From: Gemmataceae bacterium
GTDB lineage: Bacteria; Planctomycetota; Planctomycetia; Gemmatales; Gemmataceae
Assembly: GCA_022842245.1 (NCBI GenBank)
Contig: JALHPZ010000014.1
Span: 78,191-142,190, forward strand
Length of the DNA: 64,000 nt
Direction: 5' to 3'
In this document: in pieces, positions 1-64,000 of the stretch
Numbering within the stretch: the stretch's first letter is position 1
Layout of the letters: the number at the start of each line of letters is the position of its first letter
Made by a program: the position numbers and the translations under genes
The notes under the pieces: model-generated
Seen by the model: the letters and a program-made list of their open reading frames with translations, nothing else
Database searches by the model: none
Told to the model about the DNA's origin: nothing

Positions 1-992
1 CTAGTCGAGCAGAATTCGGAGACCGCCTTCTCCAGCACCGACTTGATGGGCGGCTTGAAGTCCTTATCGCCGGAAGTGTCGCTCAACACGAACAACTGAT
101 TGTTGTCTTTGTCGTTCGGAATTCGCCACTCGAAGGCGATCTTTTTGGCAGTCCTCGTGGGGAGGTCGTCTCCGCGCGTGCCGGCACCGGGCGTGAGGTT
201 GTTGAAATAGATGTACTTGGAGATGTGCACGAAAAGCATGCGGCGAGGGAACGGATCGCCGGATAGCTTCGAAACCGTCTTTCCCGCATCGTTCCCCGTC
301 GTGCCGATGTGTTTGGCAAGGCTCTTGTCGTTTTCCTGCTTGGCCTGAGCGTCCTTGCGAGCCTGATCGTTTTCGATCTTGTTCATGAAGAAGATGGCGC
401 CGCCGACCATCGACCCGCAGAGCACGAGAACGAGGGCCGGGCCGATCCAACGGTTGCCGCCGCGGCGTTTGTAGCCGCGCGGTCGGGACGGTTCGAAGTC
501 GGCCTGGAAGGCGACATCGGCCGGGGTAGGCGTGTAGGCCGGCGCCGCGTAGGGCTGCGGATAAGGCTGGGGCGGATAGCCGGGCGGAGCGTATCCGGGT
601 GGGGCATAGGCCTGCGGATCGTATCCGTGGGGCGGGTAGCCGTGCGGCGGGGCGTAGGCTTGGGGTGGATACGGCTGTGGTGGATAGCCGGGAGGAGCGT
701 ATCCGGCGGGCGGCGCGTACGGGTAGCCCTGCGGGTAAGGCTGGGGCGGAGCGTAGCCGGGAGGCGGGGCATAGGCCGGCATCGGCGGCTGGCCGGCCGG
801 CATCGCCGGACCGGGCAACGGTTGCGAGACCGGTGCCGCCTGCAACGGCTCCGGCGACGGGGTTTCGGGGCGCTTCCGCCCCTGAACGACCATACCGCAC
901 TTCTTGCACTTCATCGCCCGTTCCGCCCAGTCGATCGGAATCCGGAGCACGTTCCGACATCCCGGACAGACGGCTTGAACAGTGGCGGACAT
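1..992 (-). CDS. Zinc-ribbon / Pro-Tyr-rich / transmembrane protein with caspase-like (peptidase C14) domain, 3' end off window
   Basis: The gene starts at ATG 992 and runs off the left edge, so about 330 residues are visible. The first ~35 residues hold a CPGC...CKKCG pair, an MJ0042-type zinc ribbon. Then comes a low-complexity stretch rich in GYPP/YAPP units, a single membrane helix (WIGPALVLVLCGSMVGGAIFF), and a segment beginning PFPRRMLFVHISKYIYFNNL followed by RGDDLP, RIPNDKDNNQLFVLSD and KPPIKSVLEKAVSEF. That segment matches the start of caspase-like (C14) domains in planctomycete proteins. The catalytic His and Cys would lie beyond the window, so protease activity cannot be judged. 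Inference: membrane-anchored, with the ribbon in the cytoplasm and the caspase-like part after the helix. Confidence 0.75.
   Translation of the reverse strand, partial: MSATVQAVCPGCRNVLRIPIDWAERAMKCKKCGMVVQGRKRPETPSPEPLQAAPVSQPLPGPAMPAGQPPMPAYAPPPGYAPPQPYPQGYPYAPPAGYAPPGYPPQPYPPQAYAPPHGYPPHGYDPQAYAPPGYAPPGYPPQPYPQPYAAPAYTPTPADVAFQADFEPSRPRGYKRRGGNRWIGPALVLVLCGSMVGGAIFFMNKIENDQARKDAQAKQENDKSLAKHIGTTGNDAGKTVSKLSGDPFPRRMLFVHISKYIYFNNLTPGAGTRGDDLPTRTAKKIAFEWRIPNDKDNNQLFVLSDTSGDKDFKPPIKSVLEKAVSEFCST
515..800. repeat. Degenerate tandem repeat coding for Pro/Tyr-rich linker
   Basis: Short units such as GGCGGATAGCC, GGCGTAGG and GGGGCATAGG recur every 12-30 bases. On the minus strand they encode GYPPQPYP / GYAPPGYPP units. 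The array lies wholly inside the zinc-ribbon/caspase-like gene and forms the flexible linker between the ribbon and the membrane helix. Units are imperfect and of uneven length, so this is a protein-level repeat and not a CRISPR or a classic minisatellite. Confidence 0.75.
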
Positions 993-1063
993 TCGCGTCT
1001 CCCGCGTGCGAAAAATCGTTCAGGTTTCATTTTACGGTACAAACCGCTGGAATGCCGGAACGA

Positions 1064-1294
1064 TCAGTCCATTTTGAATTGGGGTTCGTCATCGTCGAAG
1101 ATCGGCGTCAGGTCTGCGGTCGATTCCAAACCGACCGGTTCGAGCACCGGGGGCGGCGCGGTCGAATTCCCGGCCGGCGGCACCTTGATCGGCTGCTTGC
1201 AAATCAAACACGCCACGACCTTGCCCCGGTCCGTCTCCTCGACCAGCATGAACTTCCGACACTTCGGATTCGGGCACCGTACGGCCGCGACCAT
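1064..1294 (-). CDS. Small zinc-ribbon protein (76 aa)
   Basis: A 76-residue protein starting MVAAVRCPNPKCRKF. Two cysteine pairs, CPNPKC and CLICK, about 20 residues apart fit a treble-clef or rubredoxin-like zinc ribbon. The C-terminal half is proline-rich, then acidic (FDDDEPQFKMD). It begins 2 bp after the stop of the upstream SRPBCC gene, so the two are almost certainly co-transcribed. ATG 1294 is chosen because the open frame further upstream lies wholly in the SRPBCC gene. The Cys pattern resembles the N-terminal ribbon of the neighbouring caspase-like protein, but no function can be assigned. Confidence 0.7.
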   Translation of the reverse strand: MVAAVRCPNPKCRKFMLVEETDRGKVVACLICKQPIKVPPAGNSTAPPPVLEPVGLESTADLTPIFDDDEPQFKMD

Positions 1295-1296
1295 GG

Positions 1297-1770
1297 CTAC
1301 TCTCCCGCTGGTTCGGATGCCAGCTTTTCCGCCAACGATTTCAACTGCGCATGATCGCGGCCGATGGCCTGCCCCACGCCCATTTTGATCAGGGGCGTGA
1401 TCAACCGGAGGATGAATCCCCTCAATGGCATGTGGAAATCGAATTTCAGGATCGTGGTATCCGCGGCATCCCCGGGGGACAGTTCGTAGATCACGCCCAT
1501 CGCCAAATCGGGCGGCAGCGAGCCGCCGGTCATGCCCACCGACAACTTGCGATCCGGCTCCCAATCGATGACCGTGGACCGATACGTCACGATCTTGTTG
1601 TTCTGAAGCAGTCGCACGGTCGCGACCGATCCAACGCCCCGGGCGTCGGGATTCTCGATATCCTCGGAAACGAGTTGCGCCATCCAGCGTTTGCGCAGGT
1701 CGAATTCGGTGATGCAGCGCCAGACCGTCGCGGCGGGCGCATGGATGGCGATCTCACGTTCGATATGCAT
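1297..1770 (-). CDS. SRPBCC (START/Bet v1-like) family protein
   Basis: A 157-residue protein starting MHIEREIAIHAPAATVWRCI. This is the typical first strand and helix of SRPBCC ligand-binding proteins, with the WRCITEF...RKRWM helix, a VTYRSTVIDWEPDRKLSV strand pair, and a long C-terminal helix (LKSLAEKLAS). The fold binds hydrophobic ligands in a deep cavity; the ligand here is unknown. It lies 13 bp downstream of the YHS-domain gene and 2 bp upstream of the small zinc-ribbon gene, giving a three-gene minus-strand operon. The start ATG 1770 fits the family N-terminus. Confidence 0.8.
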   Translation of the reverse strand: MHIEREIAIHAPAATVWRCITEFDLRKRWMAQLVSEDIENPDARGVGSVATVRLLQNNKIVTYRSTVIDWEPDRKLSVGMTGGSLPPDLAMGVIYELSPGDAADTTILKFDFHMPLRGFILRLITPLIKMGVGQAIGRDHAQLKSLAEKLASEPAGE

Positions 1771-1783
1771 CGTGGCTCCGGGC

Positions 1784-2482
1784 TTATTTGTTCTTCTTCT
1801 CGAACGCGTCGACGTACTTCTTCGGGTTGTCGTTGAACTCGTCGCGGCAGCCCGAACAGCAAACGTAGTACGTTTTTCCATTGAAGCTGACGGCCATGGT
1901 GCCGACGCCGCCGGTGACGACGCATTCGGGCTTCTTCGCGGCCGCGCCACCCGCGAACGACTCGCCCTCCTTCGTGCCCGACGCCTTGTAAACACCAGAG
2001 AACAGCCCTTTGCCGCCTTCCTGGACCTCGTAGTTCAAGGCCAGCCGAACGCCTTCGCTGAGCGTGTTGATCGTGATCCGGTGGATATCGCCGGACTTGG
2101 CATCCTTGGATTCGAACTTGAGAGTGCCGCGTTTGAATTCGCCGGTAAATACGCGGCTCTTCTTGTCCTTGTCCGTCGTCGTGAGTTGGTAGAGCTTCTT
2201 GTCGGCAAGGTAGCGGATCTCACCCGCGGTGAACTGCTTGCCGTCCTTGTTGTCGATGACGATCCAGGCATCGTCTTTCTGGAACTTCCAGCCGAAGGTC
2301 GGGGACTCCTTCCACGACGTGCCTTTGGTCGGCTTAGCGTCAAGGTTCCACTGGCCGATGAACTCCCCGATTTCCTGCAGGGCCTTGCGGGACTTGGCGG
2401 CGTCGGCCTTTTCGTCGGCGAAAAGCGATCCGGTCAGCAGCGCGGTGACCAAGGCGGCCGTCAGTATCGTTCGAAGGTTCAT
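1784..2482 (-). CDS. Secreted protein with C-terminal YHS-like metal-binding domain
   Basis: 232 residues. The N-terminus MNLRTILTAALVTALLTGSLFA is a clear signal peptide ending before DEKADAAK. The middle (~25-170) is a beta-rich domain with no recognised family. The last ~35 residues (VSFNGKTYYVCCSGCRDEF...NPKKYV) match the YHS/TRASH-type motif, in which the CC..C cluster binds a heavy metal. Start ATG 2482 is chosen over an upstream in-frame ATG because only it places the signal peptide at the N-terminus. It is first in the operon with the SRPBCC and zinc-ribbon genes. Inference: a periplasmic metal-sensing or metal-carrying protein. Confidence 0.75.
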   Translation of the reverse strand: MNLRTILTAALVTALLTGSLFADEKADAAKSRKALQEIGEFIGQWNLDAKPTKGTSWKESPTFGWKFQKDDAWIVIDNKDGKQFTAGEIRYLADKKLYQLTTTDKDKKSRVFTGEFKRGTLKFESKDAKSGDIHRITINTLSEGVRLALNYEVQEGGKGLFSGVYKASGTKEGESFAGGAAAKKPECVVTGGVGTMAVSFNGKTYYVCCSGCRDEFNDNPKKYVDAFEKKNK

Positions 2483-2607
2483 GATTGGATTCCGTGGTGG
2501 GGCTCGAATTCCCGTTGGACGCCGGGATGGCCGGAACGGTTCCATCGCGGGCGGACAGGAACTGGTTTCATGTTATGCCCCGCCGGGAGCGATTCGCGGG
2601 AAAATGA

Positions 2608-2636
2608 TTGACACTCCGGCCGCGGCTCATTACTGT
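2608..2636 (+). promoter_or_regulatory. Candidate sigma-70 promoter of the GntR-ABC operon
   Basis: TTGACA at 2608-2613 and TACTGT at 2631-2636 are separated by exactly 17 bp. The -35 is a perfect consensus and the -10 is weaker. The site lies 31 bp upstream of the GntR start at 2667, so autoregulation by the regulator is likely. No transcript evidence is available. Confidence 0.55.
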
Positions 2637-2666
2637 GCTAGTCAACCGATACACCGACACGCAACC

Positions 2667-3062
2667 ATGTCGATGACGATCCGCGTCCGGCCCGACTCGC
2701 CGGTGCCGATTTACGAACAAATCCTGACGCAGGCGGTCTTCGCCGTGGCGAACGGCGACCTGCCGCCCGGCGCCATGCTCCCCAGCGTGCGCGACCTGTC
2801 GGCGGAATTGGTGGTGAATCCGAACACGGTCGTGCGCGCCTATCAGGAGTTGGAGCGGCTCGGCGCGATCGAGGCGAAGCGCGGGCTGGGGATGGAAGTG
2901 ACGGCCGACGGCCCCAAGCTCTGCCGCGAACGCCGCAAAGGGATCGTGCTGGCGCGGCTGCGCGAGGCGCTGCGGGAGGCGGCGGCGGCCGGACTGGACG
3001 CCGAAGACGTCCGCCAGATGGTGACGACCGAATGGCCGAAGCTGAACGCGGGCCGGAAGTGA
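2667..3062 (+). CDS. GntR-family (YtrA-type) transcriptional regulator
   Basis: 131 residues, the short form typical of the YtrA subfamily: an N-terminal winged helix (SPVPIYEQILTQAVFAVANG, LPSVRDLSAELVVNPNTVVRAYQELERLGAIEAKRG) with only a ~45-residue C-terminal helical tail and no large effector domain. YtrA regulators are usually the first gene of operons encoding ABC transporters that they repress. That is the arrangement here, with the ATPase gene 19 bp downstream. ATG 2667 and ATG 2673 are both possible starts. Confidence 0.9.
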   Translation: MSMTIRVRPDSPVPIYEQILTQAVFAVANGDLPPGAMLPSVRDLSAELVVNPNTVVRAYQELERLGAIEAKRGLGMEVTADGPKLCRERRKGIVLARLREALREAAAAGLDAEDVRQMVTTEWPKLNAGRK

Positions 3063-3081
3063 GACGCCGGGAGGAAATGCC

Positions 3082-4047
3082 ATGTCCGAAGAGGCCGCGA
3101 TTACGATCGACAAACTCGTGGTGCGGTATCGCGGCAAGCCGGCCGTGAACGGGCTGTCCCTTCGCGTGCCGAAAGGATCGGTCTTCGCGCTGCTCGGCGA
3201 CAACGGCGCCGGGAAATCGACGACGATGAAAGTGCTGGCGGGCCTGGTGCCGCCCAACGCGGGGCGCGCCGAGATCCTCGGTTTCGACTGTTGGAGCCGC
3301 GCGTACGACCTGCGACACCGCGTTGGATTCGTCCCGGAAAAGCCTCGGTTTTATGATTGGATGACCGTCGCGAACGTCGGTTGGTTCACGGCCGCGTTTC
3401 ACCGGCCGGGGTTTCTCGAACACTTCGAGGATTGGATCGGCAAGCTCGGACTCGACCGATCCAAAAAGCTGAAGGAGCTGTCGAAAGGCGGCTACGCGCG
3501 GGTGGGGTTGGCGTTGGCGCTCGCGGCCGATCCGCAGGTCCTGCTGCTGGATGAACCGACCTCGGGATTGGACCTGCTCACCCGACGGGAGTTCCTGGCG
3601 AGTCTGGTCGAACTGGCCGCGGAAGGGCGGACGATCCTGATCTCCAGTCATTCCATCGCGGAACTGGAGCGATTCACGTCGCACGCGGCCTTCGTGAAGG
3701 ACGGCCGCGTGATGCTGAGCGCAACGCTCGACGACCTCCGGTCGCGGTTCCGGCGCGTCTCGTTCCGCGCGGCGGGCATGGCCTTCGATCTCGCGAGCGT
3801 CGGCACGGTCCTGCAATCGCAGCGGATCGGTAAATATGAACAGCACCTGTTGCAGGATCCCGATGCCGACGGGCTGGCGAATCTGCGCGACCATCCGCTG
3901 ATCTCCGATTTCGAAGAGACCGCGGTCGGGCTGGAAGACGTCTACGCGGCCCTGATGGCGAGACCCGAAGAACGCCGAGCCCCGGCCCCGGTGCGATCTC
4001 GGAGCGAAGACGAATTCGAGAACGAACTTTCGCGGGAGGGCGTGTAG
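3082..4047 (+). CDS. ABC transporter ATP-binding protein
   Basis: 321 residues. Walker A GDNGAGKST at ~39-47, signature LSKGG, Walker B VLLLDEPTSGLD and H-loop SSHS are all present, so the ATPase should be active. The C-terminal ~100 residues after the nucleotide-binding domain are an accessory region ending in a charged tail. It lies between the YtrA-like regulator and the permease gene (2 bp gap), forming a regulator-ATPase-permease operon. Such systems (Ytr/Bcr-type) export drugs, peptides or lipids or sense cell-envelope stress; the substrate cannot be read from the sequence. Confidence 0.93.
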   Translation: MSEEAAITIDKLVVRYRGKPAVNGLSLRVPKGSVFALLGDNGAGKSTTMKVLAGLVPPNAGRAEILGFDCWSRAYDLRHRVGFVPEKPRFYDWMTVANVGWFTAAFHRPGFLEHFEDWIGKLGLDRSKKLKELSKGGYARVGLALALAADPQVLLLDEPTSGLDLLTRREFLASLVELAAEGRTILISSHSIAELERFTSHAAFVKDGRVMLSATLDDLRSRFRRVSFRAAGMAFDLASVGTVLQSQRIGKYEQHLLQDPDADGLANLRDHPLISDFEETAVGLEDVYAALMARPEERRAPAPVRSRSEDEFENELSREGV

Positions 4048-4049
4048 CC

Positions 4050-7000
4050 ATGTTCCGCGCGATGCTCTGGAAGGAACTGCGCGAACAAGCGGCGATTCTG
4101 ATCGCGCTTTTGGCGCTGGGTTCGGGCGTGATCGCGGCGGCGGCGGCCCTGGGTTCGTCGACCGGGTTGGAAGCGGGGCTGGGCGATTTCCGCGCGTACA
4201 CGAATGCCGGACGACTGGCGGTGCTGGCCCTGACGATCGCCGCCGGCGTGGTCATTGGTGGTTCACTCTTCGCGGGCGAAGTCGAAAACGAGACGATGGG
4301 TTGTCTGGAAATGCTGCCGGCACGGCGGTGGATCATCTGGTGGAGCAAGCTGACCGCCGGTCTGGTGTTGACGGTCTTTGCCGGTGTCATCCTGCTCGGG
4401 ATGGGCGCATTGCTCGGGGCGTTGGGTACGACTTCCCGGCAGCTTTGGCTCATCGCCGGGGCCATCCTGACATTGGTCGCGTTCGCCTGGGGGACCTTCG
4501 GTTCGACGATCTCCCAGAACACGTTGGGCGCCTGCGCCGGAGGCCTTCTCGGTGCCGTGCTGTTCGGCGTTCCGATCTTCAGCCTCACCTTGTTCCTGTT
4601 GCAAACGATCGTTCGATACCTGTCGAAAGATCCTCCCTTGTTGGTCCTGCAATTGGGGCCAGTGGTCGCGGCCTATGCCGTGGTGATGACACCTATACTC
4701 TTGGGCGGCGTACTGTTCACGGCCCCCGACCGCGCGCGGTATCGCACCGCGCCGAAGGGCGAAGCTTCGGTCCCCTTCCGTTCCACTTCGCCAGGGCCGG
4801 GGCGCCTCCGCGCCGTGCTATGGCTGGCCCGGCGGCAGTGGTCGCTCGCGTTACCGATCGGCGCAGCGCTGGCACTCGGAACGGGGTTCGCCGGCCTACT
4901 GGACGAAGCCCACCTATTGGTTGGTTGGCCGCTCGCCGCATGCTTCGCCGGCGTCTGCGCCGGGGTGCTCTCGTGGACCGACGAACAGTCCCGCGACACC
5001 TACAAGTTCTGGGGCGAGCGCCGTCTGCCGCCGGGATTGCCCTGGTTGGTCAAGATCGTTTTCAGCTTCGGGGTCGGCCTCGTCTGGGTCGTCGTGCTGT
5101 TCCTACCCGTCCTTGTCCGCAGTCTGGCGAATTCCCGATCCGACGGAACATCCCGGTTCATCCAGGCGTTCGGCAGCGGAATTCTGGGGTACCACGCCGG
5201 AGACGTCGCGCGGTTCATGCTGGTCTGGCCCCTCTACGGTTTCGCGTTCGGCCATCTCGCCGGCCTGCTGTTCCGCAAGACAATCGTCGCGCTGGGAGTC
5301 GGCCTGCTCGTCGCGGCCCCCCTCGCGGCATTCTGGCTCCCGTCGCTCGTCACCGGCGGAGTCCACGGCTGGCAACTCTGGCCGCTCCCCCTCGTCGTTC
5401 TCGTGGCCACGCGGTGGCTGGTCCGTCCCTGGTCCGCCGACCGGCTCGCGTCCGCCCGATCGCTCGGCACCGTCGCCGGCCTCGCCGCCATGGTCGTCGC
5501 CTTCTCCGCCCTCGGGCTGGCCTGGCGCGTCCTCGAAGTGCCCCTCACTGCCGAAATCGACGACGACCTCCGATTCGCCGAAACCGTTCCTCAACTCGAC
5601 TCGGACGATGGCGGCCGGTTCTTCCGCTCCGCCGTCGGTTCCGGACTCGCGCAGGCGTTCAACGATGTCCCGGAACCCCTCGCGAACGGTCGCATCCGCA
5701 TCGACCCGAACCGATCGCGGCCCAGTCGTCAACTGCTTTCACAGATCGCATCGGACCGCTGGCCCGCCGATGACCTGCGCGCGATCGAGCCGTGGCTGGA
5801 GCGCGAACCGATTCCCGATACCATCCGACAGTTGAAATTCGCCGCGAAACTGCCGGCCGGCCCGATCGAGAACCCGCGCGCGTTGAATAACACGACGAAA
5901 CTCCGGGAATCCCTCGAGATCGTGCCCGCCGTCCACCTCCTGCTCGCGCGGGGGTTGGCCTGGCAACGCCGCGACCGGCCGGAGGAATTCGTCGAATGCC
6001 TTCACGCGGCGCTCGCGGTTTCCCGCAACGCACGAACCCAACAGCCCTCGATCATCTACCGGATGGGTCTGGCGGCCGAACGGCCGATCTACGAGGCCCT
6101 CGACGTCTGGCTGGTAAGACTGGAGCACCGGCCCGATCTGGTCCGCCTCGCGAAGGAAGTTCTGCTCCACCACAAGAGGTCCTGCCCGCGCGATCCGAAC
6201 GGCTTCACGATCGTCGACCGCATGATCGACCGCAATACGCTCACCGAACTCCCGCAATGGGCGCCGAAGGAACTGGAGGCCACGTTCGGCGGCATCGCGC
6301 GAGCCAACATCGGCTACATTCAATCCCCTTCGCGAATCAAGGCCGAGACGGAAACGGAGATCGCCGGATTCGCGGTCGTGGTCCCGTGGGAACGCGAGCG
6401 ATTCCGCCGGATGCTCGGCGTGAAGAATGCCGATGCCATGGAATCCAGCAATGCCCGGCGAGTGAACTCGTGGTTCGCCGGCTACTTGCGAATGGGTTAC
6501 CCGCCGGCACGATTCGACGCCGCGATGGTGGAGTCCGAAACGCAACTCGAACTGGCACTCGCCCAGACGGCGCTGGCGATCTTCGCGTGGGAACGGGGCC
6601 GGTCGGCCACAACGTTGGCGGAATTGGTCCCGGACCTGTTGCCCGAAATCCCCATAGACCTGCATACGCAGCAGCCGCTCGGTTATCGGATTTCCCAAGG
6701 GGAAACGATCGAAATCGGCCGGTGGCCCGAAGACCCCGCACTGCCACCCGGGGTGGCGGTCCAAGCGGAATTCGGCGGAGAGGCGCGAGCGTCTCTCGGT
6801 GGGTTGATTGGTGGATTCGCCATAGCCGACATGCCCCGCCCGTCGGCCCCGGGACTGACCCTCGACGGCCATCCGTTCGTGAATCTGGACGGCGTCGCGG
6901 CCTTCGCGGGCGGGATCGTGCAATGGCCTCTTGAGGAACTCACCAGTTCTGACGCGGAGTTCGCAATGGGCGGCATGGCACCCGGTGGGGAGGGTCCGGT

Positions 7001-7208
7001 AATCGGGATGATGTTCCGCCGGGAATACGGCGCTGCCGCGATCGATTGGTCGGTTCGACTCCGCAAGTTGGCTCCCGGACAGGGCGTGGTGTGGAGCGTC
7101 GGGCCGGATCGGGTCGATGGCGGCGGAGTTTCGCAGGTGGGTGCAAGACGGGATGCGGTCAATGGCGGCGACTGGCTGCGAGTCGTGCCGCTCGGGCGCT
7201 GGGAGTAA
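4050..7208 (+). CDS. Very large ABC transporter permease with soluble C-terminal region
   Basis: 1052 residues starting MFRAMLWKELREQAAI, the usual start of ABC-2 type permeases (ML.KELRE). The first ~475 residues contain about 12 hydrophobic helices in two sets, suggesting two ABC-2 modules fused in one chain. Residues ~490-1052 are soluble and unlike any permease domain I recognise: helical to ~800, then a stretch with LALAQTALAIFAWERGRSATTLAEL, followed by a Gly-rich beta region. The gene is translationally linked to the ATPase gene. Its stop directly abuts the stop of the convergent kinase gene, leaving no room for a terminator between them. Confidence 0.8.
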   Translation: MFRAMLWKELREQAAILIALLALGSGVIAAAAALGSSTGLEAGLGDFRAYTNAGRLAVLALTIAAGVVIGGSLFAGEVENETMGCLEMLPARRWIIWWSKLTAGLVLTVFAGVILLGMGALLGALGTTSRQLWLIAGAILTLVAFAWGTFGSTISQNTLGACAGGLLGAVLFGVPIFSLTLFLLQTIVRYLSKDPPLLVLQLGPVVAAYAVVMTPILLGGVLFTAPDRARYRTAPKGEASVPFRSTSPGPGRLRAVLWLARRQWSLALPIGAALALGTGFAGLLDEAHLLVGWPLAACFAGVCAGVLSWTDEQSRDTYKFWGERRLPPGLPWLVKIVFSFGVGLVWVVVLFLPVLVRSLANSRSDGTSRFIQAFGSGILGYHAGDVARFMLVWPLYGFAFGHLAGLLFRKTIVALGVGLLVAAPLAAFWLPSLVTGGVHGWQLWPLPLVVLVATRWLVRPWSADRLASARSLGTVAGLAAMVVAFSALGLAWRVLEVPLTAEIDDDLRFAETVPQLDSDDGGRFFRSAVGSGLAQAFNDVPEPLANGRIRIDPNRSRPSRQLLSQIASDRWPADDLRAIEPWLEREPIPDTIRQLKFAAKLPAGPIENPRALNNTTKLRESLEIVPAVHLLLARGLAWQRRDRPEEFVECLHAALAVSRNARTQQPSIIYRMGLAAERPIYEALDVWLVRLEHRPDLVRLAKEVLLHHKRSCPRDPNGFTIVDRMIDRNTLTELPQWAPKELEATFGGIARANIGYIQSPSRIKAETETEIAGFAVVVPWERERFRRMLGVKNADAMESSNARRVNSWFAGYLRMGYPPARFDAAMVESETQLELALAQTALAIFAWERGRSATTLAELVPDLLPEIPIDLHTQQPLGYRISQGETIEIGRWPEDPALPPGVAVQAEFGGEARASLGGLIGGFAIADMPRPSAPGLTLDGHPFVNLDGVAAFAGGIVQWPLEELTSSDAEFAMGGMAPGGEGPVIGMMFRREYGAAAIDWSVRLRKLAPGQGVVWSVGPDRVDGGGVSQVGARRDAVNGGDWLRVVPLGRWE

Positions 7209-10200
7209 TCACTTCGCCGCCGACGCTTCGCGGAGAAGGATTTCGACGTCGGTGCGCAGACCCCACGGGATCGGCACGCCTGCCTCGGCGGACGATTGGT
7301 CCGCCAGCCATTTCGCCGCCCGGGTCCGCCATTCGGCTGCGAGTTCGGGCTGGCCGGCCCGAATCTGGACGAGGGCCTGTACCAGCCAGGCGACGGGATG
7401 TGGTTCGGGCTTATTGCAGACGGCCGACAATCGCGACTGCATCGACTCGGTTCGACCCGCGCGCAATTCCGCGATGGCGAGCAGGACGATTTCGTCCGCG
7501 TCCTCGGTGGTGCTCGAAACCCCGCTGGTGACGAGTTTCAATATCGTGGCGGGTTCGACGCCGCACTCGGGGGACAGCGCCAGCGACCAGGCGACCGCGC
7601 GGGCTTCGGCCGGTGCGGAGGTTGGCGTCCGATCCACGAGTTCGCGGCAGGCTTTGCGATAGGCCGCGAGATCGCCGGCCTCGAGGTGGACTTTGGCACT
7701 CAAGCCATTGGCGATTTCCGGACGCGCCTTCAACGCCATCGCCTGATTGATGTGGGCGGCGGCCTCGCGCCAGTCGCCGAGTTGCCCAAGCGCGACGCCG
7801 CGCTGATACCAGTGGTCGGGATTGGCGGGTTGCAACCGGATGGCCACCAGGGAACCCGCCGCGGCCCGCTTCCAGTCGCCGAGTTTAGCGGAAACGGCCG
7901 CCCGCTCGCGCCGGTAGTCGGGGTTGTCGGGCGTCCCCGCGATCAAGCGGTCCAGGTGCCAGCCCGCGCCGAACCAGTGTTCCGCTCCCAGACACGCCTT
8001 CACTTGCCGCTCGCGCCAGGCCTGCAACGCCGCCATCGGCGTGTTGGCCACGATGTCATATCGCGATTTCAGCAATAGCCAGTCGTCCCGCAAGCTTTCG
8101 GCGTCCGTCGGCAGGACATCGCCGGCCTCGGTGAGCCTTTGGCCAGAGAGCATCCGCCCGCCCGCCAGCATTTCCTCCACCGACCACTTCGCCACGATCA
8201 GGCTCGCGATCCAGTCCTTACGTGCCGGGAAGGGTGGGGTCAGCGGCTCGCCAGTGTTGGCGTCCCAGATCCGACCACGACCGTTCGCCAGTTCGGTGTA
8301 GAAGAGCTTGCCGTCGGGACCGAATTCGACAACCGAGACCCCGGCACCGAGGCGGACAGGAGGCACGATCGGAGATCCGTCCGCCGCATTCCAGATGCGC
8401 GCCGTGTTATCATCGCTGGTCGTGATGATTGCAGTCCCGGCGGGATTAAAGACGGCGCGGAGAACCTTGCTGGCATGTTTGGCCGGCGTCTTCCAGTGTG
8501 ATTCCCCGCTCGAGGTGTTCCACGCCATGACTCCACCGTCGAGATCGCCGGTGACGAGTACCGTGGCGTCAGGTGAAAACTGGGCCGTGGAAATCGCGGC
8601 CCCGGACCGCAGTGGCGGCGTCAGGGGTTCGTGGTCGCTGGCCCGGCGGACGCGCACGGCTTGCCCGCCTCCGTAAGTCACGCTCAGTTCGCCATTCTTG
8701 CCGAAAACCGTCTGCATGTCGTCGCGGACGTTTGCGCCGGCGGGGGCCGCGACCGATTTCTGGGTCGTGGTCGTGCCGGAAAGATCGCCGTTGCCGATCA
8801 GATTCCAGACTCGCACGGCGCGAGTCTGGTCCGCGACGAGGATTTCGTGCCCGTTCGGGCTGAAGCGCACCGCCGACGCGAGCGCGTTGTTGCGCAGCGG
8901 CGGAGTGACCAGTTCGCCGCTGCCCATGTCCCACACCCGGATCGTGTTGTCTTCGGCAGCCGTGGCAGCCCAGCGACCATCAGGCCCCGTGGTCACGAAG
9001 ATCACCGGGCCATCATGGGATACGGGTCGACCGACGGCCTGACCGGTTTCGAGATCCCAGACGCGGGCGGTCGAATCTTCACAGGCCGTCACGAGCCGCT
9101 TGCCCGCCGGTCCGATTGCGATCGAGTGGACCGCGCCGGGGTGTTTGAGGGGCGTGTAGACCGGCTGGGCAGTCATGGTGTCCCAGACGGTGGCCGTCCG
9201 GTCGGCGGACCCGGTAGCCAGGCGTCGTCCATCGGGGGAAAAGGCGATGCTGGTGACCGCACCAGCATGTTTGAGAGCCGGAGCAATCGGCTGGCCGGTG
9301 GCCGCGTCCAGGATTCTCGCCGTGCCGTCGCGGCTGCCGGCGGCGAGTCGCAGACCGTCCGTCGATTGCACCAGATCGTTCACACGATCGGCAAAGTTAA
9401 AAAGGCTTTTTTCCCGGCCGGCCACGGTATCCCAGCCGCGGATCCGCCCCGCCGCGCAACCCGACCAGAGCGTCGCGCCGTCGGGCGAGAAAAGCAATCG
9501 CGTGATGGCGGCCCCGTTATTGAGAACGTGCAGCAACCGGGCATCCTTCGCGTTCCAGAGCCGGACGAAGCCATCGGCTCCGCCGGTCGCAACGACGCGG
9601 CCGTCCCCGGCGATCGCGACTGCGCGGATCGCCGCGCCGTGTTCCATCGGTGCCGAGACCGGCTGGCTATCCTTGGTGTCCCAGAGCCGCGCGATGCCGT
9701 CCTCGCTGGCGGTCACGGCATACCGACCGGCCGAGTCGTAGGCCGCGTCCGTCAGCGCGACTTCGTGCAACCAGACGTGGCTCAGGCGCGGGCAGTGGTC
9801 GAAGACGGCGCGCAATCGGATCCGGTGCATCCGTTCGCGATCGGCGTACCCCGGCTCGTCCGCCAGTTTTTCCGACTCGAGGCGCAGCGCCTCGGCGAAC
9901 CAGAGCGGAGCACCGAGGTAGTCGAAGGTGTCCAGCAATCGTGTCCCGTTCGCGACGTTCAGGCGGATCATCCGCCGCGTGCTCTCGTCAAGATTCTTCT
10001 TGGCCGATACGTGCGCCTCCTCGGCATCGCGGGCGCGTTTTGTGATTTCGACGTACGACCAGACGGCGAGAATCACGAAGATCACGAGGAAGACGTGAAA
10101 AACGCCGATTGCGGTGGCACGGGCCGGGTTGCGTTTGACCCACTTCCAGATCCACTCGCTCCAGCCGATGGGTCGAGCAGAGATCGGTTCGCCGTCGAGG

Positions 10201-11267
10201 TGACGCCGCAGGTCCTCGGCCAGTTCGGCGGCCGACTGATAACGCCGGTGCGGCGGCTTCTGGAGCGCCTTGAGGCAGATCGTGTCGAGGTCCCGCGGCG
10301 TGTGCGGCTGGAGCGCCTTCGGGGCCACCGCCTCGCCATCGAGCACCAGTCGGATGGTCGCGATCGGCGATTCGCCGCGGAAAGGCGGATGGCCCACGAG
10401 CATTTCGTAGAGGATGCAGCCGAGCGCGTAGACGTCCGTCGCAGGGCCGATGTCGTGGATGCGTCCGGCGGCCTGCTCCGGCGCCATGTAGCTCGGCGTA
10501 CCGATGATGCTGCCGGCGTGCGTCTGCCCGCTGCCGCTGCCGATGTCCTTCGCCAGGCCGAAGTCGGTCACCTTCGGTTGCCCATCGAGAGTCATCAGCA
10601 CGTTCTGCGGCTTCAGGTCGCGGTGGATGACGCCGGCCTGATGGGCAGCATGAACCGCCCGCGCCAATGTCTCGACCGTTTGCGCCGAGTAGGCGTGCTT
10701 TTGCGGCTTGCCGTCGCATTTCGTCGCAAGGTTCCCACCGTCGACCAATTCGAGCGCGATGTACGGCACGCCGTTGTGCTCGCCGACGTCGTACACCTGC
10801 ACGATGTTCGGGTGGTTCAGCTTCGCCACCACTTCCGCTTCGAGCCGGAACCGTTCGAGGTGAGCCTCGCCGACGTTCAGCCCGCCGATGATCATCTTGA
10901 GCGCGACGGTCCGGTTCAAATGGATATGGCGCGCCTTGTAGACCACGCCCATGCCGCCCGTGCCGAGTTCGTCGATCACCTCGTAAGGGCCGACCAGCGA
11001 TTCCGGCGCGATTTTGGCACCGGTAGCGGTCAGGAGGGATTTGCCGAACGAACTGTTGCTTGAGGAACGCAGGCCGGGATGGGTACGGTGTCCGAAGACG
11101 CTGCGCGGCGTCTGGCCAAGGCCCAGTTCCTGCGGCGTATGCGCGGACGTCTTCTGCGATTCGGCAAGGTCGCTCGAACGCACCGACTCGTAGCCGATGG
11201 TTTGATCGGGAGATGCGTCGGCGGAGCCGGTAACCGGTCCCGTTGGCCCGTCGGTCGGGCTACTCAT
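7209..11267 (-). CDS. Ser/Thr protein kinase with WD40 propeller and TPR C-terminus (1352 aa)
   Basis: Domain order: a ~90-residue disordered N-terminus; a PknB-type kinase domain with glycine loop LGTGGMG (~101), catalytic Lys in VALKM (~124), HRDLKPQN (~215), DFG (~235) and activation-loop [10 protein letters not shown]; one membrane helix (~390-415, [15 protein letters not shown]); a juxtamembrane helical region; at least 10 WD40-type repeats (SPDG...[14 protein letters not shown] pattern) to ~1050; then TPR-like helices ([18 protein letters not shown]). All catalytic residues are present. This architecture, with the propeller on the far side of the membrane, is common in planctomycetes and rare elsewhere. 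Inference: a signalling receptor kinase; ligand unknown. Confidence 0.93.
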
Positions 11268-11515
11268 GCCGGAAGCTCACCGGGCGGTGAGGAGGAGGGT
11301 ATTAAAAATGAAAATACGCGAGGTTTCGGGCTTATGGAAGATGGGAAAGCAAACGAAGCCGTAAAGATTCCACCGTTAAACGCGTCAGGGTCGTCGGCAC
11401 CGGGCGAGTCGGAACTCTTCACATCGAGATAATCGGCGTTCGTTCTCGATCGCGACCGTTGCGATCCGGCGTTCCATCCGCTACGTTCAATGCATCCGGT
11501 CCGAAGGGGTCGCGC

Positions 11516-12283
11516 ATGTTCCGCATCGTTTCCGTCGTCGCCGCGTTGGCCCTTATTCCCGCCCTCGCCTGGGGCCAGCCGGCCAAGCCGTTCAAGGTTC
11601 GCTGGTACGGTCAGTCGTTCTTCCAAGTTGAATCGCCGTCCGGCAAAAAGATCGTCACCGATCCGCATCAGATTCCGGCATTCGGCCGCAATCTCGTATC
11701 GGCCGACATCGTGACCGTGTCCCACGACCACAACGACCACAATGTCCTCGATGCGGTCGAGAATGCCCGCGCCGCGAGGGTCTTCCGCGGCATCAAGGTC
11801 GACAAGGGCCGCGCCGACTGGGACCGGATCGACGAAAAGGTCGGCGCGATCCGCGTCCGCAGCGTGGCGACCTACCATGACAACGAAAACGGATTCTCCC
11901 GAGGCAAGAACGCCGTGTTCGTGCTGGATGTGGAAGGACTGACATTCTGCCATCTCGGTGATATCGGGCACGAATTGAACGCGGAACAGACCAAGGCGAT
12001 CGGCAAAGTCGACGTCCTCATGATCCCGGTCGGCGGCACCTACACCATCAACGGCGAACAAGCGAAGAAAATCGTCGACACCCTCAAACCGCGATTGCAT
12101 GTGTTCCCCATGCACTACGGCGTACCCAATTATGACGACCTCAACGGACCCGACGAATTTCTTGACGGCCAGAAACTCAAGCTCGTCCGCCAACCGCTGA
12201 GCAACGAGTTCACGATCGCCGCGGACGCCAAGCCGGACGCACCGACCATCGTGCTGCTTGGTACCGAGTCCAAGAAGAAGTAA
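11516..12283 (+). CDS. Secreted metallo-beta-lactamase-fold hydrolase (UlaG/COG2220-like)
   Basis: 255 residues. MFRIVSVVAALALIPALAWG is a signal peptide, and ATG 11516 is chosen because the upstream in-frame start (11459) would bury it. The mature part starts KVRWYGQSFFQVESPSGKKIVTDPH, the typical first strands of COG2220 proteins. The metal site is SHDHNDHN (HxHxDH), with further candidates in CHLGDIGHEL and FPMHYG. The family cleaves phosphoester, lactone or similar bonds; the substrate is unknown. A periplasmic location is unusual for this family but common in planctomycetes. It lies 27 bp upstream of a kinase gene, so the two may be co-transcribed. Confidence 0.85.
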   Translation: MFRIVSVVAALALIPALAWGQPAKPFKVRWYGQSFFQVESPSGKKIVTDPHQIPAFGRNLVSADIVTVSHDHNDHNVLDAVENARAARVFRGIKVDKGRADWDRIDEKVGAIRVRSVATYHDNENGFSRGKNAVFVLDVEGLTFCHLGDIGHELNAEQTKAIGKVDVLMIPVGGTYTINGEQAKKIVDTLKPRLHVFPMHYGVPNYDDLNGPDEFLDGQKLKLVRQPLSNEFTIAADAKPDAPTIVLLGTESKKK

Positions 12284-12310
12284 CGGACCGATCGCCTCCG
12301 GGATGCCGAA

Positions 12311-14083
12311 ATGTCCGTGTCTTCACCGCGGCCGAACCCCAGCACCGTGCGCATCCCGCTACAAAGGGACGGCGGGGCCTTCGAAGACGACACGGATTAC
12401 GAACTCTCCGATTCCGCGCTCCAGCCGGCCGTTCACTTTGTTGGCGAAAATTCCAATCCAGCGACCTCACCCCAAGCCGGCAAGCTCGACCCCGAAACCC
12501 AGGCGCTCTTTCACCAACGGTTGCGGATTTGCTGCCTTGTCGCCGCCCTGCCCTTCTCCGTGTTCTTCGTCTCGTCGGTGTCCGGCTTCATCGAGTTGTT
12601 CGGCCGACCGGTTGTTGGCTGGACCGGCGTCTTTCTGTCCGGGTCGGTCTTCGCATTGCTGCTGGCCGTCGCCAGCGCCCTCTGGCGCATTCCGAGCGTG
12701 CCGGAAGTCGGGCTGCGCGTGCTCGAGATCGCCATCTTCGGCGCGATGGGGCTGTTCTTCGCCTACTGGTCCTTCGCGTTGCTGACGGCCGACATCCTTC
12801 GCGCCGACATCATGACCGACGGCGTCGGCGCCTATCGACAGGAACAATACGCCGTGCTCGCGGCGGCGCTCATCGTCCACTTCAACTGGTTCGCGTTGAT
12901 CGTCTTTCACGGTGTGCTCGTGCCGAACAGCCTGGCGCGCGGCGCGGGCGTTGTCGCGGCCATGATCTTCGCCGCGCTGGTCGTCGACGGCATCACGGTC
13001 GGCCTGCACGAACCGACCTATCGCAACAAGTGGGTGCTGCTGTCCGTGGCGCTGACGATCCTGCCGACGGCGGCCGGCCTCGCCGTCTTCGGCACCGCCA
13101 AGACCGCCGAGTTGCGCGAAGAGGTGCAGGTCGCCAAGCAGGCCGTGCGCGAACTCGGCCAGTACCGCCTCCGGCGCAAACTCGGCCAGGGCGGCATGGG
13201 CGAGGTCTACCTCGCCGAACACGCCCTCCTCAAGCGACCCTGCGCCGTGAAGCGGATCCATCCGAAGTTCCTCAATAGCGTCGAGCAAGTAAAGCGATTC
13301 GAACGCGAAGTCCAGACGACCGCGCAACTGCGCCATCCGAACACCGTCGAGATCTTCGACTACGGCCGCGCCGAGGACGGCACGTTCTACTACGTGATGG
13401 AATACTTGCCGGGGTTGAGCCTCGAGGAGATCGTTAATCGTCACGGACCACTGCGGCCCGAACGGGCCGTCCACCTGATCCGCCAGGTCTGCGGTGCCTT
13501 GCGCGAAGCCCACCGCTTGGGCCTCATCCATCGCGATATCAAACCATCCAACATCGTCGTGCTCCCCGACGGCAGCCCCCATGACCAGGTCAAACTCGTC
13601 GACTTCGGTCTGGTACAGACGCTCGCGGACGAACCGGACCCGGAAGCCAAGATCACCCGGGACGGACTGATCGTCGGCACGCCGGAATACATGTCCCCGG
13701 AACAAGCCCAGGGGATGGGATTGGACGAACGGAGCGATCTCTTCAGCCTCGGCAGCGTGCTGTATTTTCTCCTGACCGGTCGGGAAGCGTTTCATCGGGA
13801 GAATCCGGTCAAGACGTTGTTGGCCGTTGTCAACGAGGAACCCGTGCCGGTCCAGCGAATCATCCCCTTCGTGCCGGACGACCTGGCGGCCGTCGTGGAC
13901 CGTTGCCTGACAAAGCCCCTCGACCAACGCTTCGCGAAAGCCACCGATCTGGACGCCGCGCTCGCGCATTGCGCCTGTGCCGCCGACTGGACTCCCGCTG
14001 CCGCTGCCGTCTGGTGGGAACGTCATCCCAACACCGACTCCTCGGGCACCGACCTGAACAGCCTGCCGATCAAAGACGCCTGA
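12311..14083 (+). CDS. Membrane Ser/Thr protein kinase with N-terminal multi-pass domain
   Basis: 590 residues. The N-terminal ~70 residues are polar. Six hydrophobic helices follow (~71-90, 101-122, 135-160, 180-205, 211-232, 241-260), and the kinase domain starts at YRLRRKLGQGGMGEVY (~285-300). Catalytic Lys is in CAVKR (~314); HRDIKPSN, DFG and GTPEYMSPEQAQG are intact. The C-terminal ~40 residues carry no known domain. Kinase last and membrane module first is the reverse of the usual PknB order, implying that the helices themselves act as sensor. The gene follows the MBL-fold gene by 27 bp. Confidence 0.92.
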   Translation: MSVSSPRPNPSTVRIPLQRDGGAFEDDTDYELSDSALQPAVHFVGENSNPATSPQAGKLDPETQALFHQRLRICCLVAALPFSVFFVSSVSGFIELFGRPVVGWTGVFLSGSVFALLLAVASALWRIPSVPEVGLRVLEIAIFGAMGLFFAYWSFALLTADILRADIMTDGVGAYRQEQYAVLAAALIVHFNWFALIVFHGVLVPNSLARGAGVVAAMIFAALVVDGITVGLHEPTYRNKWVLLSVALTILPTAAGLAVFGTAKTAELREEVQVAKQAVRELGQYRLRRKLGQGGMGEVYLAEHALLKRPCAVKRIHPKFLNSVEQVKRFEREVQTTAQLRHPNTVEIFDYGRAEDGTFYYVMEYLPGLSLEEIVNRHGPLRPERAVHLIRQVCGALREAHRLGLIHRDIKPSNIVVLPDGSPHDQVKLVDFGLVQTLADEPDPEAKITRDGLIVGTPEYMSPEQAQGMGLDERSDLFSLGSVLYFLLTGREAFHRENPVKTLLAVVNEEPVPVQRIIPFVPDDLAAVVDRCLTKPLDQRFAKATDLDAALAHCACAADWTPAAAAVWWERHPNTDSSGTDLNSLPIKDA

Positions 14084-14137
14084 TTCCGCATCGTTCTGCG
14101 AACCTTCCCGGCATCCGCGGTCTCGATATCTCATCGG

Positions 14138-14208
14138 GTCCTCGGGGTGTGCCGGAGGCACGCGACCCTGCGAAGGTCGTAGACCAGGTTCGATTCCTGG
14201 CGGGGACA
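14138..14208 (+). tRNA. tRNA-like cloverleaf, anticodon position reads GCG (Arg), atypical D-arm
   Basis: A 71-nt cloverleaf pairs fully: acceptor GTCCTCG/CGGGGAC (one G-U), D-stem GTGT/GCAC, anticodon stem CGACC/GGTCG with loop CTGCGAA, and T-stem CCAGG/CCTGG with the canonical loop TTCGATT. The discriminator is A and no CCA is encoded. Odd points: position 8 is G rather than U, the D-loop lacks A14, and the D-arm can instead form a 7-bp hairpin (GTGTGCC GGA GGCACGC). GCG is a rare bacterial Arg anticodon, since most use ACG. The anticodon arm resembles that of tRNA-Gly(GCC) with one base changed. It could be a diverged tRNA or a decayed copy. Confidence 0.45.
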
Positions 14209-14382
14209 TTGGAAGTGCGGAGTGGAGCATGAATCGAACGATCGCATTCGAAACGTGCTGAAGGATCAAGTTCTCGGAACACGAATCCGACATTCCATCT
14301 GATCCCACATCGATGTTGAAGGCCGGCCAGCGCATTCCATAGACTTCCAGCAACGACCATTCACGACTCGGAAGGGATTCCC

Positions 14383-16350
14383 GTGGATACGATCGCTCGC
14401 CGCGTCCGCACCGACGAACGTTTTGACGCCTTCCAGGATGCCGTTCGCGAATCGACGGACCGCGCCCGGACCGCGCTGCTCTCCCAGCAACGCGGCGATG
14501 GCCACTGGGTCGGCGAACTCGAAGGCGATACGATCCTCGAATCGGAATTCGTACTCCTCCTGGCGTTCCTCGGTCGGGAAGCCGACCCTCGGATTCCCAA
14601 ACTCGCGAACTACCTCCTCGCAAAGCAACTCCCCGACGGCGGATGGCCGAACTATCCTGGCGGTCCGGCCGAACTCAGCGTCACGGTCAAGGCGTACTTC
14701 GCCCTCAAGATTGCCGGCCATTCGCCCGACGACCCCCGGATGCGCCGCGCCGCGGCCACGGTCCGTCGACTCGGCGGCGCGGAGCAATCCAACAGTTTCA
14801 CACGATTCTACCTCGCGCTGCTCGGCCAGATCCCCTATGCGAATTGCCCGACCGTGCCGGTGGAAATGGTGCTGCTGCCGCGCTGGTTCTACTTCAACAT
14901 CTACGCGATGTCGGCCTGGAGCCGCACGATCGTCGTGCCCCTGGCGGTGGTGAACGCCCTCCGGCCCGTGCGGGAACTCCCGAACGCGTGGTCCATCCGC
15001 GAGCTGTTCGTGGGCGACCCCGCCGCGGCGTGGCGGCCGGCGGTGAAACCGAATTTCCTCTCTTGGTCGAACGCGTTCCTCAAACTCGACCGCATCCTGA
15101 AGTTCGTTGAACGGATCGGTTTCACGCCCTTCCGCCGGCGCGCGATCCGCAAGGCCGTCGCCTGGATGCGCGAACGCTTCCGGGACAGCGACGGCCTCGG
15201 CGCGATCTTCCCGCCGATGATCTACACCGCGATCGTGCTCAAATGTCTCGGCGTCCCGGAGGACGATCCCGAGTTCGTCTGGGCGATGAAACAATTGGAC
15301 GACCTGTGCATCGTGGAGGCGGACACGGTGCGGCTGCAGCCCTGCCTGTCGCCGGTGTGGGATACGGCGCTGGCGCTGATCGGCGCGACCGACGCGGGCC
15401 AGCCGCCGGATTCCGACGAGAGCCGCGCGGCCATCGCCTGGCTGTTCGACAAGGAAGTGAGCCAACCGGGCGACTGGGTGAACACCGCGAAGCCCTGCCA
15501 ACCCGGTGGATGGTTCTTCGAGTACCGTAACGCCTTCTACCCCGACACCGACGATACCTCGATGGTGCTGATCGCACTGGCCAAGGCGGGGCGATCGAAC
15601 GACCCCGCCGCCCGTCGTGCCATCGACTGGTTGCTCGCGATGCAGAATTCGGACGGCGGCTGGGCGGCGTTCGACCGGAACATCGACAAGGAGATCCTGA
15701 CGAAGGTTCCGTTCGCGGACCATAACGCCATGCTCGATCCGAGTTGTCCAGATATCTCGGCACGAGTGTTGGAGAGCCTCTCGCACTACGGGTTCCGCAT
15801 CGGCCAGAAACCGGTGGACGACGCGATCCGTTTCATTCTTCGCCGACAGGAGTCGGACGGTTCGTGGTTCGGCCGTTGGGGTGTCAACTACGTCTACGGC
15901 ACCTGGCAGGTGCTGGCGGGACTGGCCGCCATCGGATTCGACATGGAGTCGCCGCCCGCACGCCGGGGCGTGCGCTGGCTGAAGGAGCATCAGAACGCCG
16001 ACGGCGGGTGGGGCGAGAGCTGCGCGACTTACGACGATCCCGGACAGGCCGGACAAGGAGAATCGACACCCTCGCAGACGGCGTGGGCGCTCCTGGGTCT
16101 CATGGCCGCAGGCGAAACCGAGAGCGAGGAAGTGAAAGCCGGCATCGAATACCTGGTGGCGGCGCAGTCCGCCGACGGATTATGGAGCGAAGAGCCGTTC
16201 ACCGGTACCGGGTTCCCGAAGGTGTTCTACCTCAAGTACCACATGTACCCGCAGTATTTCCCCCTGATGGCGCTGGGACGATACGCCCGACGGGCCGGTC
16301 GGCGCGAGCCGGCGATCATCGTTTCACCAGCCGAGCCGCCGCGACGGTGA
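14383..16350 (+). CDS. shc: Squalene-hopene cyclase
   Basis: 655 residues, normal for the family. It cyclises squalene to hopene/hopanol, the first committed step of hopanoid synthesis, as a monotopic membrane enzyme. The catalytic DxDD motif is D388-T-D-D391 in FYPDTDDTS. Several QW repeats are visible (QQRGDGHWVGEL, LPDGGWPNYPG, NSDGGWAAFD, ESDGSWFGRWGVNYVYGTW, NADGGWGESC, SADGLWSEEPF). GTG 14383 is the start, with a GAAGGG ribosome site 6 bp upstream. It stands alone, with no squalene synthase or hpn genes nearby. The tRNA-like cloverleaf lies 174 bp upstream. Confidence 0.96.
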   Translation: MDTIARRVRTDERFDAFQDAVRESTDRARTALLSQQRGDGHWVGELEGDTILESEFVLLLAFLGREADPRIPKLANYLLAKQLPDGGWPNYPGGPAELSVTVKAYFALKIAGHSPDDPRMRRAAATVRRLGGAEQSNSFTRFYLALLGQIPYANCPTVPVEMVLLPRWFYFNIYAMSAWSRTIVVPLAVVNALRPVRELPNAWSIRELFVGDPAAAWRPAVKPNFLSWSNAFLKLDRILKFVERIGFTPFRRRAIRKAVAWMRERFRDSDGLGAIFPPMIYTAIVLKCLGVPEDDPEFVWAMKQLDDLCIVEADTVRLQPCLSPVWDTALALIGATDAGQPPDSDESRAAIAWLFDKEVSQPGDWVNTAKPCQPGGWFFEYRNAFYPDTDDTSMVLIALAKAGRSNDPAARRAIDWLLAMQNSDGGWAAFDRNIDKEILTKVPFADHNAMLDPSCPDISARVLESLSHYGFRIGQKPVDDAIRFILRRQESDGSWFGRWGVNYVYGTWQVLAGLAAIGFDMESPPARRGVRWLKEHQNADGGWGESCATYDDPGQAGQGESTPSQTAWALLGLMAAGETESEEVKAGIEYLVAAQSADGLWSEEPFTGTGFPKVFYLKYHMYPQYFPLMALGRYARRAGRREPAIIVSPAEPPRR

Positions 16351-16386
16351 GGAACGCCTCGACCATGGCCGTCTGCTCACCCGATG

Positions 16387-16650
16387 CTATTCGGCGCGCT
16401 TACCCTTCTTCGTGACGCTCGCGACGTGTTCGAGGGGTTGGAGGAGCGGCTTGCCGGCGTCGTCGACGCCGGAGAGTTGCTGGATCTTCTGCTCGGCGTC
16501 CTTGAGCTGCCCATAGCAGACGCGCAGGAGTTGCACGCCGCGCTCGTAGCGGGCGAGGGCGTCGTCGAGCGTGGTGGTGCCGTCCTCCAGGTCTCGCAGA
16601 ACGCGTTCCAGTTCGGCCTGCGCCTCTTCATATCGCATCGTCTCGGCCAT
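16387..16650 (-). CDS. xseB: Exonuclease VII small subunit
   Basis: 87 residues from ATG 16650 (MAETMRYEEAQAELERVL). It has the typical two-helix XseB pattern: LEDGTTTLDDALARYERGVQLLRVCYGQLKDAEQKIQQL. With XseA it forms exonuclease VII, a single-strand-specific nuclease acting in both directions during mismatch repair and recombination. It follows xseA by 11 bp on the same strand. A TTG nine bases upstream is in frame, but ATG fits the family length better. Confidence 0.93.
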   Translation of the reverse strand: MAETMRYEEAQAELERVLRDLEDGTTTLDDALARYERGVQLLRVCYGQLKDAEQKIQQLSGVDDAGKPLLQPLEHVASVTKKGKRAE

Positions 16651-16661
16651 GCGGAGCAACC

Positions 16662-17885
16662 TCAGAGTGTCTTCGTTTCGAGGATTCGGCTGGTGAAGGA
16701 ACCGTGGGCGAGCCGCGTCTCGACGGTATCGCCGGCGGCGAGCGTGGCGGCGTCGCGGACGGCACGTCCGTCGGCGATCGTGAGGCTGTAGCCTCGCTGG
16801 AGTACGCCGAGCGGGCTGAGCGATTCGAGGCGTTCGGCGGCGGCGGCCAATTTCTGATTCGCGAGTTCGAGCCGGCCACGCGTCGCGAGGCGGAGGCGGG
16901 TGCCGAGTTCGTCGAGCCGCTGCTCCGCGAGGCGGACGCGCTCGAGCGGCTTGCGGAACGCGGGCCGCGAGGCGACGCCGTCGAGTGTCTTGCGCATCCA
17001 GTCGAAGCGGCCGCGCAGCGCGTCGGCCATGCGTTGGGCGGTGTCGTGGAGTGTCATCGCGAGTTCCCGGCGATCGGGCACCAACATCACGACCGCGGCG
17101 GACGGCGTCTCGGCGCGGCGGTCCGCCACGAGGTCCGCGATGCTTACGTCCACTTCGTGCCCCACGGCGGAAATCACCGGAACAATCGATTGGAAGACCG
17201 CGTCCGCGACCATCTCCTCGTTGAACGCAGCCAGGTCTTCGGCGCTGCCGCCGCCGCGCCCGAGCACGATCGCGTCGAGCGGGAGCAGGCCTTCGCGGTG
17301 GAGGCGATTGAGCATCGCGACGGAGGAAGCAAGGTCGAGCGCCGCGCCGTCTCCCTGCACGCGGGACGGGCGGACGATGACCTCCGTGGCCGGCCAGCGC
17401 TGCGCGAGCAGTTCAAGCATGTCCCGGATCGCCGCACCGGTCGGGGATGCCACGAGCGCGACGCGGCGGGGGAAGCGAGGCAGCGGCCGCTTCCGGTTCG
17501 GGTCGAAGTACCCCTTCGCGAGCAGTTTCTCCTTGAGTTGCCGTAGGGCGAGTTCGGCCGCGCCGAGGCCCTTCGGCTGCATCTCCTCGATATAGAATTG
17601 GCAGTCACCCTTCGCCGGGTACAGGCTGACCCGCCCGCGTGTGAGGACTTCGAGGCCGTTCTTCGGTTCGAACCGCAGGCGGAGGTTCATCCCGCGGAAG
17701 AAGGCGCATTTGATCTGGGCGTTCGCGTCCTTGAGTGTCAGATAGATGTGGCCGGAAGCAGCGCGGGTGAAATTCGAGATTTCGCCGGCAACCCAGACGT
17801 TGCCAAACTCGGATTCGAGCGAATCCTTGATTTGCCCCGTGAGGTCGGAGACGCTGATAACGGTGGCAGGATCGGGCGGCGGCAT
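16662..17885 (-). CDS. xseA: Exonuclease VII large subunit
   Basis: 407 residues from ATG 17885 (MPPPDPATVISVSDLTGQIK). It begins with the N-terminal OB-fold (WVAGEISNFTRAASGHIYLTLKD...CAFFRG), followed by the catalytic core with RVALVASPTGAAIRDML, the GRGGGSAEDLAAFNEE loop and the HEVDVSIADLVADRRAETPSAA motif, then a coiled-coil C-terminus that binds XseB. The frame stays open upstream for ~330 residues, but that part lies antisense to the lipoate ligase gene and is spurious. The lipoate ligase gene starts 18 bp away on the other strand, so the promoters must overlap or lie inside the genes. Confidence 0.95.
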   Translation of the reverse strand: MPPPDPATVISVSDLTGQIKDSLESEFGNVWVAGEISNFTRAASGHIYLTLKDANAQIKCAFFRGMNLRLRFEPKNGLEVLTRGRVSLYPAKGDCQFYIEEMQPKGLGAAELALRQLKEKLLAKGYFDPNRKRPLPRFPRRVALVASPTGAAIRDMLELLAQRWPATEVIVRPSRVQGDGAALDLASSVAMLNRLHREGLLPLDAIVLGRGGGSAEDLAAFNEEMVADAVFQSIVPVISAVGHEVDVSIADLVADRRAETPSAAVVMLVPDRRELAMTLHDTAQRMADALRGRFDWMRKTLDGVASRPAFRKPLERVRLAEQRLDELGTRLRLATRGRLELANQKLAAAAERLESLSPLGVLQRGYSLTIADGRAVRDAATLAAGDTVETRLAHGSFTSRILETKTL

Positions 17886-17903
17886 GGAGAGAGAGTAGCG
17901 GAG

Positions 17904-18989
17904 ATGACGGTGTTTGAAAATGACGGTAGCAGGATCGCGGTCCAGACAACGGAGGGCCGGATTCGGTCGGTGGCGTGGAACGGCGCCGTCGCGATCCGCC
18001 CCGAGTCGCGACGGGACACCGTGCTCGCGGAAATGGCGGAGGCGATCACGGGGCTGCCCGTGGACACGGAACCGGCGGCGATCGCGGCTCGACTCCGCGC
18101 GGCGATCCCTTTCGGTGTGGAACTGACCGACACGACGACGCAGAACCTGGCGAACGCGATCCACGCCGTGCTCGGCTCGCCGACACCAACGATTCGCATC
18201 GGTAGTTTCACGCCCGAGACGATCGACGAACTGACACGGCTCTGGCGCGGGTACGATTGGCGCGTGATTCCGGAAGAGCCACTCCCTGCCGCGATCAATA
18301 TCGCATTCGATGAAATCTTGAGCGAGGCGGACCGGCCCAGCGTGCGATTCTGGAACTGGTCCGAACCGGCGGTCGTCATCGGACGCTGCCAGTCGATCGC
18401 GAACGAGGTGGATCGCGAAGCGATGGCGGCTCGGGGCATCGCGCTCGTGCGGCGATCGTCGGGCGGCGGGGCGATGTTCGTGCAGCCGCACGGTACGATC
18501 ACATGGTCGATGGTACTGCCGGAGGAGGCCGTGGCAGGGCTGACGATCCGCCAGAGCTACGAAGTGTGCGACGCGTGGGCGATCCGGTGCCTGCGGGAAC
18601 TCGGCGCGGATGCACATCACGTGCCGGTGAACGACATCGCCTGTGCCGAGGGCAAGATCGCCGGCGCAGCGCAGGCGCGGCGGAAGGGCCGCGTGCTGCA
18701 CCACACGACGCTGGCGTACGACCTGCGCATGGACGAACTGGCCGCGGTGCTGCGCATCGGCCGGGAGCGCCCGGCGGGGCACGCGGTCGCGTCGGCGGCG
18801 AAAATCGTCGCACCGCTCCGGGCGCAACTCGCCCTCCCCCGTTCGGCGGTCGTAGAATCTCTTTTCCAATCCTTTCACAAACAGTTCGACGGTCGGATCG
18901 AACCGTTGACCGGGTCGGAACTCTCCCGGGCCGCCGAATTATCGCGGTCAAAATACGCCGATCCGGTCTGGACGGAATCGTTCGCCTGA
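17904..18989 (+). CDS. Lipoate-protein ligase A-type enzyme with accessory domain at the N-terminus
   Basis: 361 residues. Residues ~125-361 form a BPL/LplA/LipB catalytic domain: AINIAFDEIL, NWSEPAVVIGRCQSI, VRRSSGGGAMF (the lipoyl-adenylate loop), VNDIACAEGKIAGAAQARRKG (catalytic Lys in GKIAG) and a late helical tail. Residues ~1-95 (GSRIAVQTTEGRIRSVAWNG...RRDTVLAEMAEAITGLP...GVELTDTTTQNLANAI) look like the LplA accessory (C-terminal/LplB) domain, here placed before the catalytic domain. The enzyme would attach lipoate or octanoate to E2 and GcvH proteins. ATG 17904 has an AGCGGAG ribosome site. Relationship to LipM-type transferases is an alternative. Confidence 0.82.
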   Translation: MTVFENDGSRIAVQTTEGRIRSVAWNGAVAIRPESRRDTVLAEMAEAITGLPVDTEPAAIAARLRAAIPFGVELTDTTTQNLANAIHAVLGSPTPTIRIGSFTPETIDELTRLWRGYDWRVIPEEPLPAAINIAFDEILSEADRPSVRFWNWSEPAVVIGRCQSIANEVDREAMAARGIALVRRSSGGGAMFVQPHGTITWSMVLPEEAVAGLTIRQSYEVCDAWAIRCLRELGADAHHVPVNDIACAEGKIAGAAQARRKGRVLHHTTLAYDLRMDELAAVLRIGRERPAGHAVASAAKIVAPLRAQLALPRSAVVESLFQSFHKQFDGRIEPLTGSELSRAAELSRSKYADPVWTESFA

Positions 18990-19088
18990 CGGTACCATCG
19001 TGATTCCTCTCGATTCCTCCCGTTTCGCCCAGCCGGATGCCGGTAAAATTCCAGTGAGTGGATACTCCCGCAACCCGAGGCGTACGCC

Positions 19089-20189
19089 GTGGGCCAGAAA
19101 ATCGAACAAGACCTGCAGCGGTTCCGCAAGATCGTGCGCGGCAAGGTGAAGTCGAACCTGTCGAAGTACATCAGCCGCGGCGAGATGATCGGCAAGAAGG
19201 GGAACGACCTCGTATCGATCCCCATCCCGTCGATCAACACCCCGCAGTTCCGCTACGGGAACAAAGGCTCCGGCGGCGTGGGTGTTGGCGAGGGCCAGCC
19301 CGGCCAACCGCTCACGCAACCCTCCGAGGATGGCGACCCGCAAGCCGGCGACCAGCCCGGCGGCCACATTCTCGAAGTCGACCTGACGATGGAGGAACTG
19401 GCGGACATCCTCGGCGAGGAGCTGGCGCTGCCACGCATCGAGCCGAAGGGGAAGAAGAACGTCGTCACGGAGAAGGACAAGTATTCGTCCATCCGCAACG
19501 TCGGTCCCGAGAGTCTGCGCCACTTCAAGCGCACCTACAAGCGCGCCCTGAAGCGGCAGATCTCGACCGGGACGTACAACCCGGTCGATCCGCTGGTCGT
19601 GCCGATCCGCGAGGACAAGCAATACCGCAGTTGGAAGGAAGTACAGAAGCCCGACGCCGTCGCCTGCGTCATCTACATGATGGACGTGTCCGGCAGTATG
19701 ACCGACGAGCAGAAAGAGATCGTGCGCATCGAATCGTTCTGGATCGACACCTGGATCAAGCGGCACTATCAGGGCGTGGAGACGGTCTACATCGTCCACG
19801 ACGCCCAGGCGCACGAGGTCGACGAGCACACCTTCTACCACACGCGCGAGTCCGGCGGCACGAAGATCAGCACCGCCTACGAGCTGGCGAACAAGATCAT
19901 GGACGCGCGCTTTCCCGCAAGCGAGTGGAACGTCTACGCCTTCCACTTCAGCGATGGCGACAACTGGGGCGACGACAACGCCAAATGCCTGACGTTGCTC
20001 AAGGAAACCATGCTGCCGAAGCTGAACCTCTTCGGCTACGGCCAGGTGGAATCGCCCTACGGCAGCGGCGAGTTCTTCGACCACGTCAGCGAATTGCTGG
20101 ACGAGCACGACAATGTCGTGGCGACGAAGGTGCCGGACCGCGACGCGATCCTCGGCAGCATCAAGGAATTCCTGAAGACAGGGCGCTAA
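19089..20189 (+). CDS. DUF444/YeaH family VWA-like protein
   Basis: 366 residues from GTG 19089 (MGQKIEQDLQRFRKIVRGKV). It shows the family's marks: SRGEMIGKKGNDLVSIPIPSIN, a Gly/Pro-rich linker (GGVGVGEGQPGQP), the VWA MIDAS-like MMDVSGSMTDEQKE, and HTFYHTRESGGTKIS. In Escherichia coli the homologue YeaH works with the PrkA kinase YeaG and the SpoVR protein YcgB in stationary-phase and nitrogen-stress adaptation. Here SpoVR follows by 16 bp. PrkA is not adjacent: upstream lies the lipoate ligase, so it must be elsewhere or missing. Confidence 0.93.
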   Translation: MGQKIEQDLQRFRKIVRGKVKSNLSKYISRGEMIGKKGNDLVSIPIPSINTPQFRYGNKGSGGVGVGEGQPGQPLTQPSEDGDPQAGDQPGGHILEVDLTMEELADILGEELALPRIEPKGKKNVVTEKDKYSSIRNVGPESLRHFKRTYKRALKRQISTGTYNPVDPLVVPIREDKQYRSWKEVQKPDAVACVIYMMDVSGSMTDEQKEIVRIESFWIDTWIKRHYQGVETVYIVHDAQAHEVDEHTFYHTRESGGTKISTAYELANKIMDARFPASEWNVYAFHFSDGDNWGDDNAKCLTLLKETMLPKLNLFGYGQVESPYGSGEFFDHVSELLDEHDNVVATKVPDRDAILGSIKEFLKTGR

Positions 20190-20205
20190 AACGCAGGAGG
20201 GATTC

Positions 20206-21771
20206 ATGACCCAACTCGGCTTCTACAACACCAACCTCCCGCCGCACCTCCGCGTCCTCAAAGATGAAATTGAAGGCTACGCCCGCGGCTACGGACTCGA
20301 TTTCTACGAAACCATCTTCGAAGTCGTCGACGCCGACGACCTGAACGAAATCGCGGCCTACGGCGGGTTCCCCACGCGCTACCCGCACTGGTCCTTCGGC
20401 ATGCAGTACGAAGAGCTGTCCAAGAGCTACTCCTACGGCCTGTCGAAGATCTACGAAATGGTCATCAACAACGACCCCTGCTACGCGTACCTCATGCGCT
20501 GCAACCACGTCGTCGACCAGAAACTCGTGATGGCGCACGTCTACGGACACTGCGACTTCTTCAAGAACAACGCCTACTTCGCCCACACCACCCGGAAGAT
20601 GATGGACGAGATCGCCAACCACGGCAACCGCCTGCGCCGCTACGCCGAGCGATTCGGCGAAGACGAGGTCGAGGCGTTCCTCGACAAGTGCATGTCCATC
20701 GACGACCTCATCGACATCCATTCCGTCGCCATCAAGCGCCGCGACGACCCGCACGCCCACGCGGCCGGCGGCGATGAAGTGGAGGACGACGACGACAAGC
20801 CGGTCCGCTTCAAGACCAAGGAATACCTCGCGGATTTCATGAACCCGCCGGACCAGTACCGCGCGGCCGAGGAGGAGAAACGCCGCGCCAAGGCGCGCCA
20901 GGCACCGATGCACTTCCCCGAACGGCCCGAGAAGGACGTGCTGCTCTTCCTGATCGAACACGCCCCCCTCAAGAACTGGCAGCGGGACGTGCTCTCGATC
21001 ATCCGCGACGAGGCGTACTACTTCTACCCCCAGGCCCAAACCAAGATCATCAACGAAGGCTGGGCCAGCTTCTGGCATTCCACCATCATGACCCAGAAGG
21101 TGCTCCAGCCCTCCGAAGTCATCGACTACGCCGACCACCACTCCGGCACGATGGCCACGAGCGGCAAGCGGTTGAACCCCTACAAGCTCGGTATCGAGTT
21201 GCTGCGCGACATCGAACGCCGATGGAACATGGGCCAGTTCGGCGCCGAATGGGAAAACTGCGACGACCACGAGAAGAAGCGGAACTGGAACACGAACGCC
21301 GGCCTCGGCCGCGAGAAGATCTTCGAAGTCCGCAAGATCCACAACGACATCACGTTCATCGACACCTTCCTGACGCCGGAATTCTGCGTCGAAAACAAAT
21401 TGTTCTCGTTCAACTACCAGAATCAGTCGAAGAACTACGTGGTGGAGAGCCGCGAATTCGACAAGGTGAAGCAGCGCCTGCTGTTCAGCCTGACGAACTT
21501 CGGCAAGCCCTGGATCCACGTCCTGAACGGGAACCACGCGAACCGGGGCGAATTGTTGCTCAAGCACGGGTATAATGGAGTGGAACTTAAGGTGCCCGAA
21601 GCCCGCGACGTGTTGGCGAACATTCAGTACATCTGGGGCCGACCGGTCCACTTGGAAACCGTGATCGACGACAAACCGGCGCTCCTGAGTTTCGACGGAA
21701 CGGAACATTCCCACCAGATCATCGGAGGCGATCATGACACTCGCGGAAAAACTCCTGCTCGAACTCAATGA
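20206..21771 (+). CDS. SpoVR family protein
   Basis: 521 residues with a ribosome site (GCAGGAGG) before ATG 20206. Typical SpoVR features: GLDFYETIFEVVDADDLNEIAAYGGFPTRYPHWSFGMQYE, YLMRCNHVVDQKLVMAHVYGHCDFF, NEGWASFWH and the C-terminal QSKNYVVESREFDKVKQRLL. First described in Bacillus spore cortex formation, the family is widespread in non-sporulating bacteria and occurs with DUF444 and PrkA. The His-rich HVYGHCDFFKNN and NEGWASFWH motifs suggest a metal site. Its 3' end overlaps the next gene by 38 bp in another frame. Confidence 0.95.
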   Translation: MTQLGFYNTNLPPHLRVLKDEIEGYARGYGLDFYETIFEVVDADDLNEIAAYGGFPTRYPHWSFGMQYEELSKSYSYGLSKIYEMVINNDPCYAYLMRCNHVVDQKLVMAHVYGHCDFFKNNAYFAHTTRKMMDEIANHGNRLRRYAERFGEDEVEAFLDKCMSIDDLIDIHSVAIKRRDDPHAHAAGGDEVEDDDDKPVRFKTKEYLADFMNPPDQYRAAEEEKRRAKARQAPMHFPERPEKDVLLFLIEHAPLKNWQRDVLSIIRDEAYYFYPQAQTKIINEGWASFWHSTIMTQKVLQPSEVIDYADHHSGTMATSGKRLNPYKLGIELLRDIERRWNMGQFGAEWENCDDHEKKRNWNTNAGLGREKIFEVRKIHNDITFIDTFLTPEFCVENKLFSFNYQNQSKNYVVESREFDKVKQRLLFSLTNFGKPWIHVLNGNHANRGELLLKHGYNGVELKVPEARDVLANIQYIWGRPVHLETVIDDKPALLSFDGTEHSHQIIGGDHDTRGKTPARTQ

Positions 21772-22195
21772 CTGGCGGCCCGCCGGCCGGGACACGCTCG
21801 CGATCGAGCATGCCGGATCGGTCGCCACGATCACCGCCGATCGGAACAACGAACTCGGCACGCTGGCGTGGGAGATCGCGCTCGAACGGCCCGCCCCCGA
21901 CGGCGCGACGCTGCGCGGCTGGGCCGAGTCGATCGCGGCTCGATCGTCCGGCCTTCTGGAACGGCTGCGGATGCTCGAAGTCGACGACGGCCGAAGCGAA
22001 GCGATCCTGCGCAGCGACCGGCCGACGGAAAAGGCCGAATCGCTGGCGTATTACGAAGTCCGGCTGTTCGGCACGTCGCGGGCAACCGTACACCGCTACC
22101 GCGCCGACCGCGCGGGCGGAGGCAAGCGGGAACAAGTCGCCTTCGCCCTCACCCACGAAGTGCTGGCGAAGCTGATTGACGACATCGCCGCCTGA
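21734..22195 (+). CDS. Unknown protein overlapping and following SpoVR (153 aa)
   Basis: 153 residues starting MTLAEKLLLELNDWRPAGRD. No family recognised. The predicted fold is alternating strand and helix: HAGSVATITADRNNELGTLAWEIALER, a helix AESIAARSSGLLERLRMLEVDDG, then YYEVRLFGTSRATVHRYRADR and a final helix EVLAKLIDDIAA. The 38-bp overlap with spoVR implies translational coupling and a role linked to the DUF444-SpoVR pair. A clear ribosome site GGAGGCG lies just before ATG 21734, inside spoVR. The gene ends 1 bp before the convergent purH stop. Confidence 0.75.
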   Translation: MTLAEKLLLELNDWRPAGRDTLAIEHAGSVATITADRNNELGTLAWEIALERPAPDGATLRGWAESIAARSSGLLERLRMLEVDDGRSEAILRSDRPTEKAESLAYYEVRLFGTSRATVHRYRADRAGGGKREQVAFALTHEVLAKLIDDIAA

Positions 22196-22196
22196 A

Positions 22197-23819
22197 TCAA
22201 TGCCGGAAGTGCCGGACGCCGGTGAACAGCATCGCGATGCCGTGCTTGTCGCACGCAGCGATGCTGTCGGCGTCCTTGACAGACCCGCCCGGTTGCACGA
22301 TCGCCGTCACGCCGGCGGCAGCCGCCAGTTCCACGTTGTCCGGGAACGGGAAGAACGCGTCCGACGCCAGCACGCTTCCCTTCGCCCGATCGCCCGCCTT
22401 TTTCACGGCAATGTCCACCGACACCACCCGCGACATCTGCCCGGCCCCGACGCCGACGATCTGCGTGCCGTGACCCAGCACAATGGCGTTCGACTTCACG
22501 TGCTTGCAGACGAACCAGGCGAAGTGCAACGCCATGAACTCGTCCTCCGTCGGCTTCCGCTTCGTCACGACCTTCCATGCGTCCGGCGTGTCGGCCCCGA
22601 CGTCGCGTGTTTGCACCAGCAGGCCCCCATCGACGCGCCGATAGTCCAATCCCTCGGGGAATCCCGCAAGCGGTCCGGTTTTCAGAAGGCGGACGTTCTC
22701 TTTCCACTTCTTGAGCGCGTCGAGGGCGTGCGGCTCATAGTCCGGCGCGATGACGCACTCGACGAACCGCTTCGCCTTCGGGTCCATGATCGCCGAGGCG
22801 GTATCGGCGTCGACGGGGTGGTTGAAGGCGAGGATGCCGCCGAACGCGGAGAGCGCGTCGCCGTCCCACGCCTTCTGGAATGCCTCGGCGAGTGTCGGCG
22901 CCGTGGCCGCGCCGCAGGGGTTGTTGTGCTTCACGACAATCGCCGTCGGCCCGGCGAACTCGCGAGCGAGGTTCAACGCCGAGTCGAGGTCGAGGATGTT
23001 GTTGTAACTCAGTTCCTTGCCGTGGAGTTGCTCGGCCGTGGCGACGCAGGGGCGGTCGATGTCGAGGTCCTTGTAAAACGCCGCCTGCTGGTGCGGGTTT
23101 TCGCCGTAGCGCAGCTTCTGCACGAGATTGAACGGCGGATCGAATTCCTCTTCCCATTCCTCGGCCCCGGCTTCGTCCTCCATCTCGACCAATAGTTCTT
23201 TGAGTTCCTCGTCCCCTTCCGAGAGGAAGTATTCTTCGATCGCCTCGTCGTACTGGCGGATGAGCTGGAAGGCGATGGACGCCATCTCCTTGCGGAAGCC
23301 ACGCGACGACTGCCCGGCATTCGTCGCGAGTTCGTCGATCAGTTCGGAATAGAGGCTCGGATCGGACAGGATGACGACGGCGTCGAAGTTCTTCGCCGCC
23401 GCGCGGACCATGCACGGGCCGCCGATGTCGATGTTCTCGATCGCCTCCGCTTCCGTGACGCCAGGCTTCGCGACGGTCTTTTCGAACGGATAGAGATTGC
23501 AGACGACGAGGTCGATTTCCGCCAGCTTGTGTTCGGCGAGCGTGGCCATGTGCTCCGGTTTGCTGCGCTTCGCCAGCAGGCCGGCGAAGACAGCCGGGTG
23601 CAGCGTCTTCACGCGGCCGTCGAGGATTTCGGGGAAACCCGTCAGTTCGGCCACGTCCTTCACCGGCAACCCGGCGTCGGCGAGCGCCGCCTTCGTGCCG
23701 CCGGTGGCGATCAGTTCGACGCCATGCTTGGCGTGCAGTTCGGTGGCGAATTCGACGAGGCCGGTCTTGTCGGAGACGGAGAACAGGGCACGACGGATCG
23801 GACGGAGGTCGGAAGACAT
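22197..23819 (-). CDS. purH: Bifunctional AICAR formyltransferase / IMP cyclohydrolase
   Basis: 540 residues; catalyses the last two steps of IMP synthesis. The N-terminal MGS-like IMP cyclohydrolase domain (~1-195) has ALFSVSDKTGLVEFA, ATGGTKAAL and DGRVKTLHPAVFAGLL. The C-terminal formyltransferase domain has LRYGENPHQQAAF, KHNNPCGAA (catalytic Lys-His) and SDAFFPFPDNVE. Between the domains, residues ~199-228 are an acidic stretch (SEGDEELKELLVEMEDEAGA) longer than usual. The gene stands alone and converges tail to tail with the SpoVR-linked gene. Confidence 0.97.
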   Translation of the reverse strand: MSSDLRPIRRALFSVSDKTGLVEFATELHAKHGVELIATGGTKAALADAGLPVKDVAELTGFPEILDGRVKTLHPAVFAGLLAKRSKPEHMATLAEHKLAEIDLVVCNLYPFEKTVAKPGVTEAEAIENIDIGGPCMVRAAAKNFDAVVILSDPSLYSELIDELATNAGQSSRGFRKEMASIAFQLIRQYDEAIEEYFLSEGDEELKELLVEMEDEAGAEEWEEEFDPPFNLVQKLRYGENPHQQAAFYKDLDIDRPCVATAEQLHGKELSYNNILDLDSALNLAREFAGPTAIVVKHNNPCGAATAPTLAEAFQKAWDGDALSAFGGILAFNHPVDADTASAIMDPKAKRFVECVIAPDYEPHALDALKKWKENVRLLKTGPLAGFPEGLDYRRVDGGLLVQTRDVGADTPDAWKVVTKRKPTEDEFMALHFAWFVCKHVKSNAIVLGHGTQIVGVGAGQMSRVVSVDIAVKKAGDRAKGSVLASDAFFPFPDNVELAAAAGVTAIVQPGGSVKDADSIAACDKHGIAMLFTGVRHFRH

Positions 23820-23901
23820 GCGGAAGAAACCACTTTAAGGATGCAGAAAGAGCCAAACGGAAATCTTAGGAAAGCAATCGATGAACGCACCGTCAACCGA
23901 A

Positions 23902-24372
23902 TCAATTTGCGACTGCCAGATACCAGCCATTGGTGAGGTTCGTGACACGATGCCAACGCGAAGCATCGATCGGACCGTTCGCCTTTATGATGTAATGGTT
24001 GTTGTCGAGTGGACCGGATGCGTACTCGAAGAGTAACCAATTCTCTTTCTTCCAGATCGAGATGCTCGAAATACCCAACCGCTGAAACTGGTCAGGGACG
24101 TCTTTCACGAACTTCACGAAGGGCGTCTCGTCTTCGCGGAATTCGACTTGGTCTTTCGCGACTTCATCCGCGTACTGTTCGAACGACGATCTGTTCCAGC
24201 TGAACCGTCGAACTTGCTCCGAGTGTGAAGGCAACGGAGAAAGATCGAAGGCCGATGAGAGGATCCAAAAAAAGAGCGTGTAGGCTGCCAACAGTCCGGC
24301 GACGAATATGCCGAAAATGACAAAGCCATTCCAGATAAACTTGCGAACATTCCTCGGGGACTTCGATTCCAT
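23902..24372 (-). CDS. Unknown membrane-anchored protein (156 aa)
   Basis: 156 residues: a short basic N-terminus, one membrane helix (~13-38, FVIFGIFVAGLLAAYTLFFWIL), then a ~115-residue soluble domain with no family I recognise (WKKENWLLFEYASGPLDNNHYII). The topology suggests the soluble part is outside the cytoplasm. Base composition is visibly lower in GC than neighbouring genes, hinting at recent acquisition or relaxed selection. It starts 13 bp after the tilS stop on the same strand and may be read through from tilS. Confidence 0.6.
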   Translation of the reverse strand: MESKSPRNVRKFIWNGFVIFGIFVAGLLAAYTLFFWILSSAFDLSPLPSHSEQVRRFSWNRSSFEQYADEVAKDQVEFREDETPFVKFVKDVPDQFQRLGISSISIWKKENWLLFEYASGPLDNNHYIIKANGPIDASRWHRVTNLTNGWYLAVAN

Positions 24373-24385
24373 CGTGTGGCCCTTA

Positions 24386-25435
24386 TCAGATGGTTTTTAC
24401 GATTTGGACAATATTCCCGACCCCTCTCAAAGACACTTGTCCGGGGTAATCGCCTACCACGAGATTCGCGAGTCGATTCCAGTGGTCGAACGTCATCGCG
24501 TTCATTGGCCAGTTCTCGCGCCGCCAGACGAGCCTGAACAATTCCCGCACGAATAGCGGCGAAACGGTTTCCAGCGCGGCCTTATCGAAGATCAGCATCG
24601 CGCCCGCGCGCGGGCGCTCGGCGATGCTCAACAATCGCATCGCTTCCCCTTCGACGAAATCGAACGCCTCCGATGCCTGTTCCGCTAGCCGGCCGAGGAC
24701 GGAGACGATTTCGGGATTGAAGGATCGGAGCAACGGAAGGAGTTCCTGACGGATGCGGTTGCGGGTGAATCGCGGGTCGGCGTTCGAGGAGTCGATGCGG
24801 AAAGGCTGCCCGAGCGCGTGCAGGTATTCGAGCACGTCGTTCCGCGTGACGGCGAGCATCGGACGAACGACTCGCCCGTTTAGCCGAGAGGCGGAGTCTT
24901 CGGAGCCGAGCGCGGGACGCGAATTGATCGAATGACTCACTGTCATGTGAGGATGGCCCACCGCGCTCCGCTCCGAAGACTCCGCGTCGCGGCTAAACTT
25001 GATGGCCACTATCCCCCGCAGGCCCTGCAATCCGGTGCCACGAATCATTCGGTGCAGCACCGTCTCGGCCTGATCGTCGGCCGTGTGGCCCGTCGCGATC
25101 GTGCCCGTTGCCCCCGCGATCTCCTCCAGCCATTCGTAGCGCAACCGCCGGGCGGCGGCTTCGAGGTTCTCGTTCTGCGGAATCGCCAGCCGCGTGGAGT
25201 GAAACGGCACGTCAAGCGCCCGCGCCAGGTCGCTAACGAAAGCTTCATCGGCGTCCGATTCCGCGCCGCGCAGCTGATGATTCACATGGGCTACGACGAC
25301 ATCGCAGCCAGCCTCCCGCAGCGCCCGCAGGAGCGCGACGCTGTCGGCCCCGCCCGAGACGGCCGCGACGACCGGCCCGGCGATCCGGCGCTCCGAAACG
25401 AACGTTCGTACGGCTGCCACGAGCCGGTTCGCCAT
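24386..25435 (-). CDS. tilS: tRNA(Ile)-lysidine synthase carrying an in-frame palindromic insert
   Basis: 349 residues. The PP-loop ATPase motif SGGADS is at ~27-32, followed by HVNHQLRG, NLEAAARRLRYEWL and ATGHTADDQAETVLHRMIRGTGLQGLRGI, all diagnostic of TilS. The enzyme adds lysine to C34 of tRNA-Ile(CAU) so that it reads AUA. Between GLRGI (~142) and RVVRPML (~188), where other TilS proteins have a short linker, there are ~42 extra residues (FSRDAESSERSAVGHPHM...LGSEDSASRLNG) encoded by a 121-bp inverted-repeat element. The frame is kept and the RVVRPML and NRIRQELLPLL motifs follow normally, so the enzyme is probably active. Confidence 0.93.
   Translation of the reverse strand: MANRLVAAVRTFVSERRIAGPVVAAVSGGADSVALLRALREAGCDVVVAHVNHQLRGAESDADEAFVSDLARALDVPFHSTRLAIPQNENLEAAARRLRYEWLEEIAGATGTIATGHTADDQAETVLHRMIRGTGLQGLRGIVAIKFSRDAESSERSAVGHPHMTVSHSINSRPALGSEDSASRLNGRVVRPMLAVTRNDVLEYLHALGQPFRIDSSNADPRFTRNRIRQELLPLLRSFNPEIVSVLGRLAEQASEAFDFVEGEAMRLLSIAERPRAGAMLIFDKAALETVSPLFVRELFRLVWRRENWPMNAMTFDHWNRLANLVVGDYPGQVSLRGVGNIVQIVKTI
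24878..24998. repeat. Palindromic (inverted-repeat) element inserted in tilS
   Basis: Left arm 24878-24915 begins GTTTAGCCGAGAGGCGGAG and right arm 24961-24998 ends GACGCGG... read on the other strand as GTTTAGCCGCGACGCGGAG. The two 38-nt arms match at 35 of 38 positions and are separated by 45 nt. The element is open in the tilS frame and supplies residues ~146-186. A shorter related copy lies at 53478-53524. It resembles in-frame palindromic elements known from Rickettsia, but the sequence family here is different. Confidence 0.8.
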
Positions 25436-25530
25436 CGACGGAATCCGAAAGTGAAAAGAAATCGGGGCACTGGCGTATTATCATTCAAGATACCGAAACT
25501 CGGCTTGATTCCCCGACCCGCGAGGCTATC

Positions 25531-26052
25531 GTGCCCGACCGAGAACCGGATGCCGCGCCCGACGACCTGCCGCTCGCCCGGCCGGTGAACCGCCGGCCCG
25601 AGCGCGACGACGTGCCCGCCACCGTGCGCATCAGCAAGCTGGCGCGGGCGTTCCTCGGAATCCTCGCGCTCGGCTTCCTCGTCGTCTTCGGCATCGCGGC
25701 CTGGCTGCACCCGTACGACGAGACCGGCAAGCCCTACAGCATGGCGACGCACATGCAACTGGGCATGCCGCCGTGCAACATGGTGGTGCTCTACGGCAAG
25801 CCGTGCCCGTCCTGCGGCATGACCACGAGTTTTTCGCTCCTGGTTCACGGCGACGTGGGGAACTCGCTGAAGGCCAACTGGGTCGGCACCCTGATGGCCA
25901 TGTTCTGGATCGGGTTGATTCCGTGGGGCCTCTACGGCGCGCTCAAGGGGCGCGTGCCGTGGGTGAAGAATCTCGAAATCTTCCTGACCGTGTCCGTGGG
26001 CGTCACGCTCGCGCTCATGGTCCTGCGGTGGGGCTGGATACTCGTCTTCTGA
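25531..26052 (+). CDS. DUF2752 membrane protein
   Basis: 173 residues from GTG 25531. A ~45-residue polar, Arg/Pro-rich N-terminus is followed by three hydrophobic helices (~45-60, ~120-138 and ~148-172). The DUF2752 signature PCPSCGMTTSFSLLVHGD sits at ~91-108. The conserved CPSCGMT could bind metal or form a disulfide; the family's function is unknown. It starts 95 bp from tilS on the opposite strand and is followed 17 bp later by a lipoprotein gene, probably in one operon. Confidence 0.85.
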   Translation: MPDREPDAAPDDLPLARPVNRRPERDDVPATVRISKLARAFLGILALGFLVVFGIAAWLHPYDETGKPYSMATHMQLGMPPCNMVVLYGKPCPSCGMTTSFSLLVHGDVGNSLKANWVGTLMAMFWIGLIPWGLYGALKGRVPWVKNLEIFLTVSVGVTLALMVLRWGWILVF

Positions 26053-26069
26053 CCTTGGGGGGTTCACGG

Positions 26070-26729
26070 ATGAACCGCACGCTACAGTTCGGCATTCTCA
26101 CGTTGGCCCTCGTCGTCGGCAGTCTCGGCTGCAATCCGGCGTCGCTCGGCTACTTCCTGTTCCGCGGCGACCAGAAAGCCCCGGCCGAAGCCAAGGCCTT
26201 CGAACCGGTCAAGGACAAACGCGAGGTCACGGTCGCCATCCTCGTGAATGCCCCGGCCGGTACGCTGGAGTTCGCCGGGTTGGACCGCGACATCGTCGCG
26301 GCCACGTCCCGCACCTTCGGCGAGATGAGCCGAGACAAGAAGCCCGCCATCAAGGTGATCGAACCGTCGCGGTTGGACCGCTTCAAGGCGCAGAACGCCG
26401 GCTGGCGCACCATGAGTGCCGCCGACATCGGCAAGGAACTCGGCGCCGACTACGCGATGGAACTGACCATCACCGGCTTCGACCTCTACGAGAAAGGGAC
26501 CGGCCGGCTGATGTACATGGGCCGGGCGACCGCCGACGTCGTCGTTTATGAGACCGCCGACGGCAAGGAACACTCGCGGTACTTCGTCGAGGCGCCGATC
26601 GAGTCCCGCCCCGCCGACGGCACGCCAGCGGCACAATACAAGGCGCTGCTCATCCAGCGGCTCGCCCTGCGGCTTGCGTGGAAGCACATCCCGCACGTCA
26701 CGGACCAGCGCATCTCGGCGGTCCAGTGA
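26070..26729 (+). CDS. Probable lipoprotein, LpoB/GNA1162-like
   Basis: 219 residues from ATG 26070. The N-terminus MNRTLQFGILTLALVVGSLGC is a lipoprotein-type signal, though the lipobox (SLGC) is slightly off consensus. The mature domain (REVTVAILVNAPAGTLEFAGLDRDIVAATSRTF, IKVIEPSRLDRFKAQN, IGKELGADYAMELTITGFDLYEKG, LMYMGRATADVVVYE) has the strand-helix order of LpoB/CsgG-N/GNA1162-like outer-membrane lipoproteins. That assignment is by pattern only. Upstream in-frame codons fall in the DUF2752 gene and are rejected. It ends before a GCGGAAT-type repeat. Confidence 0.7.
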   Translation: MNRTLQFGILTLALVVGSLGCNPASLGYFLFRGDQKAPAEAKAFEPVKDKREVTVAILVNAPAGTLEFAGLDRDIVAATSRTFGEMSRDKKPAIKVIEPSRLDRFKAQNAGWRTMSAADIGKELGADYAMELTITGFDLYEKGTGRLMYMGRATADVVVYETADGKEHSRYFVEAPIESRPADGTPAAQYKALLIQRLALRLAWKHIPHVTDQRISAVQ

Positions 26730-26736
26730 TTCGAAT

Positions 26737-26772
26737 GCGGAATTCGGAATGCGGAATGGGGAATGAAAACCG
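26737..26772. repeat. GCGGAATG-type intergenic repeat, copy 1
   Basis: The stretch GCGGAATTCGGAATGCGGAATG...GAATGAAAACC directly follows a stop codon. A close relative ending GCGGAGTGAAAACC follows the S9 peptidase gene at 44021-44043, and a reverse-strand relative lies at 54189-54222. Together they form a small family of degenerate intergenic repeats. Confidence 0.55.
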
Positions 26773-26788
26773 AGGTCTTCGTTTCCCA

Positions 26789-27649
26789 TTATTTTTTCAA
26801 GGTGACGGGTAGGAACTGCTCACGGTCGAACTTCGGATTCAACTCGACGTCGCGAAAGTAATAGCTTGCGATCAGCGAGCCGTCGGGATGGCGGATATCG
26901 GACCCGAGATGCAGCCAGGTCTCCACGTCGATAAAGATCGTTACCTGCCCGATCGCGTCCTTCGGGTAGCGTTCTGGCGAACGGATTTCGGTTTCGTCGA
27001 GCGAGAAATTGTCCACCTCCGGCGGATCGACCGTGCGGCGGATCCAGTGACAGATGCGGCCATTCAACTCCGGCACCGGTTTCGTGCCGAGGTACTCGGT
27101 CTTGAGCGTACCGTTGTCTCGGGCGCGCTTCCAGATCGCGTAAGTCCTTAACGTCCCACGATAGATACCGAAGTCGGTGATCGAGAACCGGCTGGACCGC
27201 CGCGCGAGCGTGCCGCCGGGGTCGCTGGGCGTCACGAGGCCGATGAACGACTTCGCCAACAGTTGCCCCTTGTTCTCCCCCTTCGCATAAAGCGTGGCAT
27301 TCGCGAGACCGGCTCCTTGCTTCCACTTCATGACCACCGCGAAGGGGTCGTCGCGAAACGCGACGTCGATGATCTCCGGTTTGCCGAGCGAACCGCCGAC
27401 TCGCTCCTGTTTGTGCATCACGCAGGTGTAGCCGCGCACTTCGCAACGATAACGGCTCATCGAGGCGTTCAGCATGGCGAGCGGGTCGGTGCGCGCCAGT
27501 TCGGCGAACTGCGCCGCCGTCGGCAGTTTCTCGCATTCCGTCAGCGCCGGGCCGGCCGTTACGGTCCTTGGCGGGCGCGGCGGGCCGAGCGGCACGGCCG
27601 CAAGACACAGCGCGATCGCGAACGGAATCAGCAGCAGTCGATACGGCAT
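26789..27649 (-). CDS. DUF1571 family secreted protein
   Basis: 286 residues from ATG 27649. The signal peptide is MPYRLLLIPFAIALCLAA, and the upstream in-frame start would displace it. DUF1571 features: LDPLAMLNASMSRYRCEVRGYTCVMHKQERVGGSLGKPEIIDVAFRDDPFAVVMKW (motif region ~60-120), ITDFGIYRGTLRTY and DVETWLHLGSDIRHPDGSLIASYYFRDVELNP. The family is largely planctomycete; the fold resembles outer-membrane-lipoprotein carriers (LolA/LppM-type), but no function is established. It converges on the lipoprotein gene across a 59-bp gap. Confidence 0.85.
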   Translation of the reverse strand: MPYRLLLIPFAIALCLAAVPLGPPRPPRTVTAGPALTECEKLPTAAQFAELARTDPLAMLNASMSRYRCEVRGYTCVMHKQERVGGSLGKPEIIDVAFRDDPFAVVMKWKQGAGLANATLYAKGENKGQLLAKSFIGLVTPSDPGGTLARRSSRFSITDFGIYRGTLRTYAIWKRARDNGTLKTEYLGTKPVPELNGRICHWIRRTVDPPEVDNFSLDETEIRSPERYPKDAIGQVTIFIDVETWLHLGSDIRHPDGSLIASYYFRDVELNPKFDREQFLPVTLKK

Positions 27650-27743
27650 ATCAACAGAATATCGGGGAATCTGACTGGTCGAGAGTTGCAATTCCGGCCC
27701 GGTTCGGACAGATTAGTTCATCCCGCCGTTGAGTCCTTCCACC

Positions 27744-29033
27744 ATGCCGCGCTATCACATTGCCCGTTTCGAATCCGATGCCACGCCACCACTCGGCCAT
27801 CCGCTCTGCGGCGGCTGGATTGAACCGGTCCGTGGATTCGACGATCCGCTCAAGTGCCTCGGCGTTGTGCTGTTGGGTGAAGGAAAGCCGGTGGTGCTGG
27901 CCGCGCTCGACTGGACCGGCCTGCGGAACGAGGCCTACCGGAGTTGGCGCGCCGCCCTCGCCGATGCGGCCCATACGATCCCGGAGAACGTCGCCCTCCA
28001 CTGCGTCCACCCGCACAACGCCCCCTTTGCCGACACCGAGGCCCAGAAATTCCTCGCCGCGAACGACGGCCCGCCCCTCATGGACCTCGCCTTCTTCGAC
28101 AAGGCCGTGAAAGCCTCCTCCGAGGCCCTCAAGGCGTCGCTCGCCAAGGCCCGCGAGTTCACGCACGTCGGTTACGGCGAGGCGGAGGTGAAACATGTGG
28201 CGTCCAACCGCCGCGTCATCGGCGAGGATGGCAAGGTGAAGTTCACCCGCACCAGCGCCACCAAGAGCAAGGAAGCCCGGGATGCGCCCGAAGGTCTCAT
28301 CGACCCGATGCTCCGCACCATCGGTTTCTGGAACGACGACGAACCGCTCGCCGCCCTGCACTTTTACGCCACGCACCCCATGAGCTACTACGGCGACGGG
28401 CGCGTCAGCGCCGACTTCTGCGGTCTCGCTCGACAGAAGCGACAGGATGAACAAAAGGGGGTCCACCAGATCTATTTCACCGGCTGCTCCGGCAACGTGA
28501 CGGCCGGAAAGTACAACGACGGCGAGAAGGCGAACCGCGCGATCCTCCGCGACCGGATGTACGACGGCATGGTCGCGGCCTGGCGGAATGCCAAGGTCCG
28601 CAAGTGCACCGGCTGGAACTGGACTGTCGAACCGGTGAAATTCGAGCCGCGTCGGGAAGCGAGCTTCGGCGAGGAGGTCAGCACGCGGGACATGAAGGAT
28701 CCGAAGCAGACGAAGGCGCGACGGAACAACGCGGCCCTGCAATTGGCATGGCTGAAGCGTATCCAGACGCCGATTGAGATCACCTCGCTCGATTTCGGCA
28801 ACGCACGTACGCTGCACCTGCCGGGCGAACCGTTCATCGAATATCAGTTGGCCGCGTCACTCGCCTCCGGCCAGACGCCGGTCTGCGTCGCCGGCTACGG
28901 CGACGACGGCCTCGGCTACATCCCCACCGCCGACGCCTACCTTCAGGGCGGCTACGAACCCACCGTGGCGCTCGCCGCGCCGACGAGCGAGGCAATCTTG
29001 AAGAAGGCGATCGAGAAACTTCTGAAAAAGTAA
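27744..29033 (+). CDS. Neutral ceramidase-like protein, cytoplasmic paralogue
   Basis: 429 residues from ATG 27744 (MPRYHIARFESDATPPLG), without a signal peptide. It aligns by motif with the next gene: LHCVHPHNAP (zinc-type HxH), LHFYATHPMSYYGDGRVSADFCGLAR, YFTGCSGNVTAGKY and VCVAGYGDDGLGYIPTADAYLQGGYEPT. These are the landmarks of the neutral/alkaline non-lysosomal ceramidase N-terminal domain, but the canonical HTHSGP becomes HPHNAP. Many planctomycetes have such proteins without evidence of sphingolipids, so the substrate is open. It is 18 bp upstream of a secreted paralogue. Confidence 0.8.
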   Translation: MPRYHIARFESDATPPLGHPLCGGWIEPVRGFDDPLKCLGVVLLGEGKPVVLAALDWTGLRNEAYRSWRAALADAAHTIPENVALHCVHPHNAPFADTEAQKFLAANDGPPLMDLAFFDKAVKASSEALKASLAKAREFTHVGYGEAEVKHVASNRRVIGEDGKVKFTRTSATKSKEARDAPEGLIDPMLRTIGFWNDDEPLAALHFYATHPMSYYGDGRVSADFCGLARQKRQDEQKGVHQIYFTGCSGNVTAGKYNDGEKANRAILRDRMYDGMVAAWRNAKVRKCTGWNWTVEPVKFEPRREASFGEEVSTRDMKDPKQTKARRNNAALQLAWLKRIQTPIEITSLDFGNARTLHLPGEPFIEYQLAASLASGQTPVCVAGYGDDGLGYIPTADAYLQGGYEPTVALAAPTSEAILKKAIEKLLKK

Positions 29034-29051
29034 CCCCTGTCCGAGGTCGCT

Positions 29052-30392
29052 ATGAGTCGATTCGCGTTCGTTCTTTTCTTGGCTTCTTGTTGCCTTCCCC
29101 TTCGCGCGGCCGAGCCGGGCTTCAAGGCCGGCGTCGCGCGTGCGAACATCACGCCGAAGGAATACATGTGGATGGCGGGCTACGGCTCTCGCAACAAGAT
29201 CGCCGAGGGCAAGACGCATGATCTTTTCGCCAAGGCGCTCGCGCTCGAGGACTCTACCGGCCAGCGCCTCGTTCTGGTCACCACCGACCTCATCGGCCTG
29301 CCGCGAACCGTCTCCGAAGCCGTCTACGAATCGGTGAAGGACAAAACGAAGCTCACGCGCGGCCAACTCCTGCTGAACGCCTCCCACACGCACTGCGGGC
29401 CGGTCGTCAACGACAACCTCATGGACATGTACCCGCTCAACGACGCGCAGCGGAAGCAGGTCGTCGATTACACGGCGAACCTGCGCGAAGCTCTCGCCAA
29501 ACTCGTGCTCGACGCTCTTGCCGACCTCAAACCCGCGTCGCTCTCGAACGGCGAAGGCTCGGCCCTCTTCGCGCTCAACCGACGGGAGAAAAAAGGGGAC
29601 CAGATCATCAACGGCTTCAACCGTGACGGCCCCGTCGATCATTCCGTTCCGGTGCTGAAGGTCGAAACCGGCGGCAAACTCCTCGCCGTCGTCTTCGGCT
29701 ACGCCTGCCACAACACCACACAATCGTACTACCAGTGGTGCGGCGACTACGCCGGCTTCGCCCAGATCGAGATTGAAAAGGCCCACCCCGGTGCCACGGC
29801 GCTCTACTGGATCGGCTGCGGCGGCGACGTGAACCCCCAGCCGCGCGGCAAGGAGGATCTCTGCATCAAGCACGGCAAGGAACTCGCCGACGGCGTCGCG
29901 AAGGCGCTGGCGGGCGAACTGAAGCCGATCACCGGTTCGCTCACCGCGAAATACGCGACCATCGATTTGAAGCTCGACGGCTCCGCAACGAAGGAATCGC
30001 TCCAGGCTGACCAACTCAGAAATAGCCTCGCACACAAGAACCGAGCCACGCGCCTGCTCAAGATGCTCGCCGAAACGGGCGCGATGACGTCGAACTACCC
30101 GCACTATCCCGTGCAGGTCTGGAAGCTGGGCGACCAAATCACCTGGGTCGGCCTCGGCGGCGAAGTGGTACTCGACTACGCCATTCGTATCCGCAAGGAG
30201 TTGCCGAAAAACCGCACCGTCTGGGTCGCCGGCTACTGTAACGACGTGATGGCGTACATTCCGTCCAAGCGCATTCTTCTCGAAGGCGGCTACGAGGGCG
30301 AATCGTCGATGGTCTACTACGGCCTGCCCGGAAAATGGGCCGACACGATCGAGGAAACCATCCTCGCAAAAGTGCACGAGTTGGCGAAGTAA
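29052..30392 (+). CDS. Neutral ceramidase-like secreted protein
   Basis: 446 residues with signal peptide MSRFAFVLFLASCCLPLRA. Motifs of the neutral/alkaline ceramidase N-terminal domain: ARANITPKEYMWMAGYGSR, LLLNASHTHCGP (zinc HxH), FGYACHNTTQSYYQWCGDYAGFAQ, YWIGCGGDVNPQPRG and VAGYCNDVMAYIPSKRILLEGGYEG. The C-terminal immunoglobulin-like domain of classical ceramidases is absent. Known members hydrolyse N-acyl sphingosine; here an N-acyl amide of another lipid is equally possible. Followed by a terminator hairpin at 30397-30427. Confidence 0.87.
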   Translation: MSRFAFVLFLASCCLPLRAAEPGFKAGVARANITPKEYMWMAGYGSRNKIAEGKTHDLFAKALALEDSTGQRLVLVTTDLIGLPRTVSEAVYESVKDKTKLTRGQLLLNASHTHCGPVVNDNLMDMYPLNDAQRKQVVDYTANLREALAKLVLDALADLKPASLSNGEGSALFALNRREKKGDQIINGFNRDGPVDHSVPVLKVETGGKLLAVVFGYACHNTTQSYYQWCGDYAGFAQIEIEKAHPGATALYWIGCGGDVNPQPRGKEDLCIKHGKELADGVAKALAGELKPITGSLTAKYATIDLKLDGSATKESLQADQLRNSLAHKNRATRLLKMLAETGAMTSNYPHYPVQVWKLGDQITWVGLGGEVVLDYAIRIRKELPKNRTVWVAGYCNDVMAYIPSKRILLEGGYEGESSMVYYGLPGKWADTIEETILAKVHELAK

Positions 30393-30396
30393 ATGG

Positions 30397-30427
30397 CCGG
30401 GCGGGGAAGTCGACTCCCGCCCGGTTT
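30397..30427. terminator. Hairpin terminator between convergent genes
   Basis: CCGGGCGGG at 30397-30405 pairs with CCCGCCCGG at 30416-30424, followed by TTT. It starts 4 bp after the ceramidase-like stop and faces the DUF417 gene, so it may serve both directions. Confidence 0.7.
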
Positions 30428-30450
30428 CAACTCCGATGATGACTTATCCC

Positions 30451-31032
30451 TCACGTCGCGAGAGTCGTCTCTCGTTTCCGCAGGTACGCCTTTGCCGAAT
30501 CCGCCATCGTCACGAGGGCGGCCCCCATCATGATGGCGTCCTTGATGACGAGCCGTCCGGCCCCACTCAGGTAAGGAAAACCGTGCTGCTCATCGCCGAG
30601 CGGCGGCACCCAGCATTCGGGCGTTGTGATCAGAAACGAGAGCGTGACGAACGACATCACGAAGACCATGAAGCTGCCGACCGCCGCCACTTGTGGGAGC
30701 CACGGGTTCAGGCACAGCAGCAGCCCGTATAGGACGATCACCGACCCGAGGCCGTACGCGAACAGGTAAGTCCGGTTCGGCTCGTGCCAAGCACGGTTCT
30801 CCGGCACCAGTGCGCCTTCCGGGTTCTTGTGGGCCTTATAGTTGGCGGGGTCGGCATAAAAGAAGCTCATCGTCGGACTGTTCGCGACGAACGGCACGAT
30901 CCCGTCGGCCTCGTATCGGAAGGCCTTCAGACCGCCGATCCAGACCAGCACGATGATCAGCCCGACTCTCGTCACCCTCACACCCACCTTGTCCAGGCGG
31001 GACGCCAGTTCAAAGAGTTTTCGCACGTCCAT
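30451..31032 (-). CDS. DUF417 (YkgB-like) membrane protein
   Basis: 193 residues from ATG 31032 (MDVRKLFELASRLDKVGVRVTRVGLIIVLVWIGGLKAFRYEADGI...). The VWIGGLKAF.YEADGI..FVANSP motif is diagnostic of DUF417. Four hydrophobic helices are visible (~20-36, ~95-113, ~120-140, ~160-178). Function unknown; some members are linked to reactive-chlorine response operons regulated by AraC/RclR proteins. An AraC-type regulator gene lies 49 bp upstream on the same strand, supporting a regulator-target pair. Confidence 0.88.
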   Translation of the reverse strand: MDVRKLFELASRLDKVGVRVTRVGLIIVLVWIGGLKAFRYEADGIVPFVANSPTMSFFYADPANYKAHKNPEGALVPENRAWHEPNRTYLFAYGLGSVIVLYGLLLCLNPWLPQVAAVGSFMVFVMSFVTLSFLITTPECWVPPLGDEQHGFPYLSGAGRLVIKDAIMMGAALVTMADSAKAYLRKRETTLAT

Positions 31033-31081
31033 TTTGCATCTCCGTTCGAGCGATCGGCGACGGTTCATCCGCCGTCTCGAA

Positions 31082-32008
31082 TCAAGTATCGGGGGATACA
31101 CGGGATTGCAGAATGGGCTGATGGTGCGAAAACATGGACAGATTGCTCCCGCCGCGAATCTCCGTCTCGAATTCCCGGAAGAAGGTTGGCGATTGACCGG
31201 TTGCCTTCTTGAACAGACGGCTGAAATACAGTTCGTCCTCAAAGCCGAGTTCCCGGGAAATCTCCTTCACTGACCTGAGCGTGTGGAGCAGTTGCCACTT
31301 GGCATGAATCAGGATGCGGTTGCGGATCAGGTCGGTCGGCGTGGTCCCCAGGAATTCCCGCACGATCCTGCCGAGCGTCTTCGGCGTGACGTGCAACCGC
31401 TTGGCGTATTCGGTCGGCGAGTGCAACGTGCGATAGTTCTGCTCGATCAGATCACGGAGTTCCACGAGAAGCGGGTGCCGAAGGTCGGTCGTGCCCGGTC
31501 CGCACGCCCCTCCCATCGGCGATTTGAGCCTCGTGGCCAGGATCAGCAAGACCTTTAGATGGGCGAGCATGGCTTCGCTGTAAGCGAGGTCACGATCCTC
31601 GTGTTCCTTTCGAATCTGATCGAACAGATTCTTCACATCCGACTTCGCCCCTGCGTTCAGGACAACCAGGGGGATGCCGTAGGGATCATTGAACAGCAAC
31701 CCGCTGCAACCGACCTCGGCGTGAAAGGTCTCGACGCAAAGGAAGTTGGCATGGAACTGGACGACGTCGCCGTGAACCGGGCGGGAGGGTGCAAACCGGA
31801 TGTGCTGGTAGGGAACGAAGAACAACAACACATCGGGTCCGAAGCTGAACTGTGACGCATCGGCCCAGAAAGTCCCGGAGCCGGATTCGATCCTGTAGAT
31901 GGAAAAGCAGTTCGTGCGGGCTGGCTCGTAAGTCTGACTGCCAAGTCGCAAGCCTTCGATGCGGATCGCCTCGTCGCCACTTCGGGGATCATAGAGGGCT
32001 TTGGTCAT
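31082..32008 (-). CDS. AraC-family transcriptional regulator
   Basis: 308 residues from ATG 32008. An N-terminal cupin-like sensing domain (FSIYRIESGSGTFWAD...LLFFVPYQHIRFAPS) is followed by two helix-turn-helix motifs: SPTEYAKRLHVTPKTLGRIVREFLGTTPTDLIRNRIL and SVKEISRELGFEDELYFSRLFKKATGQSPTFFREF. The second is the classical AraC signature. It most likely controls the DUF417 gene immediately downstream. Codon use is somewhat less GC-rich than in housekeeping neighbours. Confidence 0.92.
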   Translation of the reverse strand: MTKALYDPRSGDEAIRIEGLRLGSQTYEPARTNCFSIYRIESGSGTFWADASQFSFGPDVLLFFVPYQHIRFAPSRPVHGDVVQFHANFLCVETFHAEVGCSGLLFNDPYGIPLVVLNAGAKSDVKNLFDQIRKEHEDRDLAYSEAMLAHLKVLLILATRLKSPMGGACGPGTTDLRHPLLVELRDLIEQNYRTLHSPTEYAKRLHVTPKTLGRIVREFLGTTPTDLIRNRILIHAKWQLLHTLRSVKEISRELGFEDELYFSRLFKKATGQSPTFFREFETEIRGGSNLSMFSHHQPILQSRVSPDT

Positions 32009-32105
32009 GTTCCCCGAAGTTCGCATCGAGTGGACCGCACGATTGTCGGCGGAGGACGCCGGCGGCAGATGTGGGGCAAATACGTTCTTGATGCGAAATT
32101 GAAAG

Positions 32106-32176
32106 AGCGGGATAGGGGAGTCGAACCCCTCTCACAGCCTTGGGAAGGCTGGGCACGGCCGATATACCAATCCCGC
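32106..32176 (-). tRNA. tRNA-Gly (anticodon CCC)
   Basis: On the minus strand a 71-nt cloverleaf: acceptor GCGGGAT/ATCCCGC, D-stem GTAT/GTGC, anticodon stem CAGCC/GGCTG with loop TTCCCAA (anticodon CCC, codon GGG), T-stem AGGGG/CCCCT with loop TTCGACT, and discriminator T. No CCA is encoded, so it must be added by CCA-transferase. The acceptor and discriminator fit glycine identity. Confidence 0.95.
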
Positions 32177-32217
32177 AACGGTGAAATTCTAGCAAGCCGG
32201 TCGCCGAACTCAAGCGG

Positions 32218-32844
32218 TCACGTGGTTCCAAACTGCCGGTCACCGGCATCGCCAAGCCCGGGGACGATGTAGCCGAGTTCGTTCAGGTGCGAGTCGACCG
32301 CCGCCAGATAGATGTCCACGTCGGGGTGGGCGGCCTGAAGCGCGGCAACACCTTCGGGCGCGGCGATCAGGCCGATGAACCGAACTTGCGGCGTTCCGGC
32401 CTGCTTCAGGAGGCGGATCGCCTCGATGGCGGAGCCGCCCGTCGCCAGCATCGGATCGAGTACGATGCCGAGGCCCATGACGGGCTGTGCGGGCAGCTTG
32501 TTGTAATAGGTTACCGGCTTGAGGGTGGCGTGGTCGCGGTAGAGGCCGATGTGCCAGACGGCGGCTTCGGGCAGCGCGTCGAGCATGGCGTTGGCCATGC
32601 CGAGGCCGGCGCGCAGCACCGGCACGAGGCCGACCTTCACGTCCAGTTCCTTGCCCACGCACTCGACGAGCGGCGTGCGCACCGGAACGTCGCGCAGGGG
32701 CACAGCCCTCGTCGCTTCATAAAAGAGTACCTGCGAAATCTCGTACACCAACTCGCGAAAGATCGGCGGTGGTGTGTCGTGTGCCCGCAACTTCGCGAGC
32801 TTGTGAACGAGGAGCGGATGCGTCGAGACGTGCACGGCGGCCAT
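32218..32844 (-). CDS. upp: Uracil phosphoribosyltransferase
   Basis: 208 residues from ATG 32844 (MAAVHVSTHPLLVHKLAKLR). The PRPP-binding loop is LDPMLATGGSA, and the uracil-binding C-terminus is YIVPGLGDAGDRQFGT. It converts uracil and PRPP to UMP. It is the third gene of the pdp-cdd-upp operon, 11 bp after cdd, so uracil released by the phosphorylase step is captured here. In-frame codons upstream of 32844 lie inside cdd and are ignored. Confidence 0.97.
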   Translation of the reverse strand: MAAVHVSTHPLLVHKLAKLRAHDTPPPIFRELVYEISQVLFYEATRAVPLRDVPVRTPLVECVGKELDVKVGLVPVLRAGLGMANAMLDALPEAAVWHIGLYRDHATLKPVTYYNKLPAQPVMGLGIVLDPMLATGGSAIEAIRLLKQAGTPQVRFIGLIAAPEGVAALQAAHPDVDIYLAAVDSHLNELGYIVPGLGDAGDRQFGTT

Positions 32845-32855
32845 AACCTGATCCT

Positions 32856-33293
32856 TCACTTGATGGCGGGGCGGTTGCCGGTGCTGCCGCCCCCGATCGA
32901 TTTCCCCATCGTTTTCGCTTCGAACGCGAGCGGGATCAGGTCGCCCAGTTTGTAACAGACCATTTGCTTCTTGTGGTTCAGCAGGTACACCTCGATATCG
33001 CCACACAGTTCCCAGAGGAGTTGGCGGCAGGCACCGCAGGGCGGTGTGAGTTCTTCGGTCTCGGCATAGACGGCGATGCGGGCGAATTTGCGGGAGCCTT
33101 CGGAGATGGCCTTGCAGACCGCGACACGCTCAGCACAGATGGTGAGGCCGTAGCTGGCGCATTCGACGTTGCAACCGGTATAGATGATACCGTCGGACGC
33201 CTGAACCGCGGCGCCGACTTTGAAGCCGGAAAAGGGCGCGTGCGCCTTGTTCTTCACGGCGGCGGCGGCAATGAAGAGCGGGTCCGCGCTCAT
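32856..33293 (-). CDS. cdd: Cytidine deaminase
   Basis: 145 residues. The zinc-site motifs are CAERVAV (Cys plus catalytic Glu, with TGCNVECAS upstream) and PPCGACRQLL, typical of the small homotetrameric cytidine deaminases. It converts cytidine and deoxycytidine to uridine forms. The C-terminal ~15 residues are Gly-rich and probably disordered. Its ATG overlaps the pdp stop by 4 bp (ATGA), indicating coupled translation. Confidence 0.96.
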   Translation of the reverse strand: MSADPLFIAAAAVKNKAHAPFSGFKVGAAVQASDGIIYTGCNVECASYGLTICAERVAVCKAISEGSRKFARIAVYAETEELTPPCGACRQLLWELCGDIEVYLLNHKKQMVCYKLGDLIPLAFEAKTMGKSIGGGSTGNRPAIK

Positions 33294-34597
33294 GAAATCT
33301 GCTCCAAAACCACATTGGAATCCGACGGGCGATCTTCTGTGAGAGTGTAGCTGGTTCGGGGCCGTTCCAACACCTCCGACAAGCCCGAATCGTCGCGATA
33401 ATGGACGGCGAGGACGGAATCGCCGGCGCGCACGGCTTCGCCGGGCTTGGCGCGGACGGTGATCCCGACGGCGGGGTCGATGGCATCCGAGGCCTTGCGC
33501 CGCCCGCCGCCGAGGAGCATTCCGGTGAGGCCGAGCGTTTCGGCATCCAGATCCGCGACGAAGCCGTCGCGCTCAGCCTTGATCTCGTATGTCTTTGGCG
33601 CCGTCGGCAATCGGGCATAATCATCGACGACGCGCGGATCGCCGCCCTGTTGCTCCACCATCTTGCGGAAGCACTCGAGGCCGCGGCCGGAATCGAGCGC
33701 GGCGCGGACTTTCGCACGGGCCTGTTCTTCCGACTCGACGAGTCCCGCGAGCCGGACCATACGGGCGGCGAGGGCGAGCGAAAGTTCGGTGAGATCGGCG
33801 GGGCCGTCCCCTTTGAGTGTTTCAATCGATTCGATCACTTCGAGGGCGTTGCCGACGGCGCGGCCGAGGGGCCGGTCCATGGCGGTGACGAGCGCCTCGC
33901 AGCGGAGGCCGTTGAGCCGGGCGACGCGGACGATGCCTTCGGCGAGGTTGCGGGCGTCGTCGCGCGTTTTCATGAACGCGCCACGGCCACACTTCACGTC
34001 CATGACAAGCGAGTCGATCCCTTCGGCGAGCTTTTTGCTCAGGATCGAAGCCGTGATGAGCGGAATGCACTCGACGGTGCCGGTGACATCGCGGAGGGCA
34101 TAGAGCGTCTTGTCGGCGGGGGCGACTTCGTCCGTCTGGCCGATCATGCCGATGCGCGTGGCTCGGAGGGCGGCACGGAATTCCGCTTCCGAGAGATTCA
34201 CCCGGAAGCCGGGAATCGATTCCAGTTTGTCGAGGGTGCCCCCGGTGTGGCCGAGTCCGCGGCCGGACATCATCGGCACGTAAGCGCCGCACGCGGCGAC
34301 GAGCGGGGCAAGGATGAGCGAGGTCTTGTCGCCAACGCCACCGGTACTGTGCTTGTCGACCTTCGGGCCGGGCAGGTCGGACAAGTCCAGCCGCTTTCCC
34401 GAGTCGGCCATGAGGCGGGTGAACGTGGCGGTTTCGTTCGGCGTCATGCCGCGCCAGACGATCGCCATGAGTAGCGCGGAGAGTTGATAGGGCTCCCAGT
34501 CGGTGCCCGTGGCCGCCGCGCGGACGAAGGCGGCCAGTTCGGTTTCGGCGAGTTCGCCGCCGTCGCGCTTCCGGCGAATCACGTCCACGGCTCGCAT
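33290..34597 (-). CDS. Pyrimidine-nucleoside / thymidine phosphorylase
   Basis: 435 residues from ATG 34597 (MRAVDVIRRKRDGGELAETEL). It contains the glycosyltransferase-3 family signature KVDKHSTGGVGDKTSLILAPL (phosphate-binding) and SGRGLGHTGGTLDKLESIPGF, and the C-terminal PYNP domain (GLTGMLLGGGRRKASDAIDPAVGI). It cleaves uridine and/or thymidine to base and (deoxy)ribose-1-phosphate; deoA versus pdp specificity cannot be settled by eye. First gene of the salvage operon. Its start faces the start of the caspase-like gene 82 bp away. Confidence 0.95.
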   Translation of the reverse strand: MRAVDVIRRKRDGGELAETELAAFVRAAATGTDWEPYQLSALLMAIVWRGMTPNETATFTRLMADSGKRLDLSDLPGPKVDKHSTGGVGDKTSLILAPLVAACGAYVPMMSGRGLGHTGGTLDKLESIPGFRVNLSEAEFRAALRATRIGMIGQTDEVAPADKTLYALRDVTGTVECIPLITASILSKKLAEGIDSLVMDVKCGRGAFMKTRDDARNLAEGIVRVARLNGLRCEALVTAMDRPLGRAVGNALEVIESIETLKGDGPADLTELSLALAARMVRLAGLVESEEQARAKVRAALDSGRGLECFRKMVEQQGGDPRVVDDYARLPTAPKTYEIKAERDGFVADLDAETLGLTGMLLGGGRRKASDAIDPAVGITVRAKPGEAVRAGDSVLAVHYRDDSGLSEVLERPRTSYTLTEDRPSDSNVVLEQIS

Positions 34598-34678
34598 CGT
34601 CGGCTCCTTTCCCGCGAACGACTTTGTACCGGCGGAGGCGAGCAACTACAATTCTCCCTTCCTCCAAAAGGGCGAAAC

Positions 34679-36076
34679 GTGGGCACTTGCCGGTCGTTCC
34701 TGGTCGCCGTCGAGCGGCCCCTGCACGCCGGGTTGAGCGGCGTGCCGGGCGCGGCGGCGGACGCGGCGCGGTTGGACGCGGCGCTGGATACAGCCGGATA
34801 CGCCAAGGAACATCGCGTGTTCATCGTGGATACGTACGCCACGCTCGCGGCCGTTGAGTCGCACTGGAAAAAGTTCCGCCGGAGCATTCGCGCTGGAGAT
34901 CGCGTCGTCGTCGGTTGGTTAGGACGAGGGCACGCGGGAAAGGGCCGAGGACGATTCCATTGCTGGGACACGTTGCCCGACGATCGCGCCGGCACGTCTT
35001 TCGCGGTGCGGGATTGGCTCGCCGACCTGCATTCGATGCCGGTTGAAGAGGCGGTGCTGCTGCTGGCCGCGCCGGGAATCGACGCGGACGAACTGACGGA
35101 CGGCATCGATACAAGAGCGAATCTCGTCGCGTTGATCGCGGGTCGCGTGGACGAAGAGCCACTTATGCCGACGGAGGGCGGCCTTTGGGGCGACCTCATC
35201 GCCGAGGCGATCGCGGGGCGGAACCGCGCCGCCCGCGACGAATCGGGGCACGTCTCGGCGCGATCGATCCAAAAGGCGCTGGATACAACTTTCCCGGAAC
35301 GGTTGCGGAGATCCGGTTCGCCGTATCATCGGCAGACGCCACACTTGATCGGCCACGCCAAAGGAATCCTGCGAGACCCTCCGAGATCGGAAGGCGGTCC
35401 GATCCTGGACGCGGGCCAACTCCGCCGAGTCGCTCTGCGGTCTGAAACGACGACGGCGCTGCGAGATCTGGCAGACTATCGCAAGACGCACGTGATTCCG
35501 GCGAAAGCCGGAGCGGCGAGTCGGCGGTTCGTTCAACGCCTCGCCGCATCCGACATCCGTAAGGATGTGGAGCGTGTGGCCCTTCTCTGCCGCGAGTCCT
35601 TCGGCCACGCACGCCGGCACCTCGCGATCGCCATTGGCACCGACGGCACCGGTTCGTTGCGCTCGCCGGACTTCGAATACGCCGTTACCGTCGAACTCGA
35701 TCCTGGCGATTCGTCTCGCCTGTGCTGGCGGCGGGAATTCGGCCGGTTTGGCGAACTTGAACTCGCCCGAACCGACTTGTTCGGCCCGGAATTCGATCAA
35801 CTCGCGTTCGAACTCGCCCGTCCAATCGACGTAGCATCCTTCGTGGACCGGTTGACGGGCGCACCGAATTCGGACGTCCGCGTCGTGGAGTCGTCCGACG
35901 GTGAATCGTGCGAACTGACGCTGCCCGGCATCGCCGGCACCATCGAAGTCCGACGGCAGGAAGTCGTCGTCCGGGGCCGCACGCAGCGCGCGACCGGCCT
36001 GTTCGATTGCCTGCTGGCATTCCTGACCCGCTTCGGTCCGATCGACGAACCGCCGGCGCTGCCGCCGAAACGATAG
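34679..36076 (+). CDS. Caspase-like (C14 fold) protein lacking the catalytic dyad, with unknown C-terminal region
   Basis: 465 residues from GTG 34679, preceded by AAAAGGG. The first ~160 residues follow the C14 p20 pattern: SFLVAVERPL, GLSGVPGAAADAARLDAALDTAGY, YATLAAVESHWKKF, DRVVVGWLGRGHAGKGRGRFHCWDT, VRDWLADL and EEAVLLLAAPGIDADEL. Where active members have SGHG the sequence reads GRGH, and where they have DxCHSG it reads LAAPGID, so the catalytic Cys is gone. Residues ~170-465 have no recognised domain. The upstream frame overlaps the divergent phosphorylase gene and is rejected. Nine bp downstream starts the ZnuB-like permease. Confidence 0.65.
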   Translation: MGTCRSFLVAVERPLHAGLSGVPGAAADAARLDAALDTAGYAKEHRVFIVDTYATLAAVESHWKKFRRSIRAGDRVVVGWLGRGHAGKGRGRFHCWDTLPDDRAGTSFAVRDWLADLHSMPVEEAVLLLAAPGIDADELTDGIDTRANLVALIAGRVDEEPLMPTEGGLWGDLIAEAIAGRNRAARDESGHVSARSIQKALDTTFPERLRRSGSPYHRQTPHLIGHAKGILRDPPRSEGGPILDAGQLRRVALRSETTTALRDLADYRKTHVIPAKAGAASRRFVQRLAASDIRKDVERVALLCRESFGHARRHLAIAIGTDGTGSLRSPDFEYAVTVELDPGDSSRLCWRREFGRFGELELARTDLFGPEFDQLAFELARPIDVASFVDRLTGAPNSDVRVVESSDGESCELTLPGIAGTIEVRRQEVVVRGRTQRATGLFDCLLAFLTRFGPIDEPPALPPKR

Positions 36077-36085
36077 GATGACGCG

Positions 36086-37039
36086 ATGGTGGAGTTTCTG
36101 AAGTCGATCGTCGAACGAACCGCGCAATCGCTCGGCGCGGAGCCGTACGAGGTGAACGCCGTACTCGCGATCACCCTCGTGGCGCTGGTCTGCGGCTCCG
36201 TCGGCACGCTCGTCGTCGGCAACCGCATGTCGTTCTTCAGCGACGCCATGGCCCACTGCGCCTTTGCCGGCGTTGCCCTTGGCCTGCTCTCCGTGCTCCT
36301 CGTCGACCCGTTGAACCGCAACGTCGACGACTCCCCGTTCCGCTGGCTCGTCCCCGTCGTCATGATCGCGTTCGGCGCCGCCGTCGGCGTCGGCATCGCC
36401 TACTTTCGCGAGCGCACCACCCTCGCCGCCGATTCCATCATCGGAGTCTTTTTCGCCCTCGCCATCGGCTTCGGCGCCATGCTCATCCCGCTCGTGAACA
36501 AGGCCGGCCAGCGGTTTGATCCCGAAGCATTCCTTTTCGGTTCCCCCATGTTCGCCGACGCCGAGGATCAATTGATGTTGATCGTGCTCTGCTTCCTCGT
36601 CCTCGGCTTCATTCTGTTCCGATTCAACTCGGTGGTCTTCGCGAGTTTCAGCCCCAGCCTCGCGCGGTCCCGCCGCGTGGAGGTGCGATTGAATCAGTAC
36701 TTGTTCGTGGTGCTGCTTTCGCTCGTAGTGAATCTGTCGATCAAAGCCGTGGGCGTACTACTGATCAACGCGATGCTCGTGGTGCCGGCGGCGGCGGCGG
36801 CGAACGGGGCGCGGAACGTGCGACAGCTCTTCGTCGGCAGCCTCGCGATCGCGCTTGGCAGCGGACTCGGGGGGTTCTTCATCAGCAAAAACTGGTCCTT
36901 GAATCTCGGCGCGGGGCGCGTCTTCGAGTTCCGCACCGGCGGCACGATCGTGGTACTCACGGTCCTCTGCTTCTTCGCGACAGCGTTCTTCGCCCGTCTC
37001 CGCGGCCGCCGCGTCCACGGAACGGACTGCGCGTGTTGA
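36086..37039 (+). CDS. Metal ABC transporter permease (ZnuB/MntB family)
   Basis: 317 residues with about 9 hydrophobic helices. Family landmarks: MSFFSDAMAHCAFAGVALG (the usual ..DA.AH...PG.A.G helix), TTLAADSIIGVFFALAIGFG and IKAVGVLLINAMLVVPAAAA. It should move Zn or Mn with an ABC ATPase and a solute-binding protein, neither of which is nearby. Neighbours are a DUF318 permease and a His-rich protein downstream and the caspase-like gene 9 bp upstream. Inference: zinc uptake or efflux. Confidence 0.88.
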   Translation: MVEFLKSIVERTAQSLGAEPYEVNAVLAITLVALVCGSVGTLVVGNRMSFFSDAMAHCAFAGVALGLLSVLLVDPLNRNVDDSPFRWLVPVVMIAFGAAVGVGIAYFRERTTLAADSIIGVFFALAIGFGAMLIPLVNKAGQRFDPEAFLFGSPMFADAEDQLMLIVLCFLVLGFILFRFNSVVFASFSPSLARSRRVEVRLNQYLFVVLLSLVVNLSIKAVGVLLINAMLVVPAAAAANGARNVRQLFVGSLAIALGSGLGGFFISKNWSLNLGAGRVFEFRTGGTIVVLTVLCFFATAFFARLRGRRVHGTDCAC

Positions 37040-37145
37040 AGACTGTTCGCGATCCCGTTCGTTTGACACAATAGACGAACCGTGTCGCGGCTCCCCGCGT
37101 ATTGACGGTTGGCGCAAACCGCTTCCCGCAGCCCCGAAGTGAGCC

Positions 37146-38165
37146 GTGGTCGATCAGATTCGCGACTTCCTCCTGACATTCAGCTCAATTCTCTGGGAGG
37201 CGATGCCCTTCATCGTGCTGGGCGCGCTCATCGCCGGCATCTTGGAGGAATTCCTGCCCCAACACTGGATCACGAAGTTCATGCCGAAGAACCCGCTGCT
37301 CTCCGCGGCGGTCGGCGGCGCGCTCGGGCTGATCTTCCCGATGTGCGAATGCGGGATCGTCGTCGTCATGCGCCGCCTGCTCAAGAAGGGCCTGCCGCTC
37401 TCCTGCTGCATCGCGTACATGCTCGCCGGGCCGATTCTAAACGTCGTCGTACTCTTGAGTACCTACTACGCCTTCAAGACCCACGAGATCGATGGTCAGA
37501 AGATCGGATTCGACATGGTCATCCTCCGGGCCGGGCTAGGGTTCCTCATCGCGACGACCACCGGCGTCATCGTGTATCTCCTGTCACGGAAATCCGGCCC
37601 GGCATCCTTCGTAACGCTCTCGGCCATGCCGAAGCCGGCGCTCCTGCCGATGGTCGAAGACGGCGCGATCCCGGCGAAGCCCAAGCCGCTGACGAAACGG
37701 CTCTCGAACATCTCCTCGACGGCGTTGCACGACTTCATGGACATCACGGTGTTCCTAATCCTCGGTGCGATCCTCGCCGCCTGTGCAAAACTTTACCTGC
37801 AGGCCGGCACCATCGAAAGCATCTCGCAGGAGCAGCCGGTCGTGGCCATTCCGCTGATGATGCTCGTCGCGGTGCTGATGTGCCTCTGCAGCGAGGCGGA
37901 CGCCTTCGTGGCCGCGAGCTTCACGAAAATGCACGTCTCGGCGAAACTCGCCTTCCTCGTACTCGGACCGATGCTCGACTTGAAGCTGCTGATGATGTTC
38001 ACGCGGGTGTTCCGCGCGAAACTGATCGGCATCATCGTCGTCTGCACCATCACGCAGGTCTTTCTCTGGTCGATGATCGTGCACCACACCTACCGTCCGT
38101 TCTCGGAATCGCTCCTCGGATCGGGCACGCCGGCCGTCACGGTGAACGAAGGAGGCAAGCCATGA
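37146..38165 (+). CDS. DUF318/UPF0718 permease
   Basis: 339 residues from GTG 37146. Two blocks of about four helices each flank a cytoplasmic loop (~165-205). Signature motifs: MPFIVLGALIAGILEEFLP, GLIFPMCECGIVVVMRRLLKKGLPLSCCIAYMLAGPILN and LMCLCSEADAFVAASF. The conserved CECG and CSEADA cysteines are typical of this ArsP-related family, linked to export of metal(loid) species. It overlaps the next gene by 4 bp (ATGA), and that gene is the usual partner of DUF318 permeases. Confidence 0.9.
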   Translation: MVDQIRDFLLTFSSILWEAMPFIVLGALIAGILEEFLPQHWITKFMPKNPLLSAAVGGALGLIFPMCECGIVVVMRRLLKKGLPLSCCIAYMLAGPILNVVVLLSTYYAFKTHEIDGQKIGFDMVILRAGLGFLIATTTGVIVYLLSRKSGPASFVTLSAMPKPALLPMVEDGAIPAKPKPLTKRLSNISSTALHDFMDITVFLILGAILAACAKLYLQAGTIESISQEQPVVAIPLMMLVAVLMCLCSEADAFVAASFTKMHVSAKLAFLVLGPMLDLKLLMMFTRVFRAKLIGIIVVCTITQVFLWSMIVHHTYRPFSESLLGSGTPAVTVNEGGKP

Positions 38166-39091
38166 CCGCGACGCATGCGCATTCCCACGGCCACGGGCAC
38201 CATCACCACCACGACCACGGCGACGAGAACCTCGAGAATCTCTTCACCGTGGGTATTTGCGGGGCGTTCGGCACCGTCGCGGTCGCGCTGGCCCTACCGG
38301 CAATCAACAACCCCGACCCCAACAATCCGTCGATCCTGACGATCATCCTCAGCAAGGATTTCCACCTGTTCGTGCTGATCGCCGGTATCGCATTGCTGGT
38401 GCTGACGCTCGTGCGGGCGATCGCCCTGTGGCGCGAGGCGGCCGAACACGCCAGGCTCCACCATTCGCACCACCATCACCACGACGACCCGAATCACGTT
38501 CACGACGAGAACTGCGGACACGACCACCAGCACGATCACGGGAATTCCCACGGTCACGGTCATGCCCACGGGCACGACCACGATCATTCGCATGGCGGCG
38601 TCTACTGGCGCGCCGTCGTGCTGCTCTTCCCGATCGTGCTCTTCATCTGGGGCCAGCCGAACAAAGGGTTCAGCGACGAGTGGATCAACGAACGGCTCGG
38701 CACGGCCAGCGAGATCGGCGAACGCAAGGCGCTCGCCTCCAAGGAGGGCGGACGCCGGTTCAGCTTCGACGAATTGAATGCCTTCGCCAACAACGCCGAG
38801 AAGCGAGAGAGCGAAGAAGGTAAAACGGCCACGGTGAAGGGCCAGTTCAAGAAGATCGGCGACCGAGAAGCGACGCTGTTCCGCTTGAAGATGACCTGCT
38901 GCGCCGCGGACACGATCCCGCTCAAGGCGCGCATCATCACCGACAGCTCGCTCGGTACCATCGCGAACAACGCCTGGGTCGAAGTCACGGGCCAGTTGCA
39001 GTTCGTACAGATGCCTGGTTCGTCGGAGTACCTGCCGCTGATCGTGGCCGAGACGAAGAACATCAAGACGAAGGGCGTCGTGCCCGAATAA
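38162..39091 (+). CDS. His-rich membrane protein with DUF1980/TIGR03943-like C-terminus
   Basis: 309 residues from ATG 38162. The N-terminus is almost pure His/Asp (HAHSHGHGHHHHHDHGDE), then two helices (~22-45, ~57-80), a second His array (~90-145, ARLHHSHHHHHDD...HGHAHGHDHDHSHGG), a third helix, and a soluble C-terminal domain with RLKMTCCAADTIPLKARI and WVEVTGQLQF, which are DUF1980 features. The His arrays should bind zinc or similar ions. DUF1980 proteins pair with DUF318 permeases, as here by a 4-bp overlap. The start is set by that overlap. Confidence 0.87.
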   Translation: MTATHAHSHGHGHHHHHDHGDENLENLFTVGICGAFGTVAVALALPAINNPDPNNPSILTIILSKDFHLFVLIAGIALLVLTLVRAIALWREAAEHARLHHSHHHHHDDPNHVHDENCGHDHQHDHGNSHGHGHAHGHDHDHSHGGVYWRAVVLLFPIVLFIWGQPNKGFSDEWINERLGTASEIGERKALASKEGGRRFSFDELNAFANNAEKRESEEGKTATVKGQFKKIGDREATLFRLKMTCCAADTIPLKARIITDSSLGTIANNAWVEVTGQLQFVQMPGSSEYLPLIVAETKNIKTKGVVPE

Positions 39092-39103
39092 ACGGGAGCG
39101 ATC

Positions 39104-40561
39104 ATGTCCACGCCGAAGCCGCTCGAAGGGTATCAGTCCTACAAGGGCATCCCGCCGCTCGCGGGCTTGTGCAGCATCGAGGACGCGCTCAAGCCCGGCC
39201 TCGGCGTCGAGGAGTGCGTCCGCCGGCTGAAGCGGTTCCACTACTGCTTCGTCCGGCTTCACGGCATCCTCACCGCCCGCATTACGTCGGTGCCGATCTA
39301 CGAATTGAAGACGGCCTTCGCCCACCACGCCTACCTCTGCGCCGAGCACGCGGCCGCCCTGCGGACGCGCGTCGGCGAGATGCGCGAGCCGCCGCTGGGA
39401 TTGGAAGCGGTGCCGCACCCGGCGCTGGAGGCGTTCTTCGACGAGATTCAGGCGGCACCGACGACGGAGGAGTTGTTGGGCGGGTTGTACGAAGTCGCGG
39501 TCAATAAACTTCACCAAGACGTATATGGTTATTTGAATGAAACACATCCATTGACCGATGCACCAAGTCGGCGTCTACTAAAATTTGCTGCTTCTGAACT
39601 GCTAGAGGTGATGTCATTTGGGATTGGCGCCTTTTATTCCATGCGGAGGGCGAACGCAACCGGATGGGTTCATCAACCCGCATACGAAGTTTGGGTTGAT
39701 GAAGTGCTCAATCGATTGGTTGCCTCTGCAGGGGATCTCGATGGTACAAAATCCGAATCCAACGAACCAATCATCCGTCGCTATTCCACCAAGCCCTACG
39801 TCTACGACCCCGTCCCGCAGCGAGACGAGCGCTTCACCGACCGCTGGAACCAGGGCGTGAACGCCGAGGCGTTCCTCTACTCCGAACAGTATCCGGCCAA
39901 GGCGAAGGCGCTGATGATGCTCTACAAGCGCATCCGCGAGATCGACGTGCCGGAGATGATGGCGTCGATCTTGGCTCAAACGCCCGGCAAGCCGTGGGGC
40001 TACTACCGCGACATGTCCCGGCAGCTATGGGACGAAGCCCGCCACGCCATGATGGGCGAAGTCGGCTTCGTCTCCCTCGGCGTCGACTGGACGAAGGCCC
40101 GCATCACCTGGAACTGGTCGTACCGCCTCAACACCGAATGCACGCCGGCCGAACGGCACGCGGTCCTCTTTTTCATCGAGCAGGGGCTGATGCCGAAGAC
40201 CGGCAAGCGCTACGAGTACGAGGTCGCCGGCGAATCGGGCATCCCGCTGATGAAGACGATCCAGGACTTCGACTGGGCCGACGAGGTGCTGCACAGCCAG
40301 ATCGGCCGGCAGTGGCTGGTGCCGGAGTTGGGCGGATTGCAGAACGCTCTGAAGTACGGCGACGAGTGCTGGAGCAAGATCCTGAGCAACTGGACGACGG
40401 TCCGCGACCAGGGGCTGACGCAGCACGAGAACTGGTGGCCGGCGATCTATTCGCAGGCCTGCGCGAGTGCTGGCGAAGAAGCCGATCCGTTGGTGTTAAG
40501 CTTCAACGAGACGTACGAAGCCAAGCGGGCCGACATCCACCGCGGCATCGTAGGGGAGTAA
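39104..40561 (+). CDS. Ferritin-like superfamily protein, unknown specificity
   Basis: 485 residues, mostly helical. The clearest motif is LWDEARHAMMGEVGF (~310), an ExxH pair of the ferritin-like di-iron type; earlier helices carry ALHQDVYGYLNETH and ELLEVMSFG, which could supply further ligands, and DWADEVLHSQIG lies near the end. By pattern it is a di-iron carboxylate protein, but substrate and family name are uncertain. DNA for residues ~133-227 (39501-39780) has clearly lower GC and different codon choice from the rest. It follows the His-rich gene by 12 bp and ends at a terminator. Confidence 0.65.
   Translation: MSTPKPLEGYQSYKGIPPLAGLCSIEDALKPGLGVEECVRRLKRFHYCFVRLHGILTARITSVPIYELKTAFAHHAYLCAEHAAALRTRVGEMREPPLGLEAVPHPALEAFFDEIQAAPTTEELLGGLYEVAVNKLHQDVYGYLNETHPLTDAPSRRLLKFAASELLEVMSFGIGAFYSMRRANATGWVHQPAYEVWVDEVLNRLVASAGDLDGTKSESNEPIIRRYSTKPYVYDPVPQRDERFTDRWNQGVNAEAFLYSEQYPAKAKALMMLYKRIREIDVPEMMASILAQTPGKPWGYYRDMSRQLWDEARHAMMGEVGFVSLGVDWTKARITWNWSYRLNTECTPAERHAVLFFIEQGLMPKTGKRYEYEVAGESGIPLMKTIQDFDWADEVLHSQIGRQWLVPELGGLQNALKYGDECWSKILSNWTTVRDQGLTQHENWWPAIYSQACASAGEEADPLVLSFNETYEAKRADIHRGIVGE
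39501..39780. other. Low-GC patch inside the ferritin-like gene
   Basis: Over ~280 bp the GC content falls to about 45-50 % by eye against ~65 % on either side. Codons switch to AAT, AAA, TAT, TTG, GTT, CAT and TCA, which are rare elsewhere in this gene. The reading frame is unbroken across both edges. This pattern fits a recombined segment from a low-GC homologue. Confidence 0.65.
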
Positions 40562-40568
40562 ACGAAGA

Positions 40569-40591
40569 CGCCCGCCGGGATTCGGCGGGCG
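40569..40591. terminator. Bidirectional hairpin terminator
   Basis: CGCCCGCCG at 40569-40577 pairs perfectly with CGGCGGGCG at 40583-40591 around a 5-nt loop. It is followed by TTCTC on the plus strand and preceded by T-containing sequence on the minus strand. It lies between the convergent ferritin-like gene and rpsU. Confidence 0.7.
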
Positions 40592-40616
40592 TTCTCGATG
40601 AATCGTCGTGTTGGGT

Positions 40617-40814
40617 TTACACGAGGCCTTCTTGTCCTTTGCGGGCGGCCTTCTGCTTGCGAAGGGCCGCGCGGCGGCGCTGTTCGCAGGGCTTCTCGTA
40701 GTGCTGGTGGGCGCGGAGTTCCTTCTGCATCCCGCTCCGCTCGATCAGTTTCTTGAATCGGCGCATCGCCTGGCCGATTGGTTCTTTGTCGTGAACCCGC
40801 ATCCGCAGCCCCAT
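40617..40814 (-). CDS. rpsU: 30S ribosomal protein bS21
   Basis: 65 residues: MGLRMRVHDKEPIGQAMRRFKKLIERSG followed by a basic helical tail (KPCEQRRRAALRKQKAARK), exactly the bS21 pattern. It sits on the 30S platform near the anti-Shine-Dalgarno region. Start ATG 40814 has a strong GGAGGA ribosome site 3 bp upstream, so it is preferred over the internal Met at 40802. It is transcribed alone, divergent from the S9 peptidase gene. Confidence 0.95.
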   Translation of the reverse strand: MGLRMRVHDKEPIGQAMRRFKKLIERSGMQKELRAHQHYEKPCEQRRRAALRKQKAARKGQEGLV

Positions 40815-40965
40815 TCGTCCTCCAGTTTCCGCAGCCGTGGCCGCCCGTTTGAGAGAGTCCGCCCGAATTTGGGCAAGTGGTTACTATAGTCGGCTCCGCC
40901 GGTCGGGCCATAGTGATTTTTCCACCGTCGCACGGAAAAGCCCGCCCTTCCCGATCCCGGACCGC

Positions 40966-40992
40966 TCGACAGGTCTTCGCAACCGCTATAAA
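40966..40992 (+). promoter_or_regulatory. Weak candidate promoter for the S9 peptidase gene
   Basis: TATAAA at 40987-40992 is a good -10 box. TCGACA at 40966-40971 could be the -35, but the 15-bp spacer is short. It ends 31 bp before the ATG at 41024. Confidence 0.35.
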
Positions 40993-41023
40993 TTGCTCAG
41001 ATTCCCACCCGGAGCGCACCCGC

Positions 41024-44020
<2,997 letters not shown>

Positions 44021-44043
44021 GTGCGGAATGCGGAGTGAAAACC
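44021..44043. repeat. GCGGAATG-type intergenic repeat, copy 2
   Basis: GTGCGGAATGCGGAGTGAAAACC starts at the base after the S9 peptidase stop codon. It shares the GCGGAATG core and the GTGAAAACC-type end with the copy at 26737-26772, which is also immediately behind a stop codon. Confidence 0.5.
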
Positions 44044-44047
44044 AAGA

Positions 44048-44076
44048 AGCCCCGCGACGAACGTCGCGGGGCTTTG
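44048..44076. terminator. Strong bidirectional terminator between S9 peptidase and metK
   Basis: AGCCCCGCGAC at 44048-44058 pairs perfectly with GTCGCGGGGCT at 44063-44073 around loop GAAC. TTTG follows on the plus strand and CTTCTTGGTTTT on the minus strand, so it can end both convergent genes. Confidence 0.85.
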
Positions 44077-44121
44077 TCGTTGACACAGGAACACCGGCGG
44101 ACTGATGTCACGCCGTTCGCC

Positions 44122-45384
44122 TTACACCCCCGCGGCCTTTCGCAGGGCTTCGGCCTTGTCGGTCTTTTCCCACGGGAAGCCGTCGCGGCCGAAGTGGCCG
44201 TGGGCCGCCGTCGGGCGGTAGATCGGCCGGCGCAGGTCGAGCGTCTCGATGATCCCCTTCGGCGTCAGCTTGAAGTGCTCGCGAATGAGGGCGACGAGCT
44301 TCTCGTCGGTTACGCCGGGAGCGCTCGTCTTGTTCGTGTTCACCCAGATGTTCAGCGGGTCAGGGTAGCCGATGGCGTAGCTGAGCTGCACTTCGCATTC
44401 GCGCGCGAGCTTGGCGGCGACGATGTTCTTGGCGATGTACCGGCAGACGTACGCGGCGCTGCGGTCGACCTTGGTCGGGTCCTTGCCACTGAAGGCGCCG
44501 CCGCCGTGCCGGCCGCGGCCGCCGTAGGTGTCGACGATGATCTTCCGGCCGGTCAGACCGCAGTCGCCGTGCGGGCCGCCGGTGAGGAAGCAGCCGGTCG
44601 GGTTGATGTGGCAGGCGATGTCGTTCGGCCCCATTTTCGGCGAGCCGCCCGGCGGCACCATGACCAGTTCGCCTTTCACCAAGTCGGGCCGGTCGGCCTT
44701 CAGCACGGGCAGGATCAGGTCCTTGATGATCTGTTGGCGCGCCTCGTCGGTGAAGTAGTCTTCGCCCCCTCGGCTGGTCATGACGGCGCGGGTGTGCTGT
44801 GTCGAGAGCACGACGGTATGGATGCGGTGCGGCGTGCCGTCGGCGTTGTACTCGACCGTCACCTGGCTCTTGGCGTCAGGGCGTAGCCACGCGATCTTGC
44901 CTTCACTGCGGAGCTTGGCGTGGAACGCGACAAGCCGGTGCGCGAGGTCGATCGGCAGCGGCATCAGCGTCGGCGTCTCGTCACAGGCGAAGCCGAACAT
45001 CATGCCTTGATCGCCGGCGCCGCCAACGTCCACCCCCTGGCTGATGTGCGGGGATTGCGCGTGGATCAGGCAGTTCACCTGCACGGCGTCCGCCGTGAAG
45101 CCGATCTCTTCCCGCTCGGCGTCGTCCTTCGCGACGTAGCCGATGTCCGTCACGACTTGCCGCACGAGGGCGTCGACGGCCTTGCGCGTCAGCGGTGCCT
45201 TGGTCGTGATCTCGCCGGCCACGGTGCAGTGGTCGGTCGTGACAAGCGTCTCGCACGCCACGCGGCTCTTCGGGTCGTGCGACAGGCAGAAGTCCAGCAC
45301 CGCGTCGCTGATCTGGTCGGCCACCTTGTCAGGGTGGCCCATGGAAACGGATTCGCTGGTGAACAGGTATCGGTCTGCGGACAC
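44122..45384 (-). CDS. metK: S-adenosylmethionine synthase
   Basis: 420 residues. Motifs: [21 protein letters not shown] (ATP site), [60 protein letters not shown] (phosphate and metal binding). All catalytic segments are present; the protein is slightly longer than the usual ~385-400 through loops such as [15 protein letters not shown]. It makes SAM from methionine and ATP. No SAM riboswitch is evident in the 150 bp upstream. Confidence 0.97.
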
Positions 45385-45480
45385 GGCGTCTCTCGCGAAG
45401 GAAGTCGGTTCGCTCGAACGAGCGTAGTGCGGACTGTTTTAGGCCTGTCGCCGGGAATTGGGAGTCGCCGGAAACGAAAA

Positions 45481-45513
45481 CGGCCGGGCGAGGTCTCCAC
45501 CTCGGTCCGGCCG
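45481..45513 (-). terminator. Hairpin terminator after the TIGR03000 gene
   Basis: On the minus strand CGGCCGGACCGAGGT pairs with ACCTCGCCCGGCCG apart from a small internal bulge, and TTTTCGTTTC follows. It lies 21 bp past the stop at 45535. Confidence 0.75.
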
Positions 45514-45534
45514 CTTCGGAACGGGGAGCTTCGA

Positions 45535-46161
45535 TTACTTGTTCGCCACTGTCGCGGTCTTCGCGGCTTTCACCTTGGTGAGCAGTTCGCCGAACGATTG
45601 CTTCACGGTCTCGCCGCCACGGACGACAACGCGTAGATCCTGGCGGACCATCGCGCCGTCGATCGCGAGTTCGGCAGACATCTCATAGTAGTACGTGCGG
45701 TCGGCGAGCAAAGCCGGCGTGGCAAACGCACGGTTGGCGCCGGTGCCCGGTACGACATTGCCGTCGACGATCAGCTTGGCTTCGGCGGGGAGTTCGATCT
45801 CAATGCTGGCAGGCTTCTTGTCCTCGGCTTTCGGCGTGGCCGGTTCGGGCACCGCCAAAGGGGGCTCAACGCGCGCCGGCGTCGCCCAGGTCACGATGCC
45901 ACCGCAGCAGCCGCCGCCGAAACAGCCCGTGCAGGACCAGCCGGTGCAACCGCAACCGTGCCGTACGATGGGACCGACGACGTAACCGGTGCATCCGGTA
46001 CAGCCAGTACAACCGGAGCAACCATAGCAACCGACGGAATAGACAACCGGAGCGGATCGAACCACGATCGGGGCACCGCCGCAACAACCGGCCGAGCGCC
46101 AGTGGAACGAAGCCGTATCGCCTGTGGTCGCGAAGGCGGTCATGAGAACCAAGCTGTACAT
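45535..46161 (-). CDS. Cysteine-rich TIGR03000 domain protein
   Basis: 208 residues from ATG 46161. Residues ~25-90 are a Cys/Gly-rich array (SAGCCGG, GCYGCSGCTGCTGCTG, GCGCTGWSCTGC, GGGCCGG) with about 20 cysteines. The C-terminal ~80 residues match TIGR03000: IEIELPAEAKLIVDGNVVPGTGANRAFATPALLADRTYYYEMSAEL...QDLRVVVRGGETV. Such proteins are abundant in planctomycetes and are thought to be wall-associated, but the role is unproven. The Cys array could form disulfide cross-links or bind metal. The N-terminus has a weak secretion-like segment only. Confidence 0.85.
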   Translation of the reverse strand: MYSLVLMTAFATTGDTASFHWRSAGCCGGAPIVVRSAPVVYSVGCYGCSGCTGCTGCTGYVVGPIVRHGCGCTGWSCTGCFGGGCCGGIVTWATPARVEPPLAVPEPATPKAEDKKPASIEIELPAEAKLIVDGNVVPGTGANRAFATPALLADRTYYYEMSAELAIDGAMVRQDLRVVVRGGETVKQSFGELLTKVKAAKTATVANK

Positions 46162-46358
46162 CGGTGGGGTCTCGTAAGAGGGGTGCAATGAGAGAATATC
46201 TGGAGATTTTGGGAGGTCAAAGCAATTTGGGAGAAATGGATAATACGCCCGGCGTCGACTCCCGCGCAACGCGCGAGGTGGACACAACTGGCGGATTCGA
46301 TTCGTCGCCTTGGGAGTCGGCACGGGATCGGTTAGAATCGCCTGGAGAGGTATGCGAC

Positions 46359-46433
46359 ATGCCGATCCACGATTGGTCGCAAGTCGACGCGGGGGTCTTC
46401 CACGGGCATCCGAAGCCCAATTCACACCTTTAA
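46359..46433 (+). pseudogene. Truncated DUF4058-family N-terminus (24 codons)
   Basis: ATG 46359 preceded by GGAGAGG opens a 24-codon frame reading MPIHDWSQVDAGVFHGHP and then stops. MPIHDW..V.AG.FH is the standard N-terminus of DUF4058 proteins, whose full length is ~250 residues. After FH the sequence diverges and terminates just before the sigma-factor gene. It therefore looks like a gene reduced to its ribosome site and first ~16 codons by a deletion. It might still be translated as a leader peptide. Confidence 0.55.
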
Positions 46434-46437
46434 CCCG

Positions 46438-47139
46438 ATGTTCGCCACGACGCACTGGAGCCTGATCGCGGCGGCCGGGGATCCCGGCGATCCGGCGTCG
46501 CGCGCGGCGCTCGCCCAACTCTGCGAAGCCTACTGGTTCCCGGTGTACGCCTACATCCGGCGGAAGGGGCACGATCGCGCCAAGGCCGAGGATCTCACGC
46601 AGGGCTTCTTCGCCCGACTGCTCGAAAAGAACGACCTGGCGATGGCGGATCGCACGCGAGGCCGGTTCCGCGCCTTCCTGCTCGCGGCCTGCCAACACTT
46701 CCTCGCCAACCAGCACGACTTCGAAACCGCCGACAAACGAGGCGGCGGACGGCGCGTCCTCTCGCTCGACTTCGACTCGGCCGAGGGGAAGTTCACGCGG
46801 GAACCGGCGGCGAACCACGACTCGGCGGAACGACTCTTCGAACGCCGCTGGGCGGTTGAGTTGCTCGACCGGGCACTGGCGGAATTGCGGTTGGAATACG
46901 TGCAGACCGATCGCGGTATGCTTTTCGACCTCCTTAAGCCGACGCTCGTAGGGGAATCGACCACGGGATACGAGGCCATTTCGAACCAGCTCGGCCTCGG
47001 CATCGGTGCGGTCAAGGTCGCGGTCCATCGGCTCCGGCAGCGCTACCGGGATCGGATCCGCGAAGTCATCGGCCGGACCGTCGCCGATTCGGCCGACATC
47101 GATGCCGAAATCCGCGACCTTTTTGCCGCCTTGGCCTGA
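46438..47139 (+). CDS. ECF-type sigma factor
   Basis: 233 residues. Region 2: LCEAYWFPVYAYIRRKGHDRAKAEDLTQGFFARLLEKND. A longer linker than usual (HDFETADKRGGGRRVLSLDFDSAEGKF) follows, then region 4 with YEAISNQLGLGIGAVKVAVHRLRQRYRDRIREV, a normal helix-turn-helix. It belongs with the planctomycete ECF groups found beside Ser/Thr kinases. The kinase gene follows 74 bp downstream on the same strand, suggesting phosphorylation as the switch in place of an anti-sigma factor; none is seen here. Confidence 0.9.
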   Translation: MFATTHWSLIAAAGDPGDPASRAALAQLCEAYWFPVYAYIRRKGHDRAKAEDLTQGFFARLLEKNDLAMADRTRGRFRAFLLAACQHFLANQHDFETADKRGGGRRVLSLDFDSAEGKFTREPAANHDSAERLFERRWAVELLDRALAELRLEYVQTDRGMLFDLLKPTLVGESTTGYEAISNQLGLGIGAVKVAVHRLRQRYRDRIREVIGRTVADSADIDAEIRDLFAALA

Positions 47140-47213
47140 TTGTCCTGTAACCTTCTCCCGAAGACGCTTCATCCACCGGTGACGCCGCTGACCGCGCGAC
47201 CCGGAGCCTCTCC

Positions 47214-49661
47214 ATGAACCGTTATCTTGCCCTGGCCTATGGCCTGTTCGTCGCCGCCCTCCTCCTCCTGCTCGGACTCGGCGATTACAAGGGCGACAAC
47301 TTCTCGCAAACCCTCTTTGGCTACGGGCGATTCAACGCGAACGCCGTCTATCTCACGCTTGGCGTCCTCGGCTTGGCCTCCTGGTGGAATTTCGTCCAAT
47401 GGCGGAAATCCAGCACCGGCCCCGCGTCCACATCGATCCATTTCGTGCTCGCGAACGTCTGGTTCGCCATCGCCGTCGCGATGATTCTCGGCACTTGGGT
47501 CCATCCCTCGTCGAGCCGCCGCGTGAGCCTCTACGGCTTCAGCCGGTATGAAGTCCCGCCGGTCTATCTGATGAATGCGGTGGCGTTCGCGGCCGCGTTC
47601 CTCCACCTTCGCTGGTGGCGAAAAGCCGGGCGTCCCGGCGTCACCGAAGCCAGCCACTTCGCGCTCGCCAACGTTTGGTTCCTTGCGGCCGTCGTGATCG
47701 TTCTCGGCATCGGCGACCACCGCGACAGCGGGAGATACGCGACTCTATTCGGTTACGGAAAGATGGATGAACTTCCGCCGTACGTCGCCGTCGGCTTGAT
47801 GGTCCTGGCCGCGATCTGGAATTTCCGCGCCCGGCGGTTCGTTGCCTTGAAACCGCTATCGAAATCGGCCCCCCTTCCGGCCGACGACCTGATGGACGGC
47901 GACTGGAAGAGGCCGCTGGCCTTCGCCCTGGTAGCATCGCTGATCGTCGTCGTCTTCGGTGCGACGTTTCTCGTCTCGACGCGGAACGACCGAAGACCGC
48001 CGCCGATCCAGATGGGGCAGGGAATTGGCGATGCCGAGCAAGTCCGACCGTTCAATCCGATCGTCGAATCGCCGCCGCAAGCCGCGGGTCTGCCGATGTG
48101 GATTGTCGGAGTTCCGATCCTCGTGGCAACTCTGACGGTCGGATTGCTCCTCGTCTTCATTTTCAGTCGGAAACGATCAACGTCGGTTCCCGTCTCAAAC
48201 GCGGCATCGGCGCTCCCAACCCCGCCGCCGATCCCGCAAGCCGAAGTTCCCCGTCCGCCCCGCGCGTGCCCGCAATGCCGGGCGCCGATCGCGGCCGACG
48301 CGCCGCAGGGCCTCTGCCCGCGATGCCTCATGGCCGGGGCGTTCCAGTCGATCCTGAATCCGAACCGGACCAGTCCGTACGCCGGGTCGTTGGAACCGCC
48401 GACGCCGGAGGAAGTGCAGGAGTTCTTCCCGCACCTGGAGATTCTGGGCCTCATCGGTGCGGGCGGCATGGGCGCGGTGTATCAGGCCCGGCAGCCGAAT
48501 CTCGACCGCATCGTCGCTTTGAAGCTCATCCGGCCGCGCGAGGACAACCCCGCCTTTGCGGAGCGGTTCGTTCGCGAAGCGAGGGCGATGGCCAAGCTGA
48601 CGCACCCGAACATCGTCACAATCTTCGAGTCCGGCGAAGCTGGTGGGTCGCTCTACCTCATCATGGAATTCATCGACGGCGTGACGCTCCGCGAAGCGAT
48701 CCGCGCGAAGGCGGTGCAACCCACCGACGCGATGAAGATCGTCGGCCAACTCTGCGACGCACTCGAATACGCCCACTCGCAGGGCGTCGTCCACCGGGAC
48801 ATCAAACCGGAAAACATCCTGCTGGACCGCGCGGGCAAGGTGAAGGTCGTGGACTTCGGCCTCGCGAAGCTGGCCGACGACAACGCGATCTCCCTGACGC
48901 ATACCCGCCAGGCGATGGGCACCCCGCACTACATGGCACCGGAGCAATGGGAAAAGCCGACGGAAGTGGACCACCGCGCCGACATCTACGCCCTCGGCGT
49001 GGTCATCTATGAACTGCTCACCGGCGAGTTGCCGCTCGGCCGTTTCGATCCACCGTCGGTGAAGTCTCGGCTGGACGCCCGCATCGACGAGATCGTGTTG
49101 AAGTTGCTATCGAAGGAACCGGACCGGCGTTATCAACGCGCCAGCGAAGTGCGGACGGCGCTCTTCGGCATCGGCGACCTGCGGGTCGAGGGCACGGTCC
49201 GCCGCCACGACGTCGGGAACCGCCGCGTCGATTTCTACGAGTACAAGTCGAAGAAGGAATTCCTCGGCTGGCCGCTCGTCCACATGGTCCGCGGCGTCGA
49301 CCCGCGCACCGGCACACGCCGCGTCGCGAAGGGATGGATCGCCTGCGGCGATTCGTTCGCCATCGGCGGCATCGCCTTCGGCGGGATCGGGTCCATTGGG
49401 GTCATCGCCATCGCAGGCGTGTTCGGCCTTGGTCTGTTAACGTTCGCGGGCGCGCTCGCGGTCGGCGGCATCGCCGTCGGTGGCACGGCACTGGGCTTCA
49501 CCGCCTTTGGCGGCGTCGCACTCGGATGGCTCGCGCTCGGCGGCGTCGCCATCGGAAAGTACGCCCTCGGCGGCACGGTCGTCGGCCAGGTCACGAACCG
49601 GCACGGGGCGATCTCGAATCTCCCGGAGCGGATCTGGGCCGACATATCCAGTTGGTTCTAG
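47214..49661 (+). CDS. Membrane Ser/Thr kinase with three-fold repeated N-terminal domain and Gly-rich hydrophobic tail
   Basis: 815 residues. Residues ~1-66, ~75-137 and ~148-210 are three copies of one unit: two hydrophobic helices around a loop ending LFGYGRF / LYGFSRY / LFGYGKM, with HFVLANVWFAIAV and HFALANVWFLAAV opening copies 2 and 3. More helices lie at ~233-254 and ~294-317. A zinc ribbon (CPQC...CPRC, ~352-371) precedes the kinase domain (~408-680: GAGGMG, VALKLI, HRDIKPEN, DFG, GTPHYMAPEQ). The tail (~715-790) is a hydrophobic Gly repeat (AIGGIAFGGIGSIGVIAIAG). All catalytic residues are present. Probably partner of the upstream sigma factor. Confidence 0.9.
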   Translation: MNRYLALAYGLFVAALLLLLGLGDYKGDNFSQTLFGYGRFNANAVYLTLGVLGLASWWNFVQWRKSSTGPASTSIHFVLANVWFAIAVAMILGTWVHPSSSRRVSLYGFSRYEVPPVYLMNAVAFAAAFLHLRWWRKAGRPGVTEASHFALANVWFLAAVVIVLGIGDHRDSGRYATLFGYGKMDELPPYVAVGLMVLAAIWNFRARRFVALKPLSKSAPLPADDLMDGDWKRPLAFALVASLIVVVFGATFLVSTRNDRRPPPIQMGQGIGDAEQVRPFNPIVESPPQAAGLPMWIVGVPILVATLTVGLLLVFIFSRKRSTSVPVSNAASALPTPPPIPQAEVPRPPRACPQCRAPIAADAPQGLCPRCLMAGAFQSILNPNRTSPYAGSLEPPTPEEVQEFFPHLEILGLIGAGGMGAVYQARQPNLDRIVALKLIRPREDNPAFAERFVREARAMAKLTHPNIVTIFESGEAGGSLYLIMEFIDGVTLREAIRAKAVQPTDAMKIVGQLCDALEYAHSQGVVHRDIKPENILLDRAGKVKVVDFGLAKLADDNAISLTHTRQAMGTPHYMAPEQWEKPTEVDHRADIYALGVVIYELLTGELPLGRFDPPSVKSRLDARIDEIVLKLLSKEPDRRYQRASEVRTALFGIGDLRVEGTVRRHDVGNRRVDFYEYKSKKEFLGWPLVHMVRGVDPRTGTRRVAKGWIACGDSFAIGGIAFGGIGSIGVIAIAGVFGLGLLTFAGALAVGGIAVGGTALGFTAFGGVALGWLALGGVAIGKYALGGTVVGQVTNRHGAISNLPERIWADISSWF

Positions 49662-49720
49662 CTCCGGACCGCGTTTCGCAACGCGAAGCGATCACATCCC
49701 TTTTCATCACGAGGTGCGAG

Positions 49721-50020
49721 ATGGACGATTCGTCCTGGGCCTATGTCGGTGGCGGTCTCGGTGTCGTGCTCGGCCTTGCTGGAAGCTATTTCGGCGTCCG
49801 CGCCAGCCTCAAACACGCAAAGAGCGACGAGGAACGCCGGCTCGTCTGGCGCTTCTCGGCCGCGATCCTCTTCATGATCGGGCTTCTCATGGCCGGCCTG
49901 CTGCTACTCCCGCCGCCGTACAACTGGCTCTCCTGGATTCCCTACGCGTTCGTGCTCGTCGTCTCCATCCGGTACGCGAACAATCTTCAGGCCAAACTCC
50001 GTAACCCGGCCGAAAGCTAA
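49721..50020 (+). CDS. Small membrane protein (99 aa)
   Basis: 99 residues from ATG 49721, preceded by GAGGTGCGAG. Three hydrophobic segments (~7-27, ~44-62, ~66-85) with basic loops (RASLKHAKSDEERRLVWR). No family recognised. It follows the kinase gene by 59 bp on the same strand and may belong to the sigma-kinase operon. Confidence 0.65.
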   Translation: MDDSSWAYVGGGLGVVLGLAGSYFGVRASLKHAKSDEERRLVWRFSAAILFMIGLLMAGLLLLPPPYNWLSWIPYAFVLVVSIRYANNLQAKLRNPAES

Positions 50021-50100
50021 AAATATTATCGTCGTTCAAAAATCCACCACGATGTTCTTCCGGCAGGTACAATCACTCCGTTCCTTTCGGAGCCTTCGCC

Positions 50101-52713
50101 GTGACCTTCACACCCTGGTTCGCCGCCCTCGTCCTGTCCACGGTCCAGCCGAACGGCTTGCCGAAGAACGCGATCGTGCGCCTCGGCGCCAGCCCGACGC
50201 GGCTGGGGCCGGTGCAGGTCGCCGTCTCCGCCGACGGCAAGCGCATCGTCACGGTCACGCCCGACACGCTCGTGCGCACCTTCGACGCCGCCACCGGCCA
50301 ACCGATCGCGTCCCGCCGGCTCGTCGAAAAAGTCGAACGCAACATCTACGGCGGCAACGGCGGCACGCTCGCCGGTCTCTCCGCCGACGGCGGCCTCGCC
50401 CTCGTCTTCGACGGTGAAGACTACTCCGCCCGCTCCGTCCGCGTCCTCGAAACCGAGACCGGCAAACTGCGGATGAAGTATCCCAGCAACAACAACGGCA
50501 ACAACTGGATCAGTTCCGCCGTCCTCGCCCCCGACGGCAAGAAGATCCTCGTCAACGAATACGGCAACGGCAACCCGCGGCACGTCGTCATCGAAGTCGC
50601 CACCGGCACGAGCAAAACCTTTCTCGAACAGCAAAATGGCGGCGGATTCGTCGTTGCCGCCGGGTTAATGCAGTTCAGCCCCGACAGTTCGAAGATCCTG
50701 CTCCTCGACGCCAACAACGTCGGCATCGGCAACAAGATGAGCGGTACCTGCTACAACGCCGACGACGGAAAGAAGATCTGGACGGAAGTGGTCGGCATGT
50801 GGCCGGTCTTCACGCGAGACTCCAAGCACATCCTCGCGGTAGGCATTGAAAAGACTTCGGGCGTGCGCGATGCCGCCACCGGCAAAGAGGTGAAGTGGAC
50901 GTTGCCGAAGGCCGCCAACGTTCTCGGCCAACAAGTCGCGGGGCCGAACGATCTGGCGTTGTTCCCGCTCAAGGCCGGCGATGCCGAGATTTGGAATCTC
51001 AAGAAAGGGGAACGGGTGGGGAAGCTGTCGACGGGCCGACCGCCGCGCTCCGCCACACAGGGGACCGCCTTCGCGCCGGACGGCTCGTTCCTCGTCACCG
51101 CGTTCAACGGCCACCTTTGCCGCTGGAACCTGCCGAAGGGCGACAAGGCGTTCGGCGACCCCGCTCCGCCCGGTTCCGCCACCAACGTCACGCGGCTGGT
51201 CTACTCTCCCGACGGCAAGAAGATCTTCAGCCTTGGCGAACAGGACATGCCCGGCACCTGGGAAATCGATACCCAGAAATGGGCCGGCACCCCCCAACTC
51301 GAAGCCACCAAGGGGCCAACCGACAACGAACAGATGATGGTCTTCTTCGGCGGCTACCCCACGACGCGCTCGGTCGCGTATTCAGCCGCCGGACCGCGAT
51401 TCCTCACCGGCGGAATGAACGCCGCCATGGAGGTCCGCAATGGCGTTTCCGGGAAGGTACTCGCCAAGCTCAAGGGCGGAAACGGCGACCCGAACGGCAA
51501 CGAATTCCATTACGGAACGCTCTCCGCCGACGGAAACACGGCCACGCTCTTCAAGATGAACTACACCGGAAACCAGTCGAAGATGACGTTCGAATCCTGG
51601 GATGTGAACGCCGGCACGAAATCCAATTTCGCCGAATTCACGTTTCCCAATTACGCGTCGATGGCGAACATCTCCCCGTGTGGTCGGTTCGCCATGTTCG
51701 GAAGCAAGATCGTCGCGCTCGGTTCCGGCGGGATGCTGTTCAGCATCGTGAAGACGCAAAACAACAACTACTACTATTACGGTGGATCCACTACCTTCTC
51801 AAACGACGGCCGACTCCTGGCGACCACCCAAAACGAAGAGACGATGCGCGGCAACCTCAACAGCCCCGGCACCATGCACCTCTGGGACGTCACGACCGGC
51901 AAGGAGATCCGCAAGATCGCCACCGGCGCGAACTCCAACGCCGTCGCCTTCAGCGCCGACAACCGATTGATCGGTTTCGCCAGCATGAAGGGCGTGAAAA
52001 TCTTCGATCTGAACTCCGGAAAGGAACTGGCGTTCTTCCCGGCGACAGACCTGCGCATTCCGAACTATTACGAGGGGGTTTCGGCCACGTCGCCGTTCGC
52101 CTTCGCCCCCGATGGTCGGACGATCGCCACGGGGCACACCGACGGCACCATTACGATCTGGAAAATCCCCAGCCCGCCGGACCTGCCGGAACTCAAACCG
52201 GAGGAGTTCGACAAGTTCTGGGACGCGTTCGTCACCGACGCGCCGGCGGAATCCCGGAACTCGCTGCATCGACTCGTGCAGAATCCCGAGACGGCGATGA
52301 AACTGCTCTCGGCGAAGTTCACCGCTCCCGCCCCGAAGCCAATCGATGTGGATCTCCCCGCGGTCATTCGCAAGTTCGACGCGCCCGCGTTCGCCGACCG
52401 TCAGGCGGCGATCAAGAAGGTCAAGGAACTCGGTCCGCGCGCCGCGCCGGCCTTGCAGGACGCGATTCGAACGACCGAATCGGTGGAAGTGCGGGCGCGG
52501 GCGGAGGAGATGCTGGAGCAGATGAAGGCCGGACCGAAGACGCACGGCGCCGGCCCGGACCTGCGGGCGGTGCGCGCGATCGAGGCGTTGGAACGGATCG
52601 GCACGCCGGCGGCGAAAAAGCTGCTCGAAGGTTGGACGCAACACGTCGCGAATCCGCGGATCGCCGGCGAGGCGGCCCTCGCGTTGCAGCGTCTGACGGC
52701 GTCGGGAAAGTAA
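50101..52713 (+). CDS. WD40-repeat protein with HEAT-like C-terminus
   Basis: 870 residues from GTG 50101. Many WD40-type blades are visible to ~700: VAVSADGKRIVTVTPDTLVRTFDAATG, FAPDGSFLVTAFNGHLCRWNLPKG, MHLWDVTTGKEIRKIATG, AFAPDGRTIATGHTDGTITIWKIP. The last ~150 residues are helical and HEAT-like (DRQAAIKKVKELGPRAAPALQDAIR, RAVRAIEALERIGTPAAKKLLEGW), a pairing common in planctomycetes. No kinase domain. The N-terminus (FTPWFAALVLSTVQP) is a weak signal peptide. A role as an interaction scaffold outside the cytoplasm is inference. Confidence 0.85.
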   Translation: MTFTPWFAALVLSTVQPNGLPKNAIVRLGASPTRLGPVQVAVSADGKRIVTVTPDTLVRTFDAATGQPIASRRLVEKVERNIYGGNGGTLAGLSADGGLALVFDGEDYSARSVRVLETETGKLRMKYPSNNNGNNWISSAVLAPDGKKILVNEYGNGNPRHVVIEVATGTSKTFLEQQNGGGFVVAAGLMQFSPDSSKILLLDANNVGIGNKMSGTCYNADDGKKIWTEVVGMWPVFTRDSKHILAVGIEKTSGVRDAATGKEVKWTLPKAANVLGQQVAGPNDLALFPLKAGDAEIWNLKKGERVGKLSTGRPPRSATQGTAFAPDGSFLVTAFNGHLCRWNLPKGDKAFGDPAPPGSATNVTRLVYSPDGKKIFSLGEQDMPGTWEIDTQKWAGTPQLEATKGPTDNEQMMVFFGGYPTTRSVAYSAAGPRFLTGGMNAAMEVRNGVSGKVLAKLKGGNGDPNGNEFHYGTLSADGNTATLFKMNYTGNQSKMTFESWDVNAGTKSNFAEFTFPNYASMANISPCGRFAMFGSKIVALGSGGMLFSIVKTQNNNYYYYGGSTTFSNDGRLLATTQNEETMRGNLNSPGTMHLWDVTTGKEIRKIATGANSNAVAFSADNRLIGFASMKGVKIFDLNSGKELAFFPATDLRIPNYYEGVSATSPFAFAPDGRTIATGHTDGTITIWKIPSPPDLPELKPEEFDKFWDAFVTDAPAESRNSLHRLVQNPETAMKLLSAKFTAPAPKPIDVDLPAVIRKFDAPAFADRQAAIKKVKELGPRAAPALQDAIRTTESVEVRARAEEMLEQMKAGPKTHGAGPDLRAVRAIEALERIGTPAAKKLLEGWTQHVANPRIAGEAALALQRLTASGK

Positions 52714-52721
52714 GTTCCCCC

Positions 52722-52749
52722 TTGCCGTTCGTCGCACGGGCGGCATAAT
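52722..52749 (+). promoter_or_regulatory. Candidate promoter of rplY
   Basis: TTGCCG at 52722-52727 and CATAAT at 52744-52749 with a 16-bp spacer, about 75 bp before the rplY ATG. The leader also holds a perfect hairpin GTGGGC-GTTC-GCCCAC at 52782-52797, ending 27 bp before the start codon. This could influence translation. Confidence 0.4.
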
Positions 52750-52824
52750 GTCCGTTCCGATATTCCGGGCTGCCGAGGGTAGTGGGCGTTCGCCCACGAG
52801 AGTAGCGCCCCGAAGGAACCGAAC

Positions 52825-53469
52825 ATGTCCGTCACCGTCTCGCTGGCCACCGAGCCGCGAACCGGCACGGGATCCCGTGCCGCCCACAAGCTCCGCAAGG
52901 CCGGCCGGATTCCGGCCATCATTTACGGTCACAAGGAAGCCGTCGTCCCGGTCACCGTGGACGCCAAGGAACTCCACCGCGCCATCGTGCTCCAGCACGC
53001 CCGCGTGCTGGACCTGAAGGTCGCCGGCAAAACCGAGACCGTGCTGATCCGCGAACTCCAGTGGGACCACCTCGGCAGCGAGATGGTGCACGTGGACTTC
53101 GCCCGCGTCTCGAAGGATGAACGAGTCCGCGTCACGGTGCCGATCAAGCTCAAGAACGCCCCGAAGAGCATGGGCGGCGGCGTGCTCGACCAACCGTTCC
53201 ACCAGGTCCACATCGAGTGCCTCGCGATCGCGATTCCGGACGAAATCACGATCGACATCACGAACCTGACGATGGGTCAGCCGATCCACGTTTCCGATCT
53301 GCAGCTTCCCGAAGGCGTGAAGGTGCTGGAGGCCCCCGAAGGCGTGGTCGTGCAGCTCAAGCTTCCTGGCGTGGAAGTCGCCGCGACGCCGGCCGCGACC
53401 GATGCCGCCGCCGCGAGCGGACCGGAAGTCATCAAGAAGGAAAAGAAGGTCGAGGACGAGGAGGAGTAA
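52825..53469 (+). CDS. rplY: 50S ribosomal protein bL25 (CTC form)
   Basis: 214 residues, the long CTC-type bL25: an N-terminal 5S rRNA-binding domain (MSVTVSLATEPRTGTGSRAAHKLRKAGRIPAIIYG), a second beta domain (RVRVTVPIKLKNAP...VHIECLAIAIPDEITIDI) and an acidic C-terminal tail (KKEKKVEDEEE). pth follows, the usual partner in many bacteria. An AAGGAACCGAAC ribosome site precedes the ATG. Confidence 0.96.
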   Translation: MSVTVSLATEPRTGTGSRAAHKLRKAGRIPAIIYGHKEAVVPVTVDAKELHRAIVLQHARVLDLKVAGKTETVLIRELQWDHLGSEMVHVDFARVSKDERVRVTVPIKLKNAPKSMGGGVLDQPFHQVHIECLAIAIPDEITIDITNLTMGQPIHVSDLQLPEGVKVLEAPEGVVVQLKLPGVEVAATPAATDAAAASGPEVIKKEKKVEDEEE

Positions 53470-53477
53470 GCGACCCC

Positions 53478-53524
53478 GTTTAGCCGCGATGCGATCCGCA
53501 TCGCGGAGCGGAGCGCGAGGCTCA
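53478..53524. repeat. Short relative of the tilS palindromic element
   Basis: GTTTAGCCGCGATGCGATCC... continues CGCATCGCGGAGCGGAGCGCGAGG. It shares GTTTAGCCGCGA and GGAGCGGAGCGCG with the arms of the element at 24878-24998. Its own hairpin GCGATGCG-ATC-CGCATCGC sits in the middle. It fills most of the rplY-pth gap, 7 bp before the pth start. Confidence 0.65.
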
Positions 53525-53531
53525 ATCCGCC

Positions 53532-54188
53532 ATGAAAGTCGTCGTCGGGTTGGGGAACCCCGGATCGAAGTACGCCGGCACCCGACACAATGTCGGGTTC
53601 GACGTGATCGATTACCTCGCGAAGGCGCCGGGGGTCGGCTTGGCCCGCACGCAGTTCCAGTCGCTCGTCGCGGAAACGTCCGAGGCGGGCGACAAGGTTC
53701 TGTTGGTCAAGCCCGAGACCTACATGAACCTCAGCGGACGCGCCGTCCGCGCGATCGTCGACTTTTACAAGGTCCCGATCGAAGACGTCCTGATCGTCTG
53801 CGATGATTTCAACCTGCCGCTGGGCAAGTTGCGGGTGCGGGCCAACGGTAGCCACGGCGGGCAGAACGGTCTGCGGAACATTCAGGAACAGTTGGGGACG
53901 GACGCCTACGCCCGATTGCGAATCGGCGTCGGTCAGCCCGGGCCGGGCGAAGCGGTCGATTTCGTACTCTCGCGATTCAAACTCGGCGAGAAGGCCGCGA
54001 TCGACGACGCGATCGCCAAGGCCGCCGAGGGAGTGCTGATCTGGCTGCGGCGCGGGCTGGACGCCTGCATGAACGCGACCAATGCCGGCGAACGTCCGGC
54101 AAAGAAACCGAATCCGAAGAAGACGATTGAAAACGAGGTTGAATCCACGAATGTCGATGTAAGGAAGGCGAAAAGTGACTCTCCCTGA
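53532..54188 (+). CDS. pth: Peptidyl-tRNA hydrolase
   Basis: 218 residues. VVVGLGNPGSKYAGTRHNVGFDVID carries the catalytic His in RHNVG. KPETYMNLSGRAV, IVCDDFNLPLGKLRVRANGSHGGQNGLRNI and RLRIGVGQPG complete the active site. It releases amino acids from stalled peptidyl-tRNA. The C-terminal ~35 residues (RPAKKPNPKKTIENEVESTN) are an extra basic tail. Confidence 0.96.
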   Translation: MKVVVGLGNPGSKYAGTRHNVGFDVIDYLAKAPGVGLARTQFQSLVAETSEAGDKVLLVKPETYMNLSGRAVRAIVDFYKVPIEDVLIVCDDFNLPLGKLRVRANGSHGGQNGLRNIQEQLGTDAYARLRIGVGQPGPGEAVDFVLSRFKLGEKAAIDDAIAKAAEGVLIWLRRGLDACMNATNAGERPAKKPNPKKTIENEVESTNVDVRKAKSDSP

Positions 54189-54222
54189 CATCACTCCGCG
54201 TTCCGAACTCCACATTCCGCAT
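54189..54222. repeat. GCGGAATG-type intergenic repeat, copy 3 (inverted)
   Basis: Read on the minus strand it is AATGCGGAATGTGGAGTTCGGAACGCGGAGTG. This has the same alternating GCGGAAT/GGAGT units as the copies behind the genes at 26737 and 44021. It lies directly behind the pth stop. Confidence 0.5.
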
Positions 54223-54236
54223 TGATCCGAATTGCT

Positions 54237-54312
54237 CCCCGTTCCAACCTTGGAACGGGGTCCGCGGGGCGTTCCCACGGAACCGAAGCATCCGCTCCCT
54301 CTCGCGGGAGCG
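54237..54312 (+). promoter_or_regulatory. Structured rpsF leader (two hairpins)
   Basis: CCCCGTTCCA at 54237-54246 pairs perfectly with TGGAACGGGG at 54251-54260. CGCTCCC at 54293-54299 pairs with GGGAGCG at 54306-54312, ending 19 bp before the rpsF ATG. This could be an autoregulatory leader for S6, but the diagnostic S6:S18-binding CCG bulge could not be confirmed by eye. Confidence 0.45.
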
Positions 54313-54331
54313 TTCACGAGGTCGAGATTTC

Positions 54332-54835
54332 ATGGCTATCGCGCTTTACGAAACCCTGTACGCGTTCGACGCCACCCGCATGTCGTCGGATGGCGAGGCG
54401 ATCCGCACCGGTCTCCGAAACCTGCTCGAAAAGTACGGCGCGGAGATCTTGGTCGAACGGCCTTGGGACGAGAACGGCAAACTCGCCTACCCGATCAACA
54501 AGCAGAAGAAGGCCTACTTCCACATCCTCTACTACAAGATGGAATCGACGAAGCAGGGCGAACTCGAAGCCGATCTGCGGCTGAACGAAGACCTGCTCCG
54601 CCACATGACGATCCATGTGGATCCGAAGTGGGCCGACACGGTTTTGGAAGCCGCGAAGAACGACGGCAACCGGTTCGCGATCAAGGGCATGCAGGACGAT
54701 TCGGCCGCACTGGGCGAAGGCATCATCAGTAACGATCCGCTCGCGCGGGGCGAAGTGCCGGACCTAGCCGCCGCAGGCGCACCGGCCCCGCGACCGCGAC
54801 CGCGCCGCGCCGCCGGCGATGAGAAGCCCGAATAA
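54332..54835 (+). CDS. rpsF: 30S ribosomal protein bS6
   Basis: 167 residues. The bS6 core is clear: ALYETLYAFDATRMSSDGEAIRTGLRNLLEKYGAEILVERPWDENGKLAYPINKQKKAYFHILYYKM, followed by a ~60-residue extension ending in PRPRPRRAAGDEKPE. bS6 pairs with bS18 on the 30S platform, but no rpsR lies in this cluster. ssb follows by 129 bp. Confidence 0.95.
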   Translation: MAIALYETLYAFDATRMSSDGEAIRTGLRNLLEKYGAEILVERPWDENGKLAYPINKQKKAYFHILYYKMESTKQGELEADLRLNEDLLRHMTIHVDPKWADTVLEAAKNDGNRFAIKGMQDDSAALGEGIISNDPLARGEVPDLAAAGAPAPRPRPRRAAGDEKPE

Positions 54836-54964
54836 AACCGACTTCCGACATGGAGGTTGCGACTGCGGACGGATATCGTGATCGAGCCGGACCCGTGCCC
54901 AAACCGATAGCCTCTTGCTAAACCGCGTTCCTTTCGGGGCGCGGGCCGGAGAAGGGGTCGCACT

Positions 54965-55486
54965 ATGGCGACGTTCAACAAAGTGATCCTGATGGGTCGG
55001 CTGACGGATAATCCGGAAGCCCCCCGCACGCTGCCGAACAGCGGTAGCACGGTCGTGAAATTCCGCATTGCGGTCGGCCGATCGAAGAAAAACCCGCAGA
55101 CCGGGCAGTGGGAGAACGATCCCAACCCCCTGTACATCGACTGCGAGGCATTCGACTATCCGGACGCCAAGCGGAAGGTCGGCAACGTGATCTCCCAGTA
55201 CGTCAAGAAGGGCGATCCGATCTTCATCGAAGGTCGCCTGCAATACGACCAATGGGACGATAAAACGACCGGCCAGAAGCGGTCGAAACACAAGGTGGTC
55301 GTCGAGAGCGTGGAACTTCTCGGCGGCGGCAACCGCCAGGGCGGCGGAACTGGCGGAGGCGGCGATGACGATTTCGGCGCACCGCCGCCGGCGCGGTCCG
55401 GCGGGCGCGGCGGATTCACCCCGCCGTCAGCACCAATGAACGACGGACCGGCCGACGATCAATCGAACGGGGACATCCCGTTCTGA
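54965..55486 (+). CDS. ssb: Single-stranded DNA-binding protein
   Basis: 173 residues. OB-fold start MATFNKVILMGRLTDNPEAPRTLPNSGSTVVKFRIAVGR, followed by YVKKGDPIFIEGRLQYDQW, a Gly-rich linker (GGGNRQGGGTGGGGDDD) and the acidic protein-interaction tip ending DDQSNGDIPF, close to the canonical DDDIPF. It coats single-stranded DNA in replication and repair. It is followed directly by a strong terminator. Confidence 0.97.
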   Translation: MATFNKVILMGRLTDNPEAPRTLPNSGSTVVKFRIAVGRSKKNPQTGQWENDPNPLYIDCEAFDYPDAKRKVGNVISQYVKKGDPIFIEGRLQYDQWDDKTTGQKRSKHKVVVESVELLGGGNRQGGGTGGGGDDDFGAPPPARSGGRGGFTPPSAPMNDGPADDQSNGDIPF

Positions 55487-55502
55487 CTCGATGAAACGAC
55501 TC

Positions 55503-55530
55503 CCGGGGCGAGGGGCCGCCCCGGTTTTTT
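55503..55530 (+). terminator. Rho-independent terminator after ssb
   Basis: CCGGGGCG at 55503-55510 pairs with CGCCCCGG at 55517-55524, followed by six Ts. It lies 16 bp after the ssb stop and separates rpsF-ssb from rplI. Confidence 0.9.
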
Positions 55531-55596
55531 CGCAACGCCTGGGGTCGCCCCTCCACCCCTAACCCGAACCGGGGACAGGCGCAGGAAGTCCAGAAC

Positions 55597-56172
55597 ATGG
55601 CCAAGTCGACCGCCAAACCCGCCGCGAAGACCGGCGAACGCAAGCTCCCGAAGCCGAAGATCAAGCGCCGCCAGCAGGTCATCAAGGGTGCCCACGGCGG
55701 GATGCAACTCGTGCTCGTCGAAGACGTCGCCCACCTCGGCAAGCAGGGCGATCTCGTCGAAGTGAAGCCCGGCTACGGCCGCAACTACCTCGTCCCCTAC
55801 GGACTCGCCGTCGTCCCCGACCCGCACAACCTCAAGCGACTCGAAAGTTACAAGATCAAGGTCAACAAGGCGCGCGAGGCCCGCATCGCCGACCTCAAAG
55901 TCCTCGCCGAACAACTCGCCCGCATGGGGTCCTTCACCATCGAGGCGAACGCCACGGACGACGACCACCTCTACGGCTCGATCGGCGCGGCCGAAATCAG
56001 CAAGCTCCTCAAGGGCAAAAACCTCGGCATCGAGGCGAGCATGGTCAAACTCGAGCACCCGATCAAGGAAGCGAACACGATCTCCGACGTGCCGCTGAAC
56101 CTCGGCTACGGGATCGAGTCGAAGATCCAGCTCATCGTCGTCGGCGTCAAGCAGGGCGCGGCGAAGAAGTAA
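55597..56172 (+). CDS. rplI: 50S ribosomal protein bL9
   Basis: 191 residues: a ~35-residue Lys-rich N-terminal extension (MAKSTAKPAAKTGERKLPKP) before the normal bL9 start MQLVLVEDVAHLGKQGDLVEVKPGYGRNYLVPYGLAV, then the connecting helix and C-terminal domain (LYGSIGAAEISKLLKGKNLGIEASMVKLEHPIK). The extension is retained because no better start lies at the MQLVL boundary (an internal Met follows HGG, without a ribosome site). Ends at a strong terminator. Confidence 0.94.
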   Translation: MAKSTAKPAAKTGERKLPKPKIKRRQQVIKGAHGGMQLVLVEDVAHLGKQGDLVEVKPGYGRNYLVPYGLAVVPDPHNLKRLESYKIKVNKAREARIADLKVLAEQLARMGSFTIEANATDDDHLYGSIGAAEISKLLKGKNLGIEASMVKLEHPIKEANTISDVPLNLGYGIESKIQLIVVGVKQGAAKK

Positions 56173-56191
56173 CCGCGATCCGATTCGCACC

Positions 56192-56222
56192 AGCCCGCGG
56201 GGGAAACTCCGCGGGCTTTTTT
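56192..56222 (+). terminator. Rho-independent terminator after rplI
   Basis: AGCCCGCGG at 56192-56200 pairs with CCGCGGGCT at 56209-56217, running into six Ts. It starts 20 bp after the rplI stop. Confidence 0.93.
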
Positions 56223-56267
56223 CGTTCCGAGATTGAAACCCGCCTCCCGATACTTGAAACTGACTCC

Positions 56268-57635
56268 ATGTCCGACATCGTCCTGCCCGATCGTGTGCCG
56301 CCGCAGAGCAAGGAAGCCGAGATGGGCGTCCTCGGCAGCATCCTGCGCCAGAACGACGTGCTGAACGAAGTCCAGCAGGTCGTCCGGGCCGACAATTTCT
56401 ACTACGACGCGCACAAGAAGATCTACGATGCGATTGTCGAGACCTACAACTCCGGCAAACCGGTCGACGCCGTCATTCTGTTCGAAGTCCTGAAGCAACG
56501 CCAACAGCTCGAAGATATCGGGGGTCCGGCCTATATCGCCGAACTCTGGGACGCCGCCCCGACGGCGGCCAACGCGGAATACTACGCGCGGATCGTGCGC
56601 GAGAAGGCGATCGTCCGCAACCTGATCCACGCGAATACCGAACTCCTCCGCGACGCCTACGACGGCACGATGCCGGCGGACGAGTTGCTTGGCACCGCCG
56701 AACGCCGCATTCTCGAAATCGCCGAGAAAGGCACCGTCGGCGAGATGAAGACGCTCGAAGTGGCGATGAAGGAGGCCCTCGACCGGATCGACGCTCGCTC
56801 GACGGGCAACCTGTCGGAGGTCGGCGTGCCGACGGGCTACGTGGACCTGGACAACCTGACCGCCGGCCTGCACGAGAGCGAACTCGTCATCATCGCCGCG
56901 CGGCCCGGCATCGGGAAGACGGCCTTCGCGCTCAACCTCGTCCGCCACGCCGTCGTCGACGAACGCATGCCGGTGTTCTTCGTCAGCCTCGAAATGGCGC
57001 GCGTCGAACTGGCCGAGCGCCTGCTCGCGTGCCAGTCCCGCGTCGACAGTTTCAAGCTGCGCAAGGGGAACCTGAACAGCACGGACATCGGCCGGCTGAT
57101 GGACGCCGCCGAACAGTTGAAGGGGACGCCGCGCGAACCCGTGAAGTTGTTCATCGACGACACGCCGGCGCAGACGATGCTCCGCATTGCGGCAAACGCC
57201 CGGCGCCTGAAATTGAAGCACAACCTCCGCATGGTGGTCATCGACTACCTCCAGCTCATCGAACCGGAAAACCGTCGCGATCCGCGGCAGGAGCAGGTGG
57301 CGCAGATCAGCCGACGATTGAAGTTCCTCGCGAAGGAACTGAAGATCCCCGTGATCGCGCTCGCGCAGGTGAACCGCGCGAGCGAGGACCGGCAGGACCA
57401 CAAGCCGCGTCTCTCGGACCTGCGCGAATCCGGTTCGCTCGAACAGGACGCCGACACGGTGATGATCCTGCACCGCCCCGGCGTGTTCGACCGCGAGGCG
57501 GGGGACAACATTCTGGAGGTGATCGTCGGCAAGCAGCGGAACGGTCCGACCGGCGAAATCACCCTGACCTATTTGAAGGAATACATGAGGTACGAGAACT
57601 ACTCCGCCGACGCCGGCCGCGGCGAGGCGATTTAG
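56268..57635 (+). CDS. dnaB: Replicative DNA helicase DnaB
   Basis: 455 residues. N-terminal primase-binding domain (PPQSKEAEMGVLGSILRQNDVLNEV) and RecA-like core: LTAGLHESELVIIAARPGIGKTAFAL (Walker A), VFFVSLEMARVELAERLLA, MVVIDYLQLI (Walker B), and LSDLRESGSLEQDADTVMILHRP (finger). No intein. The rplI-dnaB order is common in bacteria. Confidence 0.97.
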   Translation: MSDIVLPDRVPPQSKEAEMGVLGSILRQNDVLNEVQQVVRADNFYYDAHKKIYDAIVETYNSGKPVDAVILFEVLKQRQQLEDIGGPAYIAELWDAAPTAANAEYYARIVREKAIVRNLIHANTELLRDAYDGTMPADELLGTAERRILEIAEKGTVGEMKTLEVAMKEALDRIDARSTGNLSEVGVPTGYVDLDNLTAGLHESELVIIAARPGIGKTAFALNLVRHAVVDERMPVFFVSLEMARVELAERLLACQSRVDSFKLRKGNLNSTDIGRLMDAAEQLKGTPREPVKLFIDDTPAQTMLRIAANARRLKLKHNLRMVVIDYLQLIEPENRRDPRQEQVAQISRRLKFLAKELKIPVIALAQVNRASEDRQDHKPRLSDLRESGSLEQDADTVMILHRPGVFDREAGDNILEVIVGKQRNGPTGEITLTYLKEYMRYENYSADAGRGEAI

Positions 57636-57677
57636 ACCGGCCTTGTCCGGGCGAATGATACTCCGTGGGAGAAAGAT

Positions 57678-58151
57678 GTGATCCGCGTTGGTTCCGGTCA
57701 TGATTCGCACCGGTTGGTAACGGGGCGACCGCTGATCCTCGGCGGCGTGCGGATTGAATACGCCAAGGGCCTTGCGGGCCATTCGGACGCCGACGCCGTG
57801 TTGCACGCCGTTACGGACGCCCTGCTCGGCGCGGCGGGCCTCGGCGACATCGGCGACGCCTTCCCCGACACTGATCCGCAATGGAAGGACGCCGACTCGG
57901 CGATGATCCTGCTCGATTCCCTCGTAAGGATTCGCGACTTGGGCTGGCGACCGGTGAATCTCGACATCACGATCTTCGCTCAGGAACCAAAGCTCGGCCC
58001 GGTCAAGCAGGCGATCCGCGAGAACGTCGCGCGGCTCGTCGAACTTCCCGCGGACGCGGTCAACGTGAAGGCGAAAACCGGCGAGCGCGTCGGCCATATC
58101 GGCCGCGGCGAGGCGATCGCCTGCCACGCCGTCGTCCTCCTCGAAAAATGA
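57678..58151 (+). CDS. ispF: 2-C-methyl-D-erythritol 2,4-cyclodiphosphate synthase
   Basis: 157 residues from GTG 57678. It has VGSGHDSHRL (metal-binding Asp/His), LGGVRIEYAKGLAGHSDADAVLHAVTDALLGAAGLGDIGDAFPDTDPQWK and the C-terminal VKAKTGERVGHIGRGEAIACHAV. It makes the cyclic diphosphate intermediate of the MEP isoprenoid pathway, which also feeds squalene and hopanoids. cysS follows by 80 bp, an arrangement known in several bacteria. The GTG is set by the conserved N-terminus. Confidence 0.97.
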   Translation: MIRVGSGHDSHRLVTGRPLILGGVRIEYAKGLAGHSDADAVLHAVTDALLGAAGLGDIGDAFPDTDPQWKDADSAMILLDSLVRIRDLGWRPVNLDITIFAQEPKLGPVKQAIRENVARLVELPADAVNVKAKTGERVGHIGRGEAIACHAVVLLEK

Positions 58152-58231
58152 GATGGACACGGCCGCGGGAATTCGCGAAATTTGACCGTTTAGCCCGGCC
58201 ACGCCGAAGTCCACCGACCCGAGAGATCAGG

Positions 58232-59767
58232 ATGAGCCTCCAAGTTTATTCCACGCTGTCGCGCAAGAAGGAACCGTTCCACAAGCGGCCCGGCGAAACC
58301 GTCTCGATGTATGTCTGCGGGCCGACGGTCTACAAACCCAGCCACATCGGCCATATGGTCGGCCCCGTGATCTTCGACACGGTCAAGCGGTACCTGCAGT
58401 ACATCGGCTACAAGGTCACGTGGATCGTCAACATCACGGACGTGGACGACAAGCTGATCGTGCGCGCCGGCGAATTGAAGACAACCGTGCCGGAACTCGC
58501 GGCGAAGATGACCGACGATTATTTCGACTGCCTCAAGAAACTCAACGTCACCGGCATCGACCAGTTCCCGAAGGCGACCGAGCACATTGGCGGCATGATC
58601 GCGATGATCGGCCGGCTCGTCGCAAAGGGGATCGCGTACCCGGCCGACGGCGACGTCTACTTTGATGTGTCCAAAGACTCCGACTACGGCAAGCTCTGCG
58701 GCTTCGACCCGGAGCAGCTCGAGGGCGGCGCGCGGCTGGAAGTGAGCGGCAAGAAGCGGAACCCCGGCGACTTTGCACTGTGGAAGGGCGCGAAGCCGGG
58801 CGAGCCGAAAGAAGTGACGTGGGATTCGCCGTGGGGGCCGGGCCGGCCGGGCTGGCATATCGAGTGCAGCGTGATGAGCCAAAAGCTGCTCGGTGATACG
58901 CTCGACATCCACGGCGGGGGCCTCGACCTGCGCTTCCCCCACCACGAAAACGAACTCGCGCAGAGCGAGAGCGACACCGACAAGCCGTTTGCAAAGGTCT
59001 GGATGCACAACGGCCTCCTCAAACTGCGCAGCGGCAAGATGGCCGGTTCGCTCGGCAACGTGCTCAACGTGGCCGACGCCCTGAAGCTCGTCGGCGGCGA
59101 GACGCTCCGCTTCTTCATCCTGAACACCCACTACCGCTCGCCCATCGACCTCGGCGACTGGGAGCCGACCCCGGGATCGATCCCGTCGGGGCTGGCGAAC
59201 GCGCAAAAGGCGTTCGAGACGTTTACGCGCTTCGGCGAACGCTTTCAGCGCATCACGGGCCGCAGCTTCTTCACGGGTACCAAGCCCGATCCGCGCCGCA
59301 CCATGTCCGTCGACATGGGGTCGTACCTCATGCGATTCTCGGAGCACATGAACGACGACTTCAACACCGGCGGCGCCGTCGGCGTGCTGTTCGATCTCGT
59401 CACGGCGTTAAATCGCACCGCGGACTTCCACCGCCTGGAATCGCCCGGCGCGCAGGCCGACCGAGCGATGGCGGAATTCGAGGAAGGAGCGGTGCTGCTC
59501 AAGGAACTCGGTCAGATTCTCGGCCTGTTCCTGCAAGCTCCGTCCCAAGCCAAGCTCGCTGGCGGCGACCAACTCGCTGCGGGCCTCATGGATCTCTTGA
59601 TCGAACTTCGGAATAACCTCCGCGCCACCGCCAAGGGGATTACCGACAAGGCCGACCCGACGAAAAAGGCCCTCTTCGACCAGACCGACCTGATTCGCCA
59701 GCGGCTCGCGGCCCTGAACGTCACCCTCGAAGACCGCCCCGCCGGCACGACATGGCGGGTTGGATGA
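58232..59767 (+). CDS. cysS: Cysteinyl-tRNA synthetase
   Basis: 511 residues from ATG 58232 (MSLQVYSTLSRKKEPF), with a CAGGATG context. Zinc ligand and nucleotide motifs: YVCGPTVYKPSHIGH (Cys ligand and HIGH signature), GWHIECSVMS, DIHGGGLDLRFPHHENE. The class-I KMSKS loop reads KMAGSLGN, an unusual variant. The anticodon-binding helical C-terminus is full length. Codons in the same frame upstream overlap ispF and are rejected. Confidence 0.96.
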   Translation: MSLQVYSTLSRKKEPFHKRPGETVSMYVCGPTVYKPSHIGHMVGPVIFDTVKRYLQYIGYKVTWIVNITDVDDKLIVRAGELKTTVPELAAKMTDDYFDCLKKLNVTGIDQFPKATEHIGGMIAMIGRLVAKGIAYPADGDVYFDVSKDSDYGKLCGFDPEQLEGGARLEVSGKKRNPGDFALWKGAKPGEPKEVTWDSPWGPGRPGWHIECSVMSQKLLGDTLDIHGGGLDLRFPHHENELAQSESDTDKPFAKVWMHNGLLKLRSGKMAGSLGNVLNVADALKLVGGETLRFFILNTHYRSPIDLGDWEPTPGSIPSGLANAQKAFETFTRFGERFQRITGRSFFTGTKPDPRRTMSVDMGSYLMRFSEHMNDDFNTGGAVGVLFDLVTALNRTADFHRLESPGAQADRAMAEFEEGAVLLKELGQILGLFLQAPSQAKLAGGDQLAAGLMDLLIELRNNLRATAKGITDKADPTKKALFDQTDLIRQRLAALNVTLEDRPAGTTWRVG

Positions 59768-59770
59768 CTG

Positions 59771-59855
59771 TTTTGCATTTTTCGTTTCTCATTTTGCATT
59801 GCTCCAAACATGTCCGGAACAATGCAAAATCAGAAAAGAATAATGCAAAATGAGG
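59771..59855. repeat. AT-rich imperfect inverted repeat between cysS and ruvC
   Basis: Left arm 59771-59801 carries two TTTTGCATT units and ends CATTTTGCATTG. Right arm 59820-59855 carries CAATGCAAAAT and TAATGCAAAATGAG. The arms match over ~30 nt with a few differences around an 18-nt loop. The AT content contrasts sharply with the GC-rich surroundings. It is placed where a terminator would be expected. Confidence 0.6.
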
Positions 59856-59866
59856 ACGGTAGCTTC

Positions 59867-60427
59867 ATGCGCATCCTCGGCATCGATCCCGGCTTGCAGA
59901 CGACCGGCTACGCGGTGATCGAAGCGTCCGACGGCGGGCCGGCGCTGTGCGAGGCGGGCGTCATCCGCGCCACCGACGCCGCCAAGTCGCGCGACATGGC
60001 GAAGCGGCTGGCGACGATCTACGACGCCGTCATCGAGGTCTTCGACCAGTGGACGCCGGGCGTCGTCGTCGTCGAACAGCTTTACTCCCACTACGAGCAC
60101 CCGCGTACGGCGATCCTGATGGGCCACGCCCGCGGCGTGTTCTTCCTCGTCGGCGGCCAGCGCGGCGTGCCGGTACTCAGCTACCCGGCCACGAAGATCA
60201 AGAAAACCGTCACCGGCAGCGGTCGGGCTGGCAAGGAACAGATGCAATATGCGATCATGCGCGAGTTCGGACTGGCGAAACCGCCGGAACCGCACGACGT
60301 GGCCGACGCCCTCGGCGTGGCGTTGTGCCATTACTTCCTCGGCGGCTCGCCTCGGCGCGGCCTGCAATCGGCCCTGCACACCGGCGTGAACCTGAAGGCT
60401 CTCCTGCAAGACACCGAAGACGAATGA
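59867..60427 (+). CDS. ruvC: Holliday junction resolvase RuvC
   Basis: 186 residues from ATG 59867 (MRILGIDPGLQTTGYAVIE). Acidic catalytic residues: Asp in GIDPG, Glu in VVEQLY, and the late pair in PHDVADALGVA. An upstream in-frame ATG (59810) falls in the AT-rich repeat and is rejected. It overlaps ruvA by 4 bp (ATGA). It cuts Holliday junctions with RuvAB. Confidence 0.96.
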   Translation: MRILGIDPGLQTTGYAVIEASDGGPALCEAGVIRATDAAKSRDMAKRLATIYDAVIEVFDQWTPGVVVVEQLYSHYEHPRTAILMGHARGVFFLVGGQRGVPVLSYPATKIKKTVTGSGRAGKEQMQYAIMREFGLAKPPEPHDVADALGVALCHYFLGGSPRRGLQSALHTGVNLKALLQDTEDE

Positions 60428-61044
60428 TCACGAAGCTGACGGGACGACTGGTTCGCGTGCTCGACGAGGAAGTCCGCGTCGCGATTCCGCCATACGAGTA
60501 CCAGGTACTCGTGCCGGAGAGCGTGCGCCGGCTCGTGCAAATGAAGACCGGCGAAGAAATCACCTTCCACATCAGCCAGTACTACGAAGGGAATTCGGTC
60601 GGCAGTCGGTTCATCCCGCGCATGATCGGCTTCCTGACCGAATCGGAATTGGAGTTCTTCGACCTGTTCTGCACCGTGGACAAGATTGGCGTGAAGAAGG
60701 CGCTGAAAGCGCTCGCGCGGTCGCCGCGGGACATCGCGAACGCGATCGTGCGCGAGGACGCGAAGTGGCTCGCCACGCTGCCCGGGATCGGCGCGACGAC
60801 GGCGGAACAGATCGTCAGCACGCTCAAACGCAAGGTCGGCAAGCACGCCCTCGCCGGCGAATCGGGCGAGTCGGTGCCGGCCGTGACCGGCGAAACATCC
60901 CGCCTTGTCGAGGACATCTATCAAGCGTTGCTCGTCGTCGGCCTAGGCCCGGCGGAGGCGCGATCCAAACTCGATGGCTTACTGAAGTCGGGCCAGAAAT
61001 TCCAAACCGTCGAGGACGGCCTGACGCTCATCTATTCCCGCTGA
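60424..61044 (+). CDS. ruvA: Holliday junction branch-migration protein RuvA
   Basis: 206 residues from ATG 60424 (MITKLTGRLVRVLDEEVRVAIPPYEYQVLVP). N-terminal OB-fold, a tandem helix-hairpin-helix region (VDKIGVKKALKAL and LATLPGIGATTAEQIVSTLKRK), and a C-terminal RuvB-binding domain (VEDIYQALLVVGLGPAEARSKLDGLL). Coupled to ruvC by a 4-bp overlap. ruvB lies 750 bp further on, after two small genes. Confidence 0.95.
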   Translation: MITKLTGRLVRVLDEEVRVAIPPYEYQVLVPESVRRLVQMKTGEEITFHISQYYEGNSVGSRFIPRMIGFLTESELEFFDLFCTVDKIGVKKALKALARSPRDIANAIVREDAKWLATLPGIGATTAEQIVSTLKRKVGKHALAGESGESVPAVTGETSRLVEDIYQALLVVGLGPAEARSKLDGLLKSGQKFQTVEDGLTLIYSR

Positions 61045-61057
61045 CCTGGAGCACTCC

Positions 61058-61477
61058 ATGCGATCCGCGTTCGTCCTGTTCCTCCTGTTTGCACCGACGG
61101 CCATCGCCGACGACAAGTCCGAATTGAAGGCCCTCGCCGGCAAATGGCAAGTCTCCGACGCCGAGATCGACGGGAAGAAAGTGACGGAGACCTTCAAGGA
61201 CGTCGTGCTGACCATCGAGAACGGCAACTACACCGTGAAAGTCGGCACGATGGAGGATAAAGGCACCGTTAGCGTCAGTTCGGCCAAGAAGCCGAAGTCG
61301 ATGGACGTCACGGGCACCGAAGGCGTCAACCGCGGCAAGACCTTCCCCTGCATTTACGAGCTGAAGGACGATACGCTGACGATCTGCTACGGCCTCGACT
61401 TCGCAACACGCCCGGCCGAGTTGAAGACGAGCGAGAAATCGAACCGGCTGCTCATCGTGTATAAAAGGAAGAAGTGA
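61058..61477 (+). CDS. Secreted TIGR03067 domain protein
   Basis: 139 residues with signal peptide MRSAFVLFLLFAPTAIA. The rest matches TIGR03067: LKALAGKWQVSDAEIDGKKV, VVLTIENGNYTVKVG, and FPCIYELKDDTLTICYGLDFATRPAELKTSEKSNRLLIVYKRK. This lipocalin-like family is expanded in planctomycetes; function unknown. It sits 13 bp after ruvA, an odd place for an exported protein. Confidence 0.87.
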   Translation: MRSAFVLFLLFAPTAIADDKSELKALAGKWQVSDAEIDGKKVTETFKDVVLTIENGNYTVKVGTMEDKGTVSVSSAKKPKSMDVTGTEGVNRGKTFPCIYELKDDTLTICYGLDFATRPAELKTSEKSNRLLIVYKRKK

Positions 61478-61523
61478 GGGTCGAACCCTTGAACCTCGAA
61501 CGCGCGGCCGTGTCAGTCGACCA

Positions 61524-61805
61524 ATGGACGAACACTTCATTGCCCGAGTCGCGGAAAGGTTTCGGCATTCGATGAAGCCGCCTCGAGATCCCGATCGCAT
61601 CGGGCCAATACTCGAATTGCTTCGCGAAGTCTGGACAGCCAAACCGGACTTACGTTTGGGGCAGATTCTCGTCAACGCGATGAAGCTCGGCGAGCCGGTT
61701 CCCCGCGTGTTTTATTGTGAAGACAACGTTGTCGAACGGGGCCTCCGAGAACTCCTCCCACCATCGACGCCGACAGTCGTGACTGGTAAAACGCATGGCC
61801 CGTGA
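61524..61805 (+). CDS. Small DUF1040-like protein (93 aa)
   Basis: 93 residues. DPDRIGPILELLREVWTAKPDLRLGQILVNAMKLGEPVPRVFYCEDNVVERGLREL follows the pattern of small DUF1040/YihD-like proteins (RDP.RI..IL..L...W...PDLRLGQL), a family of unknown function. Its 3' end overlaps ruvB by 11 bp, so the two are co-translated or at least co-transcribed. Confidence 0.65.
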   Translation: MDEHFIARVAERFRHSMKPPRDPDRIGPILELLREVWTAKPDLRLGQILVNAMKLGEPVPRVFYCEDNVVERGLRELLPPSTPTVVTGKTHGP

Positions 61806-62838
61806 GAAGATCCTGACGGCGCCCGCCGCGGCGGACACCGACCGGCAGCGCGACGCGGCGTTGCGGCCGAAACTGCTTCGCGAAGTCGTCGGCCAGCAGA
61901 AGGTCGCGGACCGGCTGCAAATCGCCGTCAACGCCGCCAAGAAGCTCAAGGAACCACTCGGCCACATCCTCTTCGACGGTCCGCCCGGCCTCGGCAAGAC
62001 CACCTTCGCTACCGTGCTCCCGAACGAACTCGGCAGCACCATCCAGATGACCAGCGGCCCGGCTCTCTCGAAACCCGCCGACCTCCTGCCGTTCCTCACC
62101 AACCTCGAAACCGGCGGCATCCTCTTCATCGACGAGATCCACCGGATGCCGCGCGTCGTCGAGGAGTTCATCTACCCGGCAATGGAGGACTTCCGCATCG
62201 ACATCGTCCTCGGCGAAGGGGTAAACGCGCGAACGATCAACATGAAGCTCAAGCCGTTCACACTCATCGGCGCGACGACGCGCAGCGGGATGCTGTCGGG
62301 TCCGATGCGCGACCGGTTCAAGATGCAGGAGCACCTCGAATACTACACCGTGGACGAGCTGGCGAGGATCGTGGCGATCAACGCGCGCAAGCTGGACCTT
62401 CCGATGCAGCCCGACGCCGCCGTTGAGCTGGCGCGGCGCAGCCGGGGGACGCCGCGCGTGGCGAACAGCCGGCTATACTGGGTGCGGAGCTACCACGCCG
62501 GGTACCCGGACGCGGCCGAGGGGCCGGTGACGGCGGAGCTGGCGCGCCGGGCGCTCGACATGCAGGAAGTGGACCGCGACGGCCTCGACAAACAGGACCG
62601 CCGTTATCTCGAAACGCTCATCGACGTGTTCGGCGGCGGCCCGACCGGGGTGGAGGCGATCGGTGCGACGATGAACATCGCGAACGACACGCTGACCGAC
62701 GAGATCGAGCCATACCTGCTGCGGGAGCAGTTCATCGTGCGCTCGCCGCGCGGCCGGATCGCGACGCCGCGGGCGTTCGAGTTGCTGGGGCGCATGCCGC
62801 CGAAGCCGAACGGCGGCCCGGCGACGCTGTTTGATTGA
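61795..62838 (+). CDS. ruvB: Holliday junction branch-migration helicase RuvB
   Basis: 347 residues. Walker A GPPGLGKTT, Walker B ILFIDEIHR, sensor 1 IGATTRSGMLSGPMRDRFKMQEHLEYY and arginine finger SRGTPRVANSRL, followed by a winged-helix C-terminus (GRIATPRAFELLG). Typical RuvB. The motor drives branch migration on RuvA-bound junctions. Confidence 0.97.
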   Translation: MAREKILTAPAAADTDRQRDAALRPKLLREVVGQQKVADRLQIAVNAAKKLKEPLGHILFDGPPGLGKTTFATVLPNELGSTIQMTSGPALSKPADLLPFLTNLETGGILFIDEIHRMPRVVEEFIYPAMEDFRIDIVLGEGVNARTINMKLKPFTLIGATTRSGMLSGPMRDRFKMQEHLEYYTVDELARIVAINARKLDLPMQPDAAVELARRSRGTPRVANSRLYWVRSYHAGYPDAAEGPVTAELARRALDMQEVDRDGLDKQDRRYLETLIDVFGGGPTGVEAIGATMNIANDTLTDEIEPYLLREQFIVRSPRGRIATPRAFELLGRMPPKPNGGPATLFD

Positions 62839-62841
62839 CGA

Positions 62842-64000
62842 TCAATAGGCCTTCTTCCCCCGGCCGATGGCGTAGTACGTGTAGCCCAGGTTCGCCATCG
62901 TCTTCTCGTCGTAGATGTTCCGGCCGTCGAAGATCAGCGGCTTCGCCAACAGCTTCTTCATCATGTCGAAGTCGGGGTTCTGGTACGCCTTCCACTCCGT
63001 CACGATCGCGAGCGCGTCGGCGCCTTCGATGGCGCCGTAGGGGCCGTCGCAATAGGTCAGCTTGTCGCCATAGATCGCGCGGACGTTCGGCATCGCCTCC
63101 GGGTCGTGGACGCGGAGCTTCGCGCCGGCATCAAGCAACTTATCGATGAGCGCCAGCGCCGGCGCCTCGCGGATGTCGTCGGTCTGCGGCTTAAACGCCA
63201 AGCCCCACACGGCGATCGTCTTGCCGGCGAGCGTCGAGCCGAAGTGGTACTTCATCTTCCCGAACAGCACCTGTTTCTGGTCGACGTTCACCTCGTCCAC
63301 CGATTCCATGAGCTTGAGCGGCAGGTTCGTGCGGCGGCCCATCGCGATGATCGCCTGCACGTCCTTGGGGAAGCACGAGCCGCCGTAGCCGGGGCCGGGG
63401 AAGAGGAACTGGAACCCGATGCGCTGGTCGTGGCCCATCCCCTTGCGGACGTCGTTGATGTCGGCTCCGACGCGGTCGCAGAGGTTGGCCATCTCGTTGA
63501 TGAAGCTGATCTTGGTGGCGAGCATGGCGTTGGCTGCATATTTCGTCATTTCGCTCGATTCGGGCGACATGACGAGGAACGGCCGTTCGGTGCGGAGGAA
63601 CGGCGCGTAGAGTTCGCGAAGCACCTCGGCGACTTCGGGCCGGCGGACACCGACGACGACGCGGTCGGGCTTCATGAAGTCGTTGATCGCGGCGCCCTCC
63701 TTGAGGAACTCGGGATTGCTGGCGGCGTCGACGTGGCCGCAACCTTTCGCCGTGAGGCGTTCGACGACGCCGCGGTTGGTACCGACGGGCACGGTGCTTT
63801 TGACGACGACGATGCGCGAGCCGGGCGGCCCGGCCGGCACGTCCCGCAGGGCGTCGCCGATGGCATCGCTCACGGCCCAGACGGCGGAGAGGTCGGCGTC
63901 GCCGGCGTCGGATTGCGGCGTGCCAACGGCGATGAAGACGATGCGCGCGGCGCGCACCGCCTTCGCAAGGTCGGTGGTGAAGCTCAGCCGGCCGTCACGC
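62842..64000 (-). CDS. UDP-glucose 6-dehydrogenase, 5' end off window
   Basis: The gene enters from the right edge; 386 residues are visible. [72 protein letters not shown], and the catalytic Cys in [15 protein letters not shown], then [17 protein letters not shown], match the UDP-glucose/GDP-mannose dehydrogenase family, most closely UDP-glucose 6-dehydrogenase. The N-terminal Rossmann start is missing. It makes UDP-glucuronate for exopolysaccharide or glycan synthesis. Confidence 0.93.

Follow-up and report, generated by a model that had tools for sequence, protein, structure and literature searches.

How does a palindromic repeat come to lie in frame within the gene for an essential enzyme, and why in one particular loop? 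Proteins with a single in-frame palindromic insert have been described, including those with Rickettsia palindromic elements (RPEs), and the part that chance, tolerance or benefit plays in their persistence is hard to test with scattered examples. The case analyzed here lies in a stretch of DNA of 64,000 nucleotides (the window) from a member of the Gemmataceae that belongs to the genus of Limnoglobus roseus (genome G000; 6.4 Mb, 94.9% complete). The sequence directly shows the element, its copies, the linkage to a RAYT transposase and the preserved frame, and also that different families recur at the site. We consider it likely that RAYT-type mobile palindromes, a REPIN in the case of G000, are tolerated at one permissive surface loop of TilS. 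The repeated entry of the same linker by different families is the main point and goes beyond the single-sequence view of the preliminary description of this locus.

The palindromic element and its host gene

The gene tilS (positions 24386 to 25435, minus strand) encodes an insert-bearing tRNA(Ile)-lysidine synthase of 349 amino acids, as identified from the open reading frame (ORF), Pfam and a Foldseek search with the structural model. The 349 codons are uninterrupted in the ORF listing, the protein matches the PP-loop domain family ATP_bind_3 (4.9e-45), and residues invariant among 22 family proteins are retained. The AlphaFold model has a mean pLDDT of 89.5 and matched the solved TilS structures 1ni5, 2e21, and 3a2k with E values of ~1e-17. 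Differences from tilS of genome G053 number 36, 26, and 81 at the first, second, and third codon positions, respectively, and are thus mostly at third positions; together with the retained invariant residues, this excludes a dead gene. Over positions 22197 to 25435, purH is 98% identical between G000 and G053, and the adjacent tilS is 83% identical at the amino acid level outside the linker.

A 121-bp REPIN-like element, an inverted doublet of a REP with the foot GTTTAG, lies in frame within tilS at positions 24878 to 24998, as established by inverted-repeat and pattern searches and by doublets of similar length elsewhere. Its 38-nt arms, at 24878 to 24915 (plus strand, one base from the subfamily consensus) and 24961 to 24998 (minus strand, an exact match to this consensus), are complementary at 35 of 38 positions (92%) and enclose a 45-nt spacer (24916 to 24960). 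Location, arms, spacer, and in-frame state agree exactly with the preliminary description. The minus-strand reading of the spacer starts with TGGGCC and resembles the spacer of a doublet at C43:33576 that adjoins the RAYT gene described below. This inverted repeat is the longest of high identity in the 64-kb window. A degenerate pattern of the arm matched only the two tilS places in the window and had no match in 100 dinucleotide shuffles, which excludes a chance inverted repeat. Doublets equal or close in length to that in tilS were found in G000 at C1:240625, C24:84089, and C43:33576; at the four doublets of 120 to 121 bp, no direct repeats at the ends were obvious by eye. A different palindrome, of 80 bp and 85% complementarity, is found at window positions 59771 to 59850; it is AT rich, with TTTTGCATT motifs amid GC-rich DNA, and differs from the repeat in tilS.

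Translated in frame, the element reads FSRDAESSERSA...ALGSEDSASRLN. It occupies the linker between the conserved TilS motifs GLRGI and VVRP (positions 24872 to 25009, minus strand; residues 143 to 188), which stands out in the linker comparison and the model as the place where insertions recur in the family and which has 46 codons here versus 6 or 11 elsewhere. The gain of residues proposed initially is therefore real, and its size, given as ~42, is corrected to a net ~40 over the 6-residue linker or 35 over the 11-residue linker. Whether the residues form an exposed loop had also been raised as a question, and in the model the insert falls within a predicted disordered loop, with pLDDT values below 50 at residues 158 to 185. 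The insert thus probably reads as a hydrophilic, disordered TilS loop, and the enzyme would have survived because the insert kept the frame and was read in this way.

The GTTTAG repeat and a linked transposase

We named the repeat family of the tilS arm F1. Whether the arm has other copies in the genome was a central question of the preliminary description, and a whole-genome search with up to 3 mismatches retrieved ~80 copies in G000, with none for a reversed control pattern. The 82 arms collected occupy 68 loci, almost all intergenic. Most loci have a single arm; 14 of the 68 have two, as inverted pairs in 12 of these 14, and the two-arm loci form two size classes of 83 to 91 bp and 120 to 121 bp, the tilS copy belonging to the larger. 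The ~37-nt consensus is GTTTAGCsGCGAsGCGGAGTCTTCGGAGCsGAGCGCG; arms start with GTTTAGC and end with GCGCGG, and the foot GTTTAG is present in most of the 82 aligned arms. Positions 13 and 30 covary (20 GC, 11 CG, and no broken pair), as expected for a hairpin. Folding of single arms as DNA was no better than that of shuffles, so the proposed stem rests on this one covarying pair and on the likeness to REPs. The contigs C4, C16, C18, and C69 of G000 end in or beside an F1 arm; since several contig ends fall at arms, assembly is limited by the repeat and the true copy number may be higher than that counted. Upstream of many single arms are tandem GTGCGGAA/GTGCGGAG octamers that end with GTGAAAAC ~14 nt before GTTTAG, as if octamer repeats and F1 arms were co-travelling or nested repeat types.

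Gene calls beside the elements are based on a simple codon score; calls from the codon model missed tilS, and the frames spanning each element were hence scored directly. Only 5 of the 68 G000 loci have a coding signal that continues in the same frame on either side of the element, namely, those in tilS, an L-lactate permease gene, a pseudouridine synthase gene, a glycosyltransferase-like ORF, and an ORF that matches no Pfam family. At least four of the five use the reading frame FS(R/G)(D/E)A(E/K)SSE. Among 95 Gemmataceae genomes, 13 contain the F1 arm, and G015 has 129 arms.

G000 has nine Pfam Y1_Tnp genes, and no F1 arm was found in their examined flanks; closer inspection of six of them showed other repeats nearby. 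These Y1 genes (L028 to L033) have palindromic or tandem repeats of their own, such as a 32-bp tandem at L028 and one of 37 bp at L030. A divergent Y1 protein of ~200 amino acids adjoins F1-type repeats at L232 (G053), L231 (G019), and L228 (G094). It carries the RAYT motifs HuH and Y---NP, with PDHxHL and Y-VEN/D-NP conserved, and matches Pfam Y1_Tnp with 5e-6 in G053, the G094 protein lying just under the cutoff. Using the RAYT seen beside F1 in these relatives in a family search, we located the G000 orthologue, L354 (C43:33727-34289), which is frameshifted and spread over two frames; the G053 copy is intact. In G000, the gene lies between a 120-bp F1 doublet (C43:33576-33695) and a single arm at 34296. 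The same REP flanks the RAYT gene in G000 (C43), G053 (C20), G019 (C93), G094 (C5), and G093 (C245), and it is present in G035 on the one side available. The transposase gene in both G053 and G000 ends at a TAG stop that is part of the GTTTAG of the arm downstream. RAYT matches with E < 1e-50 were obtained in 9 of the 13 F1-bearing genomes.

In the mechanism that we propose, two ~37-nt REP hairpin sequences in inverted orientation would form a REPIN, one of a genome-dispersed family linked to the RAYT (Y1/HuH) transposase, and one copy would have inserted into the tilS linker between the conserved motifs GLRGI and RPLL with the frame kept. We infer that a RAYT moved the tilS element. Several findings speak against this account: the RAYT of G000 itself is frameshifted, the foot GTTTAG departs from the canonical GT[AG]G, and the family genome search revealed no close RAYT in G015 or G054 despite their many F1 arms.

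Recurrent inserts in the TilS linker of the Gemmataceae

The linker between GLRGI and RPLL was measured in 69 Gemmataceae TilS genes. It has 11 residues in most of the family and 6 in two congeners, Limnoglobus roseus (G052) and G054; the G000 linker has 46. In the alignment of relatives, the TilS linker either is short or holds a palindromic insert unrelated to that of G000, and the G000 residues were not found there with ordinary divergence, in line with the preliminary description. In total, 14 of the 69 genes carry an in-frame, stop-free palindromic insert in the linker. These 14 inserts fall into about seven families of repeats, all of which have multiple copies in the genomes concerned: (i) the GTTTAG repeat in G000; (ii) C-rich repeats in G026, G012, G010, G017, G019, and G090, with a separate type in G053; (iii) GGCGAGCGGGGGGC in G027 and G092; (iv) GGGCAGT heptamers in G023; (v) GTCAGAG heptamers in G020; (vi) GTCCGAGCCGGACG in G015; and (vii) one more in G061. 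The inverted-repeat score exceeded that of every shuffle for all 14, in some cases narrowly (26 versus 20 in G019 and 27 versus 17 in G061). In addition, a contig of G021 starts inside a C-rich element in the TilS linker, and in G009 (L158, C6) a 379-nt cluster of C-rich palindromes at linker positions 924 to 1302 brings stops and a frame change between the conserved halves; this gene may be broken, split, or affected by a sequencing indel. Several elements in a row are seen in the linkers of G010, G090, and G009. An assembly artefact was excluded, since occupied linkers occur in independent genomes, including those with few contigs (G010, 1; G027, 2; G012, 3; G023, 4).

The occupant differs between the two closest genomes, G000 and G053, and the linker of L. 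roseus is empty; that sister species have different occupants would fit mobility by RAYT. On a TilS tree computed by a quick method without the linker (65 rows), the linker state changes 13 times by parsimony, the minimum possible for the labels used being 8; with all inserts coded as one state, 9 changes remain. The sequences thus suggest about 8 to 13 separate entries into the linker, nearly all of which left the gene unbroken; this count hangs on the quick tree, and new insertion and replacement are not separable in it. The number of events is also uncertain because the inserts of G010 and G012 may have been inherited together, or some inserts may have arisen successively within an existing element. 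One loop of an essential enzyme entered this often, in occupied and empty sister species, offers natural replicates for the effects of repeats on a protein, and the inserts may mark recent activity of REPINs, which have been little described in these bacteria.

Of the 15 complete inserts, 14 are in frame, which indicates that they are translated or at least constrained. Under the proposed mechanism, unrelated palindromic families would enter the same loop in related species, likewise in frame; frame-breaking insertions would be lost and only in-frame, stop-free ones would persist. Since unrelated families enter the same loop in frame, the loop appears to be an unusually permissive landing site. 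Removal or bypass of the insert, by RNA processing or translational bypass, would explain why G009 has stops and a frame shift in a gene that should be essential there; in-frame, stop-free inserts, seen in every other complete case, are not required under bypass, and the G009 insert contains long runs of C or G, a type of sequence that is prone to sequencing indels. We regard an insert made inert in this way, rather than tolerated in the protein, as extremely improbable.

The inserts are concentrated at this site in comparison with the controls, for which few genes were used. In 30 relatives, purH, which adjoins tilS, has no insertion of more than 7 amino acids, and TilS outside the linker has no rare insertion of at least 12. 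Among the 80 TilS loci of a named collection, mainly from other Planctomycetota and other phyla, the linker exceeds 18 residues in only three, all of them Gemmataceae already counted. The C-rich element of G053 appears to lie in genes at 5 of its 24 places (tilS, a helicase, an MBOAT, an AMP-binding enzyme, and an aminotransferase V); with 5 of 68 in G000, in-gene copies are thus a minority, and tilS is the sole gene common to both lists. That the tilS linker is struck far more than the few other genes compared is not accounted for by tolerance alone. The linker DNA or its replication might instead attract several palindromic elements, for example through a target tetranucleotide or through DNA exposed as a single strand, with the in-frame ones surviving. 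Such targeting would fit the finding that at least 14 genomes have an insert in this one short linker and none was seen in purH or elsewhere in TilS. The two bases outside the F1 arm are seldom G (1 and 2 of 82 arms), a hint of some target preference of F1. However, detected arm starts are spread over 0 to 37 nt past the conserved GLRGI codons rather than at a single nucleotide, and a common target is unlikely for families that are unrelated, which together argue against one DNA target; the in-frame state of the complete inserts indicates selection at the protein level. We consider DNA-level targeting unlikely.

The TilS linker might also be a recurrently selected, evolvable site at which captured palindromes adjust lysidine synthesis and hence AUA decoding; that capture is adaptive in this sense seems improbable to us, although the insert has a possible adaptive role. 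More specifically, the length of the loop or a strong mRNA hairpin could allow the inserts to reduce or modulate the synthesis of lysidine, and they would be selected repeatedly. The RNA of the G000 insert folds at -84 kcal/mol (z = -8.7 versus shuffles), and the faster divergence of tilS than of purH between G000 and G053 would agree with this reading, but any long inverted repeat gives strong folding, and the inserts have no common sequence or length and are absent from most relatives. In an evolution experiment, tilS mutations were reportedly selected (PMC10128029). Tuning of this kind is, in our view, quite unlikely. As the probable cause of the recurrence, we favor protein-level tolerance of a neutral insert over both targeting of the DNA and a benefit.

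Relation to known intragenic repeats

Like the REPINs and BIMEs mobilized by RAYTs (TnpA_REP) (PMC3116915, PMC6006769), F1 forms inverted doublets of REP hairpins, is present in high copy number, and is mostly intergenic. As in REPIN/RAYT systems, it flanks a Y1 transposase with HuH and Y---NP, the signature of class-2 TnpA_REP (PMC6006769). It differs in that one copy lies in an essential gene. Its foot is also different, GTTTAG (in relatives, GTGAAG or GGTTAG) where those systems have GT[AG]G, and F1 was therefore not filed in the GTAG REP superfamily. The tilS insert resembles the RPEs as an in-frame palindrome that adds tens of residues to a working protein. The comparison with RPEs made in the preliminary description hence holds as an analogy of effect and fails as kinship: sequence and phylum differ, and F1 is RAYT linked and, with arms that start with GTTTAGC and end with GCGCGG, lacks the CGTC tag by which it could be filed as an RPE. 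CGTC repeats have no known dedicated transposase (PMC3733652).

Intragenic GTAG and CGTC REPs form in-frame doublets within known proteins, tRNA pseudouridine synthases among them, and in recB of two Xanthomonas species a REP lies at about the same site (PMC3733652). In contrast to these cases, about seven families in 16 genomes share one short linker of one gene here. In the open-licence literature, we found no report of TilS with palindromic elements or of many families that enter a single linker.

The pseudouridine synthase of G000 (S4 and PseudoU_synth_2; L074:1716-2891 on C5) has a linker of ~90 amino acids that is largely repeat DNA. As a second hot spot this linker is a weak candidate, since most relatives simply have long low-complexity linkers there. 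The F1 insert in it is common to G000 and G053, and G028 has a palindrome in this linker. In L074, the F1 arms lie between inverted GTGCGGAG octamer repeats, and it is the F1 part that is shared with G053.
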